From Spirilliplanes yamanashiensis (GTDB lineage Bacteria; Actinomycetota; Actinomycetes; Mycobacteriales; Micromonosporaceae), in NCBI RefSeq assembly GCF_016863475.1, contig NZ_BOOY01000026.1, forward strand, positions 248,001 to 312,000: a stretch of 64,000 bases of DNA, in the 5' to 3' direction. This document shows positions 1 to 64,000 of the stretch, piece after piece. Below the pieces are notes generated by a model. That model had not been told where the DNA came from, did not search any database, and saw only the letters and a list, made by a program, of their open reading frames with translations. The translations under genes were made by a program, and so were the position numbers. Each line of letters opens with the position of its first letter. The stretch's first letter is position 1.

Positions 1-204
1 CACCGGGTGGCGCCGAGGTTCGTCCGGACGCTGCGGGCCACCGCGGCCGACGCCCGGGACACCAGGGTCCGCCGCGCGCTGAACGCCTACGCCGCCAAGG
101 TGCAGCGGCACGTCGTCGACAGCCCCGACCTGGCCGGGCTGACCCCCGAGAACTCCGGCTGGCTGCTCGACCTCGGCGAGCTGTGCGGGGACTCGCTGGA
201 CTAG
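1..204 (+). CDS. C-terminal end of an unidentified protein (partial)
   Basis: An open frame enters from the left edge without a stop and ends at TAG 202-204. There is an in-frame GTG at 7, but the two codons before it are also open, so the gene most likely starts outside the window. The visible part, about 67 residues, is Arg/Ala-rich and predicted helical, ending in acidic residues (GDSLD). It has no signal peptide, membrane segment or motif I recognise. It is followed at once by a hairpin shared with the convergent gene to its right. Function unknown. Confidence 0.5.
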   Translation, partial: HRVAPRFVRTLRATAADARDTRVRRALNAYAAKVQRHVVDSPDLAGLTPENSGWLLDLGELCGDSLD

Positions 205-218
205 CCGTGGACGCGCGA

Positions 219-247
219 AGGGCGCCCCGCGTGCTGCGGGACGCCCT
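219..247. terminator. Hairpin between two convergent genes
   Basis: A 12-bp stem with one mismatch (219-230 pairing with 236-247, loop GTGCT) sits 15 bp after the TAG of the left-edge gene and 20 bp beyond the stop of the convergent minus-strand gene. It can serve as a terminator in both directions. There is no T-run, as is common in very GC-rich actinobacteria. Confidence 0.6.
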
Positions 248-267
248 CCGGTGCCGTGCGGGGTGAC

Positions 268-546
268 TTACGGGGCGGTCGACGCCGAGAAGTCGTACCA
301 GCCGCTGGCGAAGCCGATGATGTTCAGCACGATGCCGACGGCGACCAGGCCGAACGCCACGTAGGCGAGGGTGGGCTGCTTGCCCGCCTTCTTGGCCTCG
401 AGCAGCGACAGGATCGCGAACACGATGCCCAGCGGCGTGCAGCACAGGGCGAACACGATGCCGAGCACGCCCCACAGCGTGGTCTTGTCGTTGGCGGCAG
501 GGGCCGGCTGGCCGTAGGGCTGCTGGCCGTAAGGGGGTGGCGTCAT
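268..546 (-). CDS. Small DUF4190-type membrane protein
   Basis: This is a 92-residue protein. The start is ATG 546-544, chosen because the first residues form the usual Pro/Gln/Tyr-rich cytoplasmic head (MTPPPYGQQPYGQ) of actinobacterial DUF4190-like proteins; a longer frame upstream reads as non-coding Arg-rich sequence. Two hydrophobic segments follow, around residues 24-45 and 60-80, separated by a basic EAKKAGKQP loop, which suggests two membrane helices with both ends inside. The family is widespread and has no assigned biochemical role. It is divergent from purN, sharing a 164-bp intergenic region, and convergent with the left-edge gene. The family name is my inference from the layout of the protein. 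Confidence 0.7.
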   Translation of the reverse strand: MTPPPYGQQPYGQPAPAANDKTTLWGVLGIVFALCCTPLGIVFAILSLLEAKKAGKQPTLAYVAFGLVAVGIVLNIIGFASGWYDFSASTAP

Positions 547-698
547 AGAGTCACAATCCTCGGTCGGTTGATGGGCGGCCGGGGTACTCCGGCGCGCGCA
601 GCGACCGGCAGCGTACCGTGCCGAGGCGGGTTTGATCAGCCCGTACGCGCCGTACGGGCCGGTCACGGGCCGGAACCTGGCCCGAACGCGCCGCCCGA

Positions 699-713
699 TA
701 GGGTGCACGGGTG
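699..713 (+). promoter_or_regulatory. -10-like element and leaderless start of purN
   Basis: TAGGGT (699-704) fits the actinobacterial TANNNT -10 pattern. Only six bases separate it from the purN GTG at 711, and there is no Shine-Dalgarno sequence. Transcription would begin at or next to the start codon, giving a leaderless mRNA. No convincing -35 is visible. Confidence 0.45.
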
Positions 714-1328
714 ATTGCCCCCGCCCCAGCCCGGCTCGTCGTGCTCGTCTCCGGCTCCGGGAGCAACCTGCAGGCCCTGCTCGACGCGACCGCCGACCCG
801 GCGTACGGCGCCCGCGTGGTGGCCGTCGGGGCCGACCGGGAGGGCACGCTCGGGGCCGAGCGGGCCGCGCGCGCCGGGGTCCCCACGTTCGTGGACGTGG
901 TCAAGGACTACCCGACCCGCGACGAGTGGGACGCGGCGCTGACCGCGCACGTCGCCCAGCACCAGCCCGACCTGGTCATCTCGGCCGGGTTCCTCAAGCT
1001 GGTCGGCAAGCACTTCCTGACCGCCTTCGGCGACCGCTACATCAACACGCACAACGCGCTGCTGCCGGCCTTCCCCGGCATCCACGGGCCGCGCGACGCG
1101 CTCGCGTACGGGGTGAAGATCGCCGGCGCGACCCTCTTCTTCGTCGACGCGGGTGTCGACACGGGCCCGATCATCGCGCAGTGCAGCGTCCCGGTGCTCG
1201 ACGACGACACCGAGGAGACGCTGACCGAGCGGATCAAGGACGCCGAGCGCCGCCAGCTCGTGGAGCAGGTCGGCCGGCTGGTCCGCGAGGGCTGGACCAT
1301 CACGGACAGAAAGGTCACCATTCCATGA
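711..1328 (+). CDS. purN: Phosphoribosylglycinamide formyltransferase (GAR transformylase)
   Basis: PurN transfers a formyl group from 10-formyl-THF to GAR, the third step of purine synthesis. The 205-residue length is normal. Visible motifs are the phosphate-binding loop [10 protein letters not shown] (about residues 13-22), the active-site segment [12 protein letters not shown] with the conserved Asn and His (about 105-116), and [12 protein letters not shown] with the catalytic Asp (about 145-156). The usual Pro after the catalytic His is Asn here, a mild deviation. The start is GTG 711, supported by the -10-like box just upstream. The stop overlaps the purH ATG (ATGA), so the two are translationally coupled. 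Confidence 0.95.
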
Positions 1329-2875
1329 GCGACGAGGGGCGGCGCCCGGTCAAGCGGGCCCTGGTCAGCGTGTACGACAAGACGGGCCTGGCCGAGCTGG
1401 CGCAGGCGCTGCACGCGGCGGGCGTCCAGGTCGTGTCGACCGGTTCCACGGCGTCGGCGATCGAGGCGGCCGGTGTGCCGGTGACCCGCGTCGAGCAGCT
1501 GACCGGGTTCCCCGAGTGCCTCGACGGCCGGGTGAAGACGCTGCACCCCAAGGTGCACGCGGGCCTGCTGGCCGACCTGCGGCTGCCGGCGCACGCCGAG
1601 CAGCTCGCCGACCTGGGCGTCGAGCCGTTCGACCTGCTGGTGTCCAACCTGTACCCGTTCACGGAGACGGTGGCGTCCGGCGCGACCGCCGACGAGTGCG
1701 TCGAGCAGATCGACATCGGCGGCCCCGCCATGGTCCGCGCCGCGGCCAAGAACCACCCCTCCGTGGCGGTCGTGACCGACCCGGAGGCGTACCCCCTGGT
1801 GGTGGAGGCCCTCGCCGGCGGCGGTTTCACGCTGGCGCAGCGCATGGCCCTCGCGGCCCGCGCCTTCGGCGACATCGCCGAGTACGACGTGGCGGTCGCC
1901 GCGTGGACGGCCCGCGAGCTGGCCGGCGACGACGCGTTCGCCGGGTTCGCGCTGCGCCGCGCCGCGGTGCTGCGCTACGGCGAGAACCCGCACCAGGCCG
2001 CGGCCCTGTACACGGACGCGGCGGCGCACCCCGGGCTCGCCCAGGCGGAGCAGCTGCACGGCAAGGAGATGTCGTACAACAACTACGTCGACGCGGACGC
2101 GGCGTGGCGCTCGGCCAACGACTTCACCGAGCCGTGCGTGGCGATCATCAAGCACGCCAACCCGTGCGGCATCGCCGTCGGCCTGGACGTGGCGGACGCG
2201 CACCGCAAGGCGCACGCCTGCGACCCCGTGTCGGCGTACGGCGGCGTCATCGCCGTCAACCGCATCGTGAGCGCGGCCATGGCCAAGCAGGTCGCGGAGG
2301 TCTTCACCGAGGTCCTGGTGGCGCCGGGGTTCGAGGAGGAGGCGCTGGAGATCCTGCAGCAGAAGAAGAACATCCGGCTGCTGATCGCCCCGCCGTGGCA
2401 GCCCGCGGAGATCGAGTACCGGCAGGTCAGCGGCGGCATGCTCGCCCAGCACGCCGACCGGGTGGACGCCGACGGCGACGACCCGAAGACGTGGCGCCTG
2501 GTCGCGGGCGAGCCCGCCGAGGCCGACATCATGGAGGACCTGGCGTTCGCCTGGCGGGCGATCCGCTCGGTGAAGAGCAACGCGATCCTGCTGGCCAGCG
2601 ACGGCGCCACCGTCGGCGTCGGCATGGGCCAGGTCAACCGGGTCGACTCCGCCCACCTCGCCGTCACCCGCGCGGGCGCCGACCGCGTCGCCGGCTCGGT
2701 GGCCGCGTCGGACGCGTTCTTCCCGTTCGCCGACGGCGCCCAGGTGCTGATGGCGGCCGGCGTCGCCGCGATCGTGCAGCCCGGCGGGTCCATCCGCGAC
2801 GACGAGGTCATCGCCGCCGCCCAGGAGGCCGGCGTGACGATGTACTTCACCGGCACCCGGCACTTCTTCCACTGA
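1325..2875 (+). CDS. purH: Bifunctional AICAR transformylase / IMP cyclohydrolase
   Basis: PurH formylates AICAR with 10-formyl-THF and closes the ring to IMP, the last two steps of purine synthesis. The protein has 516 residues, the usual length. The N-terminal MGS-like cyclohydrolase domain is marked by [11 protein letters not shown] and STGSTA. The transformylase domain carries [23 protein letters not shown] and the IKHANPCG segment with the catalytic Lys-His pair. It overlaps purN by 4 bp at its start, and its TGA overlaps the ATG of the pentapeptide-repeat gene. The coupling of purN and purH is standard in actinobacteria. Confidence 0.97.
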
Positions 2876-3468
2876 TGCGCACCGTCGAGGGCCAGCTCTT
2901 CTCGGGGGAGGACTGGGCCCTCGACGAGGTGGAGCGCACGCACTACGAGCAGTGCGTCTTCACCGACGTCGACTGGACGGAGTCCCGCCTGACGGGGTGC
3001 ACGTTCTCCGGCTGCGAGTTCGGCAACGTGCGGTTCAACGCCGCCGAGCTCGTCCGGTGCGCGATCGTCCAGTCGACGCTGCGCCGCTGCTCGTTCTTCG
3101 ACGCGGCGCTGACCGACTGCAAGCTGACCGGCACCGAGTTCGTCGACTGCGAGCTGCGCCCGCTGCGGGTCGACGGCGGCGACTGGTCGTGGGTGCTGCT
3201 GCGCGGCGCGAACCTGAGCGGCGTGCGGTTCGGGCCGCTGCGGCTCGCCCACGCCGACCTGTTCGCCGCCGACCTGACCAAGGCGGACCTGCGCGGGGCG
3301 GACCTGTCGGAGGCCCGGCTGCGCGACGCCCTGCTCGCCGGGGCGGACCTGCGGGGCGCCGACCTGGACGGGGTGAACCTGCGCGAGGCCAACCTCGCCG
3401 GGGTGCGCATCGACCTGGCCCAGGCGGCGCAGGTGGCGACGGCGTACGGCGCGGTCGTCGAGGCCTAG
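2875..3468 (+). CDS. Pentapeptide-repeat protein
   Basis: This 197-residue protein consists largely of A(D/N)LXX pentapeptides, for example ANLSGVRFG, ADLFAADLTKADLRGADLSE and ADLRGADLDGVNLREANLAG in the C-terminal half. The N-terminal half has a Cys-rich variant (CVFTDVDW, CTFSGCEFGNV, CSFFDAALTDC). Such repeats form a right-handed quadrilateral beta-helix. Some relatives (Qnr, MfpA) mimic DNA and protect gyrase, but most have no known role and nothing here identifies a target. Its ATG overlaps the purH stop, so it is probably the third gene of the pur operon. It ends tail-to-tail with the next gene, the two stop codons sharing a CTAG. Confidence 0.85.
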   Translation: MRTVEGQLFSGEDWALDEVERTHYEQCVFTDVDWTESRLTGCTFSGCEFGNVRFNAAELVRCAIVQSTLRRCSFFDAALTDCKLTGTEFVDCELRPLRVDGGDWSWVLLRGANLSGVRFGPLRLAHADLFAADLTKADLRGADLSEARLRDALLAGADLRGADLDGVNLREANLAGVRIDLAQAAQVATAYGAVVEA

Positions 3469-5012
3469 CGCAGCTCGAGCCGGGTCACGTCGACGACCTC
3501 GTACACGTCCAGGGTCACGCCGGTGACCCGCTCGGAGTGGCCGACGGCGCGCTGCCCCCAGCGCAGCGGGATCGCCGGCATGTCGCGCACCAGCACGTCC
3601 TCGATCTGCTGGTGCAGCGCCGTGGCGGTGGCCGCGTTCCTCGCGGTGGTGGCCTTCTGGGCGAGGGTGTCGACGTCGCCGCTCTGGTAGCCGCCGTAGT
3701 TGGAGGACCCGGCCGCGGTGAACAGCGGCGTCAGGTAGCTCTCCATCGACGGGTAGTCCATCGACCACGACATGCGGAACAGGCTCACCGGGGCGCCGCG
3801 GCGCACCTCGTCGAGCAGGGCGTCGAGCGTGTCGTACGGCGCCGGGGTGCAGGTGACCGCCAGCGCGGCGGTGAGCTGGGCGCACGCCGCCGTCACCCAG
3901 TCCGCGTGCCCGCCGTCGGCGGTGTGGGCGACGGTGAGCTCGGCGGGGCCGTTCGCCGCGGCGTAGAGGGCGCGGGCGGCGCCCGGGTCGTGCCGGCAGG
4001 GCGCGCCGCACGCGTCGGCGCGGTGGCCGGGCACCAGCGGCGGCACGAACGAGCGGGCCGGCTGCTCGCTGCCGGGGGCGTGGGCGGCGACGAGGGCGTC
4101 GCGGTCGAGGGCCATCGAGACGGCCTGGCGGGCGCGCGGGTCGGCCAGGCCGGGCGCGGCCAGGAACGTCATCGTGGACGTCGGGACGACCGCGTACCGG
4201 TCGCCGAGGCGCTCGGCGGCGCCGGCCAGCTCGCCGGGCGGCAGGGCGGCGTCGACGTCGAGGTCGCCGTCGAGCAGGTCGCGGTAGGCGCGGCCGCTGG
4301 ACGGGTACACCCGGAACTCGATGCTGCCGACCCGGCCGGGCGCCGGGTGCGCGTCGTAGCGCTCGACGCGGAGCCCGTCGTCGCCGTCGCCGCCGGCCAG
4401 CCGGTACGGGCCCTGGCCGACGACGGCGCCGGCGAAGCCGGGACGCAGCCGGCCCGGCGACTCCCAGGCGGCGGCGGGCAGCGGCAGGAACGCCGGGTGG
4501 CCGAGCATCGCCGGGAAGTCGGGGAACGGCAGCGCGAGCCGCACCTCCACGGTGCGCTCGTCGGCGGCCTTGAGCCCGTACAGGGTGGTGGCGGGCGGGG
4601 CGTCGCCCTGCATGTCGGCGAAGCCCTGGACGCGGTCGAGCAGGTAGGCGTTGCGCTGCCGGTTCGGGCCGTACGCGGCGTAGTTCCAGGCGGTCACGTA
4701 GTCGGCGGCGGTGACCGGGCTGCCGTCGTGGAACGTGTAGCCGTCCGCGAGGGTGATGCGCCAGGTGCGGTTGTCCTTCGAGGTGACGGCGGACGCGGCG
4801 GCGGGCACCGGCCGGCGCTGGTCGTCGTAGCGCACCAGCGGCGTGAACAGCGCGGCCAGCACCTGCGCGGAGTCGCGGTCGCCGGCGGCCGACGGCAGCA
4901 GCTCGGCGGGCCCGCCGATCGCCACCGAGACGTCGGCCGGGTCGCCGCCCGGGCCGGTGAGGGCGCAGCCGCCGAGGGCCAGCACCGCGACGACGGCGTG
5001 CACGACTCTCAC
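3465..5012 (-). CDS. Family-5 ABC transporter substrate-binding lipoprotein (oligopeptide type)
   Basis: This 515-residue protein is an extracytoplasmic solute-binding protein of the Dpp/Opp type. The start is GTG 5012-5010, preceded on the minus strand by AGGGGG about 8 nt upstream. It opens with a short signal peptide and the lipobox LALGGC, giving a lipidated Cys near residue 17. Family landmarks include AAFTPLVRYDDQ-like early sequence, WRITLADGYTFHDGSPVTAADYV-type binding-domain sequence, and ARQAVSMALDRDAL in the second lobe. No permease or ATPase genes adjoin it, so it is an orphan binding protein or works with a transporter encoded elsewhere. The ligand cannot be told from sequence. 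Confidence 0.88.
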   Translation of the reverse strand: MRVVHAVVAVLALGGCALTGPGGDPADVSVAIGGPAELLPSAAGDRDSAQVLAALFTPLVRYDDQRRPVPAAASAVTSKDNRTWRITLADGYTFHDGSPVTAADYVTAWNYAAYGPNRQRNAYLLDRVQGFADMQGDAPPATTLYGLKAADERTVEVRLALPFPDFPAMLGHPAFLPLPAAAWESPGRLRPGFAGAVVGQGPYRLAGGDGDDGLRVERYDAHPAPGRVGSIEFRVYPSSGRAYRDLLDGDLDVDAALPPGELAGAAERLGDRYAVVPTSTMTFLAAPGLADPRARQAVSMALDRDALVAAHAPGSEQPARSFVPPLVPGHRADACGAPCRHDPGAARALYAAANGPAELTVAHTADGGHADWVTAACAQLTAALAVTCTPAPYDTLDALLDEVRRGAPVSLFRMSWSMDYPSMESYLTPLFTAAGSSNYGGYQSGDVDTLAQKATTARNAATATALHQQIEDVLVRDMPAIPLRWGQRAVGHSERVTGVTLDVYEVVDVTRLELR

Positions 5013-5089
5013 TGGCCCAACCCCCTGACGTGATCCGGCCCACCGTAGGGGATGCGGGTGGGCTCGCACACCCCGGGCCGACCTTCGGC

Positions 5090-5117
5090 CGGACAGCCGT
5101 AACCTGGCTGATACGGT
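5090..5117 (+). promoter_or_regulatory. Putative sigma-70-type promoter of mdh
   Basis: CGGACA (5090-5095) and TACGGT (5112-5117) are separated by 16 bp and lie upstream of mdh. A GGAGTGAG ribosome-binding site (5141-5148) follows before the ATG at 5155. A second TACGGT on the minus strand (5042-5047) could serve the divergent binding-protein gene. Confidence 0.45.
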
Positions 5118-5154
5118 CCGGACAAAGCAGCCCCGCCTACGGAGTGAGACGACT

Positions 5155-6105
5155 ATGGGCAAGAAGGTCACCGTCGTCGGTGCCGGTTTCTACGGCTCCA
5201 CGACCGCGCAGCGCCTGGCCGAGTACGACATCTTCGAGACCGTCGTGCTCACCGACATCGTCGAGGGCAAGCCCGAGGGCCTCGCTCTCGACCTCAACCA
5301 GTCCCGCCCCGTCGAGGGCTTCGAGACCAAGGTCGTGGGCGCCACGACCGGCCCGAACGGCGAGGGCTACGAGGCCATCGAGGGCTCGGACATCGTCGTC
5401 ATCACGGCGGGCCTGCCCCGCAAGCCCGGCATGAGCCGGATGGACCTGCTCGGCGTCAACGCGAAGATCGTCCGTCAGGTGTCGGAGAACGTCGCGAAGT
5501 ACGCCCCGAACGCCGTCGTCATCGTCGTGTCGAACCCGCTCGACGAGATGACCGCGCTGGCCCAGATCGCCACGCAGTTCCCGAGGAACCGGGTCCTCGG
5601 CCAGGCGGGCATGCTGGACACCGCCCGCTTCACCCACTTCGTCGCCGAGACGCTGGCCGTGCCGGTCGCGTCGGTGCAGACCCTGACGCTGGGCTCGCAC
5701 GGCGACACGATGGTGCCGGTGCCGTCGCGCTGCACCGTCAACGGCAAGCCGCTCGCCGAGCTGCTGCCGGCCGAGAAGATCGAGGAGCTGGTCGTGCGCA
5801 CGCGCAACGGCGGCGCCGAGGTCGTGGCGCTGCTGAAGACCGGCTCGGCCTACTACGCCCCGTCCGCCGCGGCGGCCCGGATGGCCCGCGCGGTCGCCGA
5901 GGACTCCGGCGCGGTCATGCCGGTGTGCGCCTGGGTCGACGGCGAGTACGGCATCTCGGGCGTCTACCTGGGCGTCGAGGCGGAGATCGGCGCGGGCGGC
6001 GTGCGCCGGGTCGTCGAGACCGACCTGACCGAGTCCGAGCTGGCGGGCCTCAAGGAGGCCGCCGAGGCGGTGCGCGCCAAGCAGGCGGACGTCGCCGACC
6101 TCTGA
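5155..6105 (+). CDS. mdh: Malate dehydrogenase (LDH-like type)
   Basis: MDH interconverts malate and oxaloacetate with NAD in the TCA cycle. At 316 residues it has the length of the LDH-like prokaryotic MDH family. The NAD-binding Rossmann loop is VTVVGAGFYGSTTA (residues 5-18). Substrate residues are in LPRKPGMSRMDLL (two catalytic Arg), SNPLDEMT (Asn) and LGSHGDTMVP (catalytic His). The Arg at the specificity position of the PRKPGMSR loop agrees with malate rather than lactate. The start ATG has GGAGTGAG upstream. A strong hairpin follows, shared with the convergent hydrolase. icd lies 0.8 kb downstream but with its own promoter region. Confidence 0.95.
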   Translation: MGKKVTVVGAGFYGSTTAQRLAEYDIFETVVLTDIVEGKPEGLALDLNQSRPVEGFETKVVGATTGPNGEGYEAIEGSDIVVITAGLPRKPGMSRMDLLGVNAKIVRQVSENVAKYAPNAVVIVVSNPLDEMTALAQIATQFPRNRVLGQAGMLDTARFTHFVAETLAVPVASVQTLTLGSHGDTMVPVPSRCTVNGKPLAELLPAEKIEELVVRTRNGGAEVVALLKTGSAYYAPSAAAARMARAVAEDSGAVMPVCAWVDGEYGISGVYLGVEAEIGAGGVRRVVETDLTESELAGLKEAAEAVRAKQADVADL

Positions 6106-6117
6106 GTCGCGGAACCG

Positions 6118-6152
6118 TGAGAAAGGGCCCGGCACCGCCGGGCCCTTTCTCA
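6118..6152. terminator. Perfect 16-bp bidirectional terminator hairpin
   Basis: 6118-6133 pairs perfectly with 6137-6152 around an ACC loop. The arms end in AAAG/CTTT, giving short A and U runs on both strands. It lies 13 bp after the mdh stop. The minus-strand hydrolase's stop codon (6152-6150) falls inside the stem. Confidence 0.85.
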
Positions 6153-6782
6153 TGCGCGCACGAACGGCGCCCCGAGGTGCGGCGTGGCGAGGGTCAGTCC
6201 GGCGTCACGGGCGGCGGCGAGCCGGTCCCGGCGGGTGGCCGCCGCCGTCGCCGGGTCCATGTCGTGGCCGTACGTCAGCTCGGGGTGCAGCAGCTGCACG
6301 GCGTGCACGAACAGGTCGCCGGTGACGAGCAGGCCGTCGCCGACGAGCACGGACTGGTGGCCGGGCGTGTGGCCCGGCGTGGCGAGCACCCGGACGCCGG
6401 GGGCGATCGTGGTGTCGCCGTGGTCGGTGTGCAGGTGGGTGAGGAGCACGGTGGTCACGTCACCGGGTGTGATGCCGGCGGCGGCCAGTTCGGCGGGCAG
6501 CCGCCCCGGGGTGGGCGCCCAGGCGCTCGCGGGGGCGTCCGCCGGCCCGATGCCCGCGTCGACCAGGGTGACCGGGCCGTCGCCGTGCCGGACGGCGAAG
6601 CAGCGGAAGTGCAGCCGCCATCGCCCGTGCTCGTCCACCGAGCCGGGGTCGAACGCGTCGGCCGCGGCCCACTGGGCGGGCGACGCCGCCGGGATCGCGG
6701 TTTCGCGGGGCTCGAAGAACGGGCCCTCGGCGTCCTGCAGAGCGGTGACACTGAGGGGTCCGAAGTTGCGGCTCACCGGCAT
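6150..6782 (-). CDS. MBL-fold metallo-hydrolase
   Basis: This 210-residue protein has a metallo-beta-lactamase fold. Metal ligands are visible in HLHTDHGD (about residues 111-118), TPGHTPGHQSVLV (His, about 132-144), GDLFVHA (bridging Asp) and the terminal TPHLGAPF (His). The AHHG-type spacing and size resemble the lactonase/hydrolase branch related to AiiA and quorum-quenching enzymes, but the substrate is not predictable. The start ATG 6782 has no strong Shine-Dalgarno; no better in-frame start is visible. It is divergent from icd, and a perfect palindrome lies between them. Its stop codon sits inside the shared terminator. Confidence 0.85.
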   Translation of the reverse strand: MPVSRNFGPLSVTALQDAEGPFFEPRETAIPAASPAQWAAADAFDPGSVDEHGRWRLHFRCFAVRHGDGPVTLVDAGIGPADAPASAWAPTPGRLPAELAAAGITPGDVTTVLLTHLHTDHGDTTIAPGVRVLATPGHTPGHQSVLVGDGLLVTGDLFVHAVQLLHPELTYGHDMDPATAAATRRDRLAAARDAGLTLATPHLGAPFVRA

Positions 6783-6832
6783 CGGCCGATGATGCCAGGG
6801 AGGCGACCCGCATCGTGGTCGCGCCCCGTCTT

Positions 6833-6850
6833 GCAGTACGCTCGTACTGC
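6833..6850. promoter_or_regulatory. 18-bp perfect palindrome in the MBL/icd divergent region
   Basis: GCAGTACG-CT-CGTACTGC is a perfect inverted repeat with 8-bp arms and a 2-bp centre. It lies 34 bp before the icd ATG and 51 bp before the MBL-hydrolase start. Its size and symmetry are those of a dimeric repressor site (TetR/MarR/GntR-like). No regulator gene adjoins it. Confidence 0.5.
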
Positions 6851-6884
6851 TTGAGCATGAATCCTGTGAGAGGAGCGCCGGCCG

Positions 6885-8102
6885 ATGGCGAAGATCAAGG
6901 TCAACAATCCGGTCGTGGAGCTCGACGGCGACGAGATGACGCGGATCATCTGGAAGCAGATCCGCGAGCAGCTGATCCTGCCGTACCTCGACGTCGAGCT
7001 GGAGTACTACGACCTCTCGGTCCAGTACCGGGACGAGACCGACGACCAGGTGACCATCGACGCGGCGAACGCCATCAAGCGGCACGGCGTGGGCGTCAAG
7101 TGCGCCACGATCACGCCGGACGAGGCGCGGGTCGAGGAGTTCGGCCTGAAGAAGATGTGGCGGTCGCCGAACGGCACGATCCGCAACATCCTCGGCGGCG
7201 TCGTCTTCCGTGAGCCGATCATCATGGAGAACGTGCCGCGGCTGGTGCCGGGCTGGACCAAGCCGATCGTGATCGGCCGCCACGCCCACGGCGACCAGTA
7301 CAAGGCGACCGACTTCGTGGTGCCCGGCCCGGGCACGCTGACGGTCACGTTCACCCCCGCCGACGGCTCCCAGCCGATCGAGCACGTCGTCACCGAGTAC
7401 CCCGGGGGCGGGGTCGCGATGGCGATGTACAACTACGACGACTCGATCCGCGACTTCGCGCGGGCGTCGTTCCGGTACGGCCTGGCCCGCAAGTTCCCGG
7501 TGTACCTGTCCACGAAGAACACCATCCTCAAGGCGTACGACGGCCGGTTCAAGGACCTGTTCGCCGAGGTGTTCGAGGCGGAGTTCGCCGAGGAGTTCAA
7601 GGCCGCCGGCATCACCTACGAGCACCGCCTCATCGACGACATGGTCGCCGCCGCGCTGAAGTGGGAGGGCGGCTTCGTCTGGGCGTGCAAGAACTACGAC
7701 GGTGACGTGCAGTCCGACACGGTCGCGCAGGGCTTCGGCTCGCTGGGCCTGATGACCTCGGTGCTCATGACGCCGGACGGCAAGACCGTCGAGGCGGAGG
7801 CCGCGCACGGCACCGTCACCCGGCACTACCGGCAGTGGCAGAAGGGCGAGAAGACGTCGACGAACCCGATCGCGTCGATCTTCGCCTGGACGCGCGGCCT
7901 GGCGCACCGCGGCAAGCTGGACGGCACCCCGGCCGTCGGCGAGTTCGCGGACACGCTGGAGCAGGTCATCATCGACACCGTCCAGGGTGGCCAGATGACG
8001 AAGGACCTGGCGCTGCTCATCTCGCGTGACGCCCCGTGGCTGACCACGGACGAGTTCATGAACGCCCTCGACGAGAACCTGGCGCGCAAGCTCGGCGCCT
8101 GA
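6885..8102 (+). CDS. icd: NADP-dependent isocitrate dehydrogenase (homodimeric, eukaryote-like type)
   Basis: The enzyme oxidatively decarboxylates isocitrate to 2-oxoglutarate in the TCA cycle. The 405-residue length and the segments [31 protein letters not shown] (substrate Ser and Arg) and TRHYRQW identify the homodimeric type-II NADP-IDH family shared with mitochondria, not the E. coli type and not the 740-residue monomeric enzyme. Cofactor and metal-site sequence [24 protein letters not shown] is intact. The start ATG is preceded by GAGAGGAG (6868-6875). A 10-bp GC hairpin follows the stop. It is transcribed away from the MBL gene across a palindrome-bearing intergenic region. Confidence 0.96.
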
Positions 8103-8120
8103 TCCCGTAGCACCCGCGAG

Positions 8121-8146
8121 GCCCGCCGGCGACCGTGCCGGCGGGC
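8121..8146 (+). terminator. GC hairpin after icd
   Basis: 8121-8130 pairs perfectly with 8137-8146 around a six-base loop, 18 bp after the icd stop. No U-run follows. Confidence 0.6.
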
Positions 8147-8172
8147 CGCCGTGCGTCTACGGTCGGGCCATC

Positions 8173-8569
8173 TTGATCGCCCACCTCAGCGACCCGCACG
8201 TCACCCCGGGCAACCACGACGACGCGGCGGCGCTGGTGGCGGCGTTCGGCGGCACCGGGCGGCTGGGCGGCGGGCACGCGACCCGGTACGCCGTGGAGTA
8301 CCCGGAGGCCACGATCGTGGCGCTGGACTCGGCGGTGCCCGGCGAGGCCGGCGTGGTCGACGCTGCTGACGGTGGCGCCGAGCACGTGGCGGCAGAGCCA
8401 GCTGCGGATGCACGACGCGGCGCCGCCGGGCTACCTGGCGGAGCCGACGGGGATGCTGCTGCACATCGTGGACGGTCCGGACTGTGTCACGCACGTCGTC
8501 GCGGTGCCACGCCGGGGCGCCGCTCGGCTGACCGGCGAACCGGATGTATGCACCGAACCGCATGTTTAG
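8173..8569 (+). pseudogene. Decayed calcineurin-like phosphodiesterase (CpdA/Icc type)
   Basis: Fragments of a class III cyclic-nucleotide phosphodiesterase can be read in order, but they are not one gene. From 8173 (TTG) the frame gives IAHLSDPH, the first metal motif, and then directly VTPGNHDD, the GNHD motif. In intact relatives these are about 60 residues apart. VALDSAVPGEAG follows. The frame then fails and the homologous tail continues in another frame from about 8372 (WRQSQLRMHDAAPPGY... VTHVVAVP) to a TAG at 8567-8569. The GHxH block is absent. So there is at least one internal deletion near 8200 and one frameshift or deletion near 8360. No alternative gene covers this stretch. Confidence 0.7.
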
Positions 8570-8592
8570 GGACCGTAACCGGCGCTGCGGCA

Positions 8593-8760
8593 TATCGTTG
8601 AGCTGTCTGTACGCGGCCGCAAGGCCGCGCACACGGTGGAGATCCACCGGTCGTGGCCGCCTTGTCCCGGGCGCCCGTCGGTGCCTCCCGTGGCTGTCGC
8701 AGCACAGCCTGCCGTCCCTTCCCTGTGGGGGGCCCTGTCCCGGGCCCCCCACACCCCTTT
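8593..8760 (+). ncRNA. Possible small structured RNA between the pseudogene and galT
   Basis: This gap has no coding frame that looks real, but it holds a -10-like TATCGT (8593-8598) followed by four hairpins. They are 8612-8629 (7-bp stem with a GCAA tetraloop), 8634-8649 (7 bp), 8692-8709 (6 bp) and the 12-bp terminator stem 8724-8753, followed by CCCCTTT. Such an arrangement fits a transcript of roughly 150 nt. The last hairpin alone can be explained as the galT terminator, so the RNA is a hypothesis. Confidence 0.25.
8724..8753. terminator. Strong hairpin downstream of galT
   Basis: 8724-8735 pairs perfectly with 8742-8753 (12 bp, loop TGTCCC). It lies 25 bp past the galT stop on the minus strand and would also end any plus-strand transcript entering from the left. 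Confidence 0.75.
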
Positions 8761-8778
8761 CCCCGGGGGTGGGTGAGG

Positions 8779-9851
<1,073 letters not shown>

Positions 9852-9855
<4 letters not shown>

Positions 9856-10628
9856 GCGGGCTCCACCACCATGACCTCGTCGACCTCCTCGGAGAGCAGT
9901 GCCAGCGCCGTCGCGTCGAGTCCCGTGTCCGTGATGACGACGTCCGCCTCGCCGAGAGCGGCGATCGAGGAGATACCCACGGTTCCCCACTTCGTGTGGT
10001 CGGCGAGGACGACGAGTCGTTCGCAGGCGCCCAGCAGCGCCCGGTTGGTGTCCGACTCCATCAGGTTCGGGGTGGTGTATCCCGCCCGTTCGCTCATCCC
10101 GTGCACACCGAGGAACAGCACGTCGAGGTGCAGGGAACCGATCGCGGCCACGGCGACGGGCCCGACGAGGGCGTCGGACGGGGTGCGCGTGCCGCCGGTG
10201 AGCACGACCGTCTGGTCCGGGCGCCCGGCCCGGTAGAACACGTCGGCGACCGGGATGGAGTTGGTGACGACGGTCAGCGACGGCACGTCGACGAGCCGCT
10301 GGGCCAGCTCGGCGGTGGTGGTGCCGGCCGACAGGGCGATCGCGTCGCCGGGGGAGACCAGGCCCGCCGCGCGGGCGGCGATGGCGGACTTCTCCGCCCG
10401 CTGCTGCACGCTCTTGGCGGCGAAGCCGGGCTCGTGCGCCGAACCGGGGCTGACCGTCGTGGCGCCGCCGTGCACCTTGGCGAGCAGCCCGCGCTCGGCG
10501 AGCGTCTCGAGGTCGCGGCGGATGGTCATGTCCGAGACGCCGTACTCGGTGGCGAGTTCACTGACCCGGACGCCCCCGGAGGCCCGGACCCGGTCCAGAA
10601 TGGCAGCCTGACGCTGGGGGGCGAGCAT
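9852..10628 (-). CDS. DeoR-family transcriptional regulator
   Basis: This 258-residue protein has an N-terminal winged helix-turn-helix (RVSELATEYGVSDMTIRRDLETL, about residues 18-40, with the DeoR signature around RRDLETLAERGLLAKVHGGA). The C-terminal DeoRC sugar-phosphate sensor domain has LSAGTTTAELAQRL and LVVLADHTKWG. The start is taken at ATG 10628. A GTG at 10664 is also in frame, but that start lies inside a direct repeat that looks like an operator, so it is less likely. The stop overlaps the galT start by 4 bp. It probably represses its own operon with galT, with a phosphorylated sugar as inducer; this is inference from family and context. Confidence 0.9.
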
Positions 10629-10647
10629 CAGGCGGTCCGCACGTAGA

Positions 10648-10663
10648 TGAACACAGTTGAACA
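10648..10663 (-). promoter_or_regulatory. Direct repeat upstream of the deoR-type/galT operon
   Basis: On the minus strand the hexamer TGTTCA occurs twice exactly 10 bp apart (plus-strand TGAACA at 10648-10653 and 10658-10663), about 20-35 bp before the regulator's start. The one-turn spacing puts both on the same DNA face, as in DeoR-family operators. GGTCCGC/GCGGACC arms flank it. Confidence 0.45.
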
Positions 10664-10685
10664 CTAGCGGACCGCAGGCCCGAAC

Positions 10686-11606
10686 TTAAATGCCTCGTCC
10701 CCGCTTGTGCAGGGCGGTCAGCACATTCTCGACCTTGACCGCGCCGGTCATCGCGGCGATGGCGATGGCGGCCCGGGGCTCCTTCCAGTTCGCCCGCACC
10801 GCCTCCTTCGTGTACGACCAGGCCTGGTTGCGGTTGCCGCTGGCCGCCGACCAGCAGGCGAGCTGGCCGTACACCCGCGCGGCGCCCGGGCGGCAGCCGC
10901 TGATCTCGGGGTGCCGGGCCATCATCCAGCGCAGCGACGAGATCTTGGTCGCGTACTCGTAGGCGTAATGCGAGGTCCGGCCCCACAGCACCCGCACCAG
11001 CGGCTCGTCGACGTGCACGATGTCGTGCCGGCGGGCGGCGCGCAGCAGCAGGTCCCAGTCCTCGTTCTGGCTGCCCGGGGCGTCCTCGGCGACCAGCCCG
11101 ATCCCGTCGCCGGTGGGCAGCAGCGCCTCGCGGCGGATCAGGAACGTCGACGAGTGCAGCATCGCCATCCGCGAGCGGGCCAGCTCGTCCACGGTGACCC
11201 GGGCGGCCCCGGCCAGCCGCGGGGTGGTCTGCCCCTCGAACTCGACCTCGATCGCGCAGGTGACGAACTCGGCGTCCGGCTCGGCGAGCAGCGCGGCGAC
11301 CTGCCGGCGCAGCTTGTCCGGCGCCCACACGTCGTCGTCGTCGCAGAACGCGACCAGCTCTGTGTCCAGCGACAGGATGCCGGAGTTGCGGGCGCCCGCC
11401 AGCCCCGGCGCGCGCCAGTTGCTGAGCACCAGCACCGGCGGGTCGTCGCTGGTGGCCAGGGCGTAGTCGGGCTCGGCCTGGTCGTAGACGACCACGACGC
11501 GGACCTCGCCCGGGTACTTCGAGGCCCGCACCCCGGCGATCGCGCGCCGGACCAGCTCGGGACGGTTGCGCGTGGGGATCACCACGCCGACGGTCGGCCA
11601 GTTCAT
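10686..11606 (-). CDS. Glycosyltransferase family 2
   Basis: This 306-residue GT-A enzyme would transfer a sugar from a nucleotide donor, here presumably onto a lipid- or surface-linked glycan. The nucleotide-binding start GVVIPTRNRPELVRRAI (residues 7-23) and the metal-binding FCDDDDVWAP (DXD region, residues 88-97) are clear, and the acceptor-side NEDWDLLLR follows at about residue 180. There is no membrane segment, so it is cytoplasmic. The start ATG 11606 has AGGAGG at ideal spacing, inside the end of the upstream sulfotransferase gene, whose stop is 1 bp away. It is co-directional with the sulfotransferase and the galT operon. The acceptor and donor are unknown. Confidence 0.88.
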   Translation of the reverse strand: MNWPTVGVVIPTRNRPELVRRAIAGVRASKYPGEVRVVVVYDQAEPDYALATSDDPPVLVLSNWRAPGLAGARNSGILSLDTELVAFCDDDDVWAPDKLRRQVAALLAEPDAEFVTCAIEVEFEGQTTPRLAGAARVTVDELARSRMAMLHSSTFLIRREALLPTGDGIGLVAEDAPGSQNEDWDLLLRAARRHDIVHVDEPLVRVLWGRTSHYAYEYATKISSLRWMMARHPEISGCRPGAARVYGQLACWSAASGNRNQAWSYTKEAVRANWKEPRAAIAIAAMTGAVKVENVLTALHKRGRGI

Positions 11607-11607
11607 C

Positions 11608-12543
11608 TCATGCCTCCTGGGTCGTGCGCTGCGTGAGGGGGTAGCCGTAGGCGCGCAGCATCGGCGCGCAGACCGTGCCGACGAGGGCACGCTGGCGGGG
11701 CGGGAGGGCCGACACCCAGGCGTCGTCGCGGCGCAGCCGGATGCGGCCGACGGTGAACCGCATCGGGTTGCCGGCCGCGCTGTGCCCGGGGGTCAGGTCG
11801 GCGTGCCCGTCGCCGAGGAAGGCCAGGTCCGGCTCGGTGACCCGGAGCCCGGCGAACGCCGCCAGCTCGGTCAGCGCCTGCCGGGGCTCGGCCAGGAACT
11901 GCTCGTAGCGCAGCCGCTGCACGGGCACGCCGCGGCGGGCGAGCAGGCCGAACGCGGCGTTGTGCGCGGTCCACAGCAGCGCCGAGTGCCCGGGCGTGTA
12001 GCGGGTCATCTCGTCGGCGTTGTCGGCCTCGGGCCGGGCGACGGTCTTGGTCCACGAGTACGCCACCCCGCGGGCGTCGCGCACCACGTGCACCACCCGC
12101 AGGTCCAGGTCGGACGCCCAGCGCAGGCAGTGCGCGAGCGCGCTGTGCTTCGACGAGTCGACGAGCACCTCGCAGCCGGACACGGCGGCCGCGGCGTCGT
12201 ACACCCGGGTGTAGAACTCGGCGTAGCGGGCCACGTCGGCGGGCGGCCGGCCCCCGGCGAGCCGGGGGATGTGCCGGGTGCGCTCGACGGCGGCCTGCAG
12301 CGCGTGCACCCGCTCGACGTCGACGTTGGCCCAGCCGCCGAAGGCGCGGTCGCCCACCGCGGCCCAGAACGAGCAGGCCGAGAAGCGCTCGCCGCAGCCG
12401 CACCGCTCGTCGTCGACGATGTCGCGTTGCCACAGGTGGACGACCTCGCCGAGGGCGCGGACGCCGGGCAGCTCGCCGAGGAGCCGCTCCACGAGGGTGG
12501 TACCACTTCGTCCCAATCCGCCCAGAAAGAGCACACGTGCCAC
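11608..12543 (-). CDS. PAPS-dependent sulfotransferase
   Basis: This 311-residue protein belongs to the P-loop sulfotransferase superfamily, which moves sulfate from PAPS to a hydroxyl or amine. The 5'-phosphosulfate loop is FLGGLGRSGTTLVERLL (residues 6-22). The 3'-phosphate motif is VVRDARGVAYSW (153-164), with Arg and Ser as expected. A Cys-rich patch CGCGERFSAC (48-57) might hold a metal. The start GTG 12543 matches where homologues begin; earlier GTG (12552) and TTG (12585) starts are possible. It overlaps functionally with the GT2 gene (1-bp gap) and is divergent from the WecG-type gene. A glycan acceptor is inferred from the neighbourhood. Confidence 0.85.
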   Translation of the reverse strand: MARVLFLGGLGRSGTTLVERLLGELPGVRALGEVVHLWQRDIVDDERCGCGERFSACSFWAAVGDRAFGGWANVDVERVHALQAAVERTRHIPRLAGGRPPADVARYAEFYTRVYDAAAAVSGCEVLVDSSKHSALAHCLRWASDLDLRVVHVVRDARGVAYSWTKTVARPEADNADEMTRYTPGHSALLWTAHNAAFGLLARRGVPVQRLRYEQFLAEPRQALTELAAFAGLRVTEPDLAFLGDGHADLTPGHSAAGNPMRFTVGRIRLRRDDAWVSALPPRQRALVGTVCAPMLRAYGYPLTQRTTQEA

Positions 12544-12572
12544 TTTCTCCACCCTTCGCTCGTTTTCGGACG

Positions 12573-12578
12573 TATAAC
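12573..12578 (+). promoter_or_regulatory. -10-like TATAAC in the divergent sulfotransferase/WecG region
   Basis: TATAAC (12573-12578) stands out in GC-rich surroundings, about 30 bp before the WecG-type start. The GGGAGG ribosome-binding site (12593-12598) follows. No clear -35. Confidence 0.35.
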
Positions 12579-12605
12579 GAGGCAACGGGCGCGGGAGGTG
12601 CTGTG

Positions 12606-13394
12606 GTGACGATCGACGCTTTCAGCCGGATCGAACTGGACGGGACGGGCTTCGACCGGGTGACGGAGGACGAGGTGGTGGCCATCGTCCGGCGCGCCAT
12701 CGAGCGCGGCGACGGCGGCCGGATCATCACCCCGAACGTCGACATCCTGCGCCAGGCCCGGCACGACGAGCAGGTTCGCGCCTACCTGGCCGAAGCCGAC
12801 CTCGTCGTCGCCGACGGCATGCCGCTCGTGTGGGCCAGCAAGCTGTCCGGCACCCCGCTGCCCGAGCGGGTCGCCGGCTCCAGCCTCATCTGGTCGCTGT
12901 CCGAGGGCCTCGGCCGCGACGGCCGGTCCGTCTTCGTGCTCGGCGGCAACCTGCCCGACCCGGTCACCGGCGAGCTCGACGGCGCCACCCGCGCCGCCGG
13001 GCGCCTCGCCGCCGCCAGCCCCGGCCTGCGCATCGCCGGCTGCCTCAGCCCCGAGCACGGCTTCGAGCGCGACCCCGCCACCTTCGCCGCCGTCTGCGCC
13101 AAGGTCGTCAAGGCGCGCCCCGACATGGTCTACGTCGGGCTCGGCTTCCCCAAGCAGGAGTGGGTCGTCACCCGGCTGCGCGAACTGCTGCCGCGCAGCT
13201 GGTTCATCGGGTGCGGGGCGGCCGTCAACTTCGTCGCCGGCGACTGCGACCGGGCCCCCGCGTGGATGCAGCGCAGCGGCCTGGAGTGGGCGCACCGGCT
13301 CGGCACCGAGCCCGGCCGCCTCGCCAAGCGCTACCTGCGCCACGACGCGCCGTACGCGCTGCGCCTCCTGGCACAGGCGACGGCGCGCCGCTGA
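12606..13394 (+). CDS. WecG/TagA/CpsF-family glycosyltransferase
   Basis: This 262-residue GT26 enzyme typically adds the second sugar (such as ManNAc or ManNAcA) to an undecaprenyl-linked GlcNAc, starting a cell-surface polymer. Landmarks are the TPNVDILRQAR segment, ADLVVADGMPLVWASK with the proposed catalytic Asp, YVGLGFPKQEWVV, and the C-terminal GCGAAVNFVAG with RAPAWMQRSGLEWAHRL, the part that associates with the membrane in TagA. The start GTG 12606 has GGGAGG 7 nt upstream; GTG 12603 directly before it is equally in frame. It is divergent from the sulfotransferase. The enzyme that makes the first lipid-linked sugar is not in the window. Confidence 0.9.
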   Translation: MTIDAFSRIELDGTGFDRVTEDEVVAIVRRAIERGDGGRIITPNVDILRQARHDEQVRAYLAEADLVVADGMPLVWASKLSGTPLPERVAGSSLIWSLSEGLGRDGRSVFVLGGNLPDPVTGELDGATRAAGRLAAASPGLRIAGCLSPEHGFERDPATFAAVCAKVVKARPDMVYVGLGFPKQEWVVTRLRELLPRSWFIGCGAAVNFVAGDCDRAPAWMQRSGLEWAHRLGTEPGRLAKRYLRHDAPYALRLLAQATARR

Positions 13395-13400
13395 CGCCGG

Positions 13401-14420
13401 CTAGGGGGTGACCGCGAAGTACGGGTCGCGGGTCAGCGCCTCGAACGCCTGCCACGCGGGCGGGTCGTCGACCAGCCGGAACTGCTGCTTCGGCCCGTTC
13501 CCGTCCGGGTTCGACTCGAAGTACACGACGGCCTTGATCTGCGGGTTCGCCTTGAACGTGCGCACCGCGTCGGTGATCCACTGCGCCCGGCCCGCCGAGC
13601 CCCACGCCTTCGCGACCCCGAACTCGCCGACCACGATCGGCTTCGGGTGCTGCGCGGCGAACTCCAGGAACGGCTTCATCAGCTCGCCGATCGGCTTGAA
13701 CGAGTTGCCGGCGTACACGTCGACGCACGTCCAGTCGACCTGGTCGTCGCCCGGGTAGAAGGCGGGCGCGTCGCCGCGCATGAAGCCCTCGGCGGTCGGG
13801 CACCACACCCAGCTCACGTTCGTGACCCGCTCCTCGGCGAAGATCCGCCGGATGTACTTCCACGACGCGATGTAGTCCGGCCCCGACCACATCTCCGCCC
13901 GCAGGTTCGGCCGGTCCATCTCCCACCGGATGCGCACCATCATCGGGTTGCCGGCCGCGCGGATCGCCCGCGCCTGGGCCCGGATCTTGTCGTCGTGCTG
14001 ACCGTCCACGATGGACCGGGTGTCGCCGGTCGCCCAGCTCACCATCAGCGTCGTGCCGCGGCGCAGGAACTCCATGTCCGACTCGGTGCCGACGGGCTGC
14101 TCGAACCGCTTGTACGTGTTCAGGATCGCCAGCCGCCGCCCCAGGTTGGCCTCGACGGCGTCGATCGCCTCGAGCCGCCCCGGCTGCGTCAGCTCCACCG
14201 GCTTCACCCACGCCCCGAAGTACGCGCCCCGCGCCGGCGCGGCCACCGGCCCGGCCCGGAACGGCCCCGGGTTCACGGCGATGCCGTCGGGGCTGGAGGT
14301 GAGGTCGGGCGACGGGCTGGGCGACGGCTCCGGCCGCGGCTCGGGCGAGCTGCTGCACCCGGCGAGCGTGAGCGCGGTGGTGGCGAGGGCGGCGAGAGCA
14401 ATGCGGACGATCGGCTTCAC
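13401..14420 (-). CDS. GH26-like secreted lipoprotein (beta-mannanase fold)
   Basis: This is a 339-residue lipoprotein: short signal, lipobox LTLAGC (Cys 22), a Ser/Pro-rich linker to about residue 65, then a TIM-barrel domain resembling glycoside hydrolase family 26. The presumed acid/base Glu is in IRWEMDRPN (E167) and the nucleophile Glu in VVGEFGVAK (E266), both present. The barrel contains DWTCVDVYAGN, typical of these proteins. It would sit on the outer face of the membrane and trim or modify a surface glycan. The start is GTG 14420. It follows the six-gene minus-strand polysaccharide operon but is separated from it by two hairpins. It is convergent with the WecG-type gene, 6 bp apart. 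Confidence 0.82.
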   Translation of the reverse strand: MKPIVRIALAALATTALTLAGCSSSPEPRPEPSPSPSPDLTSSPDGIAVNPGPFRAGPVAAPARGAYFGAWVKPVELTQPGRLEAIDAVEANLGRRLAILNTYKRFEQPVGTESDMEFLRRGTTLMVSWATGDTRSIVDGQHDDKIRAQARAIRAAGNPMMVRIRWEMDRPNLRAEMWSGPDYIASWKYIRRIFAEERVTNVSWVWCPTAEGFMRGDAPAFYPGDDQVDWTCVDVYAGNSFKPIGELMKPFLEFAAQHPKPIVVGEFGVAKAWGSAGRAQWITDAVRTFKANPQIKAVVYFESNPDGNGPKQQFRLVDDPPAWQAFEALTRDPYFAVTP

Positions 14421-14433
14421 GCCCGGTACAACG

Positions 14434-14505
14434 ACGTCCCCCGCGCCTCGGGCTCGGGGGACGTCCGCCACGCTCCCGGGCGCGCACGGGGCGCACCCGG
14501 GAGCG
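14434..14505 (-). terminator. Tandem hairpins ending the polysaccharide operon
   Basis: Two perfect 10-bp stems lie between the methyltransferase stop and the GH26-like start: 14471-14480 with 14496-14505, and 14434-14443 with 14455-14464. The first begins 8 bp after the methyltransferase stop. They probably end the operon or reduce read-through into the GH26-like gene. Confidence 0.65.
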
Positions 14506-14512
14506 GTCCGGG

Positions 14513-15253
14513 TCAGTGGGCGACGCGGCGGGCCACGTAGACCACGTCGACGGCCCAGCGGCCGAACAGGTGCACGCCGACGGTGTCGAACGCCTTGGCG
14601 AGCGGCTTGAGCCAGCGGCGGTCGTACCAGCTCTGGGTGACCATCGAGAAGCCGCGGCGCTCGATGACCTCGAAGCCGTGCCGGTGCAGCAGGGCCTCGA
14701 CGTCGGCGTGCGACAGCTCGGCGAACCAGCGGTTGCTGTCGTGCTTGCGGGCCCGCAGGTGGCGCAGGCTGCCCGCGTTGCCGTGGTTCTCCACGACGAG
14801 CAGGCCGGCCCGGGCGTCCGGCAGGGCCTTGGCGGCGAACGCGATGGCCCGGTCGCGGACGGCGTCGTCCACGTTGAGCAGCAGCCGGAACATCGTCACC
14901 ACCGCGGGGTGGCCCGCGTCGACCGGGGCCGGCACGGGGCCGTCCGGGTCGACCTGGTGCCAGTGGGCCCGGGAGCCCACCTCGTCGGCCTTCGCCATCA
15001 TCTCGGCGGAGGTGTCGTAGCCGTGCGCGTCGCGGACGGCGCCGTGCAGGGCGCGGATCGCCCGGCCGGTGCCGCACGCGAAGTCGTGCTGGACGGGCTT
15101 GCGGTCGCCGAACCGGCGCTGCACCAGGGCCCGCAGCCACGCCTTCTGGCGGCGGTTGATGTCGGAGGCGTAGCTGCCCGGCGCGTACGTGATCGTCTCG
15201 TACTTCTCGACCGCGTCGACGTCCTGGAACACCTCGGTGTACTCCGTCGTCAC
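14513..15253 (-). CDS. SAM-dependent methyltransferase
   Basis: This 246-residue class I methyltransferase has the SAM-binding motif HDFACGTGRAIRAL (residues 56-69), then YDTSAEMM (acidic loop region). The C-terminal part with LSHADVEALLHRHGFEVIERRGF resembles small-molecule and sugar methyltransferases. GTG 15253 is the start: GAGGAG stands 6 nt upstream, and it overlaps the flippase stop (GTGA). It is the last gene of the coupled six-gene run, so methylation of a sugar or lipid intermediate of the glycan is a reasonable inference. Nothing in the sequence fixes the acceptor. Confidence 0.85.
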   Translation of the reverse strand: MTTEYTEVFQDVDAVEKYETITYAPGSYASDINRRQKAWLRALVQRRFGDRKPVQHDFACGTGRAIRALHGAVRDAHGYDTSAEMMAKADEVGSRAHWHQVDPDGPVPAPVDAGHPAVVTMFRLLLNVDDAVRDRAIAFAAKALPDARAGLLVVENHGNAGSLRHLRARKHDSNRWFAELSHADVEALLHRHGFEVIERRGFSMVTQSWYDRRWLKPLAKAFDTVGVHLFGRWAVDVVYVARRVAH

Positions 15254-16860
15254 GTTGTTCTCCTCGGGTTGTGGTTTCGTCGGGTGAAGTCGGCGAGGGC
15301 GAGCGGCCCGCGCAGCCACCAGGCGGCGGCGGCGTACAGCGGCGCGCCCAGGGCGAGGGAGACGGCGAGCGGGCCGGCGCCCACCCCGGCCACGGCGACG
15401 GCGGCGGCGGGCAGCGCGCCGAAGCAGGCCAGGGCGAGGCCGGCGGCGGTCAGGGTGCCGCGGCCGAACGGGTGCAGCCCGATCGCGCGGTGCACCTGGG
15501 CCAGCGGCACGAGGTTGTTGACGGTCATGGCGACGGCCAGGCCGATCGCGGCGCCGAGCGCGCCGTGCCGGGGGATGAGCAGCACGTCGAGGACGACCGT
15601 GACGGCCAGCGCGAGCAGCACGTTCCACAGGTTCCAGCTGGTGCGCCCGCCCATGGCGAGGACCATGTCGACCATGCCGCAGCCGGTGGCGACGAGCATC
15701 GCGCAGGCGAGCACGGCCACCACGGGCGCGCCGGCCACGTAGGCGTCGCCGAACACGGCCAGGTAGACCGGGGCGAACGTGAGCACCAGCAGCAGCACGG
15801 GCCAGGTGGCGAGCACCAGCCAGCCGGTGGCGGTGCGGTAGAGCCGGTTCGCCGCGGCGGTGTCGCCGACGGCGAGCGCCTCGGCGAGGCGGGGCTGCAC
15901 GGACTGCGAGATGCCCTGGTTGGCGAACTGGACGAGCACGACGAACCGGCCGGCGACGGCGTACACGGCGGCCGCGGCGAGCCCGCCGAGCGCGGCGACG
16001 AGCAGCACGTCGATGCGCTGCAGGGCGAGCTGGGCGACGCTGGCGACGGCGCGCGGGCCGGTGAAGCGCCAGAACTCGCGGCGCAGCGCGTCGCGCTCGA
16101 CGCGGCGGCTGCGCCCGGCGCCGGCGCTGCCCACCCGGTGGATGCGGCGCAGGGCGACCGCGGCGAGCGCGGCGACGGGCACGTACGGGGCGGCCCAGGC
16201 GAACGCGAACGCGGACAAATCGACCACGGTCGGGGTCCACAGTGCCATCGCCGCCAGCGCGCCGACGGCGGCCAGCTGCAGCGCCGAGCGCAGGAACCGC
16301 TCGTACGCCACGGTCGGGCGCATGGCCCGGTAGCCGCGGGTCGCCGTGAGCAGCGCGTCCGCCAGCGCGGCGACCGGCAGGAACACGGCCAGCGCGCGCA
16401 GGCCCGCCGTGTGCTCACCGAGCACCGCGGCCGACGCCCCGCCCGCGGTCAGCCGGGCCAGCGGCTCGGCCGCGGCGAACATCGCAGCGCCCAGCACCGT
16501 GGCCGCCACCGCGACCGGCACCAGCCCGGTGCGCAGCGCGGCGCCGAGCAGGGCGGAGCGGCCGGTGGCGCGCAGCCGGGCCGGCCAGTAGACCAGCCCG
16601 GTCTGCGTGCCCAGCTTGGCGACCCCGCCTACCAGCACGAACGCGGCGGTCGATGCGAAGAACGCCCCGGCGTGCTCGGCGCCCAGCCCGCGCGCCACCA
16701 GCCAGGTGACGACCACCCCGGTCGCCCCGGCGAAACCCGCGCCGACCAGGTTGGCGAGGCCGCCGCGCGCGACGCCGCGGTCCGCCGCGGGCGCCGGAGG
16801 ATCGGCCGGGGACGCGGCCGGGACCGGCGGAACGGTGGCGCGGCCGATCGCCCGCGTCAC
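15250..16860 (-). CDS. Polysaccharide flippase (Wzx/MOP-type)
   Basis: This 536-residue polytopic protein has about 12-14 predicted membrane helices, starting after a roughly 40-residue Pro/Ala-rich cytoplasmic head. The first helix segment (LVGAGFAGATGVVVTWLVARGLG, about residues 38-60) and the central FANQGISQSVQPRLAEALA loop are typical of the MOP/RfbX family that flips undecaprenyl-linked oligosaccharides to the outer leaflet. The start GTG 16860 overlaps the sulfotransferase stop, and its own stop overlaps the methyltransferase start (both GTGA). In a Wzx/Wzy-type system it would act between cytoplasmic assembly and the ligase/polymerase encoded two genes upstream. Confidence 0.88.
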   Translation of the reverse strand: MTRAIGRATVPPVPAASPADPPAPAADRGVARGGLANLVGAGFAGATGVVVTWLVARGLGAEHAGAFFASTAAFVLVGGVAKLGTQTGLVYWPARLRATGRSALLGAALRTGLVPVAVAATVLGAAMFAAAEPLARLTAGGASAAVLGEHTAGLRALAVFLPVAALADALLTATRGYRAMRPTVAYERFLRSALQLAAVGALAAMALWTPTVVDLSAFAFAWAAPYVPVAALAAVALRRIHRVGSAGAGRSRRVERDALRREFWRFTGPRAVASVAQLALQRIDVLLVAALGGLAAAAVYAVAGRFVVLVQFANQGISQSVQPRLAEALAVGDTAAANRLYRTATGWLVLATWPVLLLVLTFAPVYLAVFGDAYVAGAPVVAVLACAMLVATGCGMVDMVLAMGGRTSWNLWNVLLALAVTVVLDVLLIPRHGALGAAIGLAVAMTVNNLVPLAQVHRAIGLHPFGRGTLTAAGLALACFGALPAAAVAVAGVGAGPLAVSLALGAPLYAAAAWWLRGPLALADFTRRNHNPRRTT

Positions 16861-17735
16861 CGGCGCCAGATCGGGGGGTGTCCCAGCCAGGTGGCCAGCC
16901 GCTCGTCGTGCGGCGCGAAGTGCTCCGTCAGCTCCCGGCGCAGGTCGTCGTCCATGTCGGCCTGGCGCGGGCGGGCGTTGTGCCGCTCGAACGCCGGCCG
17001 CTCCAGCACCGGCAGCCCCAGGAACGCGCACACCTCGTCGTACACGGCCTCCGGCTCGGCGAAGAACCGCTCGCTCTCCACCACGTGGATGCGCTCGCGG
17101 CCCAGGTGCCCGGCCATCGCGGACAGGTAGCGGGCGTACTCGCCGCGGCCGCGGTAGGCGTGGTGCTGGTGGGCGAAGCTGTAGTGCCGCGGGTCCGCGG
17201 CCAGCCGCTCCTCCTGCTTGTGCAGCCGGGCCGCCTCCAGCGCCAGCGCGGCCCGGAACGACGTCTCCCGCTCGAACCCGCGCGCCACCTCGTGGTGGTG
17301 CTGCGAGTACGCCCGCTCCACCGGGTCGCGCACCAGCACGAGCACCTTGGCGTCCGGCAGGTCGCGGGCGATCCGGCCGGACGCCTGCGGGTGGTACATG
17401 TAGTACGGGCTCGACTCGAACGTCTGCGCCGGCACCCCGTAGCGCTGGCCCACCTTCGTGGCCGTGCGCTGCAGCGGGAAGTGCGCCCTGTACCACCCCA
17501 TGCCGCGGTCGTACGACGTGTCGAAGTAGTGCACGCCCTTGTGCAGCACCGCCTTGAGCACCACCGGGTGCTGGGCGAGCGCCCGGTACAGCGACGTGGT
17601 GCCGCAGCGCTGGCCGCCGCAGATGAGGAACGACGGGGTCATCCGGGCCGGGGCGGTCAGCCGCCCGTACGACCGGGACCCCAGGTGGACGACCCGCTTG
17701 ACCGGGCCGGGGACCTTGCGGACGTCGACCTTCAT
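16857..17735 (-). CDS. PAPS-dependent sulfotransferase (carbohydrate type)
   Basis: This 292-residue protein is close to the heparan/NodH-like carbohydrate sulfotransferases. The 5'-phosphosulfate loop ICGGQRCGTTSLYRAL (residues 38-53) and the 3'-phosphate motif VLVLVRDPVERAYSQ (131-145) are complete. The Y/H-rich segment HHHEVARGFE follows as in sugar sulfotransferases, and a Glu near ESSPYYMY could be the acceptor-site base. It has no signal peptide, so it works in the cytoplasm before export. The start ATG 17735 overlaps the stop of the kinase-like gene (ATGA), and its stop overlaps the flippase start. Its place just before the flippase suggests sulfation of the lipid-linked unit. Confidence 0.88.
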   Translation of the reverse strand: MKVDVRKVPGPVKRVVHLGSRSYGRLTAPARMTPSFLICGGQRCGTTSLYRALAQHPVVLKAVLHKGVHYFDTSYDRGMGWYRAHFPLQRTATKVGQRYGVPAQTFESSPYYMYHPQASGRIARDLPDAKVLVLVRDPVERAYSQHHHEVARGFERETSFRAALALEAARLHKQEERLAADPRHYSFAHQHHAYRGRGEYARYLSAMAGHLGRERIHVVESERFFAEPEAVYDEVCAFLGLPVLERPAFERHNARPRQADMDDDLRRELTEHFAPHDERLATWLGHPPIWRR

Positions 17736-18976
17736 GCGGCCTCCCCCTCGAGCGACGCGACTTCGTTGATGAGTACGGGCAGCAGCCAGGTGCCCAGCAC
17801 GCCCAGCCGGGCGCCCGCCTCCGCCTGCCGGTCCGCGAGGTAGCGGGTGGCCAGGTCGACGAGGTAGAGCAGCGCGGTGAGCCGGTACCCGGCCCGCGGC
17901 ACGTCGAACGGCTTGAGCAGCTCGGGCGCGCGGCGCAGGGTGGCGGCGACGGCCTCGCCCGCGTCGGCGGTGGTCTGGATGCGCTTCTGCAGCTCGTAGT
18001 GCACGGCGTCGAAGCCGGCCGGCACGCCGCGGGTGAAGCGCTCCCAGTCCCAGACGAGCACGGTGTCGACGAGGTTCGCCATGTTCCACGGGGCCCAGTC
18101 GCCGTGCCAGGCGCCGTACCGCAGCTCGACGTCGCCGGCCCGCTCGACGAGCTGTGCGGCGGCCCGGGCCAGCTCCGCGCCCTCCGACCGGTCGGCGACG
18201 GCGGCCAGCCGCGAGCGCAGCTGCGCCCAGTACGGGCTGGTGGCGAGCCGGCCGCGGGACCAGCCGCACGCCCCGGCGACCTCCAGCATCGCGGCGGCCA
18301 GGCGCTCCGGGTGCAGCACGGCGCGCGGCCGCCACACCGGCAGCGCCGATTGCACCAGCACCTGCAGGCCGCGCCACTGCCCGGCGTGCAGCACCCCCGG
18401 CGTGGTGACCCGGCGCAGGTCGACGTGGCCGAGCGCGGTCAGCGCCGCCGTCTCCGCGCGGACCAGCTCGTGGGTGAGCGGGCCGGTGCCGAGCTTGGCG
18501 AAGCCGAACGTGTCGCCGTCGGGGGAGATGAGCTGCAGCACCGGCTTGCGGTTGGCCCGGGCGGGCCCGATGTGGACGCTGACCGCCAGGTCCCGGCCGA
18601 GCTGCTCGCGCAGGTAGCCGTCGATCGTCCCGCCGGCCGGGCCGGTGATCCGGATCCGGTCGCGCATCAGCACGGACGACGCGCCGGTGCGCAGCGCCGC
18701 CACGACGGCGTCGCGCTTGAACCGGGCCACCCGGGACTGCGGCTCGGCGTACCGGCGCACGGCCGCCGCGGAGATCCGCTTCGACCGGGTCGGCACCAGC
18801 AGCCGCGGCCGGTGCGTGTCGGGCACCACCAGGTACTCGGTGACCATCTCGCCCGCCGTGCCGTCGGTGGCGCACGGCGGCGGGTACAGCAGGTCGAGCA
18901 CCTCGCGCAGGTACTGCGCGCGCAGGGCGGCGTCCGACGTGGTCAGTGCCGCGGGGGCAGTTCTGACCGGACTCAT
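17732..18976 (-). CDS. APH-like (aminoglycoside-phosphotransferase fold) kinase
   Basis: This 414-residue protein has a kinase-fold C-terminal half. The catalytic loop AWHGDWAPWNMAN (residues 289-301, HGDXXPXN) and the metal-binding VWDWERF (308-314) are intact, and FGFAKLG (K161) is a candidate for the ATP-site Lys. The N-terminal 130 residues are not part of the standard fold and I do not recognise them. Relatives phosphorylate sugars, aminoglycosides, homoserine or choline. In an operon for a surface glycan, a sugar or glycan phosphate is the simplest guess, which is inference only. Both ends overlap neighbours by 4 bp. Confidence 0.75.
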   Translation of the reverse strand: MSPVRTAPAALTTSDAALRAQYLREVLDLLYPPPCATDGTAGEMVTEYLVVPDTHRPRLLVPTRSKRISAAAVRRYAEPQSRVARFKRDAVVAALRTGASSVLMRDRIRITGPAGGTIDGYLREQLGRDLAVSVHIGPARANRKPVLQLISPDGDTFGFAKLGTGPLTHELVRAETAALTALGHVDLRRVTTPGVLHAGQWRGLQVLVQSALPVWRPRAVLHPERLAAAMLEVAGACGWSRGRLATSPYWAQLRSRLAAVADRSEGAELARAAAQLVERAGDVELRYGAWHGDWAPWNMANLVDTVLVWDWERFTRGVPAGFDAVHYELQKRIQTTADAGEAVAATLRRAPELLKPFDVPRAGYRLTALLYLVDLATRYLADRQAEAGARLGVLGTWLLPVLINEVASLEGEAA

Positions 18977-20358
18977 GCGTCCTCCTCCGGTTGGGTCGCG
19001 TTGCGCCAGAGGAGCGCGTACGCCAGGAACATGAAGGCCAGCGGGGTGACCAGGGAGTTGTAGACGAACATCGAGGAGAACGACGTGACGATCGCCGCGG
19101 ACGCGGCGATGCCGGCCGGAGATCGGTCACGCCGGAACCGCCACAGCGCGGACAGGAAGAAGCCGAGGTAGCCGACGGTGCCGACGATCCCGTGCGCGTA
19201 CAGCACCTGCCAGAACTGGCCGTTGCCGCCGACGGTGAAGTTGCCGCAGCGCTCGCAGTCCGCGCTCTCGCCGACGGTGATCGACTGCCGGCCGCCGATC
19301 GTGGCCCGGGTGGAGCCGAACCCGATCACCGGCGACTCGCCGATGCCGTCGAGTGCCCGCTCGATGAGGAACGAGCGCACGCCGTTGGACTTGCCGTTGG
19401 CCATCCGGTCCGACACGACCCCGCCGAGCGGCGTGACCAGCAGCGCCGTGCCCATCGCCAGGCCGGCGACGACCAGGCCGGCGATCATCCACAGCCGGCC
19501 CATCACCGCGTACCGGACGGCCACGAAGCAGGCCGCCACGGCGAGGCCGATCCACAGGCCGCGGTTCAGCGAGTAGATCATCGGCGCGACCGACACGACG
19601 AGCACGGCCAGGCCGAGCAGCTTCGTGCGGGTGCGGGTCAGCTGCCCCCACACCGCCGCGATCAGGAAGCCGACGAGCAGGCAGAAGTTGTTGCCCCAGG
19701 TGTTGGTGTAGCCCCACGGCGCGGCCGGGCGGGGCGCCGGGCCGCCGCCCACGTCCATGATCTGCGCCGCGTACGGGTGCACCAGCGACTGCACGAAGCC
19801 CTTGGTCCGGACGCCCTGCGGCAGCAGCAGCTCCACCGGCGAGGTGATCTCGAACCGGCCGGCGACCATGCCGAGCACGCCGCCCGCCACGGTGACGACG
19901 AACAGCCAGCCGAGCAGCCGGGTCAGCTTCGCCACCGGCAGCTCGGCGCGCCGCAGGTTGCCGGCGTAGACGAGCAGCACGGTCAGCGCCAGGTACATCC
20001 CCAGCCGGTAGGCCACCGCGACGATGCGGCTGGCCGCCGTGCCGGGCACCGTGCCGGCGGGGTCGGCGCCGAGCGCGCCGATGCTGACGACGACGGCGAG
20101 CAGGAACAGCGCCCACCACCCGAAGCCGGGCGGCAGCGTGACCCGCCGGCCGCCCGCCCGCACCCGGACGAGCAGCACGATCATGGGCACGGCGGCGATC
20201 GGGAAGATCAGCACGCCGAGGCCGAGCAGCCACCACGCCGGGTACGCGGCGAGCAGCCAGACGAGCGGCCAGGCGGGCAGGGCCGGCGGCGCGGCCGGCT
20301 GCTCGCTGTGCAGGCCGGCCCGTGCGCGTCGCCGCCCGGCGGAGGCGACGAGGGTCAT
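18973..20358 (-). CDS. O-antigen ligase/polymerase-like membrane protein
   Basis: This 461-residue protein has about 11-12 predicted membrane helices and a large central extracytoplasmic loop. The hallmark of the Wzy/WaaL (PF04932-like) family is the sequence IYSLNRGLWIGLAVAACF followed by a loop ending in the ESPVIGFGSTR segment (about residues 350-362). Members ligate or polymerise lipid-linked glycans outside the membrane. A Cys pair in the loop (ADCERCGNF) may form a disulfide. The start ATG 20358 overlaps the Wzz-like gene's stop, and its stop overlaps the kinase start. Whether it polymerises (Wzy) or ligates cannot be told from sequence. Confidence 0.85.
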   Translation of the reverse strand: MTLVASAGRRRARAGLHSEQPAAPPALPAWPLVWLLAAYPAWWLLGLGVLIFPIAAVPMIVLLVRVRAGGRRVTLPPGFGWWALFLLAVVVSIGALGADPAGTVPGTAASRIVAVAYRLGMYLALTVLLVYAGNLRRAELPVAKLTRLLGWLFVVTVAGGVLGMVAGRFEITSPVELLLPQGVRTKGFVQSLVHPYAAQIMDVGGGPAPRPAAPWGYTNTWGNNFCLLVGFLIAAVWGQLTRTRTKLLGLAVLVVSVAPMIYSLNRGLWIGLAVAACFVAVRYAVMGRLWMIAGLVVAGLAMGTALLVTPLGGVVSDRMANGKSNGVRSFLIERALDGIGESPVIGFGSTRATIGGRQSITVGESADCERCGNFTVGGNGQFWQVLYAHGIVGTVGYLGFFLSALWRFRRDRSPAGIAASAAIVTSFSSMFVYNSLVTPLAFMFLAYALLWRNATQPEEDA

Positions 20359-22145
20359 CGCTTGTCGCGCTGCTTCTTGCGGTCGTTCGCGGCCGCGGCC
20401 AGGTCGCTCAGGTTCATCACGGCGGTCGCGTCCTCGCTGCCGCCCTTCTGGCCCGGCGGGCGCGGCGGCGTGACGGTGCCCTTCTTCGAGCCGTTCGCCT
20501 TCGCGGCGTCGGCCGAGGAGGGCAGCCGCAGCGGCTGGGTGCGCTCGGCGTCGTCCAGCGGCTCGTGCAGCGGCTTCGGGTCCGCGTCGTCGGCGGTCAG
20601 CTCGACCGCCGGGGCGGGCGCGGGCTCCTCGGTGCGCCCGGCGCCCAGCCGCGGCAGCACGACCGCGCCCAGCAGCGGGGTGCCGACCCGGCGCAGCTGC
20701 TCCGCCGCGTCCAGCAGGAACGGGCGGCGGGCGCGGCGCAGCTCGACGGCGAGGATGGCGGCGTCGGCCAGGCTGGCGAGGCTCTGCGCGTCGGCGCCGG
20801 AGCTGGTCGACGGGGCCTCGATGACGATGAAGTTGCACTGCCGGCGCAGCGTGCCCAGGGTGTCGCGCAGCCGCTGCGACTGCATGAGCCCGGCCGCGGT
20901 GGCGGCGCCACCCGTGGTGATGACCCGCAGCGACGGCACCCGCGGCGCCTGCTGCACGGCCTCGCCCAGGCTGACCCGCCCCGCGAGCAGGTCGGACAGG
21001 CCGGGGGTGGCGCTGACGCCGAGCATCCGGGCCAGCGGCGCCGCGTCGATCATGCTGTCCGGCAGGTGCGCGCCGATCAGCACGACGTCGCTGCCGGTGC
21101 GGGCCAGGGCGGTGGCGAGGTTCGCGGCGACGAGGGTGGTGGCGGTGCCGCGGCTCGCGCCGGTCACCACGATGATCTGGTCGCCGTGGCCGAGGCTGGC
21201 GAGCACCTCGTTGCGCAGGCGGTTGAAGATGCGCCCGCCCGGCCCGTACGGCTGGAGCACGTCGTCGAAGCGCGGCGCGGTGCGCTCGTCGAGGGCGGCC
21301 AGCACGGGCACCCGGCCGCGCTGGCGCACGTCGGCGACGGTGCGGATGCGCCGGTCGAGCCGCTCGCGCAGCAGCGCCAGCGCCAGCCCCAGCAGCAGGC
21401 CGGCCATCACGCCGGTGGCCAGGTTCAGCGTCGGGTTCGGGCTGCTCGGCTTGTCGGGCATCCGGGCGTCGCTGATGATCTGGCCGGGCGTGATGGTGGC
21501 CGTGGTCAGCTCGTTCAGCTTGGCGTAGTTGGAGTCCAGCTGGTTCTGCGCGGTGCGCCGCTGGCTCTCCAGGTTCGGCCGCAGCGGGCTGTCGCCGTCG
21601 GTGCGGGCGATCTGCGCGTTGATGTTCGTCAGCAGGGCGTTGAGCTGCTTGATCTTCGCCTGCAGGGCGGCCGCGTCCCGGTCGAGGATGGCCCGGGCGC
21701 TGGACTCGCGGTTGCGCAGGTACGCCTCGGCGAACGCGTGCGCCGCGGCCTGGGCGCCCTGCGGGGAGTCGCCGGTGTACGCGATGACCAGCACGGTCGT
21801 GTTCGCGGGCACCTCGACGGACACGGGCTTGGCCAGCTCGTCCGCGGTGAGCGGGGAGCGCAGCAGCTGCTTGGCGCCGTTGGCGACCGCCGTCGAGCGC
21901 ACCAGCTGCGCCTCGGTGTCGAGGTTGATGTCGCCCTTGGTGCGCCCGCCGGAGGCGTTGGTGTCGGTGCCCGCGGGGGACACCAGCACCGACGCCGCCG
22001 AGCGGTACACCTTCGGCTGCGTGCCGGTGAAGGCGACGGCGCCGGCGGCGCCGATGCCGACGGCGAGGACGAGGATCCACCAGTGCCGGCGGAGCATCCC
22101 CAGGTACTGGGACAGGTCGGTGGACACCGGACGAGTCGCATCCAT
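20355..22145 (-). CDS. Wzz/BY-kinase-like chain-length protein with a degenerate nucleotide site
   Basis: This 596-residue protein has the layout of fused Wzz and bacterial tyrosine kinase proteins: TM1 (about 22-42), a Wzz extracytoplasmic domain with a coiled coil (about 150-215), TM2 (about 242-260) and a cytoplasmic ATPase-like domain. The ATPase motifs have lost key residues. The P-loop region is TGASRGTATTL (328-338) without the Lys; Walker A' is VVLIGAHLP (355-363) without the two Asp; the Walker B Asp is Glu in FIVIEAP (439-445). The C-terminus has no Tyr cluster and ends in a basic run. It probably controls chain length without being a kinase. It is the first gene of the coupled operon. 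Confidence 0.85.
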   Translation of the reverse strand: MDATRPVSTDLSQYLGMLRRHWWILVLAVGIGAAGAVAFTGTQPKVYRSAASVLVSPAGTDTNASGGRTKGDINLDTEAQLVRSTAVANGAKQLLRSPLTADELAKPVSVEVPANTTVLVIAYTGDSPQGAQAAAHAFAEAYLRNRESSARAILDRDAAALQAKIKQLNALLTNINAQIARTDGDSPLRPNLESQRRTAQNQLDSNYAKLNELTTATITPGQIISDARMPDKPSSPNPTLNLATGVMAGLLLGLALALLRERLDRRIRTVADVRQRGRVPVLAALDERTAPRFDDVLQPYGPGGRIFNRLRNEVLASLGHGDQIIVVTGASRGTATTLVAANLATALARTGSDVVLIGAHLPDSMIDAAPLARMLGVSATPGLSDLLAGRVSLGEAVQQAPRVPSLRVITTGGAATAAGLMQSQRLRDTLGTLRRQCNFIVIEAPSTSSGADAQSLASLADAAILAVELRRARRPFLLDAAEQLRRVGTPLLGAVVLPRLGAGRTEEPAPAPAVELTADDADPKPLHEPLDDAERTQPLRLPSSADAAKANGSKKGTVTPPRPPGQKGGSEDATAVMNLSDLAAAANDRKKQRDKR

Positions 22146-22202
22146 GGTGAGACATGCCCTTTCGGCGAAGACTGGCGGAATGGGCGGATCGCCCTCCGGG
22201 GA

Positions 22203-22208
22203 TGTCAA
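22203..22208 (-). promoter_or_regulatory. TTGACA -35-like hexamer upstream of the polysaccharide operon
   Basis: On the minus strand a perfect TTGACA (plus TGTCAA 22203-22208) lies 58 bp before the Wzz-like start. The -10 position about 18 bp on (CCCATT) is poor, so this is only a candidate. Confidence 0.3.
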
Positions 22209-22289
22209 CGCCTCGTGCGCCGGTTCGTAACTGCCCGGACGCCTCATGTCGGCGCTTCGGTCGCCGATACGGCACGACCGGAGGTGTAG

Positions 22290-23744
22290 GTGGACAGGCG
22301 GGAGAGCCATCGGCGACGGTTGACGACGACGGTCGTCACCGCGCTGGCGGCCGCCCTCGTCGCGCTGGTCGCTACCGCCCCCACCAGCGGCGCGGCGTTC
22401 CGGTCGACCGGGGCGGCGACGTCCGCCGCCTTCGCCGCCCGGGCGTCGTTCGGGCTGATGCAGACCGCCCCGTGCTTCAGCCGCGACGGCTCCGGCGGCT
22501 GCACCGCCGCCATCGGCGTCACCCAGGGCGAACACGTCGCCGTCAGCCCCGACGGCGCCCACGTCTACACGGCGTCGAAGGCCCTGTCGGCCGTCGCCGC
22601 GTTCACCCGGGAGCCCGCCGGGGGCGCACTCACCCAGCTCGCCTCACCGAACGCCTGCGTCACCAACGGATCCATCACCGGCTGCACCACCGTCGTCGGC
22701 CTCGGCGGCGGCGTCTTCGACCTCGCCGTCAGCCCGGACGGCAAGCACGTGTACGCCACCGGCTACACCAGCGACGCCGTGGCGGCGTTCAGCCGCCACC
22801 CCACCACCGGCGTGCTGACCCAGCTGGCGGCCCCGAACCGGTGCGTCACCAGCGGGTCGATCACCGGGTGCAGCGCCGCCGTCGGCCTCAACGGGGCGAA
22901 CGGCATCACGATCAGCCCGGACGGCGCGCACGTCTACGTGGCCTCGTACGACGCCAGCTCGCTCGCGGTGTTCGCCCGCGACGCCACCACCGGCGCCCTC
23001 ACCCAGCTCGCGGGCACCGCCGGCTGTGTCACCGACACCTCCGCCCCGATTTCCGGCTGCGCCACCGCCCGGGGGCTGCGCAACCCCTACTTCCTGCACG
23101 CCACCCTCGACGGCACCGGCGTGTACGTCGCCGGGTACGGCAGCAACGCGATCAGCGCCTTCGTCCGCAACCCGGGCACCGGCGCCGTGACCCAGCCCGC
23201 CGCGCCGAACGCCTGCGTGTACAACAGCGCCAGCACGGCGATCGCCGGGTGCACCGCCGCGACCGGCCTGCTGGGGACGTACCACGTGCAGGTCGCCGCC
23301 GACGGCACGACGGTCTACGCGGCCGGCTACGACGGCAACACCCTGGCCGCGTTCGGCCGCGACCCCGCGACCGGCGTGCTCACCGCCATCGGCTGCCACT
23401 ACAACAGCGGCAGCACCGCGGTGGCCGGGTGCACGAGCACCCTGGCGCTGGCGGCGCCCACCGGCGTGGCCGTCAGCCCGGACGGGCGGTCGGTGTTCGT
23501 GTCGGCGTTCACCAGCGGCGCCGTCGCCATGTTCCGGCGCGACCCCGGCACGGGGCTGCTCACCCAGCGGCCCGGAACGGACGGCTGCATCGCGGCCGCC
23601 GTCGCCGGCTGCACGACCGGCTCGGGGCTGTCACAGCCGCTGGGCCTGACCGCGAGCCACGACGGGCGCGACGTGTACGTCGTCGGCGGCAACTACAGCG
23701 GCCAGGGCGCGGGCTGGGTCACCGCGCTGAACGTCAACCACTGA
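22290..23744 (+). CDS. Secreted beta-propeller protein with paired cysteines
   Basis: This 484-residue protein starts at GTG 22290 with GGAGG 5 nt upstream. A basic stretch and a hydrophobic segment (about 13-35) ending near TSGAAF form a signal peptide or anchor. The rest is about six to seven repeats of roughly 65 residues. Each has VSPDGXHVYXA, AVAAFXRXPTTGXLTQL, then a Cys pair (CVTNGSITGC type) separated by 8-13 residues. This is a seven-bladed YVTN/lactonase-like propeller in which the Cys pairs could form one disulfide per blade, suited to an extracellular place. No catalytic residues are recognised. It is divergent from the polysaccharide operon and convergent with the APS-kinase gene, so glycan binding is a guess. 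Confidence 0.8.
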   Translation: MDRRESHRRRLTTTVVTALAAALVALVATAPTSGAAFRSTGAATSAAFAARASFGLMQTAPCFSRDGSGGCTAAIGVTQGEHVAVSPDGAHVYTASKALSAVAAFTREPAGGALTQLASPNACVTNGSITGCTTVVGLGGGVFDLAVSPDGKHVYATGYTSDAVAAFSRHPTTGVLTQLAAPNRCVTSGSITGCSAAVGLNGANGITISPDGAHVYVASYDASSLAVFARDATTGALTQLAGTAGCVTDTSAPISGCATARGLRNPYFLHATLDGTGVYVAGYGSNAISAFVRNPGTGAVTQPAAPNACVYNSASTAIAGCTAATGLLGTYHVQVAADGTTVYAAGYDGNTLAAFGRDPATGVLTAIGCHYNSGSTAVAGCTSTLALAAPTGVAVSPDGRSVFVSAFTSGAVAMFRRDPGTGLLTQRPGTDGCIAAAVAGCTTGSGLSQPLGLTASHDGRDVYVVGGNYSGQGAGWVTALNVNH

Positions 23745-23749
23745 GCCCG

Positions 23750-25270
23750 TCAGGCCAGCCGGGGCTCCACCCAGCCGGACTCGATCAGGTACTGGTACAC
23801 CGCGTCCACGGCCTCGTCGACGGCCATCGTGGAGGTGTCCACCACCAGCTCGGCGTCGGTGGGCGCCTCGTAGGGGTCGTCGACGCCGGTCATGCCGCGC
23901 AGCTGCCCGGCGCGCGCCTTGGCGTACAAACCCTTGCGGTCGCGCTGCTCGCACACCTCGATCGGGGTGGCGACGTGGACCAGCACGAACCCGGCCCCGG
24001 CGGTGGCGGCCATCCGGCGGGCGGCCTTGCGCGCCGCCGCGTACGGGGCGATCGGGCAGGCCACCGCCATGCCCCGGTGCCGGCCGACCTCCGCGGCCAC
24101 CCAGCCGATCCGGCGCACGTTGCGGTCGCGGTCGGCGCGGCTGAAGCCGAGCCCGGCGGACAGCTCGCGGCGCACCACGTCGCCGTCGAGCAGCGTGATG
24201 GTGCGGTCGCCGGTCTCGCGCAGCATGTCGGCGAGGTTGCGGGCGATGGTCGACTTGCCGGAGCCGGACAGGCCGGTGAAGAACACGACCAGGCCGCGGT
24301 GCCGGCGCGGCGGGCGGACCCGGACCAGCTCCTTGGCCACGGCGGGCGGGGTGTGCCACTCGGGCAGCGGGAAGCCGCGGTCGAGCAGGTCGTCGATCTC
24401 GGCGGTGGTGAGCGCGACCCGGCGGGAGCGCTCCGGGATGTCGTCGCGCCAGCGCCACTGGCCGTCGCGGTTGTCGTAGGCCAGCTCGCGGGGGACCAGC
24501 AGCTTGACCCCGGCGCCGGACAGCGCGTCGCCGGTGGACAGCAGGTGGGTGACGCCGTACGCGCCGGCCACCCGGGCGCGCAGCAGGGCGTCGCGGATCT
24601 CGTCGCCGCGCGCGGTGAGCGGCACGGCGACGATGGTGGCCGGGGGCATCCGGTCGCGGGCGGCGAACACGGCGCGCACCAGGGCCTCGGGCGGCAGGCC
24701 GTCGGGGCCGGGCTCGCTGACCGGCACGAGGATGAGCAGGTGCGCGGCCAGCGTGCGGGCGGCGTGCGCGATCTGGGCGAGCTGCGGGCGGTGCAGCGGC
24801 CGGTCGGCGACCACGCCGAGCACCCGGCCCGGGGGCAGCAGCGCGCGGACCTCCTCCGGCGTGCGCCGCAGCCGCATGAAGGGGCCGTGGCCGCCGTCGC
24901 CGATGCGGCGCACCGGCCCGGCGACGCCCGCCACGCCGTCGCGGGTGGGCCAGACGTCGGTGACGTCGAGGGCCGCGATCGGGGCGCCCTCGGGGTCGGC
25001 GAGCACGACCGTGCGCCGGGCGGCGTCCTGCGGGTCGAGGCCGGCCGCGAGCTCGGCGGGCACCTCGAGGGTCACCGGCGCGGGCCACGACGTGCCGTCC
25101 GCGAGCCGGCCGCGGCGGCGCAGCTCGGTGAGGTCGGCCCGGCCGAGGAAGCCGGTGAGGGGGGCGTACGCGCCGGAGAGGATCAACTCGAGGTCGGTCA
25201 GCTCATGCGCGCGCGGGGTGTACGACGGCGCGTCGCGCAGCACGTCCTCGGGCAACAGCGACCCACTCAT
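23750..25270 (-). CDS. cysC: APS kinase fused to a degenerate ATP-sulfurylase domain
   Basis: This 506-residue protein has two parts. Residues 325-506 are a complete APS kinase: P-loop FFTGLSGSGKSTIA (330-343), DGDVVRRELSAGLGFSRADRDRN, and the YAAARKAARR substrate segment. They convert APS to PAPS. Residues 1-310 have an ATP-sulfurylase fold, but the catalytic QXRNPXHXXH motif reads VADRPLHRPQ (154-163), losing the Gln, Arg, Asn and second His, and the GRDHAG-like segment is GVTHLLSTGD. The domain is probably not a working sulfurylase. The start ATG 25270 follows no strong ribosome-binding site. PAPS is the donor for the two sulfotransferases nearby, so it fits as the dedicated PAPS source, with APS made elsewhere. 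Confidence 0.85.
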   Translation of the reverse strand: MSGSLLPEDVLRDAPSYTPRAHELTDLELILSGAYAPLTGFLGRADLTELRRRGRLADGTSWPAPVTLEVPAELAAGLDPQDAARRTVVLADPEGAPIAALDVTDVWPTRDGVAGVAGPVRRIGDGGHGPFMRLRRTPEEVRALLPPGRVLGVVADRPLHRPQLAQIAHAARTLAAHLLILVPVSEPGPDGLPPEALVRAVFAARDRMPPATIVAVPLTARGDEIRDALLRARVAGAYGVTHLLSTGDALSGAGVKLLVPRELAYDNRDGQWRWRDDIPERSRRVALTTAEIDDLLDRGFPLPEWHTPPAVAKELVRVRPPRRHRGLVVFFTGLSGSGKSTIARNLADMLRETGDRTITLLDGDVVRRELSAGLGFSRADRDRNVRRIGWVAAEVGRHRGMAVACPIAPYAAARKAARRMAATAGAGFVLVHVATPIEVCEQRDRKGLYAKARAGQLRGMTGVDDPYEAPTDAELVVDTSTMAVDEAVDAVYQYLIESGWVEPRLA

Positions 25271-25463
25271 GACAGCAACCAACCCCCACACACCCGGACC
25301 AGAGACACAGTTTCGCAGCCCGCCCACTCCGGGTCGAGCGCGGCTCGGGCGATCTCTCCGAGACGGACAGGATGTGCGGCGGGAACGGACCGAAGGTGAC
25401 AATCGGGCTTTCCATCCCAATACTGGACGATTGTATGCTGTTCCGCCGGCCAGGGAAGGAAGC

Positions 25464-26747
25464 ATGAGACGCCGCGCCCCCCAACCGCACCCCGTCGCCG
25501 TCATCACCCTCGCCGTGACGCTGCTGGTGTCCGGCTCGGTCCTGGTGTTCGCCTCGTTCGCCCAGGACCGCGCGGCCACCGAGGCCCGCCGCGGCCCCGA
25601 CGGCCCCACGGTCGGCTGGGGCCGGCCGATCCCCGGCAGCCCGCCCGCCGCCACCGCGAGCAGGGCGCCGCTGCCCGCACCGTCCACACCGGCCGGCGTC
25701 ACCCCCGGCGCCGCCCCCGGCGCGGACCAGCGGCCCGGCGCCCGGCCCGACGCCGACCCCGGCCCCGAGCCCGGCGGCCGCTGCCGCACCGGCGCCAAGC
25801 TGGTGCCGACGTGCGGCGTGCTGTGGGGCGTCGCGCCGGGCGCGTTCACCGAGAAGCGCGGCGCGCCCGCGCTCGCCGAATTCGAGCGCAAGACCGGCCG
25901 CCACCAGGACATCTACCACGCGTATCACCGCGGGCGCGGCCGGGTCTTCCCCACGCCCGAGGAGATCCGCATCGCCCGGGAGCCCGGCCGCGAGCGCATC
26001 CTGTTCCTCAACTGGAAGCCCGCCGGCGCCACCTGGGCCGAGATCGCCGCCGGCGACCGGGCCACCGACGCCTACCTCGACCGGCTCGCCGCGCACATCC
26101 GGAAGAACTTCCCCGAGCCGTTCTTCTTCACCGTGCACCACGAGGCCGAGGACAACGTCAACGAGCGGGCCGGCTCCGGCTGGACCGCCCGCGACTTCGC
26201 CGCCATGTACCGCCACGTCGTGCAGCGGCTGCGGGCCGGCGGCGCGAGCAACATCGTCAGCGTCGTCGTGCACATGGCGTACGTGCCGCACACCACCCAG
26301 GAGTGGTTCGACGACATGTACCCCGGCGACGACGTCGTCGACTGGATCGGCTGGGACACCTACGCCTACAGCGACCCCGGCTACGGCCACGGCGACTTCA
26401 CCGAGCTGATGAACCGGCGCGCCTCCAGCAAGCCCGACTGGCCCGGCTTCTACGACTGGGCCGTCGAGCGGCACCCCGACAAGCCCCTGATGGTGGCCGA
26501 GTGGGGCGTCTGGTACTCGCCGAAGAACCCCCGGCACAAGGCCGAGTTCTACCGCAACGTCGGCCGGCAGATCACCGAGTTCCCCCGGATCAAGGCGCTC
26601 GTCGGCTTCGACACCCCGCACAACCAGAAGGGCATGGACTCCCGCGTCGACAGCACGCCCGACGCCCTGGAGGCCTACCGGAGGTTGGGGGACCTGCCCG
26701 TCTTCCAGGTGGAGCACGGATCAGGCACGCCCGGGGTTTTCCCCTGA
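25464..26747 (+). CDS. GH26-like secreted or membrane-anchored glycosidase
   Basis: This 427-residue protein has an N-terminal membrane segment (about residues 11-32), a Pro/Ala/Gly-rich linker of about 70 residues, then a TIM-barrel domain akin to glycoside hydrolase family 26. The presumed acid/base is in TVHHEAEDN (E227) and the nucleophile in MVAEWGVWY (E346), both conserved. DWIGWDTYAYS precedes the nucleophile strand as in the other GH26-like protein here. ATG 25464 is preceded by GGAAGGA. A -10-like TATGCT lies at 25434-25439. It faces away from the APS-kinase gene and is the right-hand boundary of the polysaccharide locus. The two GH26-like proteins are clear but distant paralogues. 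Confidence 0.82.
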   Translation: MRRRAPQPHPVAVITLAVTLLVSGSVLVFASFAQDRAATEARRGPDGPTVGWGRPIPGSPPAATASRAPLPAPSTPAGVTPGAAPGADQRPGARPDADPGPEPGGRCRTGAKLVPTCGVLWGVAPGAFTEKRGAPALAEFERKTGRHQDIYHAYHRGRGRVFPTPEEIRIAREPGRERILFLNWKPAGATWAEIAAGDRATDAYLDRLAAHIRKNFPEPFFFTVHHEAEDNVNERAGSGWTARDFAAMYRHVVQRLRAGGASNIVSVVVHMAYVPHTTQEWFDDMYPGDDVVDWIGWDTYAYSDPGYGHGDFTELMNRRASSKPDWPGFYDWAVERHPDKPLMVAEWGVWYSPKNPRHKAEFYRNVGRQITEFPRIKALVGFDTPHNQKGMDSRVDSTPDALEAYRRLGDLPVFQVEHGSGTPGVFP

Positions 26748-26770
26748 TGAACTGAGGTGCGCCGGGGCCA

Positions 26771-26786
26771 TACGGTAGGCCCCGTG
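26771..26786 (+). promoter_or_regulatory. -10-like element and leaderless start of the ABC operon
   Basis: TACGGT (26771-26776) is followed after seven bases by the GTG at 26784, with no Shine-Dalgarno sequence. This predicts a leaderless transcript for the first ABC ATPase. Confidence 0.45.
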
Positions 26787-27707
26787 AGCCTCATCGCGAC
26801 AGAGTCGCTGACCAAGACGTACGGGGGGAAGGTCACGGCCCTGGCCGACCTCACCGTCGACGTCGAACCGGGTGTGATCGGGCTCGTCGGCGCCAACGGC
26901 GCCGGCAAGTCCACGCTCCTGAAGATCCTCCTCGGCCTGCTGGCGCCCACCGCCGGCACCGTGTCCGTGCTCGGCATCGACCCCACCCGCGACACTGACG
27001 CAGTGCGCGCCCGGGTGGGGTACATGCCGGAGCACGACAGCCTGCCGCCGGACGTGTCCGCGGCCGAGTTCGTCACCCACCTCGGCCGGATGAGCGGGCT
27101 GCCGCGCACCGCCGCCCGCGAGCGCGCCTCGGAGGCCCTGCGCCACGTCGGCCTCTACGAGGAGCGCTACCGGCAGATCGGCGGCTACTCCACCGGCATG
27201 AAGCAGCGGGTCAAGCTCGCCCAGGCGCTGGTGCACGACCCCGACCTGCTGCTGCTCGACGAGCCCACCAACGGCCTCGACCCGGCCGGCCGGGACGCCA
27301 TGCTGGCCCTGGTGCACCGCATCGGCACCGAGTTCGGCATCAGCGTCGTCGTCTGCTCCCACCTGCTCGGCGAGGTCGAGCGCATCTGCGACCAGCTCAT
27401 CGCCATCGACGGCGGCCGGCTGCTGCGCGCCGACCGCATCTCGTCCATGACGACCGCCTCCGACGTGCTCGCCGTCGAGGTCTCCGAGGGGACGGACGCC
27501 CTCGCCGCGCACCTGGCCGGCCTGGGCCTCGAGGCGTCGCGCGACGGCCGGCTGCTGCTCGTGCCGCTGGCCGACGACGCCGCGTACGACCGCATCCTGC
27601 GCGCGGTGGCCGAGCTCGACCTGCCCCTGCACCGCCTCGAGCAGCGCCGCCACCGGGTGGCCGAGCTGTTCGCCACCGCCCCGGCACTGGAGGCCGCAGA
27701 TGTCTGA
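26784..27707 (+). CDS. ABC transporter ATP-binding protein (first of two)
   Basis: This 307-residue ATPase has all nucleotide-site motifs: Walker A GANGAGKSTLLK, Q-loop region RVGYMPEHD, signature YSTGMKQRV, Walker B LLLLDEPTNGLD and the switch His in CSHLLGEVE. It has the DrrA/NatA-like export-type layout with a C-terminal extension of about 80 residues. It is encoded first in a tight operon with a permease, a second ATPase and a second permease. The start GTG 26784 is chosen for its leaderless -10 spacing. Its 3' end overlaps the next gene by 8 bp. The substrate is unknown; the two half-systems may form one exporter or two related ones. Confidence 0.92.
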   Translation: MSLIATESLTKTYGGKVTALADLTVDVEPGVIGLVGANGAGKSTLLKILLGLLAPTAGTVSVLGIDPTRDTDAVRARVGYMPEHDSLPPDVSAAEFVTHLGRMSGLPRTAARERASEALRHVGLYEERYRQIGGYSTGMKQRVKLAQALVHDPDLLLLDEPTNGLDPAGRDAMLALVHRIGTEFGISVVVCSHLLGEVERICDQLIAIDGGRLLRADRISSMTTASDVLAVEVSEGTDALAAHLAGLGLEASRDGRLLLVPLADDAAYDRILRAVAELDLPLHRLEQRRHRVAELFATAPALEAADV

Positions 27708-28559
27708 TCCGTCGGTCATCCACGACATCGGCTACCAGCGGTACGCGGGCCCCCGGCTCGGCCGCGGGGCCGTGTTCGGCGCCCTGTACGTGCACGGCCT
27801 GCGCGCCGCGTTCGGCCTCGGCCGCAGCGCCAAGGCGAAGATCTTCCCCTGGCTCGCCGTCGGCATCGTCTCGCTCGTCGCGGTCATCATCGCCGCGGTG
27901 CGCTCCCAGATCGGCGTGCTGCCGCTGGACTACCAGCAGTTCGCCGACACGCTCAGCTGGCTGATCATCTTCTTCGTCGCGATCGTCGCGCCCGAGCTGG
28001 TCTCCCGCGACCTGCGCGCCGGGGTGCTGCCGCTGTACTTCAGCCGCCCGCTGCGGGCCTTCGACTACGTGGCCGCCAAGGTGGCCGCGCTGGTCACCGC
28101 GGCGTGGCTGCTGCTCGCCGGGCCGCAGTTCATCATCTTCCTGGGCGGCGCGTTCACCACCAAGACCGGCTTCCGCGGCGTCCTCGACGAGCTCGGCGAC
28201 CTGCTGCCCGGCTGGGGCTACAGCCTCATCTGGGCCGTGCTGTTCGCCGCGATCGCGCTGCTCGTCGCGTCGCTGACCGGCAAGCGGGCGTTCGCCGCCG
28301 GCGGCATCGTCGCCGTGTTCCTCATGACCACGCCGGTCGTCGGCGTGCTCGCCTTCCTCGACACCAACAACTCGCAGGAGCTGGCCGGCCTGGCCAGCCC
28401 CATGACGCTGGTCAGCGGCGTCGGCTCGTGGCTGCTGCCCGGCCCCGGCACCGGCATCGACGTGGGCCGCTTCGGCCCGGTGTACCTGATCGAGCTGGTC
28501 ACCGTCGTCGCCACCTGCCTGCTGCTCCTGCTCACCCGGTACCGGAAGGTGGCCTCGCT

Positions 28560-28563
<4 letters not shown>
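27700..28563 (+). CDS. ABC transporter permease (first of two)
   Basis: This 287-residue protein has six predicted membrane helices in the ABC-2 pattern. A cytoplasmic N-terminus of about 45 residues (GYQRYAGPRLGRG) precedes helix 1 (about 50-66). The family-typical APELVSRDLRAGVLPLYFSRPLRAFDYVAAK segment between helices 2 and 3 is the coupling region. ABC-2 permeases of this kind export peptides, lipids or drugs. It overlaps the upstream ATPase gene by 8 bp and the downstream ATPase by 4 bp (GTGA), which shows tight coupling. There is no signal peptide. Confidence 0.88.
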
Positions 28564-29474
<911 letters not shown>

Positions 29475-29478
29475 GAAG

Positions 29479-30198
29479 ATGGTCTACAACCCGACGATCG
29501 CGTCGATCACCGCCCGGGGCCTGTTCGGCCGCCGGCGCGTGCTCGTCCTGCTGCCGCTGCCACTGCTGCTGGTCGGCCTCGCCCTGCTCATGCGCGCCAA
29601 CGACGTGCCCGCCCGCGACTGGGGCCAGCCCCTGCTCGTCGGCCTCGGCCTGGCCGTCCTGCTGCCCATCACCGCCCTCATCGTCGGCACCGGCGTCCTC
29701 GGCTCCGAGATCGACGACGGCACCGTCGTGCACATCCTCACCAAGCCGCTGTCGCGCGCCGAGATCCTGCTGTCGAAGTACGTCGTGGCGGTCGGCGTCA
29801 CCGTGGTCACCGCGGCCGTCCCGCTGTTCGTGGCCGGCTACCTCGCCTCCGGCGTCCGCCTGGGGCTCGGCCTGGTGGCCGGGGCGGCGCTCGGCGCGCT
29901 CGCGTACTCGGCGCTGTTCCTGCTGCTCAGCCTGCTGACCAGCCGGCCGGTCCTGCTCGGCCTGGTGTACGTGCTGGTCTGGGAGGGCCTGCTCGGCACG
30001 TGGGTCAGCGGCACCCGGGTGTTCTCCGTCGAGCAGTACGTCATCACGGTGACCGACCGGCTGGCCCCCACCGACCTGCTCACCCCGAACGTCTCGCTGA
30101 CCTCGTCGCTGATCATGGCGGCGATCATCACGGCCGGCGCGGGGGTGCTGGCGGTCAACCGGCTGCGCAGCCTGTCGGTGGCGGGGGAGACCAGCTGA
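29479..30198 (+). CDS. ABC transporter permease (second of two)
   Basis: This 239-residue ABC-2 permease has six predicted helices. The coupling segment GSEIDDGTVVHILTKPLSRAEILLSKY lies between helices 2 and 3, as in the first permease. It is shorter, lacking the long N-terminal cytoplasmic part. It lies 4 bp after ATPase 2, with its ribosome-binding sequence inside that gene's end. The operon probably ends here; the next gene starts 15 bp later on the same strand and might be co-transcribed. No terminator is visible. Confidence 0.87.
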   Translation: MVYNPTIASITARGLFGRRRVLVLLPLPLLLVGLALLMRANDVPARDWGQPLLVGLGLAVLLPITALIVGTGVLGSEIDDGTVVHILTKPLSRAEILLSKYVVAVGVTVVTAAVPLFVAGYLASGVRLGLGLVAGAALGALAYSALFLLLSLLTSRPVLLGLVYVLVWEGLLGTWVSGTRVFSVEQYVITVTDRLAPTDLLTPNVSLTSSLIMAAIITAGAGVLAVNRLRSLSVAGETS

Positions 30199-30213
30199 CG
30201 GCGCGGCCCCTCG

Positions 30214-31200
30214 ATGGGGTGGCTTCCCGGCGTGGTGGCGAGGGACCGACGTGCCATCCGCCGCATCATGGGGGCCGCCGTGGACGGGGGAGACGTGGCA
30301 GCAACGGATGCACCGGCGTTGTACATCGCCCACGATGACGACACGGTCATCGTGTCCGCCCTCCCGCTGACCGTGGCGGGCGGGCGAGCCGAGACCTTCG
30401 TCTGGGGCAAGGTCGTCGAGATCTCTCCGGCGGACGCGCCGGCCGTTCCCGCCACGGCCAGGCAGGTGCGGGGCCTCGGTGTCGTCGTCATCGTGGGCGG
30501 CTTCGGGTTGAATTGTGCCGGCTTCCAGCAGGGGCTCCTCGTCGGCCTGCTGGGCCTCGTCCTGGTGCTGGTCGGCTTCGCGCGCGGGGTGGCGGTGCGC
30601 CCGGGCGTCATCGCCGCTCCGCAGTTGCAGGCCCGCCCAGAGCAGCATCATGTTCTCGTCCACGACGCCGACCGCGAGGTGTTCAGCGACGCCGTCGAAC
30701 TCGGCCAGCGCGCGTCGGCGACGTGGCCGCTGCTCGGCGATCTGATCGACGTCGCGGCCGCCGAGTGGCTGCTGACGCACGCACTGCTGGATCTGGCCGG
30801 GGCGCTGGAACAACGGCAGGAACTGCGGGAGCTCCGCGGCGACGTGGCCGGGCACGTCGGGCGCCGGTCGCCGGCGGACCCGCAGGTGCGGGACCTGTCC
30901 GCTCGCCTGGCCGCGGCCGACGTGGCGCTGGCGGGTCTGGACGACGACATCGAGCGCCGGGTGGGCGGGCTGCGGGCGGTGGCGGTGGCGGGCGAGGAGT
31001 TCGTGCGGGACGAGGAGGTCCGCGACCTGACCCGACGGGTGGACGAGGCGATCGGCAGACTGGCATCTGTGGATTCACCCGGCTCGCAGGACTCCGGCGC
31101 GGAACTCGCCGGTCACCTCGAGGCGGTGCTGCGCGCGTACCGGGAACTGGCCGATCAGCGGGGGTCCGACGGCGAGCCCACGTCCGCCGCGGGGGTGTAG
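30214..31200 (+). CDS. Two-TM protein of unknown function
   Basis: This protein of up to 328 residues is not recognised. The N-terminal part (about residues 35-80) is a small beta-rich domain. Two closely spaced hydrophobic segments (about 86-101 and 106-123) form a hairpin in the membrane. The C-terminal 200 residues are charged and predicted helical, with coiled-coil-like stretches (LRELRGDVAGHVG, DDDIERRVGGLR). The layout recalls DUF6232-type proteins with an added helical tail, but I am not sure. The start is uncertain: ATG 30214 has no ribosome-binding site, ATG 30268 and GTG 30295 (with GGGGG 4 nt before) are alternatives. It stands 15 bp after the ABC operon and converges on the LigD-like gene. 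Confidence 0.55.
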   Translation: MGWLPGVVARDRRAIRRIMGAAVDGGDVAATDAPALYIAHDDDTVIVSALPLTVAGGRAETFVWGKVVEISPADAPAVPATARQVRGLGVVVIVGGFGLNCAGFQQGLLVGLLGLVLVLVGFARGVAVRPGVIAAPQLQARPEQHHVLVHDADREVFSDAVELGQRASATWPLLGDLIDVAAAEWLLTHALLDLAGALEQRQELRELRGDVAGHVGRRSPADPQVRDLSARLAAADVALAGLDDDIERRVGGLRAVAVAGEEFVRDEEVRDLTRRVDEAIGRLASVDSPGSQDSGAELAGHLEAVLRAYRELADQRGSDGEPTSAAGV

Positions 31201-31212
31201 AGCCGCGGGCCG

Positions 31213-32205
31213 TCAGGTCAGCGCCGGCAGCCGCTGCGGGTGGTCGAGCACGTCGCGGAACAGGTCGCCCCGTTCGGCGAGGCGGCGCGGCAGGTCACGG
31301 ACGGTGAAGCCGTCTGGGCGCAGGCCCGGGTCGTCGAGTTCGTCCCAGTCGATCGGGGCGGACACCGGCGCCCCGGGCGCGGGCCGCGGGCTGTACGGGG
31401 CGACGAGGGTGCGGTTGATCGCGTTCTGCGTGTAGTCCAGGCGGGCCAGGCCGCCGCGGTCGCGCTTCTGCCACTTCCAGCTGACCAGCTCGGGCACCAC
31501 CGCGCCCACCGCCCGCGACAGCCGCTCCACCCATGCGCGGGTGGCGGCGAAGGCCGGCCCGGGCACCACCGGCACCCAGATCTGGATGCCGCGCCGGCCG
31601 GTCACCTTGGCCCGGGCGGTGACGCCGAGGTGCTCCAGGGCGGTGCGGTGCAGCCGGGCGAGCACCAGCAGGTCGTCCCACGTGGTGCTGGCGCCCGGGT
31701 CGAGGTCGATGAGCGCGTACGTGGGCCGGTGCGGGTGATCGGTGCGCGACGTCCACGGGTGCCACTCCAGGGCGCCGAAGTTCGCCGCCCACACGAGCGC
31801 GGCCGGCTCGTCGGCGACCAGGTACGTCTGCGTCTCCCCGGGGTCCGCCTCGGGGTTGCGCCACCGGGCCAGCCAGTCCGGGGCGTGCCCGGGCAGCTCC
31901 TTGTGCCAGAAGCCGCCGGCGGCCACGCCGTCCGGGTAGCGGTGCAGGTTCAGTGCCCGCCCGGCCAGGTACGGCACCGACACCGGCGCGATCTGCGCGG
32001 TGTAGCGCAGCAGGTCCCGCTTGGTGACCGGCGGCTCGCCGGGCCGCGCCGGGAACAGCACCTTGTCGAGGTTCGTGACCCGCACCCGGCGGCCGAAGAC
32101 CGTCCAGACGCCGCCGCCGGGCAGGTCGTCGAGCTCGGCGGCCTCGTCCTCGGTCAGCGTCGGCGCGGGCACCCTCCGGGCGTACCCGGCGGTGCCCGCG
32201 CCCAT
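31213..32205 (-). CDS. Stand-alone LigD-type polymerase/primase domain
   Basis: This 330-residue protein is the archaeo-eukaryotic primase-like polymerase domain found in bacterial LigD, here without ligase or nuclease domains. Landmarks are VTNLDKVLFP, the HRYPDGV segment, WAANFGALEWHPW, the metal-binding ALIDLDPG (DXD), KVTGRRGIQIWVPV and the later LDYTQNAINRTLVAPYS. Such proteins fill gaps and add nucleotides during non-homologous end joining with Ku and a ligase. In actinobacteria the three functions are often separate genes. No ku or ligase gene is in this window. The start at 32205 (ATG) is reasonable. The stop is 13 bp from the convergent gene's stop. Confidence 0.92.
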   Translation of the reverse strand: MGAGTAGYARRVPAPTLTEDEAAELDDLPGGGVWTVFGRRVRVTNLDKVLFPARPGEPPVTKRDLLRYTAQIAPVSVPYLAGRALNLHRYPDGVAAGGFWHKELPGHAPDWLARWRNPEADPGETQTYLVADEPAALVWAANFGALEWHPWTSRTDHPHRPTYALIDLDPGASTTWDDLLVLARLHRTALEHLGVTARAKVTGRRGIQIWVPVVPGPAFAATRAWVERLSRAVGAVVPELVSWKWQKRDRGGLARLDYTQNAINRTLVAPYSPRPAPGAPVSAPIDWDELDDPGLRPDGFTVRDLPRRLAERGDLFRDVLDHPQRLPALT

Positions 32206-32220
32206 GCGCCGCGAGAAGGC

Positions 32221-33069
32221 TCAGCCCTTGATCTCGAACGTCTGGCCGTACACCTTCCACTTCAGCGGGGTGTTCAGGTCTAGGTTGCCGGCGTTCAGGA
32301 AGACCCGCTGCGCGGTGTCGACCCGGGTCGTGTTGTCGTGCGCGTCCTCCATCTTCATCGCCCGCACCCGGGCGTCGAGGAACGCGTGCAGGTACGTCGT
32401 CTCGTTGCCGCCCTGCGCCGGCGTCTTCGCCTTGCGCATCGCCTCGCGGCGGATGCTGTCGAAGCTCGGCGTCCACGACCCCGACCCGTGCATGACGATG
32501 GCGTCGTAGTAGATGAACTGCCCGAGCGCGCGCAGCCCGTCCGACTTCGCCCGGTTCACCGACGGGTTGAAGTACACCCGGTCCCGCTCGTCGTTCTGCG
32601 CCTGCTGGAAGACGGTGTCGCGGGCGGCGGTCCGCCACGCGGCGGGGTAACCGCCGAGCCCGGCGTGCGAGTCGGTGCCGTCGACGCGGCGCAGGGCGGG
32701 CAGGAACCGGGCGAGGACGTTGCCGGGCTTGCGGGCCGTGTACAACTCGACCAGGTCGAGCATGTCGCCGGTGCCGGAGCAGAACCCGATGATGCCGGCG
32801 GTGTAGCCGCGGCCGTCGCCGATGTCCTCGATGTAGGAGTACTGGGCCTTCCAGTCGGTGGACGAGTTCTCGGCGCTGGACACCAGCCGCATGGCGATGT
32901 CCTTCTTGCGCGCGTCGTACAGGTCCACGGCGGCCACGGCGACGGCCCGCTGCGCCGCGGGGGCCGGGGCGGGAGTGGGGGCGGCGTCGGCGCTGCCGTG
33001 CAGGACCAGGGGGACGGCGACGGCGGCCGCCGCGATGGCGACGCCGGCCCAGGTACGCGGTCTTCTCAC
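32221..33069 (-). CDS. csn: Secreted chitosanase, glycoside hydrolase family 46
   Basis: GH46 chitosanases cleave partly acetylated chitosan by inversion. The protein has 282 residues with a classical signal peptide (about 1-30, ending in SADAA). The catalytic pair sits in LVSSAENSSTDW (E67) and IEDIGDGRGYTAG (D85). The 18-residue spacing equals that of E22/D40 in the Streptomyces N174 enzyme. The GFCSGTGDML segment follows as expected. The start is GTG 33069, with GGAGGAG 7 nt upstream. The promoter region holds a strong palindrome that resembles the operators of streptomycete chitosanase genes bound by the ROK repressor CsnR; no regulator adjoins it. Confidence 0.93.
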   Translation of the reverse strand: MRRPRTWAGVAIAAAAVAVPLVLHGSADAAPTPAPAPAAQRAVAVAAVDLYDARKKDIAMRLVSSAENSSTDWKAQYSYIEDIGDGRGYTAGIIGFCSGTGDMLDLVELYTARKPGNVLARFLPALRRVDGTDSHAGLGGYPAAWRTAARDTVFQQAQNDERDRVYFNPSVNRAKSDGLRALGQFIYYDAIVMHGSGSWTPSFDSIRREAMRKAKTPAQGGNETTYLHAFLDARVRAMKMEDAHDNTTRVDTAQRVFLNAGNLDLNTPLKWKVYGQTFEIKG

Positions 33070-33086
33070 GCGAGCTCCTCCGTAAG

Positions 33087-33111
33087 TCTGTTAGTTAATT
33101 TATCTAACAGA
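33087..33111 (-). promoter_or_regulatory. Operator-like palindrome upstream of the chitosanase gene (CsnR-box-like)
   Basis: TCTGTTAG (33087-33094) and CTAACAGA (33104-33111) form a perfect 8-bp inverted repeat around a 9-bp AT-rich spacer. It lies 18-42 bp before the start codon, where a repressor could block transcription. The GTTAG...CTAAC core agrees with what I recall of streptomycete CsnR boxes upstream of chitosanase genes. Confidence 0.65.
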
Positions 33112-33179
33112 TAAAGCCCTACGGAGCGATGAGAGTCAATGTGTCAGCCGTGCGCCATTCGCGAGAACCGGCGAAACAA

Positions 33180-33875
33180 TCACAGGGTGTCGGCGTCGTC
33201 CCACCGGTCGTACCACCGCTCGACCGCCTCGAACGTCTCGCCGGTGATCTCCGCGACGCCCCCGCCGACCACGGCCACGGCCCGGCCCAGCTCGGCCGCG
33301 TCCGCGGGGAAGTCCAGCACGGCACCCGGCCCCTGCAGCAGCGTGATCAGCAGGGTCAGCCCGGTGAGCAGCCCGGAGACCCGGCTCCTGCCGGCCCCGC
33401 CTGCCACCGGCGCCGTCACCACGTCGGCCAGGCCCAGCGCCACGTCGTCGCGCAGGTTCGCGGTCCGCGTCACGATCGTCTGCAACCCGACCTCCACCCG
33501 CTGGTGGAACAGCAGGTGGGACGCCGGCCGCTCGTCCGCCAACCGCAGGAACCACAGCAGGTCCCGCGTCACCGCCGGCGGCGGCACGTCGAACGGCGGC
33601 GGCCACGACAACCCGTTCCGTCGCAACGCCTCGTCGACCGTCTCGCCGAGCAGCCGCAGCCGCAACTCCATCCCGTCGTCCGGCCGCCCCGCGGGCAGCG
33701 GCAGGCTCCGCACCATCGGCAGAAACGCCGCCGCGCCGCGGTGCAGGGCGTCCAGCACGCTGAGTGCGGCGTCGAGATGCTCGTCCCGCCGGGACCGGTC
33801 GGCGAGCACCGCCGACCAGTCCTCGATCGCCGCCAGCTGAGGCACCAGCCAGGACAGTGGACCGTCATGCGTCAT
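33180..33875 (-). CDS. Protein of unknown function, all-helical
   Basis: This 231-residue protein is not recognised. It is Leu/Ala/Arg-rich with several amphipathic helices. A hydrophobic stretch VSGLLTGLTLLITLLQGPG (about 170-188) might be membrane-associated but is short. There is no signal peptide and no catalytic motif. The start ATG 33875 is the first in frame; the ATG lies 21 bp from the stop of the small membrane protein gene upstream on the same strand, so the two are probably co-transcribed. It ends 69 bp before the chitosanase palindrome. Codon third positions are G/C-rich as in neighbours, which supports it being real. Confidence 0.6.
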   Translation of the reverse strand: MTHDGPLSWLVPQLAAIEDWSAVLADRSRRDEHLDAALSVLDALHRGAAAFLPMVRSLPLPAGRPDDGMELRLRLLGETVDEALRRNGLSWPPPFDVPPPAVTRDLLWFLRLADERPASHLLFHQRVEVGLQTIVTRTANLRDDVALGLADVVTAPVAGGAGRSRVSGLLTGLTLLITLLQGPGAVLDFPADAAELGRAVAVVGGGVAEITGETFEAVERWYDRWDDADTL

Positions 33876-33896
33876 CTTCCGACGGTAAGCCCGTCG

Positions 33897-34193
33897 TCAA
33901 CGGCGGGAGCGGCGCCGGGCCTCGTGGGCCGGGAGCGCGCCCCACAGCACGTCCCGCCAGTCCCGGTCGCGGGCCAGGTCGTCCAGCCGGAACGCCTTGT
34001 CCGCGAAGTCGCGCCACTGCACCTCGACGGTCTCCCGCTCCAGGCGTTCGTCGTGCAGCTCCTGCCCGCCCCGGCGCGCATCGGCCCGGGCCTCGGCCAG
34101 CGGCCGGTGCCACGCCCACCGGCAGGCGGCGTAGGTGATCAGCGCGCCCGCCAGCGCCCCGGCGACCCCGGCGGCGACGACCCAGGCGGACAT
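33897..34193 (-). CDS. Small single-TM protein of unknown function
   Basis: This 98-residue protein has an N-terminal membrane segment (about residues 4-27, WVVAAGVAGALAGALITYAAC) and a charged cytoplasmic part rich in Arg, Glu and Asp with helical propensity, ending in a basic RRRSRR. No known family is recognised. It lies between the ppc terminator and the unknown helical protein gene, co-directional with both. Its start ATG 34193 lacks a strong ribosome-binding site. It may be a membrane tether for the next gene's product, but this is only a guess from order. Confidence 0.55.
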   Translation of the reverse strand: MSAWVVAAGVAGALAGALITYAACRWAWHRPLAEARADARRGGQELHDERLERETVEVQWRDFADKAFRLDDLARDRDWRDVLWGALPAHEARRRSRR

Positions 34194-34250
34194 CCGTCGA
34201 CCGTAACCGCCGCACTCCGCCCGCGCCGCCGGGCCGCGCCGGAGAACACG

Positions 34251-34281
34251 CGGGGCCCGCGCCGGATCGGCGCGGGCCCCG
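34251..34281 (-). terminator. Perfect 13-bp hairpin after ppc
   Basis: 34251-34263 pairs perfectly with 34269-34281 around GGATC. It starts 19 bp past the ppc stop on the minus strand. No U-run. Confidence 0.75.
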
Positions 34282-34299
34282 GTGGTGCGGGTGCGGGCG

Positions 34300-37089
<2,790 letters not shown>

Positions 37090-37357
37090 CGCTCCTTCGC
37101 GTCACGCCCCGCGGGGCGCGACCAGTGGCGGGCGGAGGACGGCACTGTCCCGACTCCGCAGATCGTATCGGTGCGGCGCTGCGGGCGGGTGAACCCGGTG
37201 AGTCAAGTCTCACGCAGCCCTGCCGGAATTTCTGCCGCTTGATCTTTACCTGCGCCTCACAGCCGATCGGGTTGTATCACCACCGGTCGATGCGCCACCG
37301 CGCGTCGCCACGCGACCCGGCTCCGCACGGCGCCGGGACACGACTGGGGAGATACAC

Positions 37358-38950
37358 ATGAGCAAGCGATCCCGGCTGCTGGCCGTGGGCGCCGTCGTGA
37401 CGGCCACCGGGCTGGTCGCCGCCGGCGTGACCGTGGCGAACGCGGCCGCCGCACCGCCCCCGCTGGCGTTCGTCGCCGCGACCAACGCGCTGACGGCCGA
37501 GCGGTACGTCGACGAGTCGGGTGAGGCCTGGCTCTACCTCCAGCTCGGCACGCACGTCATCGCGGGCAAGGACCCGCTGGAGATCCGGGTCAACCGCACC
37601 GCGTACTCCAAGCCGCTGGTGGCGAAGCGGGCCGTCTGGACGGGCGGCAAGAAGACTTGGCAGACGCTGCCCGCCGGCATGGTCACCGATTTCACCGGCC
37701 TGAAGTCGTTCACGAAGGTGACGATCAAGAACAAGGCCGGCGCCGTCGTGCAGAGCTACGACCAGGACTACTGCCCGAACGCGTACGACACGGGCCGCAC
37801 CCGGCCGGACGCGCCGTCGGACAACCCGTACCCGGTGGGCTGCGCCGACGCGGGCGGCAACCCGTTCTGGCTGGGCGCGGTCTGGGGCGTGCAGGCGGGC
37901 TGGAGCTCGCCGACGGACAACGTCGGCCGCTGGGGCGGGGGCGCCAACGTCGACGTGCCGGCCGGCGAGTACACGGTCGACGTGGCCGTGAACAAGAACT
38001 ACGTCGACTTCTTCAAGATCCCGGCGAAGTCGTCGAAGGCGTCGATGTCCCTGACGGTCACCCAGGAGGAGGCCGAGGAGGGCGAGGAGGGGCTCGCCGA
38101 GACGCAGGCGAAGCTGCGCGCGAAGGACGGCGCCCCGCCGGCGGTCGCCAGCGAGCACGACGAGCACGCCGCCGAGGGCGACCCGAAGCGTCAGGTGTCG
38201 GCGTTCTCCGCCGACCTGCGCCCGCCGGCGCGGCGTCCCACGACCTTCGCGGCGGCGCCGTCGAAGGGCCCGAAGCCGGACCTGAAGTCGCTGCCGGCCT
38301 GGGGCATCGAGCTCGACAAGGAGAGCGAGGCGGGCAAGACGTACGTCAACTTCGGCGCCACGGTGTGGAACGGCGGCACGTCGCCGCTGGTCGTCGACGG
38401 TTTCCGGCGCACCGGCACCGAGCTGATGGACGCGTACCAGTACTTCTTCGACGCCAACGGCAAGCAGGTCGGCTCGACGGCCGCCGGCACGATGGAGTGG
38501 GACAAGCGTGAGGGCCACATGCACTGGCACTTCACCGACTTCGCGCAGTACCGGCTGCTCAAGGCCGACAAGAAGGTCGCCGTGATCAGCGGCAAGGAGG
38601 CCTTCTGCCTGGCCAACACCGACGCGGTCGACTACACGATCCCGAACGCCAAGTGGCGCCCGAGCAACACCGACCTGTCGACGTCCTGCGGCCAGAACAC
38701 CTCGGTGGCGGTGCGCCAGGTGCTCGACGTGGGTGGCGGCGACACGTACGGCCAGTCCCTGCCGGGCCAGTCGTTCGACGTGACGGACCTGCCGAACGGC
38801 ACCTACTACATCGAGGTGCTGGCGAACCCGGAGAAGAAGCTCGCCGAGGTGAGCACGGCGAACAACTCGTCGCTGCGCAAGGTCGTGCTCGGCGGCACGA
38901 AGGCGAACCGCACGCTGACGGTGCCCCCGCACGAGGGCATCACCGGCTGA
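37358..38950 (+). CDS. Secreted lysyl-oxidase-like copper enzyme
   Basis: This 530-residue secreted protein has a signal peptide (about 1-31, VANAAAA) and a C-terminal lysyl-oxidase domain (about 310-525). The copper ligands are in GHMHWHFTDFAQY (H387, H389, H391). The two residues that make the lysine tyrosylquinone cofactor in animal enzymes align with K413 (KEAFCL) and Y464 (GDTYGQSL). FDVTDLPNGTYYIEVLANP matches the end of the domain. LOX enzymes oxidise lysine side chains to aldehydes and crosslink proteins. The N-terminal 230 residues and the Glu-rich linker (236-250) are not recognised. It stands alone, with a strong terminator, near the copper-radical oxidase locus. Confidence 0.88.
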   Translation: MSKRSRLLAVGAVVTATGLVAAGVTVANAAAAPPPLAFVAATNALTAERYVDESGEAWLYLQLGTHVIAGKDPLEIRVNRTAYSKPLVAKRAVWTGGKKTWQTLPAGMVTDFTGLKSFTKVTIKNKAGAVVQSYDQDYCPNAYDTGRTRPDAPSDNPYPVGCADAGGNPFWLGAVWGVQAGWSSPTDNVGRWGGGANVDVPAGEYTVDVAVNKNYVDFFKIPAKSSKASMSLTVTQEEAEEGEEGLAETQAKLRAKDGAPPAVASEHDEHAAEGDPKRQVSAFSADLRPPARRPTTFAAAPSKGPKPDLKSLPAWGIELDKESEAGKTYVNFGATVWNGGTSPLVVDGFRRTGTELMDAYQYFFDANGKQVGSTAAGTMEWDKREGHMHWHFTDFAQYRLLKADKKVAVISGKEAFCLANTDAVDYTIPNAKWRPSNTDLSTSCGQNTSVAVRQVLDVGGGDTYGQSLPGQSFDVTDLPNGTYYIEVLANPEKKLAEVSTANNSSLRKVVLGGTKANRTLTVPPHEGITG

Positions 38951-38966
38951 GCGGCTGAACGCTGAG

Positions 38967-38999
38967 GTGGCCCCGGTCGGCGACGACCGGGGCCACTTT
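38967..38999 (+). terminator. Terminator of the lysyl-oxidase-like gene
   Basis: 38967-38978 pairs perfectly with 38985-38996 (12 bp, loop GGCGAC) and is followed by TTT. It lies 16 bp after the stop. Confidence 0.85.
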
Positions 39000-39069
39000 G
39001 GGTAACCGGTAGAGGATCACTCACCGTCCGTCAACCCCCGCCCGGCCTGCGATTAGAGTCACGCGGCAC

Positions 39070-39097
39070 TCGACATCCCGGATACTGAGCGTAAGAT
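39070..39097 (+). promoter_or_regulatory. Putative sigma-70-type promoter of the first GH6 gene
   Basis: TCGACA (39070-39075) and TAAGAT (39092-39097) are 16 bp apart, close to the housekeeping consensus for a very GC-rich genome. GGGAG (39126-39130) and the ATG at 39136 follow. Confidence 0.55.
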
Positions 39098-39135
39098 CGT
39101 CACGTTGATGACCACGCTGGGTGACGGGAGAGCGC

Positions 39136-40293
39136 ATGGCCAAGCACTCGCGCCGGACGCCGCGCCGCCGCGTCTGGCCCTACCTGACCGGGGCGCTGGC
39201 GACGGCCGTGGCCGTGGCGCTGCTGGGCTGGACGATCACCGGCGCGCTGGGCCGCCCGGTCACCGAGCTGATCGCCCGCACGGCCGGCCCGGCGCCCGTC
39301 CCGTCGCCCGCCGTCACCGTCGTGCCGCCGCCGGCGGCCGGGCCGTCGGCGAGCGCGACCGTCGCCGACCCGGACGCCAGCCCGCTGGCCGGCCGGCAGC
39401 TGTGGCTGGAACCCGAGACCGGGGCCGCGTGGCAGGCCGCCGAGTGGACCCGCGAGGGCCGCATCGCCGACGCGGCCGCGATGCGCCGGATCGCCGCCCA
39501 GCCGCAGGCCGTCTGGTTCGCCGACGGCGCCGGCGGCTTCGCGGCCCGCGCCGCCGCCCTGGCCGCCGCCGCCGAGCGGGCCGGCCGGCTGCCGGTGCTG
39601 GTCGCCTACTACCTGCCCGGCCGCGACTGCCGCGACGAGGTCCCCGGGCCCGCCGGCGGCGCCGCCACCGCCGACGCGTACAGCGCCTGGCTGGGCGCGC
39701 TGGCCGAGGCGCTGGAGGGCCGCGAGGCCGTCGTCGTCCTGGAGCCCGGTGCCGTGGCGCAGGCCGTCGACGGCTGCCTGGGCGATCCCGCCGACGACGC
39801 GGCGGCCAAGCGGGCCGTCTCGGAACGCTTCCGGCTGCTCGGCGCCGCCGTCGACCAGCTGAAGGTCAACTCCGGGGTCCGGGTCTACATCGACGCCGGC
39901 AACCCGTCCTGGGTGCAGGACCTCGACGTGCTCGCCGACGCGCTGCGGACGGCCGGCGTGGAACGCGCCGACGGCTTCGCCCTCAACGTGGGCGGCTTCG
40001 AGACCACCGCCGACAACATCGCGTACGGGCTCAAGCTGTCGAAGCGGCTGGACGACGCCCACTTCGTCGTCGACACCAGCCGCAACGGCAACGGCCCCAG
40101 CGCCCGCGGCCGCAGCGCGTGCAACCCGCCCGGTCGCGCCCTCGGCGACGCCCCCTCGACCTGGACGGGCCAGCCGCGGGTGGACGCGTACCTGTGGGTG
40201 AAGCGGCCGGGCGAGTCGGACGGCGCCTGCGGCGGCGCCCCCCGGGCGGGCCTGTTCTGGGCCGAGTACGCCCTGGACCTGGCGACCAACTAG
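39136..40293 (+). CDS. GH6-family protein, probably catalytically inactive
   Basis: This 385-residue protein has an N-terminal membrane anchor (about 14-36), a Pro/Ala linker (50-80) and a family-6 glycoside hydrolase domain (1,4-beta-glucanase fold). The first signature VAYYLPGRDC (156-165) and the base-side loop WVKRPGESDG (354-363) are intact. In the second signature the proton-donor Asp is replaced: VVVLEPGAVAQ has Gly 205 (codon GGT at 39748) where GH6 enzymes, and the paralogue at 42191-43276, have LEPD. It may bind glucan without cutting it. The start ATG 39136 has a ribosome-binding site; a GTG at 39121 is less likely. It is convergent with hypX, 5 bp apart. Confidence 0.88.
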   Translation: MAKHSRRTPRRRVWPYLTGALATAVAVALLGWTITGALGRPVTELIARTAGPAPVPSPAVTVVPPPAAGPSASATVADPDASPLAGRQLWLEPETGAAWQAAEWTREGRIADAAAMRRIAAQPQAVWFADGAGGFAARAAALAAAAERAGRLPVLVAYYLPGRDCRDEVPGPAGGAATADAYSAWLGALAEALEGREAVVVLEPGAVAQAVDGCLGDPADDAAAKRAVSERFRLLGAAVDQLKVNSGVRVYIDAGNPSWVQDLDVLADALRTAGVERADGFALNVGGFETTADNIAYGLKLSKRLDDAHFVVDTSRNGNGPSARGRSACNPPGRALGDAPSTWTGQPRVDAYLWVKRPGESDGACGGAPRAGLFWAEYALDLATN

Positions 40294-40298
40294 GCCCG

Positions 40299-42071
40299 TC
40301 AGGCGGGCACGGCGGGGCGCACCAGGTGCGGCACCTCGGCGCCCGGCGCCTGCCGCGGCCGGGCGACGTGCCGGGTGTTCCCCACCGCGACCGGCGCCGC
40401 GAACGCGAGCTTCGCCGGGGTGGTGGTGGCCCGGGTCTTGTGCACGAACGCCTGCCGGGCGGCGGCGAACCCCTGCCGGTCGTCGAACAGGTCGCGGCTC
40501 ATCTCGGCCAGCTCGCGCTGCTCGTAGACGTCCAGGGGCAGCCGCTCGCCCGCGAGCCGGCGCTGCTTGGCGAGCCGCTGGCGCTTCGCGCGGGGCGGGT
40601 CGGTCCAGCGGTCGGCCAGGTCGGCCAGCCACGCCGCGTACGCGTCGGGGTGCCGCGGGCCGACCTCGTCGACCAGCCCGATGGACCGGGCGCCCTGCAC
40701 GCCGAGCGGCAGCCGCCGCGACAGCAGCCGGGCCGCGCGCTCGGCGCCCACCCGCTGCGGCAGCGTGTACGTGTGCAGCTCGGAGCCCGACAGCCCCATG
40801 TCGTAGTACGGGTTGAGCACGATGCCGTCGCGGGCGGCGACGACGTCCGCGCCCAGGCCCAGCATGACGCCGCCGGCGCCCGCGTTGCCCGCGTACCCGG
40901 CGATGAGCACCTGCCGGCAGGTGATGAGCTCGCGGCACACCTCGTTGATGGCCCGGATGTTCTCCCAGCCCGCGGCGGCGGGGTCCGGCGCGGCGTCGAT
41001 GGCGTTCAGGTGGATGCCGTTGCCGAACGCGTCGGTGCCGCCGCGCAGCACGAGCACCCGGGTGTCCTGGGCGGCCGCGTGGCGCAGGGCGGTCAGCAGC
41101 CGCCGGCAGTGCGCGGTGGACATGGCGCCGTTGTAGAAGTCGAACGCGAGCCAACCGACCGCGCCGGAGCGCCGGTAGCGGATCTGCCGGTACGACGGCA
41201 CCTCCGGCTCCGCGCCGGGCGGCAGGGTCAGGTTCGGCACCCCGGCCAGGCGGCGGCCGAGGAGCGTGGTGGCGGGCAGCTTCACGCCGCCGTCGGCCGC
41301 GTCGCGCAGGTGGCCGAGCCAGACGCTCCCGTCGCCGGTGCCGACCAGCACGGCGCCCTGCCGGCGGGCCAGCACCGCGCCGGGCCGCGCGCCGTGCACG
41401 GCGCCCGGGTGCGCGTCGTAGGCGAACACCGGCAGCCCGGCCACCTCCGTGCGCACGCCCGGGGCGCCGTCGGCGGCGCGGACCCGGCGGACGATCCGGT
41501 CGGTGTCGTCCGACCAGTCGAACATGCGGTCCGTCTGCTTCATCGCCGGCCGCAGCCGGGCGCCCAGCACCGCCGTGCGCATCCGCTCCAGCGGCGTCGG
41601 CCGGAACGCCGGGTCGGCGGCCTTCGCGACGACCTCGGTGACGCACTCCAGCGCCGCGTCGGCCACCGGCCCGCCGTAGAGGGCGGACTTGCGCGGCGGG
41701 GCGGCCGGCATCGGGAAGGTGCGGGTGGCCCAGACCGGGCCCGCGTCCAGCTCCTCGGCGGCCTGCAGCGCGGTGACCCCCCACTGCGGCAGGCCCTCCG
41801 AGATCGCCCAGTCCAGCGAGGACGGTCCGCGGTCGCCGACCGGCCCCGGGTGCAGGATGATCGTGCGGTGCCGCTGCCACACCTCGGCCGGCACCCGGTG
41901 GGTCAGGTACGGGCAGATGATCAGTTCCGGGTCGGCGGCGCGGACGCCCTCGGCGATGCCGCGTTCGTCCGTCGCCAGCAGGACGCCGACCTGGTGGCCG
42001 CTGTCACGCAGGTGGCACCAGACGCGCTGGGTGAGGCCGTTGAAGGCCGACACGAGCAGCAGGATGCGCAC
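40299..42071 (-). CDS. hypX: HypX/HoxX, CO-forming hydrogenase maturation protein
   Basis: This 590-residue protein has the HypX layout. The N-terminal formyl-THF-binding domain (1 to about 250) has SAFNGLTQRVW, ILHPGPVGDRGPSSLDWAI (H74) and ELDAGPVWA (D109). The C-terminal crotonase-fold domain (about 300-520) has AFDFYNGAMSTAH, GNGIHLNAIDAA, GNAGAGGVMLGLGADVV and VLNPYYDMGLSGSE. HypX turns the formyl group of formyl-THF, through formyl-CoA, into CO for the iron site of [NiFe]-hydrogenase in air. No hydrogenase or other hyp gene is in the window. The start GTG 42071 has AGGAGG 6 nt upstream. It is co-directional with, and 119 bp behind, the cslA-glxA-GH6 operon. Confidence 0.93.
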   Translation of the reverse strand: MRILLLVSAFNGLTQRVWCHLRDSGHQVGVLLATDERGIAEGVRAADPELIICPYLTHRVPAEVWQRHRTIILHPGPVGDRGPSSLDWAISEGLPQWGVTALQAAEELDAGPVWATRTFPMPAAPPRKSALYGGPVADAALECVTEVVAKAADPAFRPTPLERMRTAVLGARLRPAMKQTDRMFDWSDDTDRIVRRVRAADGAPGVRTEVAGLPVFAYDAHPGAVHGARPGAVLARRQGAVLVGTGDGSVWLGHLRDAADGGVKLPATTLLGRRLAGVPNLTLPPGAEPEVPSYRQIRYRRSGAVGWLAFDFYNGAMSTAHCRRLLTALRHAAAQDTRVLVLRGGTDAFGNGIHLNAIDAAPDPAAAGWENIRAINEVCRELITCRQVLIAGYAGNAGAGGVMLGLGADVVAARDGIVLNPYYDMGLSGSELHTYTLPQRVGAERAARLLSRRLPLGVQGARSIGLVDEVGPRHPDAYAAWLADLADRWTDPPRAKRQRLAKQRRLAGERLPLDVYEQRELAEMSRDLFDDRQGFAAARQAFVHKTRATTTPAKLAFAAPVAVGNTRHVARPRQAPGAEVPHLVRPAVPA

Positions 42072-42163
42072 ACTTCCTCCTGAAAACCCTCTATGGGTCG
42101 GACCGGCAAACTCTGCAATATCTCGATGTGCGGGGGTCGCACATCCGGTGCGACGCGTCTGAC

Positions 42164-42176
42164 CTGCAAGTTGCAG
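42164..42176. promoter_or_regulatory. 13-bp palindrome upstream of hypX
   Basis: CTGCAA-G-TTGCAG is a perfect inverted repeat around one base, in the 119-bp gap between the GH6 gene and hypX, about 95 bp before the hypX start. It could be an operator, or part of the end of the upstream transcript. Confidence 0.35.
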
Positions 42177-42190
42177 CCGATCGAGGGACA

Positions 42191-43276
42191 TCAGTCCGCC
42201 AGGTCGAGCGCGTACGACGGGAACCACTGCCCCGCCGGGGGAGCCCCGCCGCCGCAGGCGCCGTCGGACTCGCCCGGCCGCTTGATCCACAGGTACGCGT
42301 CGACGCGCGGCTGCCCCGTCCGCGTGGTGGGCGGCTCGCCCAGCGCCCGCCCCGGCGGGTTGCACCAGTGCCCGTCGTCGGCGCCGATGACCGCCGGGCC
42401 GTTGCCGTTGCGGCTGGTGTCGATGACGAACGGCGCCCCACCGAGCAGAGTGGACAGCCGGTTGCCGTACGCGACGTTCGCGGCGGTCGTCTCGAAGTTC
42501 GCCACGTTCAGCGCGAACCCGTGCGCCGACGCGACACCCGCCGAGCGCAGCGCCGCCGCCATCCGGGCCGGGTTGCGCACCCAGCTCGGGTTGCCGGCGT
42601 CGAGGTAGACGTACACCTCGCCGGCCGCCCGGAACGCCGCCACCGCCTCGGCGAGCAGCGCGTAGCGGGCGGCCGCCGCCGTGCCGTCCAGGCAGCCCTT
42701 CAGGGTCTGCGCGACGGCGTCGGGCTCCAGCACCACCACCGCCCGGTGCCCGGCGAGCGCCCCGGCCAGCCCGGCCACCCACTGCCGGTACGCGGCCGCG
42801 TCCGGCGCGCCGCCCGCCGACTGCCCGGAGCAGTCCCGCCCGGGGATGTAGTAGGCGGTCAGCACCGGCACCGTGCCCGCCGCGCGGGCGTCGGCGGCCA
42901 GCTTCGCGGCGCGCTCGGCGTAGCCCGGCGCGGCGTCGGCGAACCACACGGCGGTGGGCTGCTCGGCGATCCGGCGCACGGCGGCCGCCTCGGCGGCGCG
43001 GCCCTGCGCCGCCCAGACGCGGGCCTGGTCGGCGGCGAACCCGGACGGTTCCGTGTACAGCGAGAACCCGCTCAGCTGCCCGCCGCCCCCCGCCCCGCCC
43101 GACGCGGGCGCGGCGGACGACGGGGCGGCGTCGGGCGCGGCCACCGGCGGGGGCCCGGTGCCCCCGTCGGCGAACCCGAGGTAGATCAGCGCGACCGTGA
43201 CCGCCGCCGCGACGGCGGCGGTCAGCGCGACCGGCGAGCGCCGGCGGCGGTGCGCGGGCACGGCGTGACGGGACAC
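42191..43276 (-). CDS. cslZ: GH6 endoglucanase of the cslA-glxA locus (CslZ-like)
   Basis: This 361-residue protein has an N-terminal anchor (about 15-35), a short Pro/Ala/Gly linker and a GH6 domain. Both signatures are intact: LTAYYIPGRDCSG (first, D148) and VVVLEPDAVAQ (second, proton donor D186), plus WIKRPGESDG. It should cleave beta-1,4-glucan by inversion. In Streptomyces the endoglucanase CslZ works with CslA and GlxA to make and trim a cellulose-like polymer at hyphal tips. Gene order and spacing (1 bp after glxA) match that role. The start GTG 43276 has only a weak ribosome-binding site, so coupling to glxA translation is likely; the internal GTG 43258 is an alternative. Confidence 0.9.
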   Translation of the reverse strand: MSRHAVPAHRRRRSPVALTAAVAAAVTVALIYLGFADGGTGPPPVAAPDAAPSSAAPASGGAGGGGQLSGFSLYTEPSGFAADQARVWAAQGRAAEAAAVRRIAEQPTAVWFADAAPGYAERAAKLAADARAAGTVPVLTAYYIPGRDCSGQSAGGAPDAAAYRQWVAGLAGALAGHRAVVVLEPDAVAQTLKGCLDGTAAAARYALLAEAVAAFRAAGEVYVYLDAGNPSWVRNPARMAAALRSAGVASAHGFALNVANFETTAANVAYGNRLSTLLGGAPFVIDTSRNGNGPAVIGADDGHWCNPPGRALGEPPTTRTGQPRVDAYLWIKRPGESDGACGGGAPPAGQWFPSYALDLAD

Positions 43277-43277
43277 C

Positions 43278-45230
43278 TCAGCGCACCCGCACCCAGCGGC
43301 CGACCGACGGCACGCCGTCGTGGTCGACGAGGAACAGCATGTAGTAGCCGGACGGGACCAGCCCCTTCTTCTTCGGGATGGACAGGCCGACCGAGCCGGG
43401 CCCGGGCGTGACGTCCAGGGCCACCGACCGCTGGTCCACATCGGTCACGTGGGTGACGGCGCCGGGGCGCATGAGCCGCGCGGCGCGGATCCGGCCGGGC
43501 GCCGGCGTGGCGAAGGTGACCGTGGTGCCGCGCTTGACCGCCTCCGGCCCCCCGGTGATCACCGGGCGGTCGCCCTTGAACAGGTACGGCGGGCTCCAGA
43601 TCTCGATGCGCTTCTCGAACGTGCCCGGGTTCTTGCCGGTCTCGTCGTAGAGCGGGTCGCCGCCGAGCGTGATGACCCGGCCGTCGGCCAGCAGCAGCGC
43701 CTCGGCGTGGTAGTTGCGGCCCACCGTCGAGTCGGCCATCGGCTCGAACCGGTTGCGGGCCGGGCGGTACAGCTGCGCGTTGAACAGGTCGCTGCGCGGC
43801 TTGCCCCGGTACTCCCCGCCGCGGTACCCCGACGAGCCGCCCGTGGTGAACACGGTGTCGTCCGGCAGCAGCACGGTGCTCAGGTAGCGGGTCGGGTGCG
43901 GCAGGTCCGGCCCCGGCACGTACCGCGGGTTGCGCTCGGTCAGGTCCACGATGTCGGTGCGCGCCGTCGACACCGGCGACTCGCCGACCTCGCCGCCGCC
44001 GAAGATCATCACCCTCTGGTCCTGCGCCGGCGGCAGCAGCACCGACGACGCGGTCTCCGTCATCCGCGGGTCACGCAGCCCCGGCACCTCCCGGAACCGG
44101 TTCGTCTTCAGATCCCACAGCCCCGGCGTACGCCCCTCGGTGTCGGAGCCGTACCCGGAGTTGGCGCCGGAGAAGAACAGCCGGTCGTCGGCGGTCAGGT
44201 GCAGCGCCGGGTACGTGGGGAACACGCGCGTCAGGTTCGGGGCGTCCACCCAGCGCTTCTGGTCCTTCAGGTAGCGCTCGTTGTCACCCGGGATCATCCG
44301 GCCGAACTCGTCCAGCCCGGACACCGCCAGGATGTCGCCGCTCGGCAGCTCGGCCAGCGTCGGGTACCAGCGGTGCTTCACCATCGGCCCCGTCTTCACG
44401 TACCGCTCGGCCACCGGGTCGAACTCGTACGACGTGCGGTCGCCGCCGTACTCCTGCTTCTCGCGGGTGATCTTGTCGGACAGCCCGTACAGGTTGCGGG
44501 CGTCGGCGCCCCTCAACCCCTCGATCCGGTACTGCGCCGGCTGCAGGACGATCGCCGCGTCCCCCGGCTCGACGGCGTCCACCCACACCTCGGCCTCGCC
44601 GGCGTGCTGCATCACCTTCGCGCCGTGCTTCATCACCTTCGCGGCGGGCACGGTCAGATCGTCGCGGGTCGCGTACACCCGGCCGTCCCGGCCCGTCAGC
44701 CGCGTCCCCTTCGGGAACGTGCGCGGCCCCCCGACCGCCGACTCGTTCTTGATCTTCATGACGCCGGCGGCGTGCGTGATGTCCTTCTCCAGCACCTCGT
44801 ACGACTTCGTGCCGCCCGCCACCAGCAGATTGCCGTTGGGCAGGAACGTGTGACCGGCGCAGAACACGTCCGTCGGCGTCGGCACCTCCCGGAACGAGTC
44901 GTCCTTCGGGTCGTACAGCACCGTGCGGAACGTGCCCGCCTCGAAGTCCTCCCGGTTGTTGCCGCTGCCCGCGATGATGAGCACCTTGCCCGTGCTGAGC
45001 AGGGCGGCGTGGATAGCGTTCACCTGGAAGCCCTTGGGCACCGGCAGCATCGCCCAGTGGCCGTGCCGCTCCTTGTAGGACTGCCGGTTGATCGAGAACT
45101 CGTGATAGACGCCGGCGCCGTAGGCCACGATGGGCCGGTTCACGACACCGAGCACCGCGAGCACGGCCAGCGTGGCCAGGGCACTCAGCAGCCGGCGGGC
45201 GACGGTCGGGCGGGGGCGGGGGGTCCTCAT
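43278..45230 (-). CDS. glxA: GlxA-type copper radical oxidase (galactose-oxidase-like)
   Basis: This 650-residue protein has one N-terminal membrane anchor (about 13-32) and an extracellular galactose-oxidase-like propeller. Active-site residues can be placed. C124 (DVFCAGHTFL) and Y289 (RWYPTL) would form the Cys-Tyr crosslink, with W288 next to it as in Streptomyces GlxA. Y507 and H508 (RNYHAEALLL) and H594 (AVTHVTDVDQR) complete the copper site. GlxA oxidises the terminal sugar of the tip glucan and is needed for aerial growth in Streptomyces. Its ATG overlaps the cslA stop (ATGA), so the two are translated together. Copper supply is presumably by a Sco-type chaperone not encoded here. Confidence 0.95.
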   Translation of the reverse strand: MRTPRPRPTVARRLLSALATLAVLAVLGVVNRPIVAYGAGVYHEFSINRQSYKERHGHWAMLPVPKGFQVNAIHAALLSTGKVLIIAGSGNNREDFEAGTFRTVLYDPKDDSFREVPTPTDVFCAGHTFLPNGNLLVAGGTKSYEVLEKDITHAAGVMKIKNESAVGGPRTFPKGTRLTGRDGRVYATRDDLTVPAAKVMKHGAKVMQHAGEAEVWVDAVEPGDAAIVLQPAQYRIEGLRGADARNLYGLSDKITREKQEYGGDRTSYEFDPVAERYVKTGPMVKHRWYPTLAELPSGDILAVSGLDEFGRMIPGDNERYLKDQKRWVDAPNLTRVFPTYPALHLTADDRLFFSGANSGYGSDTEGRTPGLWDLKTNRFREVPGLRDPRMTETASSVLLPPAQDQRVMIFGGGEVGESPVSTARTDIVDLTERNPRYVPGPDLPHPTRYLSTVLLPDDTVFTTGGSSGYRGGEYRGKPRSDLFNAQLYRPARNRFEPMADSTVGRNYHAEALLLADGRVITLGGDPLYDETGKNPGTFEKRIEIWSPPYLFKGDRPVITGGPEAVKRGTTVTFATPAPGRIRAARLMRPGAVTHVTDVDQRSVALDVTPGPGSVGLSIPKKKGLVPSGYYMLFLVDHDGVPSVGRWVRVR

Positions 45231-47857
45231 GCGGGCGACTCCACGGGCTCGTTCGCGGACTTCTTCTGGGCGGGGATCTCGGCCTCGGCCTGGGGCTGCG
45301 CCTCGGGTTCGGGCGCTGTCTTGGTTGGGGGGCCGGGCTCGGGGCTCCGGGGGGTGGGCGCGGCCTTGAGGGCCGGTCCGGGCTCGGGTTCCGGCTCCGG
45401 CTCCGGCTCGCGCTCCGGCCCGGGCTCGGGCTCCGGCTGCGGGTCGGGGGGTGGCGCCGGGGCGGCCTCGGCGTTCGGCTCGGGCTTGGCCTCGACCTCG
45501 GGCTTGGCCTCGACCTCCACCTCGGCCTCGACGTCGGCCTCGACCTCGACCTGGACCTCGGCCTGGACCTCCGGCTGGGCCTGGACCTCGGGCCCGGCCT
45601 GGACCTCAAGCTTCGCCCTGCCTTCGGCTTCGGCCTCGGCTTGCGTCTCGGCTTCGGCCTCCGTCTCCACCTGGGCTTTCTCCTCGGCCTCGACCTCTTC
45701 CTCAGCCACGGCCTCGGCCTCGGCCTTCTTCTCAGCCACGGCCTCGGCCTCGGCCTTCTTCTCGGCCTCTACCTCGGCCTCGGCCTTCGGCTCGGCCGCG
45801 GGTGCCGGGTCGAAATCCACCACCGGCGGGGACCACGGCTCACTCCCTGGCTCGAAGGCCCGGACGACGACCGGCCCGGTCGCCGGCTCGGTCGCCTGCC
45901 CGGCCGACGACGCGGCCACCGGGTCGGAGGCCGGGTCGGCCGCCGGGTCCGCGTTCGTTTCGGGGGCCGGGTCGCGGAAGATCGGGATCTCCCGGGTCTC
46001 GGCGGCCGGCACGATCGGCAGCAGGCGGGTGTGTTCCGCCAGGGCGGCGGGTGCGCGCCGCCGCCGGTGCCGCTGGGCCAGGAAGATCGCGGGCGGCAGC
46101 AGGCAGATGGCGAGGTTGAGCGACGGCCACACCCACATCGGGCCGTTGACGTGGCCGGCGAACGGGGCCACCGCGAGCAGCAGGGCGTAGAAGCCCGCCC
46201 AGCGCAGGCTGCGGTGGAAGGTAAGCAGCCGGTCGGGGCTGGTCGAGTCGCCCTTCGGCGTCACCACGAAGCCGCTCGTCCTGCGCAGCACCGCCTGCAC
46301 GAACGATGACACGTACACCGGGGTGGACAGCGTGGACACCAGCATCCCGGTGAGCCCGGACGAGCCGGCCTCCTCGTGTGGGCTGGTGTTGTGCCGGCGG
46401 TTCCACACGTACAGGCCGATCTGGAACAGGGCGGCGTCGACGTAGAGCATCAGCCACACCTCCAGCGGCACCTGCACGCCCTGGGCGCCGAGCAGCAGGT
46501 AGCAGGCGGCGTTGAGGGCGCCGAGCAGCCAGGCCAGCGCGGTCAGCGGGTAGTACGACATGAGCAGCGCGTAGTGCAGGGAGCGGCGCAGGCCGAGCCG
46601 CCAGCCGAGCTTGTGGAAGGAGGTGACGGCGACCTCGTCGGTGCCGCGCGACCAGCGGTGCTGCTGGCTGAAGTAGTCGGTCCACGACGAGGGGCCCTCG
46701 CCGACGGCGAGGACGTCCGGTGTGTACACCGAGCGCCAGCGTTTGCCGGTGGCCGGGTTCTTGTTGCCGTGCACCACGAGGCTGGTCGCCATGTCCTCGG
46801 TGATGGAGTCCTGGAGGCCGCCGATGGCGCGCAGCGCGTCGAGGCGCACGGCGTTGTTGGTGCCGACGAGCATGGCGATGCCGTGCCGGTTGCCGGCGCG
46901 CTGGAGCAGGGAGTGGAACAGGTACTGCTGCGACTCGGCCCAGCGGGTGACGACGTTGTCGTAGTTGCCGTAGATCTGGGGGCCGACGACGAACGCCACG
47001 TCGGGGTCGCGGAAGTAGCCGAGCATGCGTTCGCCGAAGTTGGGCGCGGGCACGTGGTCCGGGTCGACGGAGATGAAGACGTCGTACGCCTCGCCGTGTT
47101 CGGCGACCCACGCGTTGTAGTTGCCGTGCTTGGTCTTGGCCTTGTACGCGCCGCCGGCGGTGTTGTACTCCTCGCGGCCCTTGCGGCTGAAGTGGCGGGC
47201 GCCGACCCGGGCGCACATGGCCTTGACGGTGGTGTCGTCGCCCTCGTCGAGCAGCCACACGTCGTACGGGCCGGTGTGCCGGATCTCCTTGGCGGCGCGC
47301 AGGGTGCGCTCGACCATCTCGACGGGTTCCTTGCCGGGCACGATGGTGGTGAGGAACGCGACGCGCAGGTCGGCCTGCGGGCTGACCGGCACCGGGTCGC
47401 GCGCCCACAGGGTGGCCAGGCACAGGGTGACGACGTTGACGAGCCGGAACAGCTCGATGAGAGCGGTGGCGCCGATCATCGTCAGAGTGGCGGCGTGCAG
47501 GGCGGGCTGCATGCCGCGGTCGGGGACCTCGATGGACGAGACGAGCCAGGCGAAGAACGTCGCCTCGAACGCGAACGCGAACAGGGTGATGAGGGCGGTG
47601 AGGAACGGCCGGCGCCGGGCCAGCGGGCGCATGCGGACCCGGTAGGGGCCGGTCGGCACCGGGTCCAGGGGGCCGGCGAGCACGCTGAAGCCGTCGTAGT
47701 CGTAGCCGTCCAGCGCGTACGCGGCGGCGTACACGCGGCCGCCGCCGGTGGCGGGCCGCCGTTGCAGCGGCACGGCTCTGGCCCGTGCGGGGCCGTCGAC
47801 GGGCGACGGCCGGGCGGGCACGGGTTTGACGGGCACGGGCGCAGACCTGAAGCGCAT
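45227..47857 (-). CDS. cslA: Cellulose-synthase-like glycosyltransferase CslA with a long Glu/Ala/Pro tail
   Basis: This 876-residue membrane GT2 protein makes a beta-1,4-type glucan at hyphal tips in relatives. Catalytic residues are present: LLDEGDD (first Asp), VDPDH (DXD), ITEDMA (TED) and QQHRW (QXXRW). Two helices lie N-terminal (about residues 88-150) and five or so C-terminal to the catalytic domain. The start ATG 47857 has GAGAGGA upstream. After the last helix the protein continues with an acidic linker, then about 190 residues (about 688 to the end) of [15 protein letters not shown] and later PEPEP repeats, far longer than in typical CslA. No PilZ domain is fused. It is first in the cslA-glxA-cslZ operon. 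Confidence 0.93.
45235..45800 (-). repeat. Low-complexity coding repeat in the cslA 3' end
   Basis: This stretch is built of GCC/CTC-type triplets and encodes alternating Glu-Ala, Glu-Val and Glu-Pro runs. A 30-bp unit repeats exactly in tandem near 45701-45760, giving [10 protein letters not shown] twice. The frame stays open throughout. Length change by slippage is likely. Confidence 0.85.
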
Positions 47858-48095
47858 CGACGTCCTCTCACCTCGGAACGGTGGAGTGTTCTCGATGTAT
47901 CGATGCGTCCGTCGCACAATCGGTGCGTTCGTCCGGGAAAGTTATGATTTGGACGGATGTCGATGGATGATCTCGCCTGCTCAACGCGCGCGGGCCGATC
48001 CGGCAACGGTGTCGGACCCGCGGACTACTCTGGGAACCGCACCCCCCGCCTCCGGCGTTTCGGGGGTCTCGTCGCGTGCCCGGTGGGGGTTTGTC

Positions 48096-51701
<3,606 letters not shown>

Positions 51702-51757
51702 TCGGATTTCCGGGGGTCGGCGACGTACGTCACAGCACCCGTGAGAGAGTGACGACC

Positions 51758-52504
51758 ATGCAGCGTGCCCGCCGAGTAGCCGTCACCGCCGTCGCCGCCG
51801 CCCTCGCCGTCACCGGCCTGGCCGCCTGCCAGAACGAGCCCGGCGTCGCGGCGTACGTGGGGGACACCCGGATCACCGAGGACCGTGTCGACGCCATCTA
51901 CACCGAGGCGCGCGACAAGCTCACCGCGTCGGTCGAGCGCACCGGCCAGGAGCAGGGCGGCCAGGCGCCCGGCCCGGTCGAGATGCCGGTGACCCGCCGC
52001 GACATCGTCACCAACCTCGTCGGGCTCGACGTGCTGCGCGGCATCGCCGAGCAGCGCAACCTGCAGCCGGCGCAGATCCCGGTCGAGCAGGTCGCGCAGG
52101 GCGTCGGCCTGCCCGCCGACACCGAGTACGTGCGCACGTTCGCGGAGTACCGCGGCTACCTCGACGCGTTCGCCCGCACCGTCACCCCGGCCGCGCCGAG
52201 CGACGCCGACCTGATGGACGTGTACGAGCGGCTGAAGGCCGGCGGCGCCCAGACCGGCGGCGACTTCGCGGCGTTCAAGGGCTCGATCGGCGAGCAGGAC
52301 CAGCAGGTCCTCGCCGAGAACATCGGCCTGCGCAACGCCCTCGGCGAGGCGGCCGCCGCCGCGAACGCCCGGGTCAACCCGCGCTACGGCGACGCCGAGA
52401 TGCAGCTCGTGACGTTCCGCAACGAGCAGGGCCAGACCCGCCCGCTGGTGGTGCTGTCCTTCAACGCCGAGACCGGCGAACCGGCCGTCGTCGACCTGCC
52501 GTGA
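51758..52504 (+). CDS. SurA-like (N-terminal domain) lipoprotein
   Basis: This 248-residue lipoprotein has signal sequence and lipobox TGLAAC (Cys about residue 24). The segment VAAYVGDTRITEDRVDAIYTEA is the start of the SurA-type N-terminal chaperone domain, and the rest is helical. No parvulin prolyl-isomerase domain is seen. It probably acts as a chaperone at the cell surface, but this is inferred from family only. The start ATG 51758 (with GAGAG upstream) leaves a proper signal peptide; an ATG at 51698 overlapping mfd would give an extra 20 residues. Its stop overlaps the mazG GTG by 4 bp. Confidence 0.8.
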   Translation: MQRARRVAVTAVAAALAVTGLAACQNEPGVAAYVGDTRITEDRVDAIYTEARDKLTASVERTGQEQGGQAPGPVEMPVTRRDIVTNLVGLDVLRGIAEQRNLQPAQIPVEQVAQGVGLPADTEYVRTFAEYRGYLDAFARTVTPAAPSDADLMDVYERLKAGGAQTGGDFAAFKGSIGEQDQQVLAENIGLRNALGEAAAAANARVNPRYGDAEMQLVTFRNEQGQTRPLVVLSFNAETGEPAVVDLP

Positions 52505-53469
52505 CCCCGCCCGGCGCCGGCCGGATCGTCCTGCTGGTCACCTCGCCGCGGCTGCCCGCAGGCCTGCTGTCGGCCGCCGCGTGGGACCTGGTGCGCGCCC
52601 ACCCGGTGCTGACCGCCGCGGACGGCGAGACGGTCACCGCGCTGCGCGCCGCCGGCGCCACCGTCACCGTCGGCGCGGCCGACGAGCAGACCCTGCTCGA
52701 CGCGGTCGCCGCCCACGGCACCGTGGTGTGGCTGGCCGGCCCGACCGGCGACGAGGACCTGGCCCGCCGCCTCGGCCTGCGGCTCGCCCGCGAACCCGCC
52801 CTGGCCGAACTGGAACTCATGTACGGCTCGTGGGACCCGCCCGGCGCCCGCCTGCTCGACGCGGTCGCCGTCATCGACCGGCTAGCCTCGCCCGGCGGCG
52901 ACCCGTGGAAGCGCCAGCAGACCCACGCCAGCCTCGCCACGTACCTGCTGGAGGAGGCGTACGAGGCCTACGACGCCATCGACTCCGGCGACCTCGACGC
53001 GCTGCGCGAGGAACTGGGCGACGTGCTGCTCCAGGTGGTGCTGCACAGCCGCCTCGCCGAGGAACTGCCCGACGAGCACCGGTGGAACGTCGACGACGTG
53101 GCCGGCACGCTCGTCGAGAAGATGGTCCGGCGCAACCCGCACGTCTTCGCGGGCGAAGAGGTCGCCGACGTCGACGAGATCATCGAGAACTGGGAACGCA
53201 TCAAGAAGGCGGAGAAGGCCCGCGGCTCCGCCATGGACGGCATCGCCCTGTCCCAGCCCGCCCTGGCCCTGGCCGCGAAGATCCTGCAACGCGCCGACCG
53301 CGCCGGCCTGACCGTCCCCCTGCCCACCGGCGACGACCTGGGCGCCCGGCTGCTGGCCGCGGTGGCGGCGGCCCGCGCCGTGGGCGAGGACGCCGAGGAG
53401 TCCCTGCGCCGCACCGCCCTGGCGTACGCCGAAGCGGTGCGCGAGGCTGAGGGCGCCGGCGACCGCTGA
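52501..53469 (+). CDS. mazG: Nucleoside triphosphate pyrophosphohydrolase MazG
   Basis: MazG hydrolyses noncanonical and excess NTPs to NMP and pyrophosphate. The 322-residue protein has an N-terminal domain of about 115 residues seen in actinobacterial MazG, followed by the MazG fold with the EEXXE-12-28-EXXD motif in LLEEAYEAYDAIDSGD and LREELGDVLLQ, and the KMVRRNPHVF segment. The second MazG repeat is reduced to a short tail. GTG 52501 overlaps the SurA-like stop. A 123-bp gap to the DUF885 gene follows. Confidence 0.93.
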   Translation: MTPPGAGRIVLLVTSPRLPAGLLSAAAWDLVRAHPVLTAADGETVTALRAAGATVTVGAADEQTLLDAVAAHGTVVWLAGPTGDEDLARRLGLRLAREPALAELELMYGSWDPPGARLLDAVAVIDRLASPGGDPWKRQQTHASLATYLLEEAYEAYDAIDSGDLDALREELGDVLLQVVLHSRLAEELPDEHRWNVDDVAGTLVEKMVRRNPHVFAGEEVADVDEIIENWERIKKAEKARGSAMDGIALSQPALALAAKILQRADRAGLTVPLPTGDDLGARLLAAVAAARAVGEDAEESLRRTALAYAEAVREAEGAGDR

Positions 53470-53580
53470 GCCGGTGCGGCAGGCCAGACTGTTCGAAAGC
53501 GGTCATCCGCGCTGCCCCGCGCGGCCGGGACGGCCCGTCCGTTGATGCGCGGCGTGGCGGGTGCGTCTCGACAGGCGGAG

Positions 53581-53595
53581 TAACGTCATCGCATG
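53581..53595 (+). promoter_or_regulatory. -10-like element and leaderless start of the DUF885 gene
   Basis: TAACGT (53581-53586) precedes the ATG 53593 by six bases and there is no Shine-Dalgarno sequence. Confidence 0.4.
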
Positions 53596-55209
53596 CCGGA
53601 GTTCGTGCCGCTCGCGGAGCGCATCGTCGACGCCGTTCTCGCCGCCAATCCCGGGGTCGCCACGTACGCGGGCGATCACCGTCACGACGACAAGCTGACC
53701 GACCTGTCCGCGGACGCCGTGGCCGGGCAGGTGGCCATGCTGCGCGACGCCGCCGACGTGCTCGCCGGGCTGGACACCGACGATCTGGGGCCACAGGAGC
53801 GGGTGGACCACGCCATCCTGTCGTCGATCGTGGACCGGGGCATCTTCGAGGCCACCCAGGTGCGCGAGCACGAGTGGAACCCGCTGGAGCACAACCCGGG
53901 GCCGCTGCTGCACGCGTTGCTGAGCCGCGACTTCGCGCCCGCGGAGGAGCGGCTGGCGAACATCGCCGGGCGGCTGGCGGCGATCCCGGACGCGCTCGCC
54001 ACGGCGCGGGCGGTGCTGCGGGACGTGCCGACGATCCACGCGGAGACGGCGGTGGGGCAGTTCGCGGGCACGGCGTCGCTGATCCGGGACGAGTTGCCGG
54101 CGCTGGTGGCGCAGGCGCCCGCGCTGAAGGGCGAGGTGGAGCCGGCGGCGGCGGGGGCGCTGGCGGCGCTGGACGAGTTCGGCGGGTGGTTGCGCGACGG
54201 GCTGTCGGCGGGTGATCCGGGGCGGGACCCGCGGCTGGGGCGGCGGCTGTGGGAGGCGCGGCTGTGGCACACGCTGGACACGGAGCTGCCCGCGGCGGAG
54301 GTGCTGGCGCGGGCGCAGCGGAACCTGGCGGCGGTGGGGGAGCGGCTGCGGGAGGTGTCGGCGGAGCTGGTCGGCGGCCCGGCGACGGACGAGACGGTGC
54401 GTGAGGCGCTGGGGCGGCTGGCGGCCGACCACCCGGACAACGCGTCGATCGTGGGTCTGGCGCGGGAGACGATGGCGGAGGCGACGGCGTTCGTCCGGGA
54501 CCACGACGTGGTGACGCTGCTGGACGACCCGTGCGTGATCGAGGAGATGCCGGAGTTCGCGCGGGGCGTGGCGGTGGCGTACTGCGACGCGCCGGGGCCG
54601 CTGGAGACGGCGACGGTGCCGACGTTCTACTGCATCTCGCCGACCCCGGCGGACTGGCCGGCGCAGCGGGTGGAGTCGTTCTACCGCGAGTACAACAACC
54701 ACATGATCCGGAACCTGACGGTGCACGAGGCGATGCCGGGGCACTTCCTGCAGCTGGCGCACTCGCGGCGGTTCCGGGGCAGCACCCGGGTGCGGGCGCT
54801 GGGCTTCTCGGGCCCGATGGTGGAGGGCTGGGCGGTGTACGCCGAGGAGCTGATGGCCGACCTGGGCTTCGGCGGCCCGGCGATCCGGCTGCACCAGCTG
54901 AAGATGCAGCTGCGGATGAGCCTGAACGCGATCGTCGACCAGCTGGTGCACTGCGCGGACCTGCCCGAGGCGGAGGCGATGGCGATGCTGACCGGGCCGG
55001 GCTTCCAGGAGGAGGGCGAGGCGGCCGGCAAGTGGCGGCGGGCGCTGCTCACGTCGACGCAGCTGTCGACGTACTTCGTGGGCTGGACGGAGATGTCGGC
55101 CATCGCGGCGTCCCGGCCGTTCGGGGCGACGCCGCGGGCGTGGCACGACGCGATGCTGGCGCACGGCTCGCCGGCGCCGCGGCACCTGCGCGCGCTGCTG
55201 GACGTGTGA
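53593..55209 (+). CDS. DUF885-family zinc peptidase
   Basis: This 538-residue cytoplasmic protein belongs to the DUF885 family of M3-like helical metallopeptidases. The zinc motif HEAMPGH (with flanking TVHEAMPGHFLQ, about residues 377-388) and the third-ligand helix VEGWAVYAEELMADLG are conserved. There is no signal peptide. The biological substrate is unknown for most members. It starts 6 nt after a -10-like box (leaderless). Its codons lean to G at the third base more than its C-leaning neighbours, a visible but modest difference. The alpha/beta hydrolase gene follows 57 bp later with its own leaderless-type start. Confidence 0.85.
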   Translation: MPEFVPLAERIVDAVLAANPGVATYAGDHRHDDKLTDLSADAVAGQVAMLRDAADVLAGLDTDDLGPQERVDHAILSSIVDRGIFEATQVREHEWNPLEHNPGPLLHALLSRDFAPAEERLANIAGRLAAIPDALATARAVLRDVPTIHAETAVGQFAGTASLIRDELPALVAQAPALKGEVEPAAAGALAALDEFGGWLRDGLSAGDPGRDPRLGRRLWEARLWHTLDTELPAAEVLARAQRNLAAVGERLREVSAELVGGPATDETVREALGRLAADHPDNASIVGLARETMAEATAFVRDHDVVTLLDDPCVIEEMPEFARGVAVAYCDAPGPLETATVPTFYCISPTPADWPAQRVESFYREYNNHMIRNLTVHEAMPGHFLQLAHSRRFRGSTRVRALGFSGPMVEGWAVYAEELMADLGFGGPAIRLHQLKMQLRMSLNAIVDQLVHCADLPEAEAMAMLTGPGFQEEGEAAGKWRRALLTSTQLSTYFVGWTEMSAIAASRPFGATPRAWHDAMLAHGSPAPRHLRALLDV

Positions 55210-55254
55210 GCCGCGGGCGGCATTCACTCACGCGCGGGTCCGGGCCGCCGGTGT

Positions 55255-55269
55255 CAGGATGCACGGATG
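55255..55269 (+). promoter_or_regulatory. -10-like element and leaderless start of the alpha/beta hydrolase gene
   Basis: CAGGAT (55255-55260) lies six bases before the ATG 55267. No Shine-Dalgarno sequence is present. Confidence 0.4.
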
Positions 55270-56093
55270 AAGCATCGTCAGGTCACCGTCGGTGATGCCT
55301 CGCTGCACGTGATCGAGGCCGGCGACCCGGCCGCGCCGCCGGTGCTGTTCCTGCACGGCTGGCCGCAGTCGGCACAGAGCTGGGCGCCGGTGCTGGAGCT
55401 GGCCGCGGAGACCCACCACGCGCTGGCGGTCGACCTGCCCGGCATCGGCGGCTCGACGGGCGCCACGGACGGCTCGAAGCGGGCCGTCGCCGAGGTGGTG
55501 CGCCTGCTGATCGAGCGGCTGGGGCTGCGCCGGCCGCTGCTGGCCGGGCACGACCTCGGCGGCATGGTGGTGTACGCCTACCTGCGCCGCTACCACGACC
55601 TCGGCCGGGCGGTGATCATGAACACCGTGCTGCCGGGCGTCGCCCCGTGGGACGAGGTGCTGCGCAACCCGTACCTGTGGCACTTCGCCCTGCACGCGGT
55701 GCCGGACCTGCCGGAGCAGCTGGTGACGGGGCGCGAACGGCCGTACTTCGACCACTTCTTCGACGTGCTGTCGCCGGACCCGGCGGCGATCGGCGAGGCG
55801 GAGCGGGCGGCGGCGGTGGCCGCGTACCGGGGCCCGGCCCTGCGCGCCGGCTTCGACCTGTACCGGGCGCTGACCTGGGACGCCGCCGACAACGAGCTGT
55901 GCGCGCAGGACGGCCCGGCCCCGACGCCGGTGCTGTACGTGCGCGGCGAGCACGAGCCGGGCGACCCGGACGCGTACGTGAAGGGCCTGGCGGACGCGGG
56001 CGTCACCGACGTCGAGTGCGCGGTGGTGCCGGGCGCGGGGCACTTCGCGCCGACGGAGAACCCGCGCGCGGTGTGGGACCTGGTGCGCCGCTT

Positions 56094-56100
<7 letters not shown>
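55267..56100 (+). CDS. Alpha/beta hydrolase (epoxide hydrolase / dehalogenase-like)
   Basis: This 277-residue protein has the alpha/beta-hydrolase fold. The oxyanion region is FLHGWPQSAQSW (about residues 27-38), the nucleophile elbow GHDLGG has Asp as nucleophile (about residue 99), and the catalytic His is in PGAGHFAP near the end. Asp at the elbow places it with epoxide hydrolases, haloalkane and fluoroacetate dehalogenases rather than Ser esterases. Its true substrate is unknown. Its stop and that of the minus-strand PilZ gene overlap by a few bases (convergent). Confidence 0.87.
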
Positions 56101-58132
<2,032 letters not shown>

Positions 58133-58144
58133 CACAGGCGTACG

Positions 58145-58174
58145 AACGGGCGGACCCGGTCGGGTCCGCCCGTT
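58145..58174 (+). terminator. Hairpin after eno
   Basis: 58145-58157 pairs with 58162-58174 (13 bp, loop GGTC), 12 bp after the eno stop. Confidence 0.8.
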
Positions 58175-58186
58175 GCGTTCAGTGTG

Positions 58187-58215
58187 TTGTGACGCGCCGT
58201 GACCGGGCATAGTGT
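58187..58215 (+). promoter_or_regulatory. Putative sigma-70-type promoter of the ftsB-like operon
   Basis: TTGTGA (58187-58192) and TAGTGT (58210-58215) are 17 bp apart, one of the best matches in the window. The GGGGGAGGGGGAG ribosome-binding region precedes the ATG at 58267. Confidence 0.6.
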
Positions 58216-58266
58216 CCGGTACGGGGACGCACGCCCGGTGACGACGCGTGGGGGAGGGGGAGCCGC

Positions 58267-58896
58267 ATGACGCAGCGCCGCACACCCAGCGGTCAGGGTC
58301 CGGCCCGCCGCCCCGGGCAGTCCCGGGCGGGCAGCCGGGTCACCGGCCGCAGCACCACCCGCGAGCCGGCCGGCCTGCGCGCCGAGCCGCGCACCCCCGC
58401 CCGCACCCCCGCGCGCGGCACCGGCCGGGCCGCGCCCGCCGCCCGCTCCGGCAGCCGCCCCGCGGCCGCCCGCCGGGCCGCCGTCGGCGGCGCCGCGAAG
58501 CGCACGGCCGCCCCGCAGCCGCGCCGGTTCACCGGCCGGGCCACTGTGCTGCTGGTCGTGCTGGCGGTGCTGGCGCTGGGCTACACGTACCCGATCCGGG
58601 TCTACCTCGACCAGGAGTCGCAGATCGCCGAGACCAAGGCGGCGATCGCGGCGCAGCAGAAGGCCATCGCGGACAAGACGGCCCAGGTCGCCAAGTGGCA
58701 GGACGACGAGTACGTCATCTCGCAGGCCCGCAAGCGTTTCTACTACGTGCCGCCGGGCGTGACGCCGCTGATCGTGCTGCACGACGAGGCAGGCGCCGCC
58801 CGCGACGCGGGGGTGCCGCCCGTGCCACCCGCCCCGGACCGCTGGTACGACTCGCTGTGGTCGAGCATCGAGGCCGCCGACAAGGAAGCTCCGTGA
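58267..58896 (+). CDS. ftsB: FtsB/DivIC-type septum formation initiator
   Basis: This 209-residue protein has an Arg/Ala/Pro-rich cytoplasmic N-terminus (about 90 residues), one membrane helix (about 95-113, VLLVVLAVLALGYTY) and an extracytoplasmic coiled coil (QIAETKAAIAAQQKAIADKTA), then ARKRFYYVPPGVTP, the segment conserved in FtsB/DivIC. It is a structural part of the divisome with FtsL and FtsQ. The long basic head is usual in actinobacteria. A good promoter and ribosome-binding site precede it. Its stop overlaps the DUF501 GTG (GTGA). Confidence 0.9.
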   Translation: MTQRRTPSGQGPARRPGQSRAGSRVTGRSTTREPAGLRAEPRTPARTPARGTGRAAPAARSGSRPAAARRAAVGGAAKRTAAPQPRRFTGRATVLLVVLAVLALGYTYPIRVYLDQESQIAETKAAIAAQQKAIADKTAQVAKWQDDEYVISQARKRFYYVPPGVTPLIVLHDEAGAARDAGVPPVPPAPDRWYDSLWSSIEAADKEAP

Positions 58897-59387
58897 CGTT
58901 GGAACCACCCGCCGACCGCGATCTGGCCGCGGTCGAGGCCCAGCTGGGCCGGCCCTCCCGCGGCACCCGTGCCGTGCACCGCTGCCCGTGCGGCAACCCC
59001 GACGTGGTCGAGACCGAACCGCGGCTGCCCAACGGCACCCCGTTCCCGACGACGTACTACCTGACCTGCCCGAAGGCGACCGCCGCGTGCAGCCGGCTGG
59101 AGTCGGAGGGGCTGATGCGCGAGATGGCGGCCCGGCTCGACACCGACCCCGACCTGGCGAAGCGGTACGCGGCCGCGCACGAGGACTACCTGGCCCGCCG
59201 CGCCGGGCTGGGCGACGTGCCGGAGATCGCCGGCATCTCCGCCGGCGGCATGCCCGACCGGGTGAAGTGCCTGCACGTGCACCTCGGGCACGCGCTGGCG
59301 GCGGGGCCCGGCGTCAACCCGTTCGGCGACGAGGTGCGCGAGCTGATCGGCGCGTGGTGGAGCGGCGGGCCGTGCGTGACGTCCTGA
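58893..59387 (+). CDS. DUF501 protein
   Basis: This 164-residue protein belongs to DUF501, almost always next to eno, ftsB and ppx in actinobacteria. Conserved segments are HRCPCGNPDVVETEPRL, PTTYYLTCPKATAACSRLE and DRVKCLHVHLGHALA. The conserved Cys and His residues suggest a metal site, but no function is known. GTG 58893 overlaps the ftsB-like stop. Its 3' end overlaps the acetyltransferase gene by 16 bp, so the four genes form one tight unit. Confidence 0.92.
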   Translation: MTLEPPADRDLAAVEAQLGRPSRGTRAVHRCPCGNPDVVETEPRLPNGTPFPTTYYLTCPKATAACSRLESEGLMREMAARLDTDPDLAKRYAAAHEDYLARRAGLGDVPEIAGISAGGMPDRVKCLHVHLGHALAAGPGVNPFGDEVRELIGAWWSGGPCVTS

Positions 59388-59875
59388 TCCGGCGTGCCCG
59401 CACCGGCGACGTGCGCGGCATCCGGCGCCTGGTCGACACGTACACCGGGGGCCGCCGGATGCTGACCAAGGCCACCGTGACCCTGTACGAGGACGTGCAG
59501 GAGTTCTGGGTGGCCGAGACGCCGGACGGCCGCCTGGCCGGCTGCGGCGCCCTGCACGTGATGTGGGAGGACCTGGCGGAGATCCGCACGGTGGCCGTCG
59601 ACCCGGAGCTGCGCGGGCGGAAGATCGGCCACCGGATCGTCGAGGCGCTGCTGGACACGGCCCGCGAGCTGGGCGTGCAGCGGGTGTTCTGCCTGACGTT
59701 CGAGACCCGGTTCTTCGGCTCGTTCGGGTTCACGGAGATCGACGGGGCGCCGGTGCCGCCCGCGGTGTTCGAGCAGCTGCTCGTCTCGTACGACGAGGGT
59801 GTGGCCGAGTTCCTCGACCTCGAACGGGTCAAGCCCAACACCCTCGGCAACACCCGCATGCTGCTGCACCTGTAA
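59372..59875 (+). CDS. argA: Amino-acid N-acetyltransferase, ArgA type (GNAT)
   Basis: This 167-residue GNAT protein matches the stand-alone N-acetylglutamate synthase of mycobacteria (Rv2747 type). Landmarks are IRRARTGDVRGIRRLVDTY, VQEFWVAE, CGALHVMWEDLAEIRTVAVDP, the acetyl-CoA loop RGRKIGHRIV and the end GVAEFLDLERVKPNTLGNTRMLL. It would start arginine synthesis by acetylating glutamate (the mycobacterial enzyme prefers glutamine). The start GTG 59372 has GGAG about 9 nt before it, inside DUF501. Ten bp separate its stop from ppx. Its place between DUF501 and ppx, not with arg genes, means the arginine role needs testing. Confidence 0.85.
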   Translation: MRDVLIRRARTGDVRGIRRLVDTYTGGRRMLTKATVTLYEDVQEFWVAETPDGRLAGCGALHVMWEDLAEIRTVAVDPELRGRKIGHRIVEALLDTARELGVQRVFCLTFETRFFGSFGFTEIDGAPVPPAVFEQLLVSYDEGVAEFLDLERVKPNTLGNTRMLLHL

Positions 59876-59885
59876 CTTTCGCGCC

Positions 59886-60797
59886 ATGACGCGAGTGGCG
59901 GCGATCGACTGCGGCACGAACTCCATCCGGCTGCTGGTGACCGACGACGGCACGGCGGACCTGACCCGGCGGATGGAGATCGTCCGGCTCGGCGAGGGCG
60001 TCGACCGCACGGGCCGGCTGTCGGACGCGGCGCTGGAGCGCACGGAGCGCGCGCTGCGCTCGTACGCGGCGGCGATCGAGGAGCTGGGCGCGACGAAGGT
60101 GCGGATGTGCGCCACGTCGGCCTCGCGGGACGCCTCCAACGCGGCGGACTTCCGGGCGATGGTGCGCGGCATCCTCGGCGTGGACCCGGAGGTCATCTCG
60201 GGCGACGAGGAGGCCCGGCTGTCGTTCGCGGGCGCGGTGCGCGGCCTGACCGCGGCGGCGCCGTACCTGGTGGTGGACATCGGCGGCGGCTCGACCGAGT
60301 TCGTCACCGGCACCGACTCGGTCGCCGCGGCGCTGAGCGTGGACGTCGGCTGCGTGCGGATGACCGAGCGGCACCTGCACGGCGACCCGCCGACGGCGGC
60401 GGAGGTGGCCGCGGCGGAGGCCGACATCACGGCGGCCGTCGACCGGGCGCTCGCGGCCGTGGACGGCCGCGCGGCCGCCACGCTGGTCGGCCTCGCCGGG
60501 TCGGTCACGACCGTGGCGGCACTGGCTCAGGGCCTGCCCGGGTACGACCCGGTGCGCATCCACCACGCCCGCATCTCGTACGCCGACGTGGCCCGGGTGA
60601 CAGCGGAGCTGCTGGCCGCCCCGGTGGCGGACCGGCTGGCGCTGCCGGTCATGCACCCGGGCCGGGCGGACGTGATCGGGGCGGGCGCCCTGGTGCTGCG
60701 GGTCGTCATGGAGCGCTCGGGCCACGACGCGGTGGTGGCCAGCGAGCACGACATCCTGGACGGCATCGCCTACTCCATGATTGACGGCACTTCGTAA
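59886..60797 (+). CDS. ppx: Exopolyphosphatase/guanosine pentaphosphatase family protein
   Basis: This 303-residue protein is of the short actinobacterial Ppx/GppA kind (actin-like ASKHA fold). The phosphate-binding loops are AAIDCGTNSIRLLV (5-18) and VVDIGGGSTEFVTG (about 130-143). Both E/D catalytic residues (DEEARLSF) are present. It would remove phosphate from polyphosphate or pppGpp. The long C-terminal domains of the E. coli enzyme are absent, as in mycobacterial Ppx1. It follows argA by 10 bp. A 389-bp stretch without a clear gene comes next. Confidence 0.93.
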   Translation: MTRVAAIDCGTNSIRLLVTDDGTADLTRRMEIVRLGEGVDRTGRLSDAALERTERALRSYAAAIEELGATKVRMCATSASRDASNAADFRAMVRGILGVDPEVISGDEEARLSFAGAVRGLTAAAPYLVVDIGGGSTEFVTGTDSVAAALSVDVGCVRMTERHLHGDPPTAAEVAAAEADITAAVDRALAAVDGRAAATLVGLAGSVTTVAALAQGLPGYDPVRIHHARISYADVARVTAELLAAPVADRLALPVMHPGRADVIGAGALVLRVVMERSGHDAVVASEHDILDGIAYSMIDGTS

Positions 60798-61186
60798 AGC
60801 ACAGCGGGGCTGGGCGCCACCGGCCACCTGACCACCTCCGTGGTGCCCAGCGCCGCCGGACCGCACCGCAAGTGCCACGCGCTCACCGCGCCGGCGCCGG
60901 CCCACCTGCTCGACGACAGCGGCCAGCCGCAGGGCCTGCCGCCCCGCATCGGCGGCAGCGAGGCGGTCGCCGTCATCCTCGTCGCCGCCGGCGTGGTCGT
61001 CTCCGTGTGGACGGGCGCCGCTCCACCGGGCTCGCCGGGTGGCCGGGGCGCGCGCTGCACGCGTCCACCGAACCCGACTCCGTCGCCGTCCACATAACAC
61101 CTGCGTAACGGGGCAGCGGAGCGACGGGTGTGATCGCTACCGTTCCGGCGTTCGTTTCGCTGTGAGTTTCCTGGAGAGGTAGTCCC
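60798..61186. other. 389-bp stretch without a convincing gene; possible remnant
   Basis: No intact gene is supported here. One plus-strand frame (from about 60803) reads to about 61010 and includes a hydrophobic run EAVAVILVAAGVVVSV. A neighbouring frame continues with coding-looking STGLAGWPGRALHASTEPDSVAV up to TAA near 61107. A single frameshift around 61015-61030 would join them. There is no start signal and I recognise no family, so it may be a decayed small membrane protein. The last 80 bp should hold the promoter of the next gene. Confidence 0.3.
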
Positions 61187-61639
61187 GTGACGCACCCGGT
61201 AGCGCCGCCGCCCGCGGAGTCCCAGCAGGGCCCGAGCCCCGAGGGTGCGGTCCCGCCGCCCCCGCCGATCCCCGGCCACCCGGGCGAGCAGAAGAAGTCC
61301 GGCAAGGCCCGCATCCTCGGCATCGTCGGCACGATCCTCGTCGTGCTCGTCGTCATCGGCCTCAAGACCGGCCTGCGCAGCGTGTTCGACTCCGACCCGC
61401 TGAAGGACGCGGCCGCCGGCACCTGCGTGACCGACACGCCGAAGGCCGAGGACACGGAGATCGTGCCGTGCGGCGACGCCAAGGCCGCCTTCACGGTCGC
61501 CGGCCGCGTCGACGACGTGTCGAAGGCCAAGATCGACGCCAACCCGAACGGCGAGCTGTGCGCCGCCTACCCGACGGCGGAGTACACGCTCTGGTCGTCG
61601 GAGGAGTACCTGCTCTGCCTCGCGCCCAACAAGAAGTGA
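61187..61639 (+). CDS. Small membrane-anchored extracytoplasmic protein (LppU-like layout)
   Basis: This 150-residue protein has a Pro-rich cytoplasmic head (about 1-38), one membrane helix (about 43-60) and an extracytoplasmic domain of about 85 residues with four Cys (AGTCVTDT, VPCGDA, GELCAAY, YLLCLA), likely two disulfides. The C-terminal domain resembles the small LppU/SCO3897-type domain of actinobacteria (moderately sure). The start GTG 61187 has GGAGAGG about 10 nt before. A GC hairpin follows. Function unknown. Confidence 0.7.
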   Translation: MTHPVAPPPAESQQGPSPEGAVPPPPPIPGHPGEQKKSGKARILGIVGTILVVLVVIGLKTGLRSVFDSDPLKDAAAGTCVTDTPKAEDTEIVPCGDAKAAFTVAGRVDDVSKAKIDANPNGELCAAYPTAEYTLWSSEEYLLCLAPNKK

Positions 61640-61645
61640 CGGCCC

Positions 61646-61678
61646 GGCCCGCCGGCACCCCCGCGGGGCCGGCGGGCC
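61646..61678 (+). terminator. GC hairpin after the small membrane protein
   Basis: 61646-61656 pairs perfectly with 61668-61678 (11 bp); the loop itself can pair further (CCCGCGGG). It starts 7 bp after the stop. Confidence 0.65.
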
Positions 61679-61702
61679 GCCGCCCGTGATGTGCTGAGGC
61701 GC

Positions 61703-62440
61703 GTGACGACGCGTACCCCGGCCGAGGTGGTGGCGCACGCGGCCGGCGCCGCGGATCTGGCCGCGCTCGACGCGCGGATCACCGACTGCTTCGCCTGCCC
61801 GCGCCTCGTCGCGTGGCGCGAGGAGGTCGCCGCGGTGCGCCGCGCCGCCTTCCGCGACCAGCTGTACTGGGGCCGGCCCATCCCCGGCATGGGCCCCGCC
61901 GACGCCGCCGTCGGCATCCTCGGCCTCGCGCCCGCCGCGCACGGCGGCAACCGCACCGGCCGCATCTTCACCGGCGACCGCTCCGGCGACGTGCTGTTCG
62001 CCGCCCTGCACCGGGCCGGCCTCGCCAACCAGGCCACCAGCGTCTCCCGCGACGACGGCCTCGAGGTGCGGCACACCCGGATCTTCCCGGCCGTGCGTTG
62101 TGCCCCGCCCGACAACAAGCCCACCCCGGCCGAGCGCGACACCTGCGCGCCCTGGGTGCACCGCGAGGTCCAGCTCATCGCGCCCACGCTCAAGGTGGTC
62201 GTGGCGCTCGGCGGCTTCGCCTGGGCGGCCTGGTGGCCCGTCCTGCGCGCCGTCTACGGGGTGCGCCCGCCGTCGCCGCGGCCGGCGTTCGGGCACGGGG
62301 CACTCTGGAGCGCGCCGGGCCTGCCGCACCTGCTCGGCTGCTACCACGTCAGCCAGCAGAACACGTTCACCGGCCGGCTGACCCCTGGGATGCTGGACGA
62401 CATCATGGCGCGCGCGAAGGAGCTCGCGGGGCTGGCATGA
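61703..62440 (+). CDS. udgB: Family-5 uracil-DNA glycosylase (UDGb type)
   Basis: This 245-residue enzyme removes uracil and other deaminated bases from DNA. The active-site motif GLAPAAHGGNRTGRIF (about 72-87) and the second motif HVSQQNTFTGRLT match family 5 (UDGb), which lacks the Asp or Asn of other families. Cys residues in DCFACP, RCAPPD and DTCAPW would bind a 4Fe-4S cluster. The usual HPS of motif 2 is HVS here, a small change. The start GTG 61703 has GAGG nearby; a GTG at 61691 is possible. Its stop overlaps the DUF4129 gene ATG. Confidence 0.92.
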   Translation: MTTRTPAEVVAHAAGAADLAALDARITDCFACPRLVAWREEVAAVRRAAFRDQLYWGRPIPGMGPADAAVGILGLAPAAHGGNRTGRIFTGDRSGDVLFAALHRAGLANQATSVSRDDGLEVRHTRIFPAVRCAPPDNKPTPAERDTCAPWVHREVQLIAPTLKVVVALGGFAWAAWWPVLRAVYGVRPPSPRPAFGHGALWSAPGLPHLLGCYHVSQQNTFTGRLTPGMLDDIMARAKELAGLA

Positions 62441-63156
62441 TTCAGCGGATGGACCTCGCCGCGCTGCGCCGCTGGTGGCCGCTGGCCGCCGTCGCCGTGC
62501 TGCTCGGCGTCGCCGCGTTCGCCGCCGGGCACTCGTCGCCGCAGCTGGAGCGCATCGAGCCCGGCCTGCAGATCACCATCGGCCCCGACCAGAGCGACCG
62601 CTTCGAAGACGTCGCCCGGCCGCCCCAGGAGGCCCCGGCCGGGGTCCCCGAGGACCCGGGCGCCGGCCTGCCCGAGTGGGTCACCCGCGCCGCCCTGATC
62701 GTGGTCGGCGTCCTGGCCGCCGGCGTCGTGCTGCTCGTCGTCGCCGCGCTCGTGCGCGACCAGCTGCGCCGCCGCGCCCGCCGGCCCGGCCCCCGGGCCG
62801 CCGAGGAGCCCGCCGCCCAGCCCGCCGACGACGTCGTCGCCGCGCTCGACGCCGGCCTGCAGGACCTGTCCGACACCGACCGCGACCCGCGCCGCGCCGT
62901 CATCGCCTGCTGGGTCCGCCTCGAACAGGCCGCCGCCGCGGCCGGCACCCCGCGCCGCCCCGGCGACACGCCCGCCGACCTCGTCGGCCGGCTGCTCGCC
63001 GAGCAGCGGGTCGCCGCCGGCGTGCTCGCCGACCTGGCCGGGGTGTACCGCCAGGCCCGGTACGCCACCCACCTGGTCGACGAGCGGATGCGCGCCGACG
63101 CCCGCGACGCCCTCCAGCGGCTGCGCGCCGACCTGTCGACGGGCCCCCGGGCATGA
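62437..63156 (+). CDS. DUF4129 membrane protein
   Basis: This 239-residue protein has two membrane helices (about 13-31 and 83-107), a loop outside, and a C-terminal cytoplasmic DUF4129 domain with RRAVIACWVRLEQAA, GDTPADLVGRLL and the YRQARYATHLVDERMRADARDAL helix. DUF4129 proteins are found with MoxR ATPases and DUF58 or transglutaminase-like proteins. This matches the following genes. The start ATG 62437 overlaps the glycosylase stop (ATGA); an ATG at 62449 is an alternative. Function is unknown beyond this association. Confidence 0.9.
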   Translation: MIQRMDLAALRRWWPLAAVAVLLGVAAFAAGHSSPQLERIEPGLQITIGPDQSDRFEDVARPPQEAPAGVPEDPGAGLPEWVTRAALIVVGVLAAGVVLLVVAALVRDQLRRRARRPGPRAAEEPAAQPADDVVAALDAGLQDLSDTDRDPRRAVIACWVRLEQAAAAAGTPRRPGDTPADLVGRLLAEQRVAAGVLADLAGVYRQARYATHLVDERMRADARDALQRLRADLSTGPRA

Positions 63157-63755
63157 GCGCGGACGAGGACCGCGGGCTCGACCTGCTGTTCGGCGCCGCG
63201 CCCGAGGCCGAGGAGGCGCCGGCCGAGGAGGACGCGCCGCGGCGCGCCGGCGGCGTCGGCTGGTGGGTCAAGAACGCCCTGGCCATCGCCCTGCTCACCG
63301 CTGCGGCCGTCGGCGGCATGCGGCTGGTCGGCGTGCGGCTGCCCGTGGTGCTGCTCGCCGCCGGGTTCGTGGCGCTGCGCGCGCTGTGGCTGATCGTCGC
63401 CGCCGTCGCCCCGCCGCCCGCCCCGCGCGCCGCCGCCCGCACCAGCCCCGCCGACAACGAGGGCCACTACCGGTTCTCCTCAGGCGACGCGCTGCGCACC
63501 GCCGTACGCCGCTGGGAGAACCGCCTGCAGGGTCCCGCCGACGCGGCGCGGTTCTCGCGTAACGTGCTGCCGGTGCTCGCCGAACTGGCCGACGAGCGCC
63601 TCCGGCAGCGGCACGGGCTCACCCGCGCGTCCGACCCGCAGCGCGCCCGCGCGCTGCTCGGCGAGCCACTGTGGCGGCTGCTCGACGACCCGCACCGCAA
63701 GCCCCCGAAGGCCAAGGAGTGGGCCGCCCACGTGCAGGCCCTGGAGAAGCTGTGA
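63153..63755 (+). CDS. Two-TM protein of the MoxR-DUF4129 operon
   Basis: This 200-residue protein has an acidic head (EAEEAPAEEDAP), two helices (about 36-55 and 60-85) and a basic, helical cytoplasmic tail with DALRTAVRRWENRLQ and RARALLGEPLWRLLDDP. Such proteins occur between DUF4129 and moxR genes in actinobacteria; no name or function is established. Its ATG overlaps the DUF4129 stop and its stop overlaps the frame of the next gene. Confidence 0.82.
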   Translation: MSADEDRGLDLLFGAAPEAEEAPAEEDAPRRAGGVGWWVKNALAIALLTAAAVGGMRLVGVRLPVVLLAAGFVALRALWLIVAAVAPPPAPRAAARTSPADNEGHYRFSSGDALRTAVRRWENRLQGPADAARFSRNVLPVLAELADERLRQRHGLTRASDPQRARALLGEPLWRLLDDPHRKPPKAKEWAAHVQALEKL

Positions 63756-63769
63756 CGAGAGGAATGTCC

Positions 63770-64000
63770 GTGGCTGAGCAGCACGCGATCGCCCCGCACG
63801 AGGTGGGACGGCTGGCGCGCGCCGTGCTGGAGAGCGTCGGCAGCGTCGTCGTCGGCAAGCGCGACGCGCTCGAGCTGGTGCTCGCCGGCATCCTCGCGGG
63901 CGGCCACGTGCTGCTGGAGGACCTGCCCGGCCTCGGCAAGACGCTGACGGCCCGCACCTTCGCCCAGGCCCTCGGCCTGGACTTCCGGCGCCTCCAGTTC
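63770..64000 (+). CDS. MoxR-family AAA ATPase (5' part, runs off the window)
   Basis: The first 77 residues of a MoxR-type AAA+ ATPase are present. They contain VVGKRDALELVLAGILAGGHVLLEDLPGLGKTLTA, with Walker A at DLPGLGKT, and DFRRLQF, where the family normally continues with TPDLMPSD. MoxR proteins act as chaperones in the maturation of protein complexes, often with a DUF58 protein encoded next. The start is taken at GTG 63770 because GAGAGGA (63757-63763) is 6 nt before it; ATG 63764 and GTG 63752 are in frame but badly spaced from it. The gene is cut by the window edge. Confidence 0.93.
   Translation, partial: MAEQHAIAPHEVGRLARAVLESVGSVVVGKRDALELVLAGILAGGHVLLEDLPGLGKTLTARTFAQALGLDFRRLQF

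Follow-up and report, generated by a model that had tools for sequence, protein, structure and literature searches.

An ATP-sulfurylase domain fused to an APS kinase is expected to make the APS that the kinase consumes, so what would such a domain do once its catalytic motifs are lost? This question is raised by a gene of Spirilliplanes yamanashiensis within the window (the whole stretch of 64,000 nucleotides analysed here), whose open reading frame starts with an ATG at 25270 on the minus strand and has the following layout.

23750..25270, minus strand: APS kinase with an N-terminal pseudo-ATP-sulfurylase, 506 residues (open reading frame and Pfam domains)
24944..25228, minus strand: PUA_2 domain, residues 15-109 (Pfam, 66 bits)
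24536..24874, minus strand: degenerate ATP-sulfurylase core, residues 133-245 (Pfam, 50.6 bits, partial)
24782..24811, minus strand: putatively dead motif VADRPLHRPQ, residues 154-163 (in place of QTRNPxHRAH when aligned with intact enzymes)
24515..24538, minus strand: site of the lost GRDHAG loop, STGDALSG, residues 245-252 (alignment with intact enzymes)
23837..24298, minus strand: APS kinase domain, residues 325-478 (Pfam, 186 bits, full length)

A putatively active kinase joined to a degenerate sulfurylase

An earlier note on this DNA had described the kinase part as complete, and this holds: the Pfam domain is matched over its full length (PF01583, 186.2 bits against a curated cut-off of 21.1), TIGR00455 is passed as well (182.8 bits, cut-off 138.7), and the P-loop, DGD and lid motifs are all found (GLSGSGKS, DGD and TGVDDPYE). 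Judged by these matches, the protein is an APS kinase and would be active as such. The equivalog model for bifunctional Sat/ApsK enzymes (NF004040) is failed, at 417 bits against a cut-off of 669, and the Pfam ATP-sulfurylase match is split into two stretches, the better of which covers model positions 2-119 of 212.

We then aligned the N-terminal half with intact enzymes, leaving out three copies of the window gene. Both motif losses named in the note were confirmed: VADRPLHRPQ replaces QXRNPXHXXH, and the GRDH-like motif is gone with its loop, the stretch at the GRDHAG site lacking ~25 residues relative to intact fused enzymes. H160 occupies the position of the first histidine of HxxH. Taking the substrate contacts to be those of the yeast structure, as we assume, H160 is the one contact left: an Asp stands in place of the Arg, and the Gln, Asn and second His, along with the Arg of the loop, are lost as well.

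Structure prediction (53 sequences, mean pLDDT 73.3, pTM 0.49) indicated that the sulfurylase fold is kept, with residues 2-260 of the model matching truncated yeast ATP sulfurylase 1r6x (Z 23.6, rmsd 3.1, 253 aligned) and the C-terminal part matching kinase structures (2ofx, Z 24.2, rmsd 3.6, 185 aligned). The Entamoeba structure 23VK, discussed below, was absent among the fold-search matches listed, the structure library ending in April 2026. Most of the linker (247-319) falls below pLDDT 50, and therefore we make no claim on pocket geometry. Together, alignment and model suggest an N-terminal half that retains the sulfurylase fold and has probably lost its chemistry. An intact sulfurylase with a variant motif was ruled out, since the loop is lost too and a separate CysDN is encoded in the genome (see below). 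Persistence of sulfurylase activity through a different set of residues would be compatible with the kept fold; it is very improbable given the loss of both motif and loop, the separate CysDN, and the behaviour of human PAPSS1, in which mutations of the motif histidines reportedly abolished sulfurylase but not kinase activity.

Spread and constraint within Micromonosporaceae

By NCBI rank, the best 80 named loci all fall within Micromonosporaceae, with 36 from Micromonospora, 24 from Actinoplanes, 12 from Paractinoplanes and the remainder from elsewhere in the family, and we therefore took this as the family of the gene. The protein was matched in 199 of 200 family genomes and in all 44 genera. 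A single strong PF01583 match was found in 60 of 61 sampled family genomes, the remaining one (G032) having two partial matches near contig ends; any further PF01583 matches across the 61 genomes reached at most 27.5 bits each. CysD exceeded its cut-off in 59 of the 61, the misses being G032 and G050 (in G050 the matches were fragments).

Both sulfurylase motifs were absent in 42/42 family rows examined, with the P-loop present in 42/42 and DGD in 41/42 (exception, L267). The motif stretch is (I/V/L)ADRPLHRPQ in 80/80 named rows, with the intact motif in 0/80 and GRDH in 0/80, as counted by alignment, because a plain text match picked another PLHR stretch in 14 of 87 proteins and skipped L219 and L227. 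A sequencing accident, chance or a frame artefact is ruled out by this uniformity.

Individual loci depart from the pattern. The kinase half of L267 (genome G037) looks degenerate too, with DGD changed to DSG, altered lid motifs and a retained P-loop, and this protein is the only PF01583 match above 25 bits in a fragmented genome. L265 and L266 (G030 and G056, one genus) share a frame break at the same place, at a C run near residue 209, which is possibly an assembly error.

To estimate selection, named loci were combined into 32 disjoint pairs, whose nucleotide identities ran from 0.875 to 0.977. The lowest dN/dS, 0.090, was that of the linker; the dead core (0.100) and the kinase (0.105) were close to it, and the PUA part stood higher at 0.162. 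The core is thus about as constrained as the kinase, and the domain is kept in the family by purifying selection rather than decaying.

Graded loss in other actinomycetes

A further search with the N-terminal half for relatives outside the family (E 1e-6) matched 123 of 396 genomes in the phylum sample and 68 of 394 in the class sample, leaving 326 class-sample genomes without a match at this threshold. Of the 68, three belong to the family, and the remaining 65 were all fetched. QxRNPxHRxH and GRDH were both missing in 63 of these 65 class-level relatives, and the P-loop and DGD were kept in 63/63; the two intact ones are a fused enzyme (L132) and a sulfurylase whose frame read shows no kinase (L235). 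The 63 dead forms range from window-like proteins (TREPLHRKQ, TDRPLHHRA) down to forms of ~400 residues, which have MRGPLD or no motif trace and lack most of residues 251-300; class-level lengths (up to 666) are upper bounds, the starts of several proteins being unresolved. One short form is carried by Nonomuraea gerenzanensis, so part of the short group is likely Streptosporangiaceae. At the phylum level, both sulfurylase motifs were intact in 13/13 fused rows compared, which were hand-picked from the matches and are not a census.

Reduction of the domain to a remnant in other families implies that much of it is dispensable there. Such progressive shortening would be expected if the fusion were a neutral relic, inherited and persisting without function. 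For the family itself we consider this improbable, and slightly more so than the docking role weighed below, because the domain is retained in 42/42 family rows and its dN/dS over the 32 pairs is the same as that of the kinase, at 0.10.

When 17-residue stretches of the N-terminal half were ranked by conservation over 42 divergent family rows, residues 149-165, which surround the old catalytic motif, came second, and seven of their positions are invariant (P158, L159, H160, R161, P162, L164 and A165). This pattern, together with the retention of H160 at the first histidine of HxxH, could mean that the site now acts as a sensor, binding APS, PAPS, sulfate or some other ligand and thereby exerting allosteric control over the kinase, as a mirror image of the fungal enzymes. 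We regard this as rather unlikely, since most substrate contacts are gone (the Q, R, N and second His replaced, the GRDH loop deleted), the sister families lost the 149-165 stretch too, and its conservation may reflect helix packing alone. The narrower version, in which the pocket became a regulatory ligand site in Micromonosporaceae, within a class-wide actinomycete lineage that otherwise trimmed the domain stepwise, seems a shade less likely again.

The descent of the dead state was examined with a kinase-domain tree of 64 chosen rows, which gave long-branch warnings. The tree placed 39 of 41 dead actinomycete rows in one group (support 85/98); a weakly supported branch (73/56) has all 41 on the same side. 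The Thiobacillus denitrificans kinase 3CR8 and L136, from Desulfolutivibrio, grouped with 12 intact fused enzymes (95/89). In the AU test, neither a clade of all dead rows (P = 0.064) nor one with 3CR8 alone (P = 0.059) was rejected at 0.05. The placement of 3CR8 and L136 apart from the actinomycete group suggests that the dead state of that group and of 3CR8 arose by separate losses. The fused protein L136 is encoded on a plasmid of Desulfolutivibrio sulfodismutans; its motif is partly lost (QEATPLHRMH), GRDH is absent, and it seems to represent a further independent decay.

Sulfate activation and the polysaccharide cluster

If the N-terminal half no longer makes APS, another source would be needed. 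The 506-residue protein is the sole PF01583 match and the sole PF01747 match in its own 6.5 Mb genome, and the search for a separate cysDN that the earlier note had proposed found CysD and CysN apart from the kinase gene, with one CysD above cut-off on a different contig. The CysD/CysN run (L218:5059-10136, contig C1) includes an exopolysaccharide sugar transferase and a CysQ-like PAP phosphatase, the latter at 86.6 bits, below the equivalog cut-off of 228.8. The 431 residues of CysN cover no more than positions 19-433 of the CysNC model, which has 632, and the protein thus ends without a kinase domain. The company of CysDN suggests that sulfate activation in this genome may serve polysaccharide sulfation. 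Six PF13469 sulfotransferases are encoded in the genome, two of them inside the window, where the kinase gene has these neighbours.

20355..22145, minus strand: Wzz-type chain-length protein (named by sequence reading, with no family-library run; conserved order)
18973..20358, minus strand: O-antigen-ligase-like membrane protein (named by sequence reading, with no family-library run; conserved order)
17732..18976, minus strand: protein resembling aminoglycoside phosphotransferases (APH-like; named by reading; conserved order)
16857..17735, minus strand: sulfotransferase ST2 (PF13469, 57 bits; conserved order)
15250..16815, minus strand: Wzx-like flippase (named by sequence reading; conserved order)
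12603..13394, plus strand: WecG/TagA-type glycosyltransferase (PF03808, 166 bits)
11608..12543, minus strand: sulfotransferase ST1 (PF13469, 48 bits)

Pfam support among the window neighbours covers the two sulfotransferases and the WecG-type and family-2 glycosyltransferases; a Pfam search of the APH-like protein gave no match at E 0.001. Setting aside Micromonospora and the MAG L190 leaves 43 of the 80 named loci, and 40 of those have at least 6.5 kb downstream. The order kinase, Wzz-like, ligase-like, APH-like and ST2, all on the same strand, was found in 40/40 of these, with other genes interposed in Asanoa (L211), and this conserved order bears out the link to sulfotransferases that the note had drawn. 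Enough sequence was available at 23 of the 36 Micromonospora loci, and the cluster was present in one of them. At eight further family loci, it lies downstream in L221, L222, L224 and L227 and on the other side in L223; in L220, L225 and L226 it was looked for and none was seen. The linkage of kinase and cluster is therefore common, though not universal, in the family.

A docking role for the dead domain, by which it would bind CysDN, a sulfotransferase or the polysaccharide machinery and channel APS or PAPS, would fit the tight cluster with sulfotransferase and Wzz-type genes and the position of CysDN beside another exopolysaccharide gene. We consider it improbable, because ADRPLHRPQ is kept in 36/36 Micromonospora rows, yet the cluster is absent beside the gene at 22 of the 23 Micromonospora loci with enough sequence.

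Further genes lie in and around the cluster. A beta-propeller gene (22326-23744, plus strand; Pfam Lactonase, 90 bits) separates the kinase gene from the Wzz-like gene; no copy turned up by tblastn in the 90 neighbourhood loci examined, which suggests a local insertion within the conserved gene order. GH26-like proteins flank the cluster at 25464-26747 (plus strand; Pfam GH26 marginal, 21 bits against 20.2) and at 13401-14429 (minus strand; named by reading), and both were matched in many related loci.

Comparison with known systems

To our knowledge, two published cases join a dead sulfurylase to an active APS kinase; we take the Thiobacillus denitrificans APS kinase of 3CR8 to be Tbd_0210. 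The architecture, which had been put forward as new, is thus already in print for T. denitrificans (3CR8) and Entamoeba (23VK). A PDB sequence search with the window protein returned 3CR8 at the top (329 bits), with fungal ATP sulfurylases, Aquifex 2GKS and 23VK ranking below it.

The T. denitrificans enzyme, reported to lack sulfurylase activity (Gay, Segel and Fisher 2009), shares the two-domain order and is the best PDB match. It differs in its motif (QARQPMHRAQ, against VADRPLHRPQ in the window protein) and in its kinase, which groups with intact fused enzymes apart from the actinomycete group. It is recorded as a hexamer; the window protein was modelled as a single chain. Fungal ATP sulfurylases (1I2D, 1M8P) have the same domain order and fold, but their kinase-like domain is dead and allosteric, the reverse of the window protein, as stated in the Entamoeba paper (PMC13213808). 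Bifunctional Sat/ApsK enzymes (NF004040; Aquifex 2GKS) are homologous to the window protein in both halves, yet their sulfurylase motifs, lost in the window protein, are intact in the 13 fused rows compared.

The Entamoeba histolytica APS kinase (23VK/23VL, 2026; PMC13213808), of which 23VK is the full-length form, offers a function for such a domain. According to that report, an inactive sulfurylase-like domain precedes the active kinase and contacts the kinase of the other protomer; deletion of the domain, or a change at E90 or Y133, lowered kcat by ~21- to 134-fold (PMC13213808). The kcat/KM of the point mutants did not fall, their KM being lower too, and the deletion mutant aggregates, as reported there (PMC13213808). 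The substrate loop is reported as missing there, as in the window protein, but the Entamoeba enzyme is eukaryotic and mitosomal, and the window protein bacterial. Its authors describe the mechanism as unique, with no equivalent contact in TdAPSK (PMC13213808).

We next looked for these contacts in the window protein, anchoring the correspondence of E90 and E94 on the P-loop lysine.

24989..24991, minus strand: codon of E94, the counterpart of Entamoeba APSK E90 (HMMER alignment to 23vk)

This position is Glu in 105/105 dead actinomycete rows, in 16 of 18 intact rows (Asp in two) and in 6 of 15 solo sulfurylases; given its presence in intact rows too, it is not a mark of dead domains. The counterpart of Y133, mapped via Aquifex Y142, is ~G129, and Tyr occurs there in 0/105 dead rows (Gly in 96) and in 13/18 intact rows. 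The mapping is approximate because numbering offsets differ: the E90 counterparts given in the Entamoeba paper are E106 in TdAPSK and K80 in Aquifex (PMC13213808), against E108 and K83 in the chain numbering of our alignment. As the tyrosine is not conserved, the exact Entamoeba contact is not kept, and the full pair (E90 and Y133) is ruled out for the window protein. Residue 348 corresponds to Entamoeba E324; it is acidic (D or E) in 99/105 dead and 1/18 intact rows, a pattern that we set aside because the dead rows are mostly one clade.

A proposed role for the degenerate domain

By analogy with Entamoeba, the dead domain is probably an assembly and activation module for the kinase. In this scheme, CysD and CysN would make APS elsewhere in the cell, the window kinase would convert it to PAPS, and the neighbouring sulfotransferases would spend PAPS on sulfating an exported polysaccharide, the presumed acceptor. 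The sulfurylase fold would be kept as part of an oligomer, pressing on the kinase domain and giving a higher rate or stability, so that activation by the dead domain may be the trait under selection. Points that speak against this role are the lost tyrosine, the undiminished kcat/KM of the Entamoeba point mutants, the aggregation of the deletion mutant, the trimmed domains of other actinomycete families and the damaged kinase half of L267. The earlier note's ideas, that the domain senses APS or PAPS or tethers a sulfurylase, were not singled out by the data, and the published Entamoeba kinetics favour activation of the kinase.

We found no actinomycete case of this architecture in open-licence papers, which is weak evidence of absence as wording varies, nor did that literature yield its class-wide spread, graded loss or selection on the dead domain. 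The analysis adds these three, together with the single strong APS kinase match and separate CysD of family genomes and the gene linkage outside Micromonospora; the architecture and the idea that the dead domain serves the kinase were already in print.

These results have several implications. A label of bifunctional sulfate adenylyltransferase/adenylylsulfate kinase, if applied to such proteins, would be wrong by sequence. The many bacterial proteins found here may be used to test the Entamoeba activation model, and their graded natural series, the shortest of ~400 residues, makes it testable which part of a pseudoenzyme merits keeping, and why. Across Micromonosporaceae, an entire bacterial family, the standard APS kinase is one with a dead sulfurylase attached.
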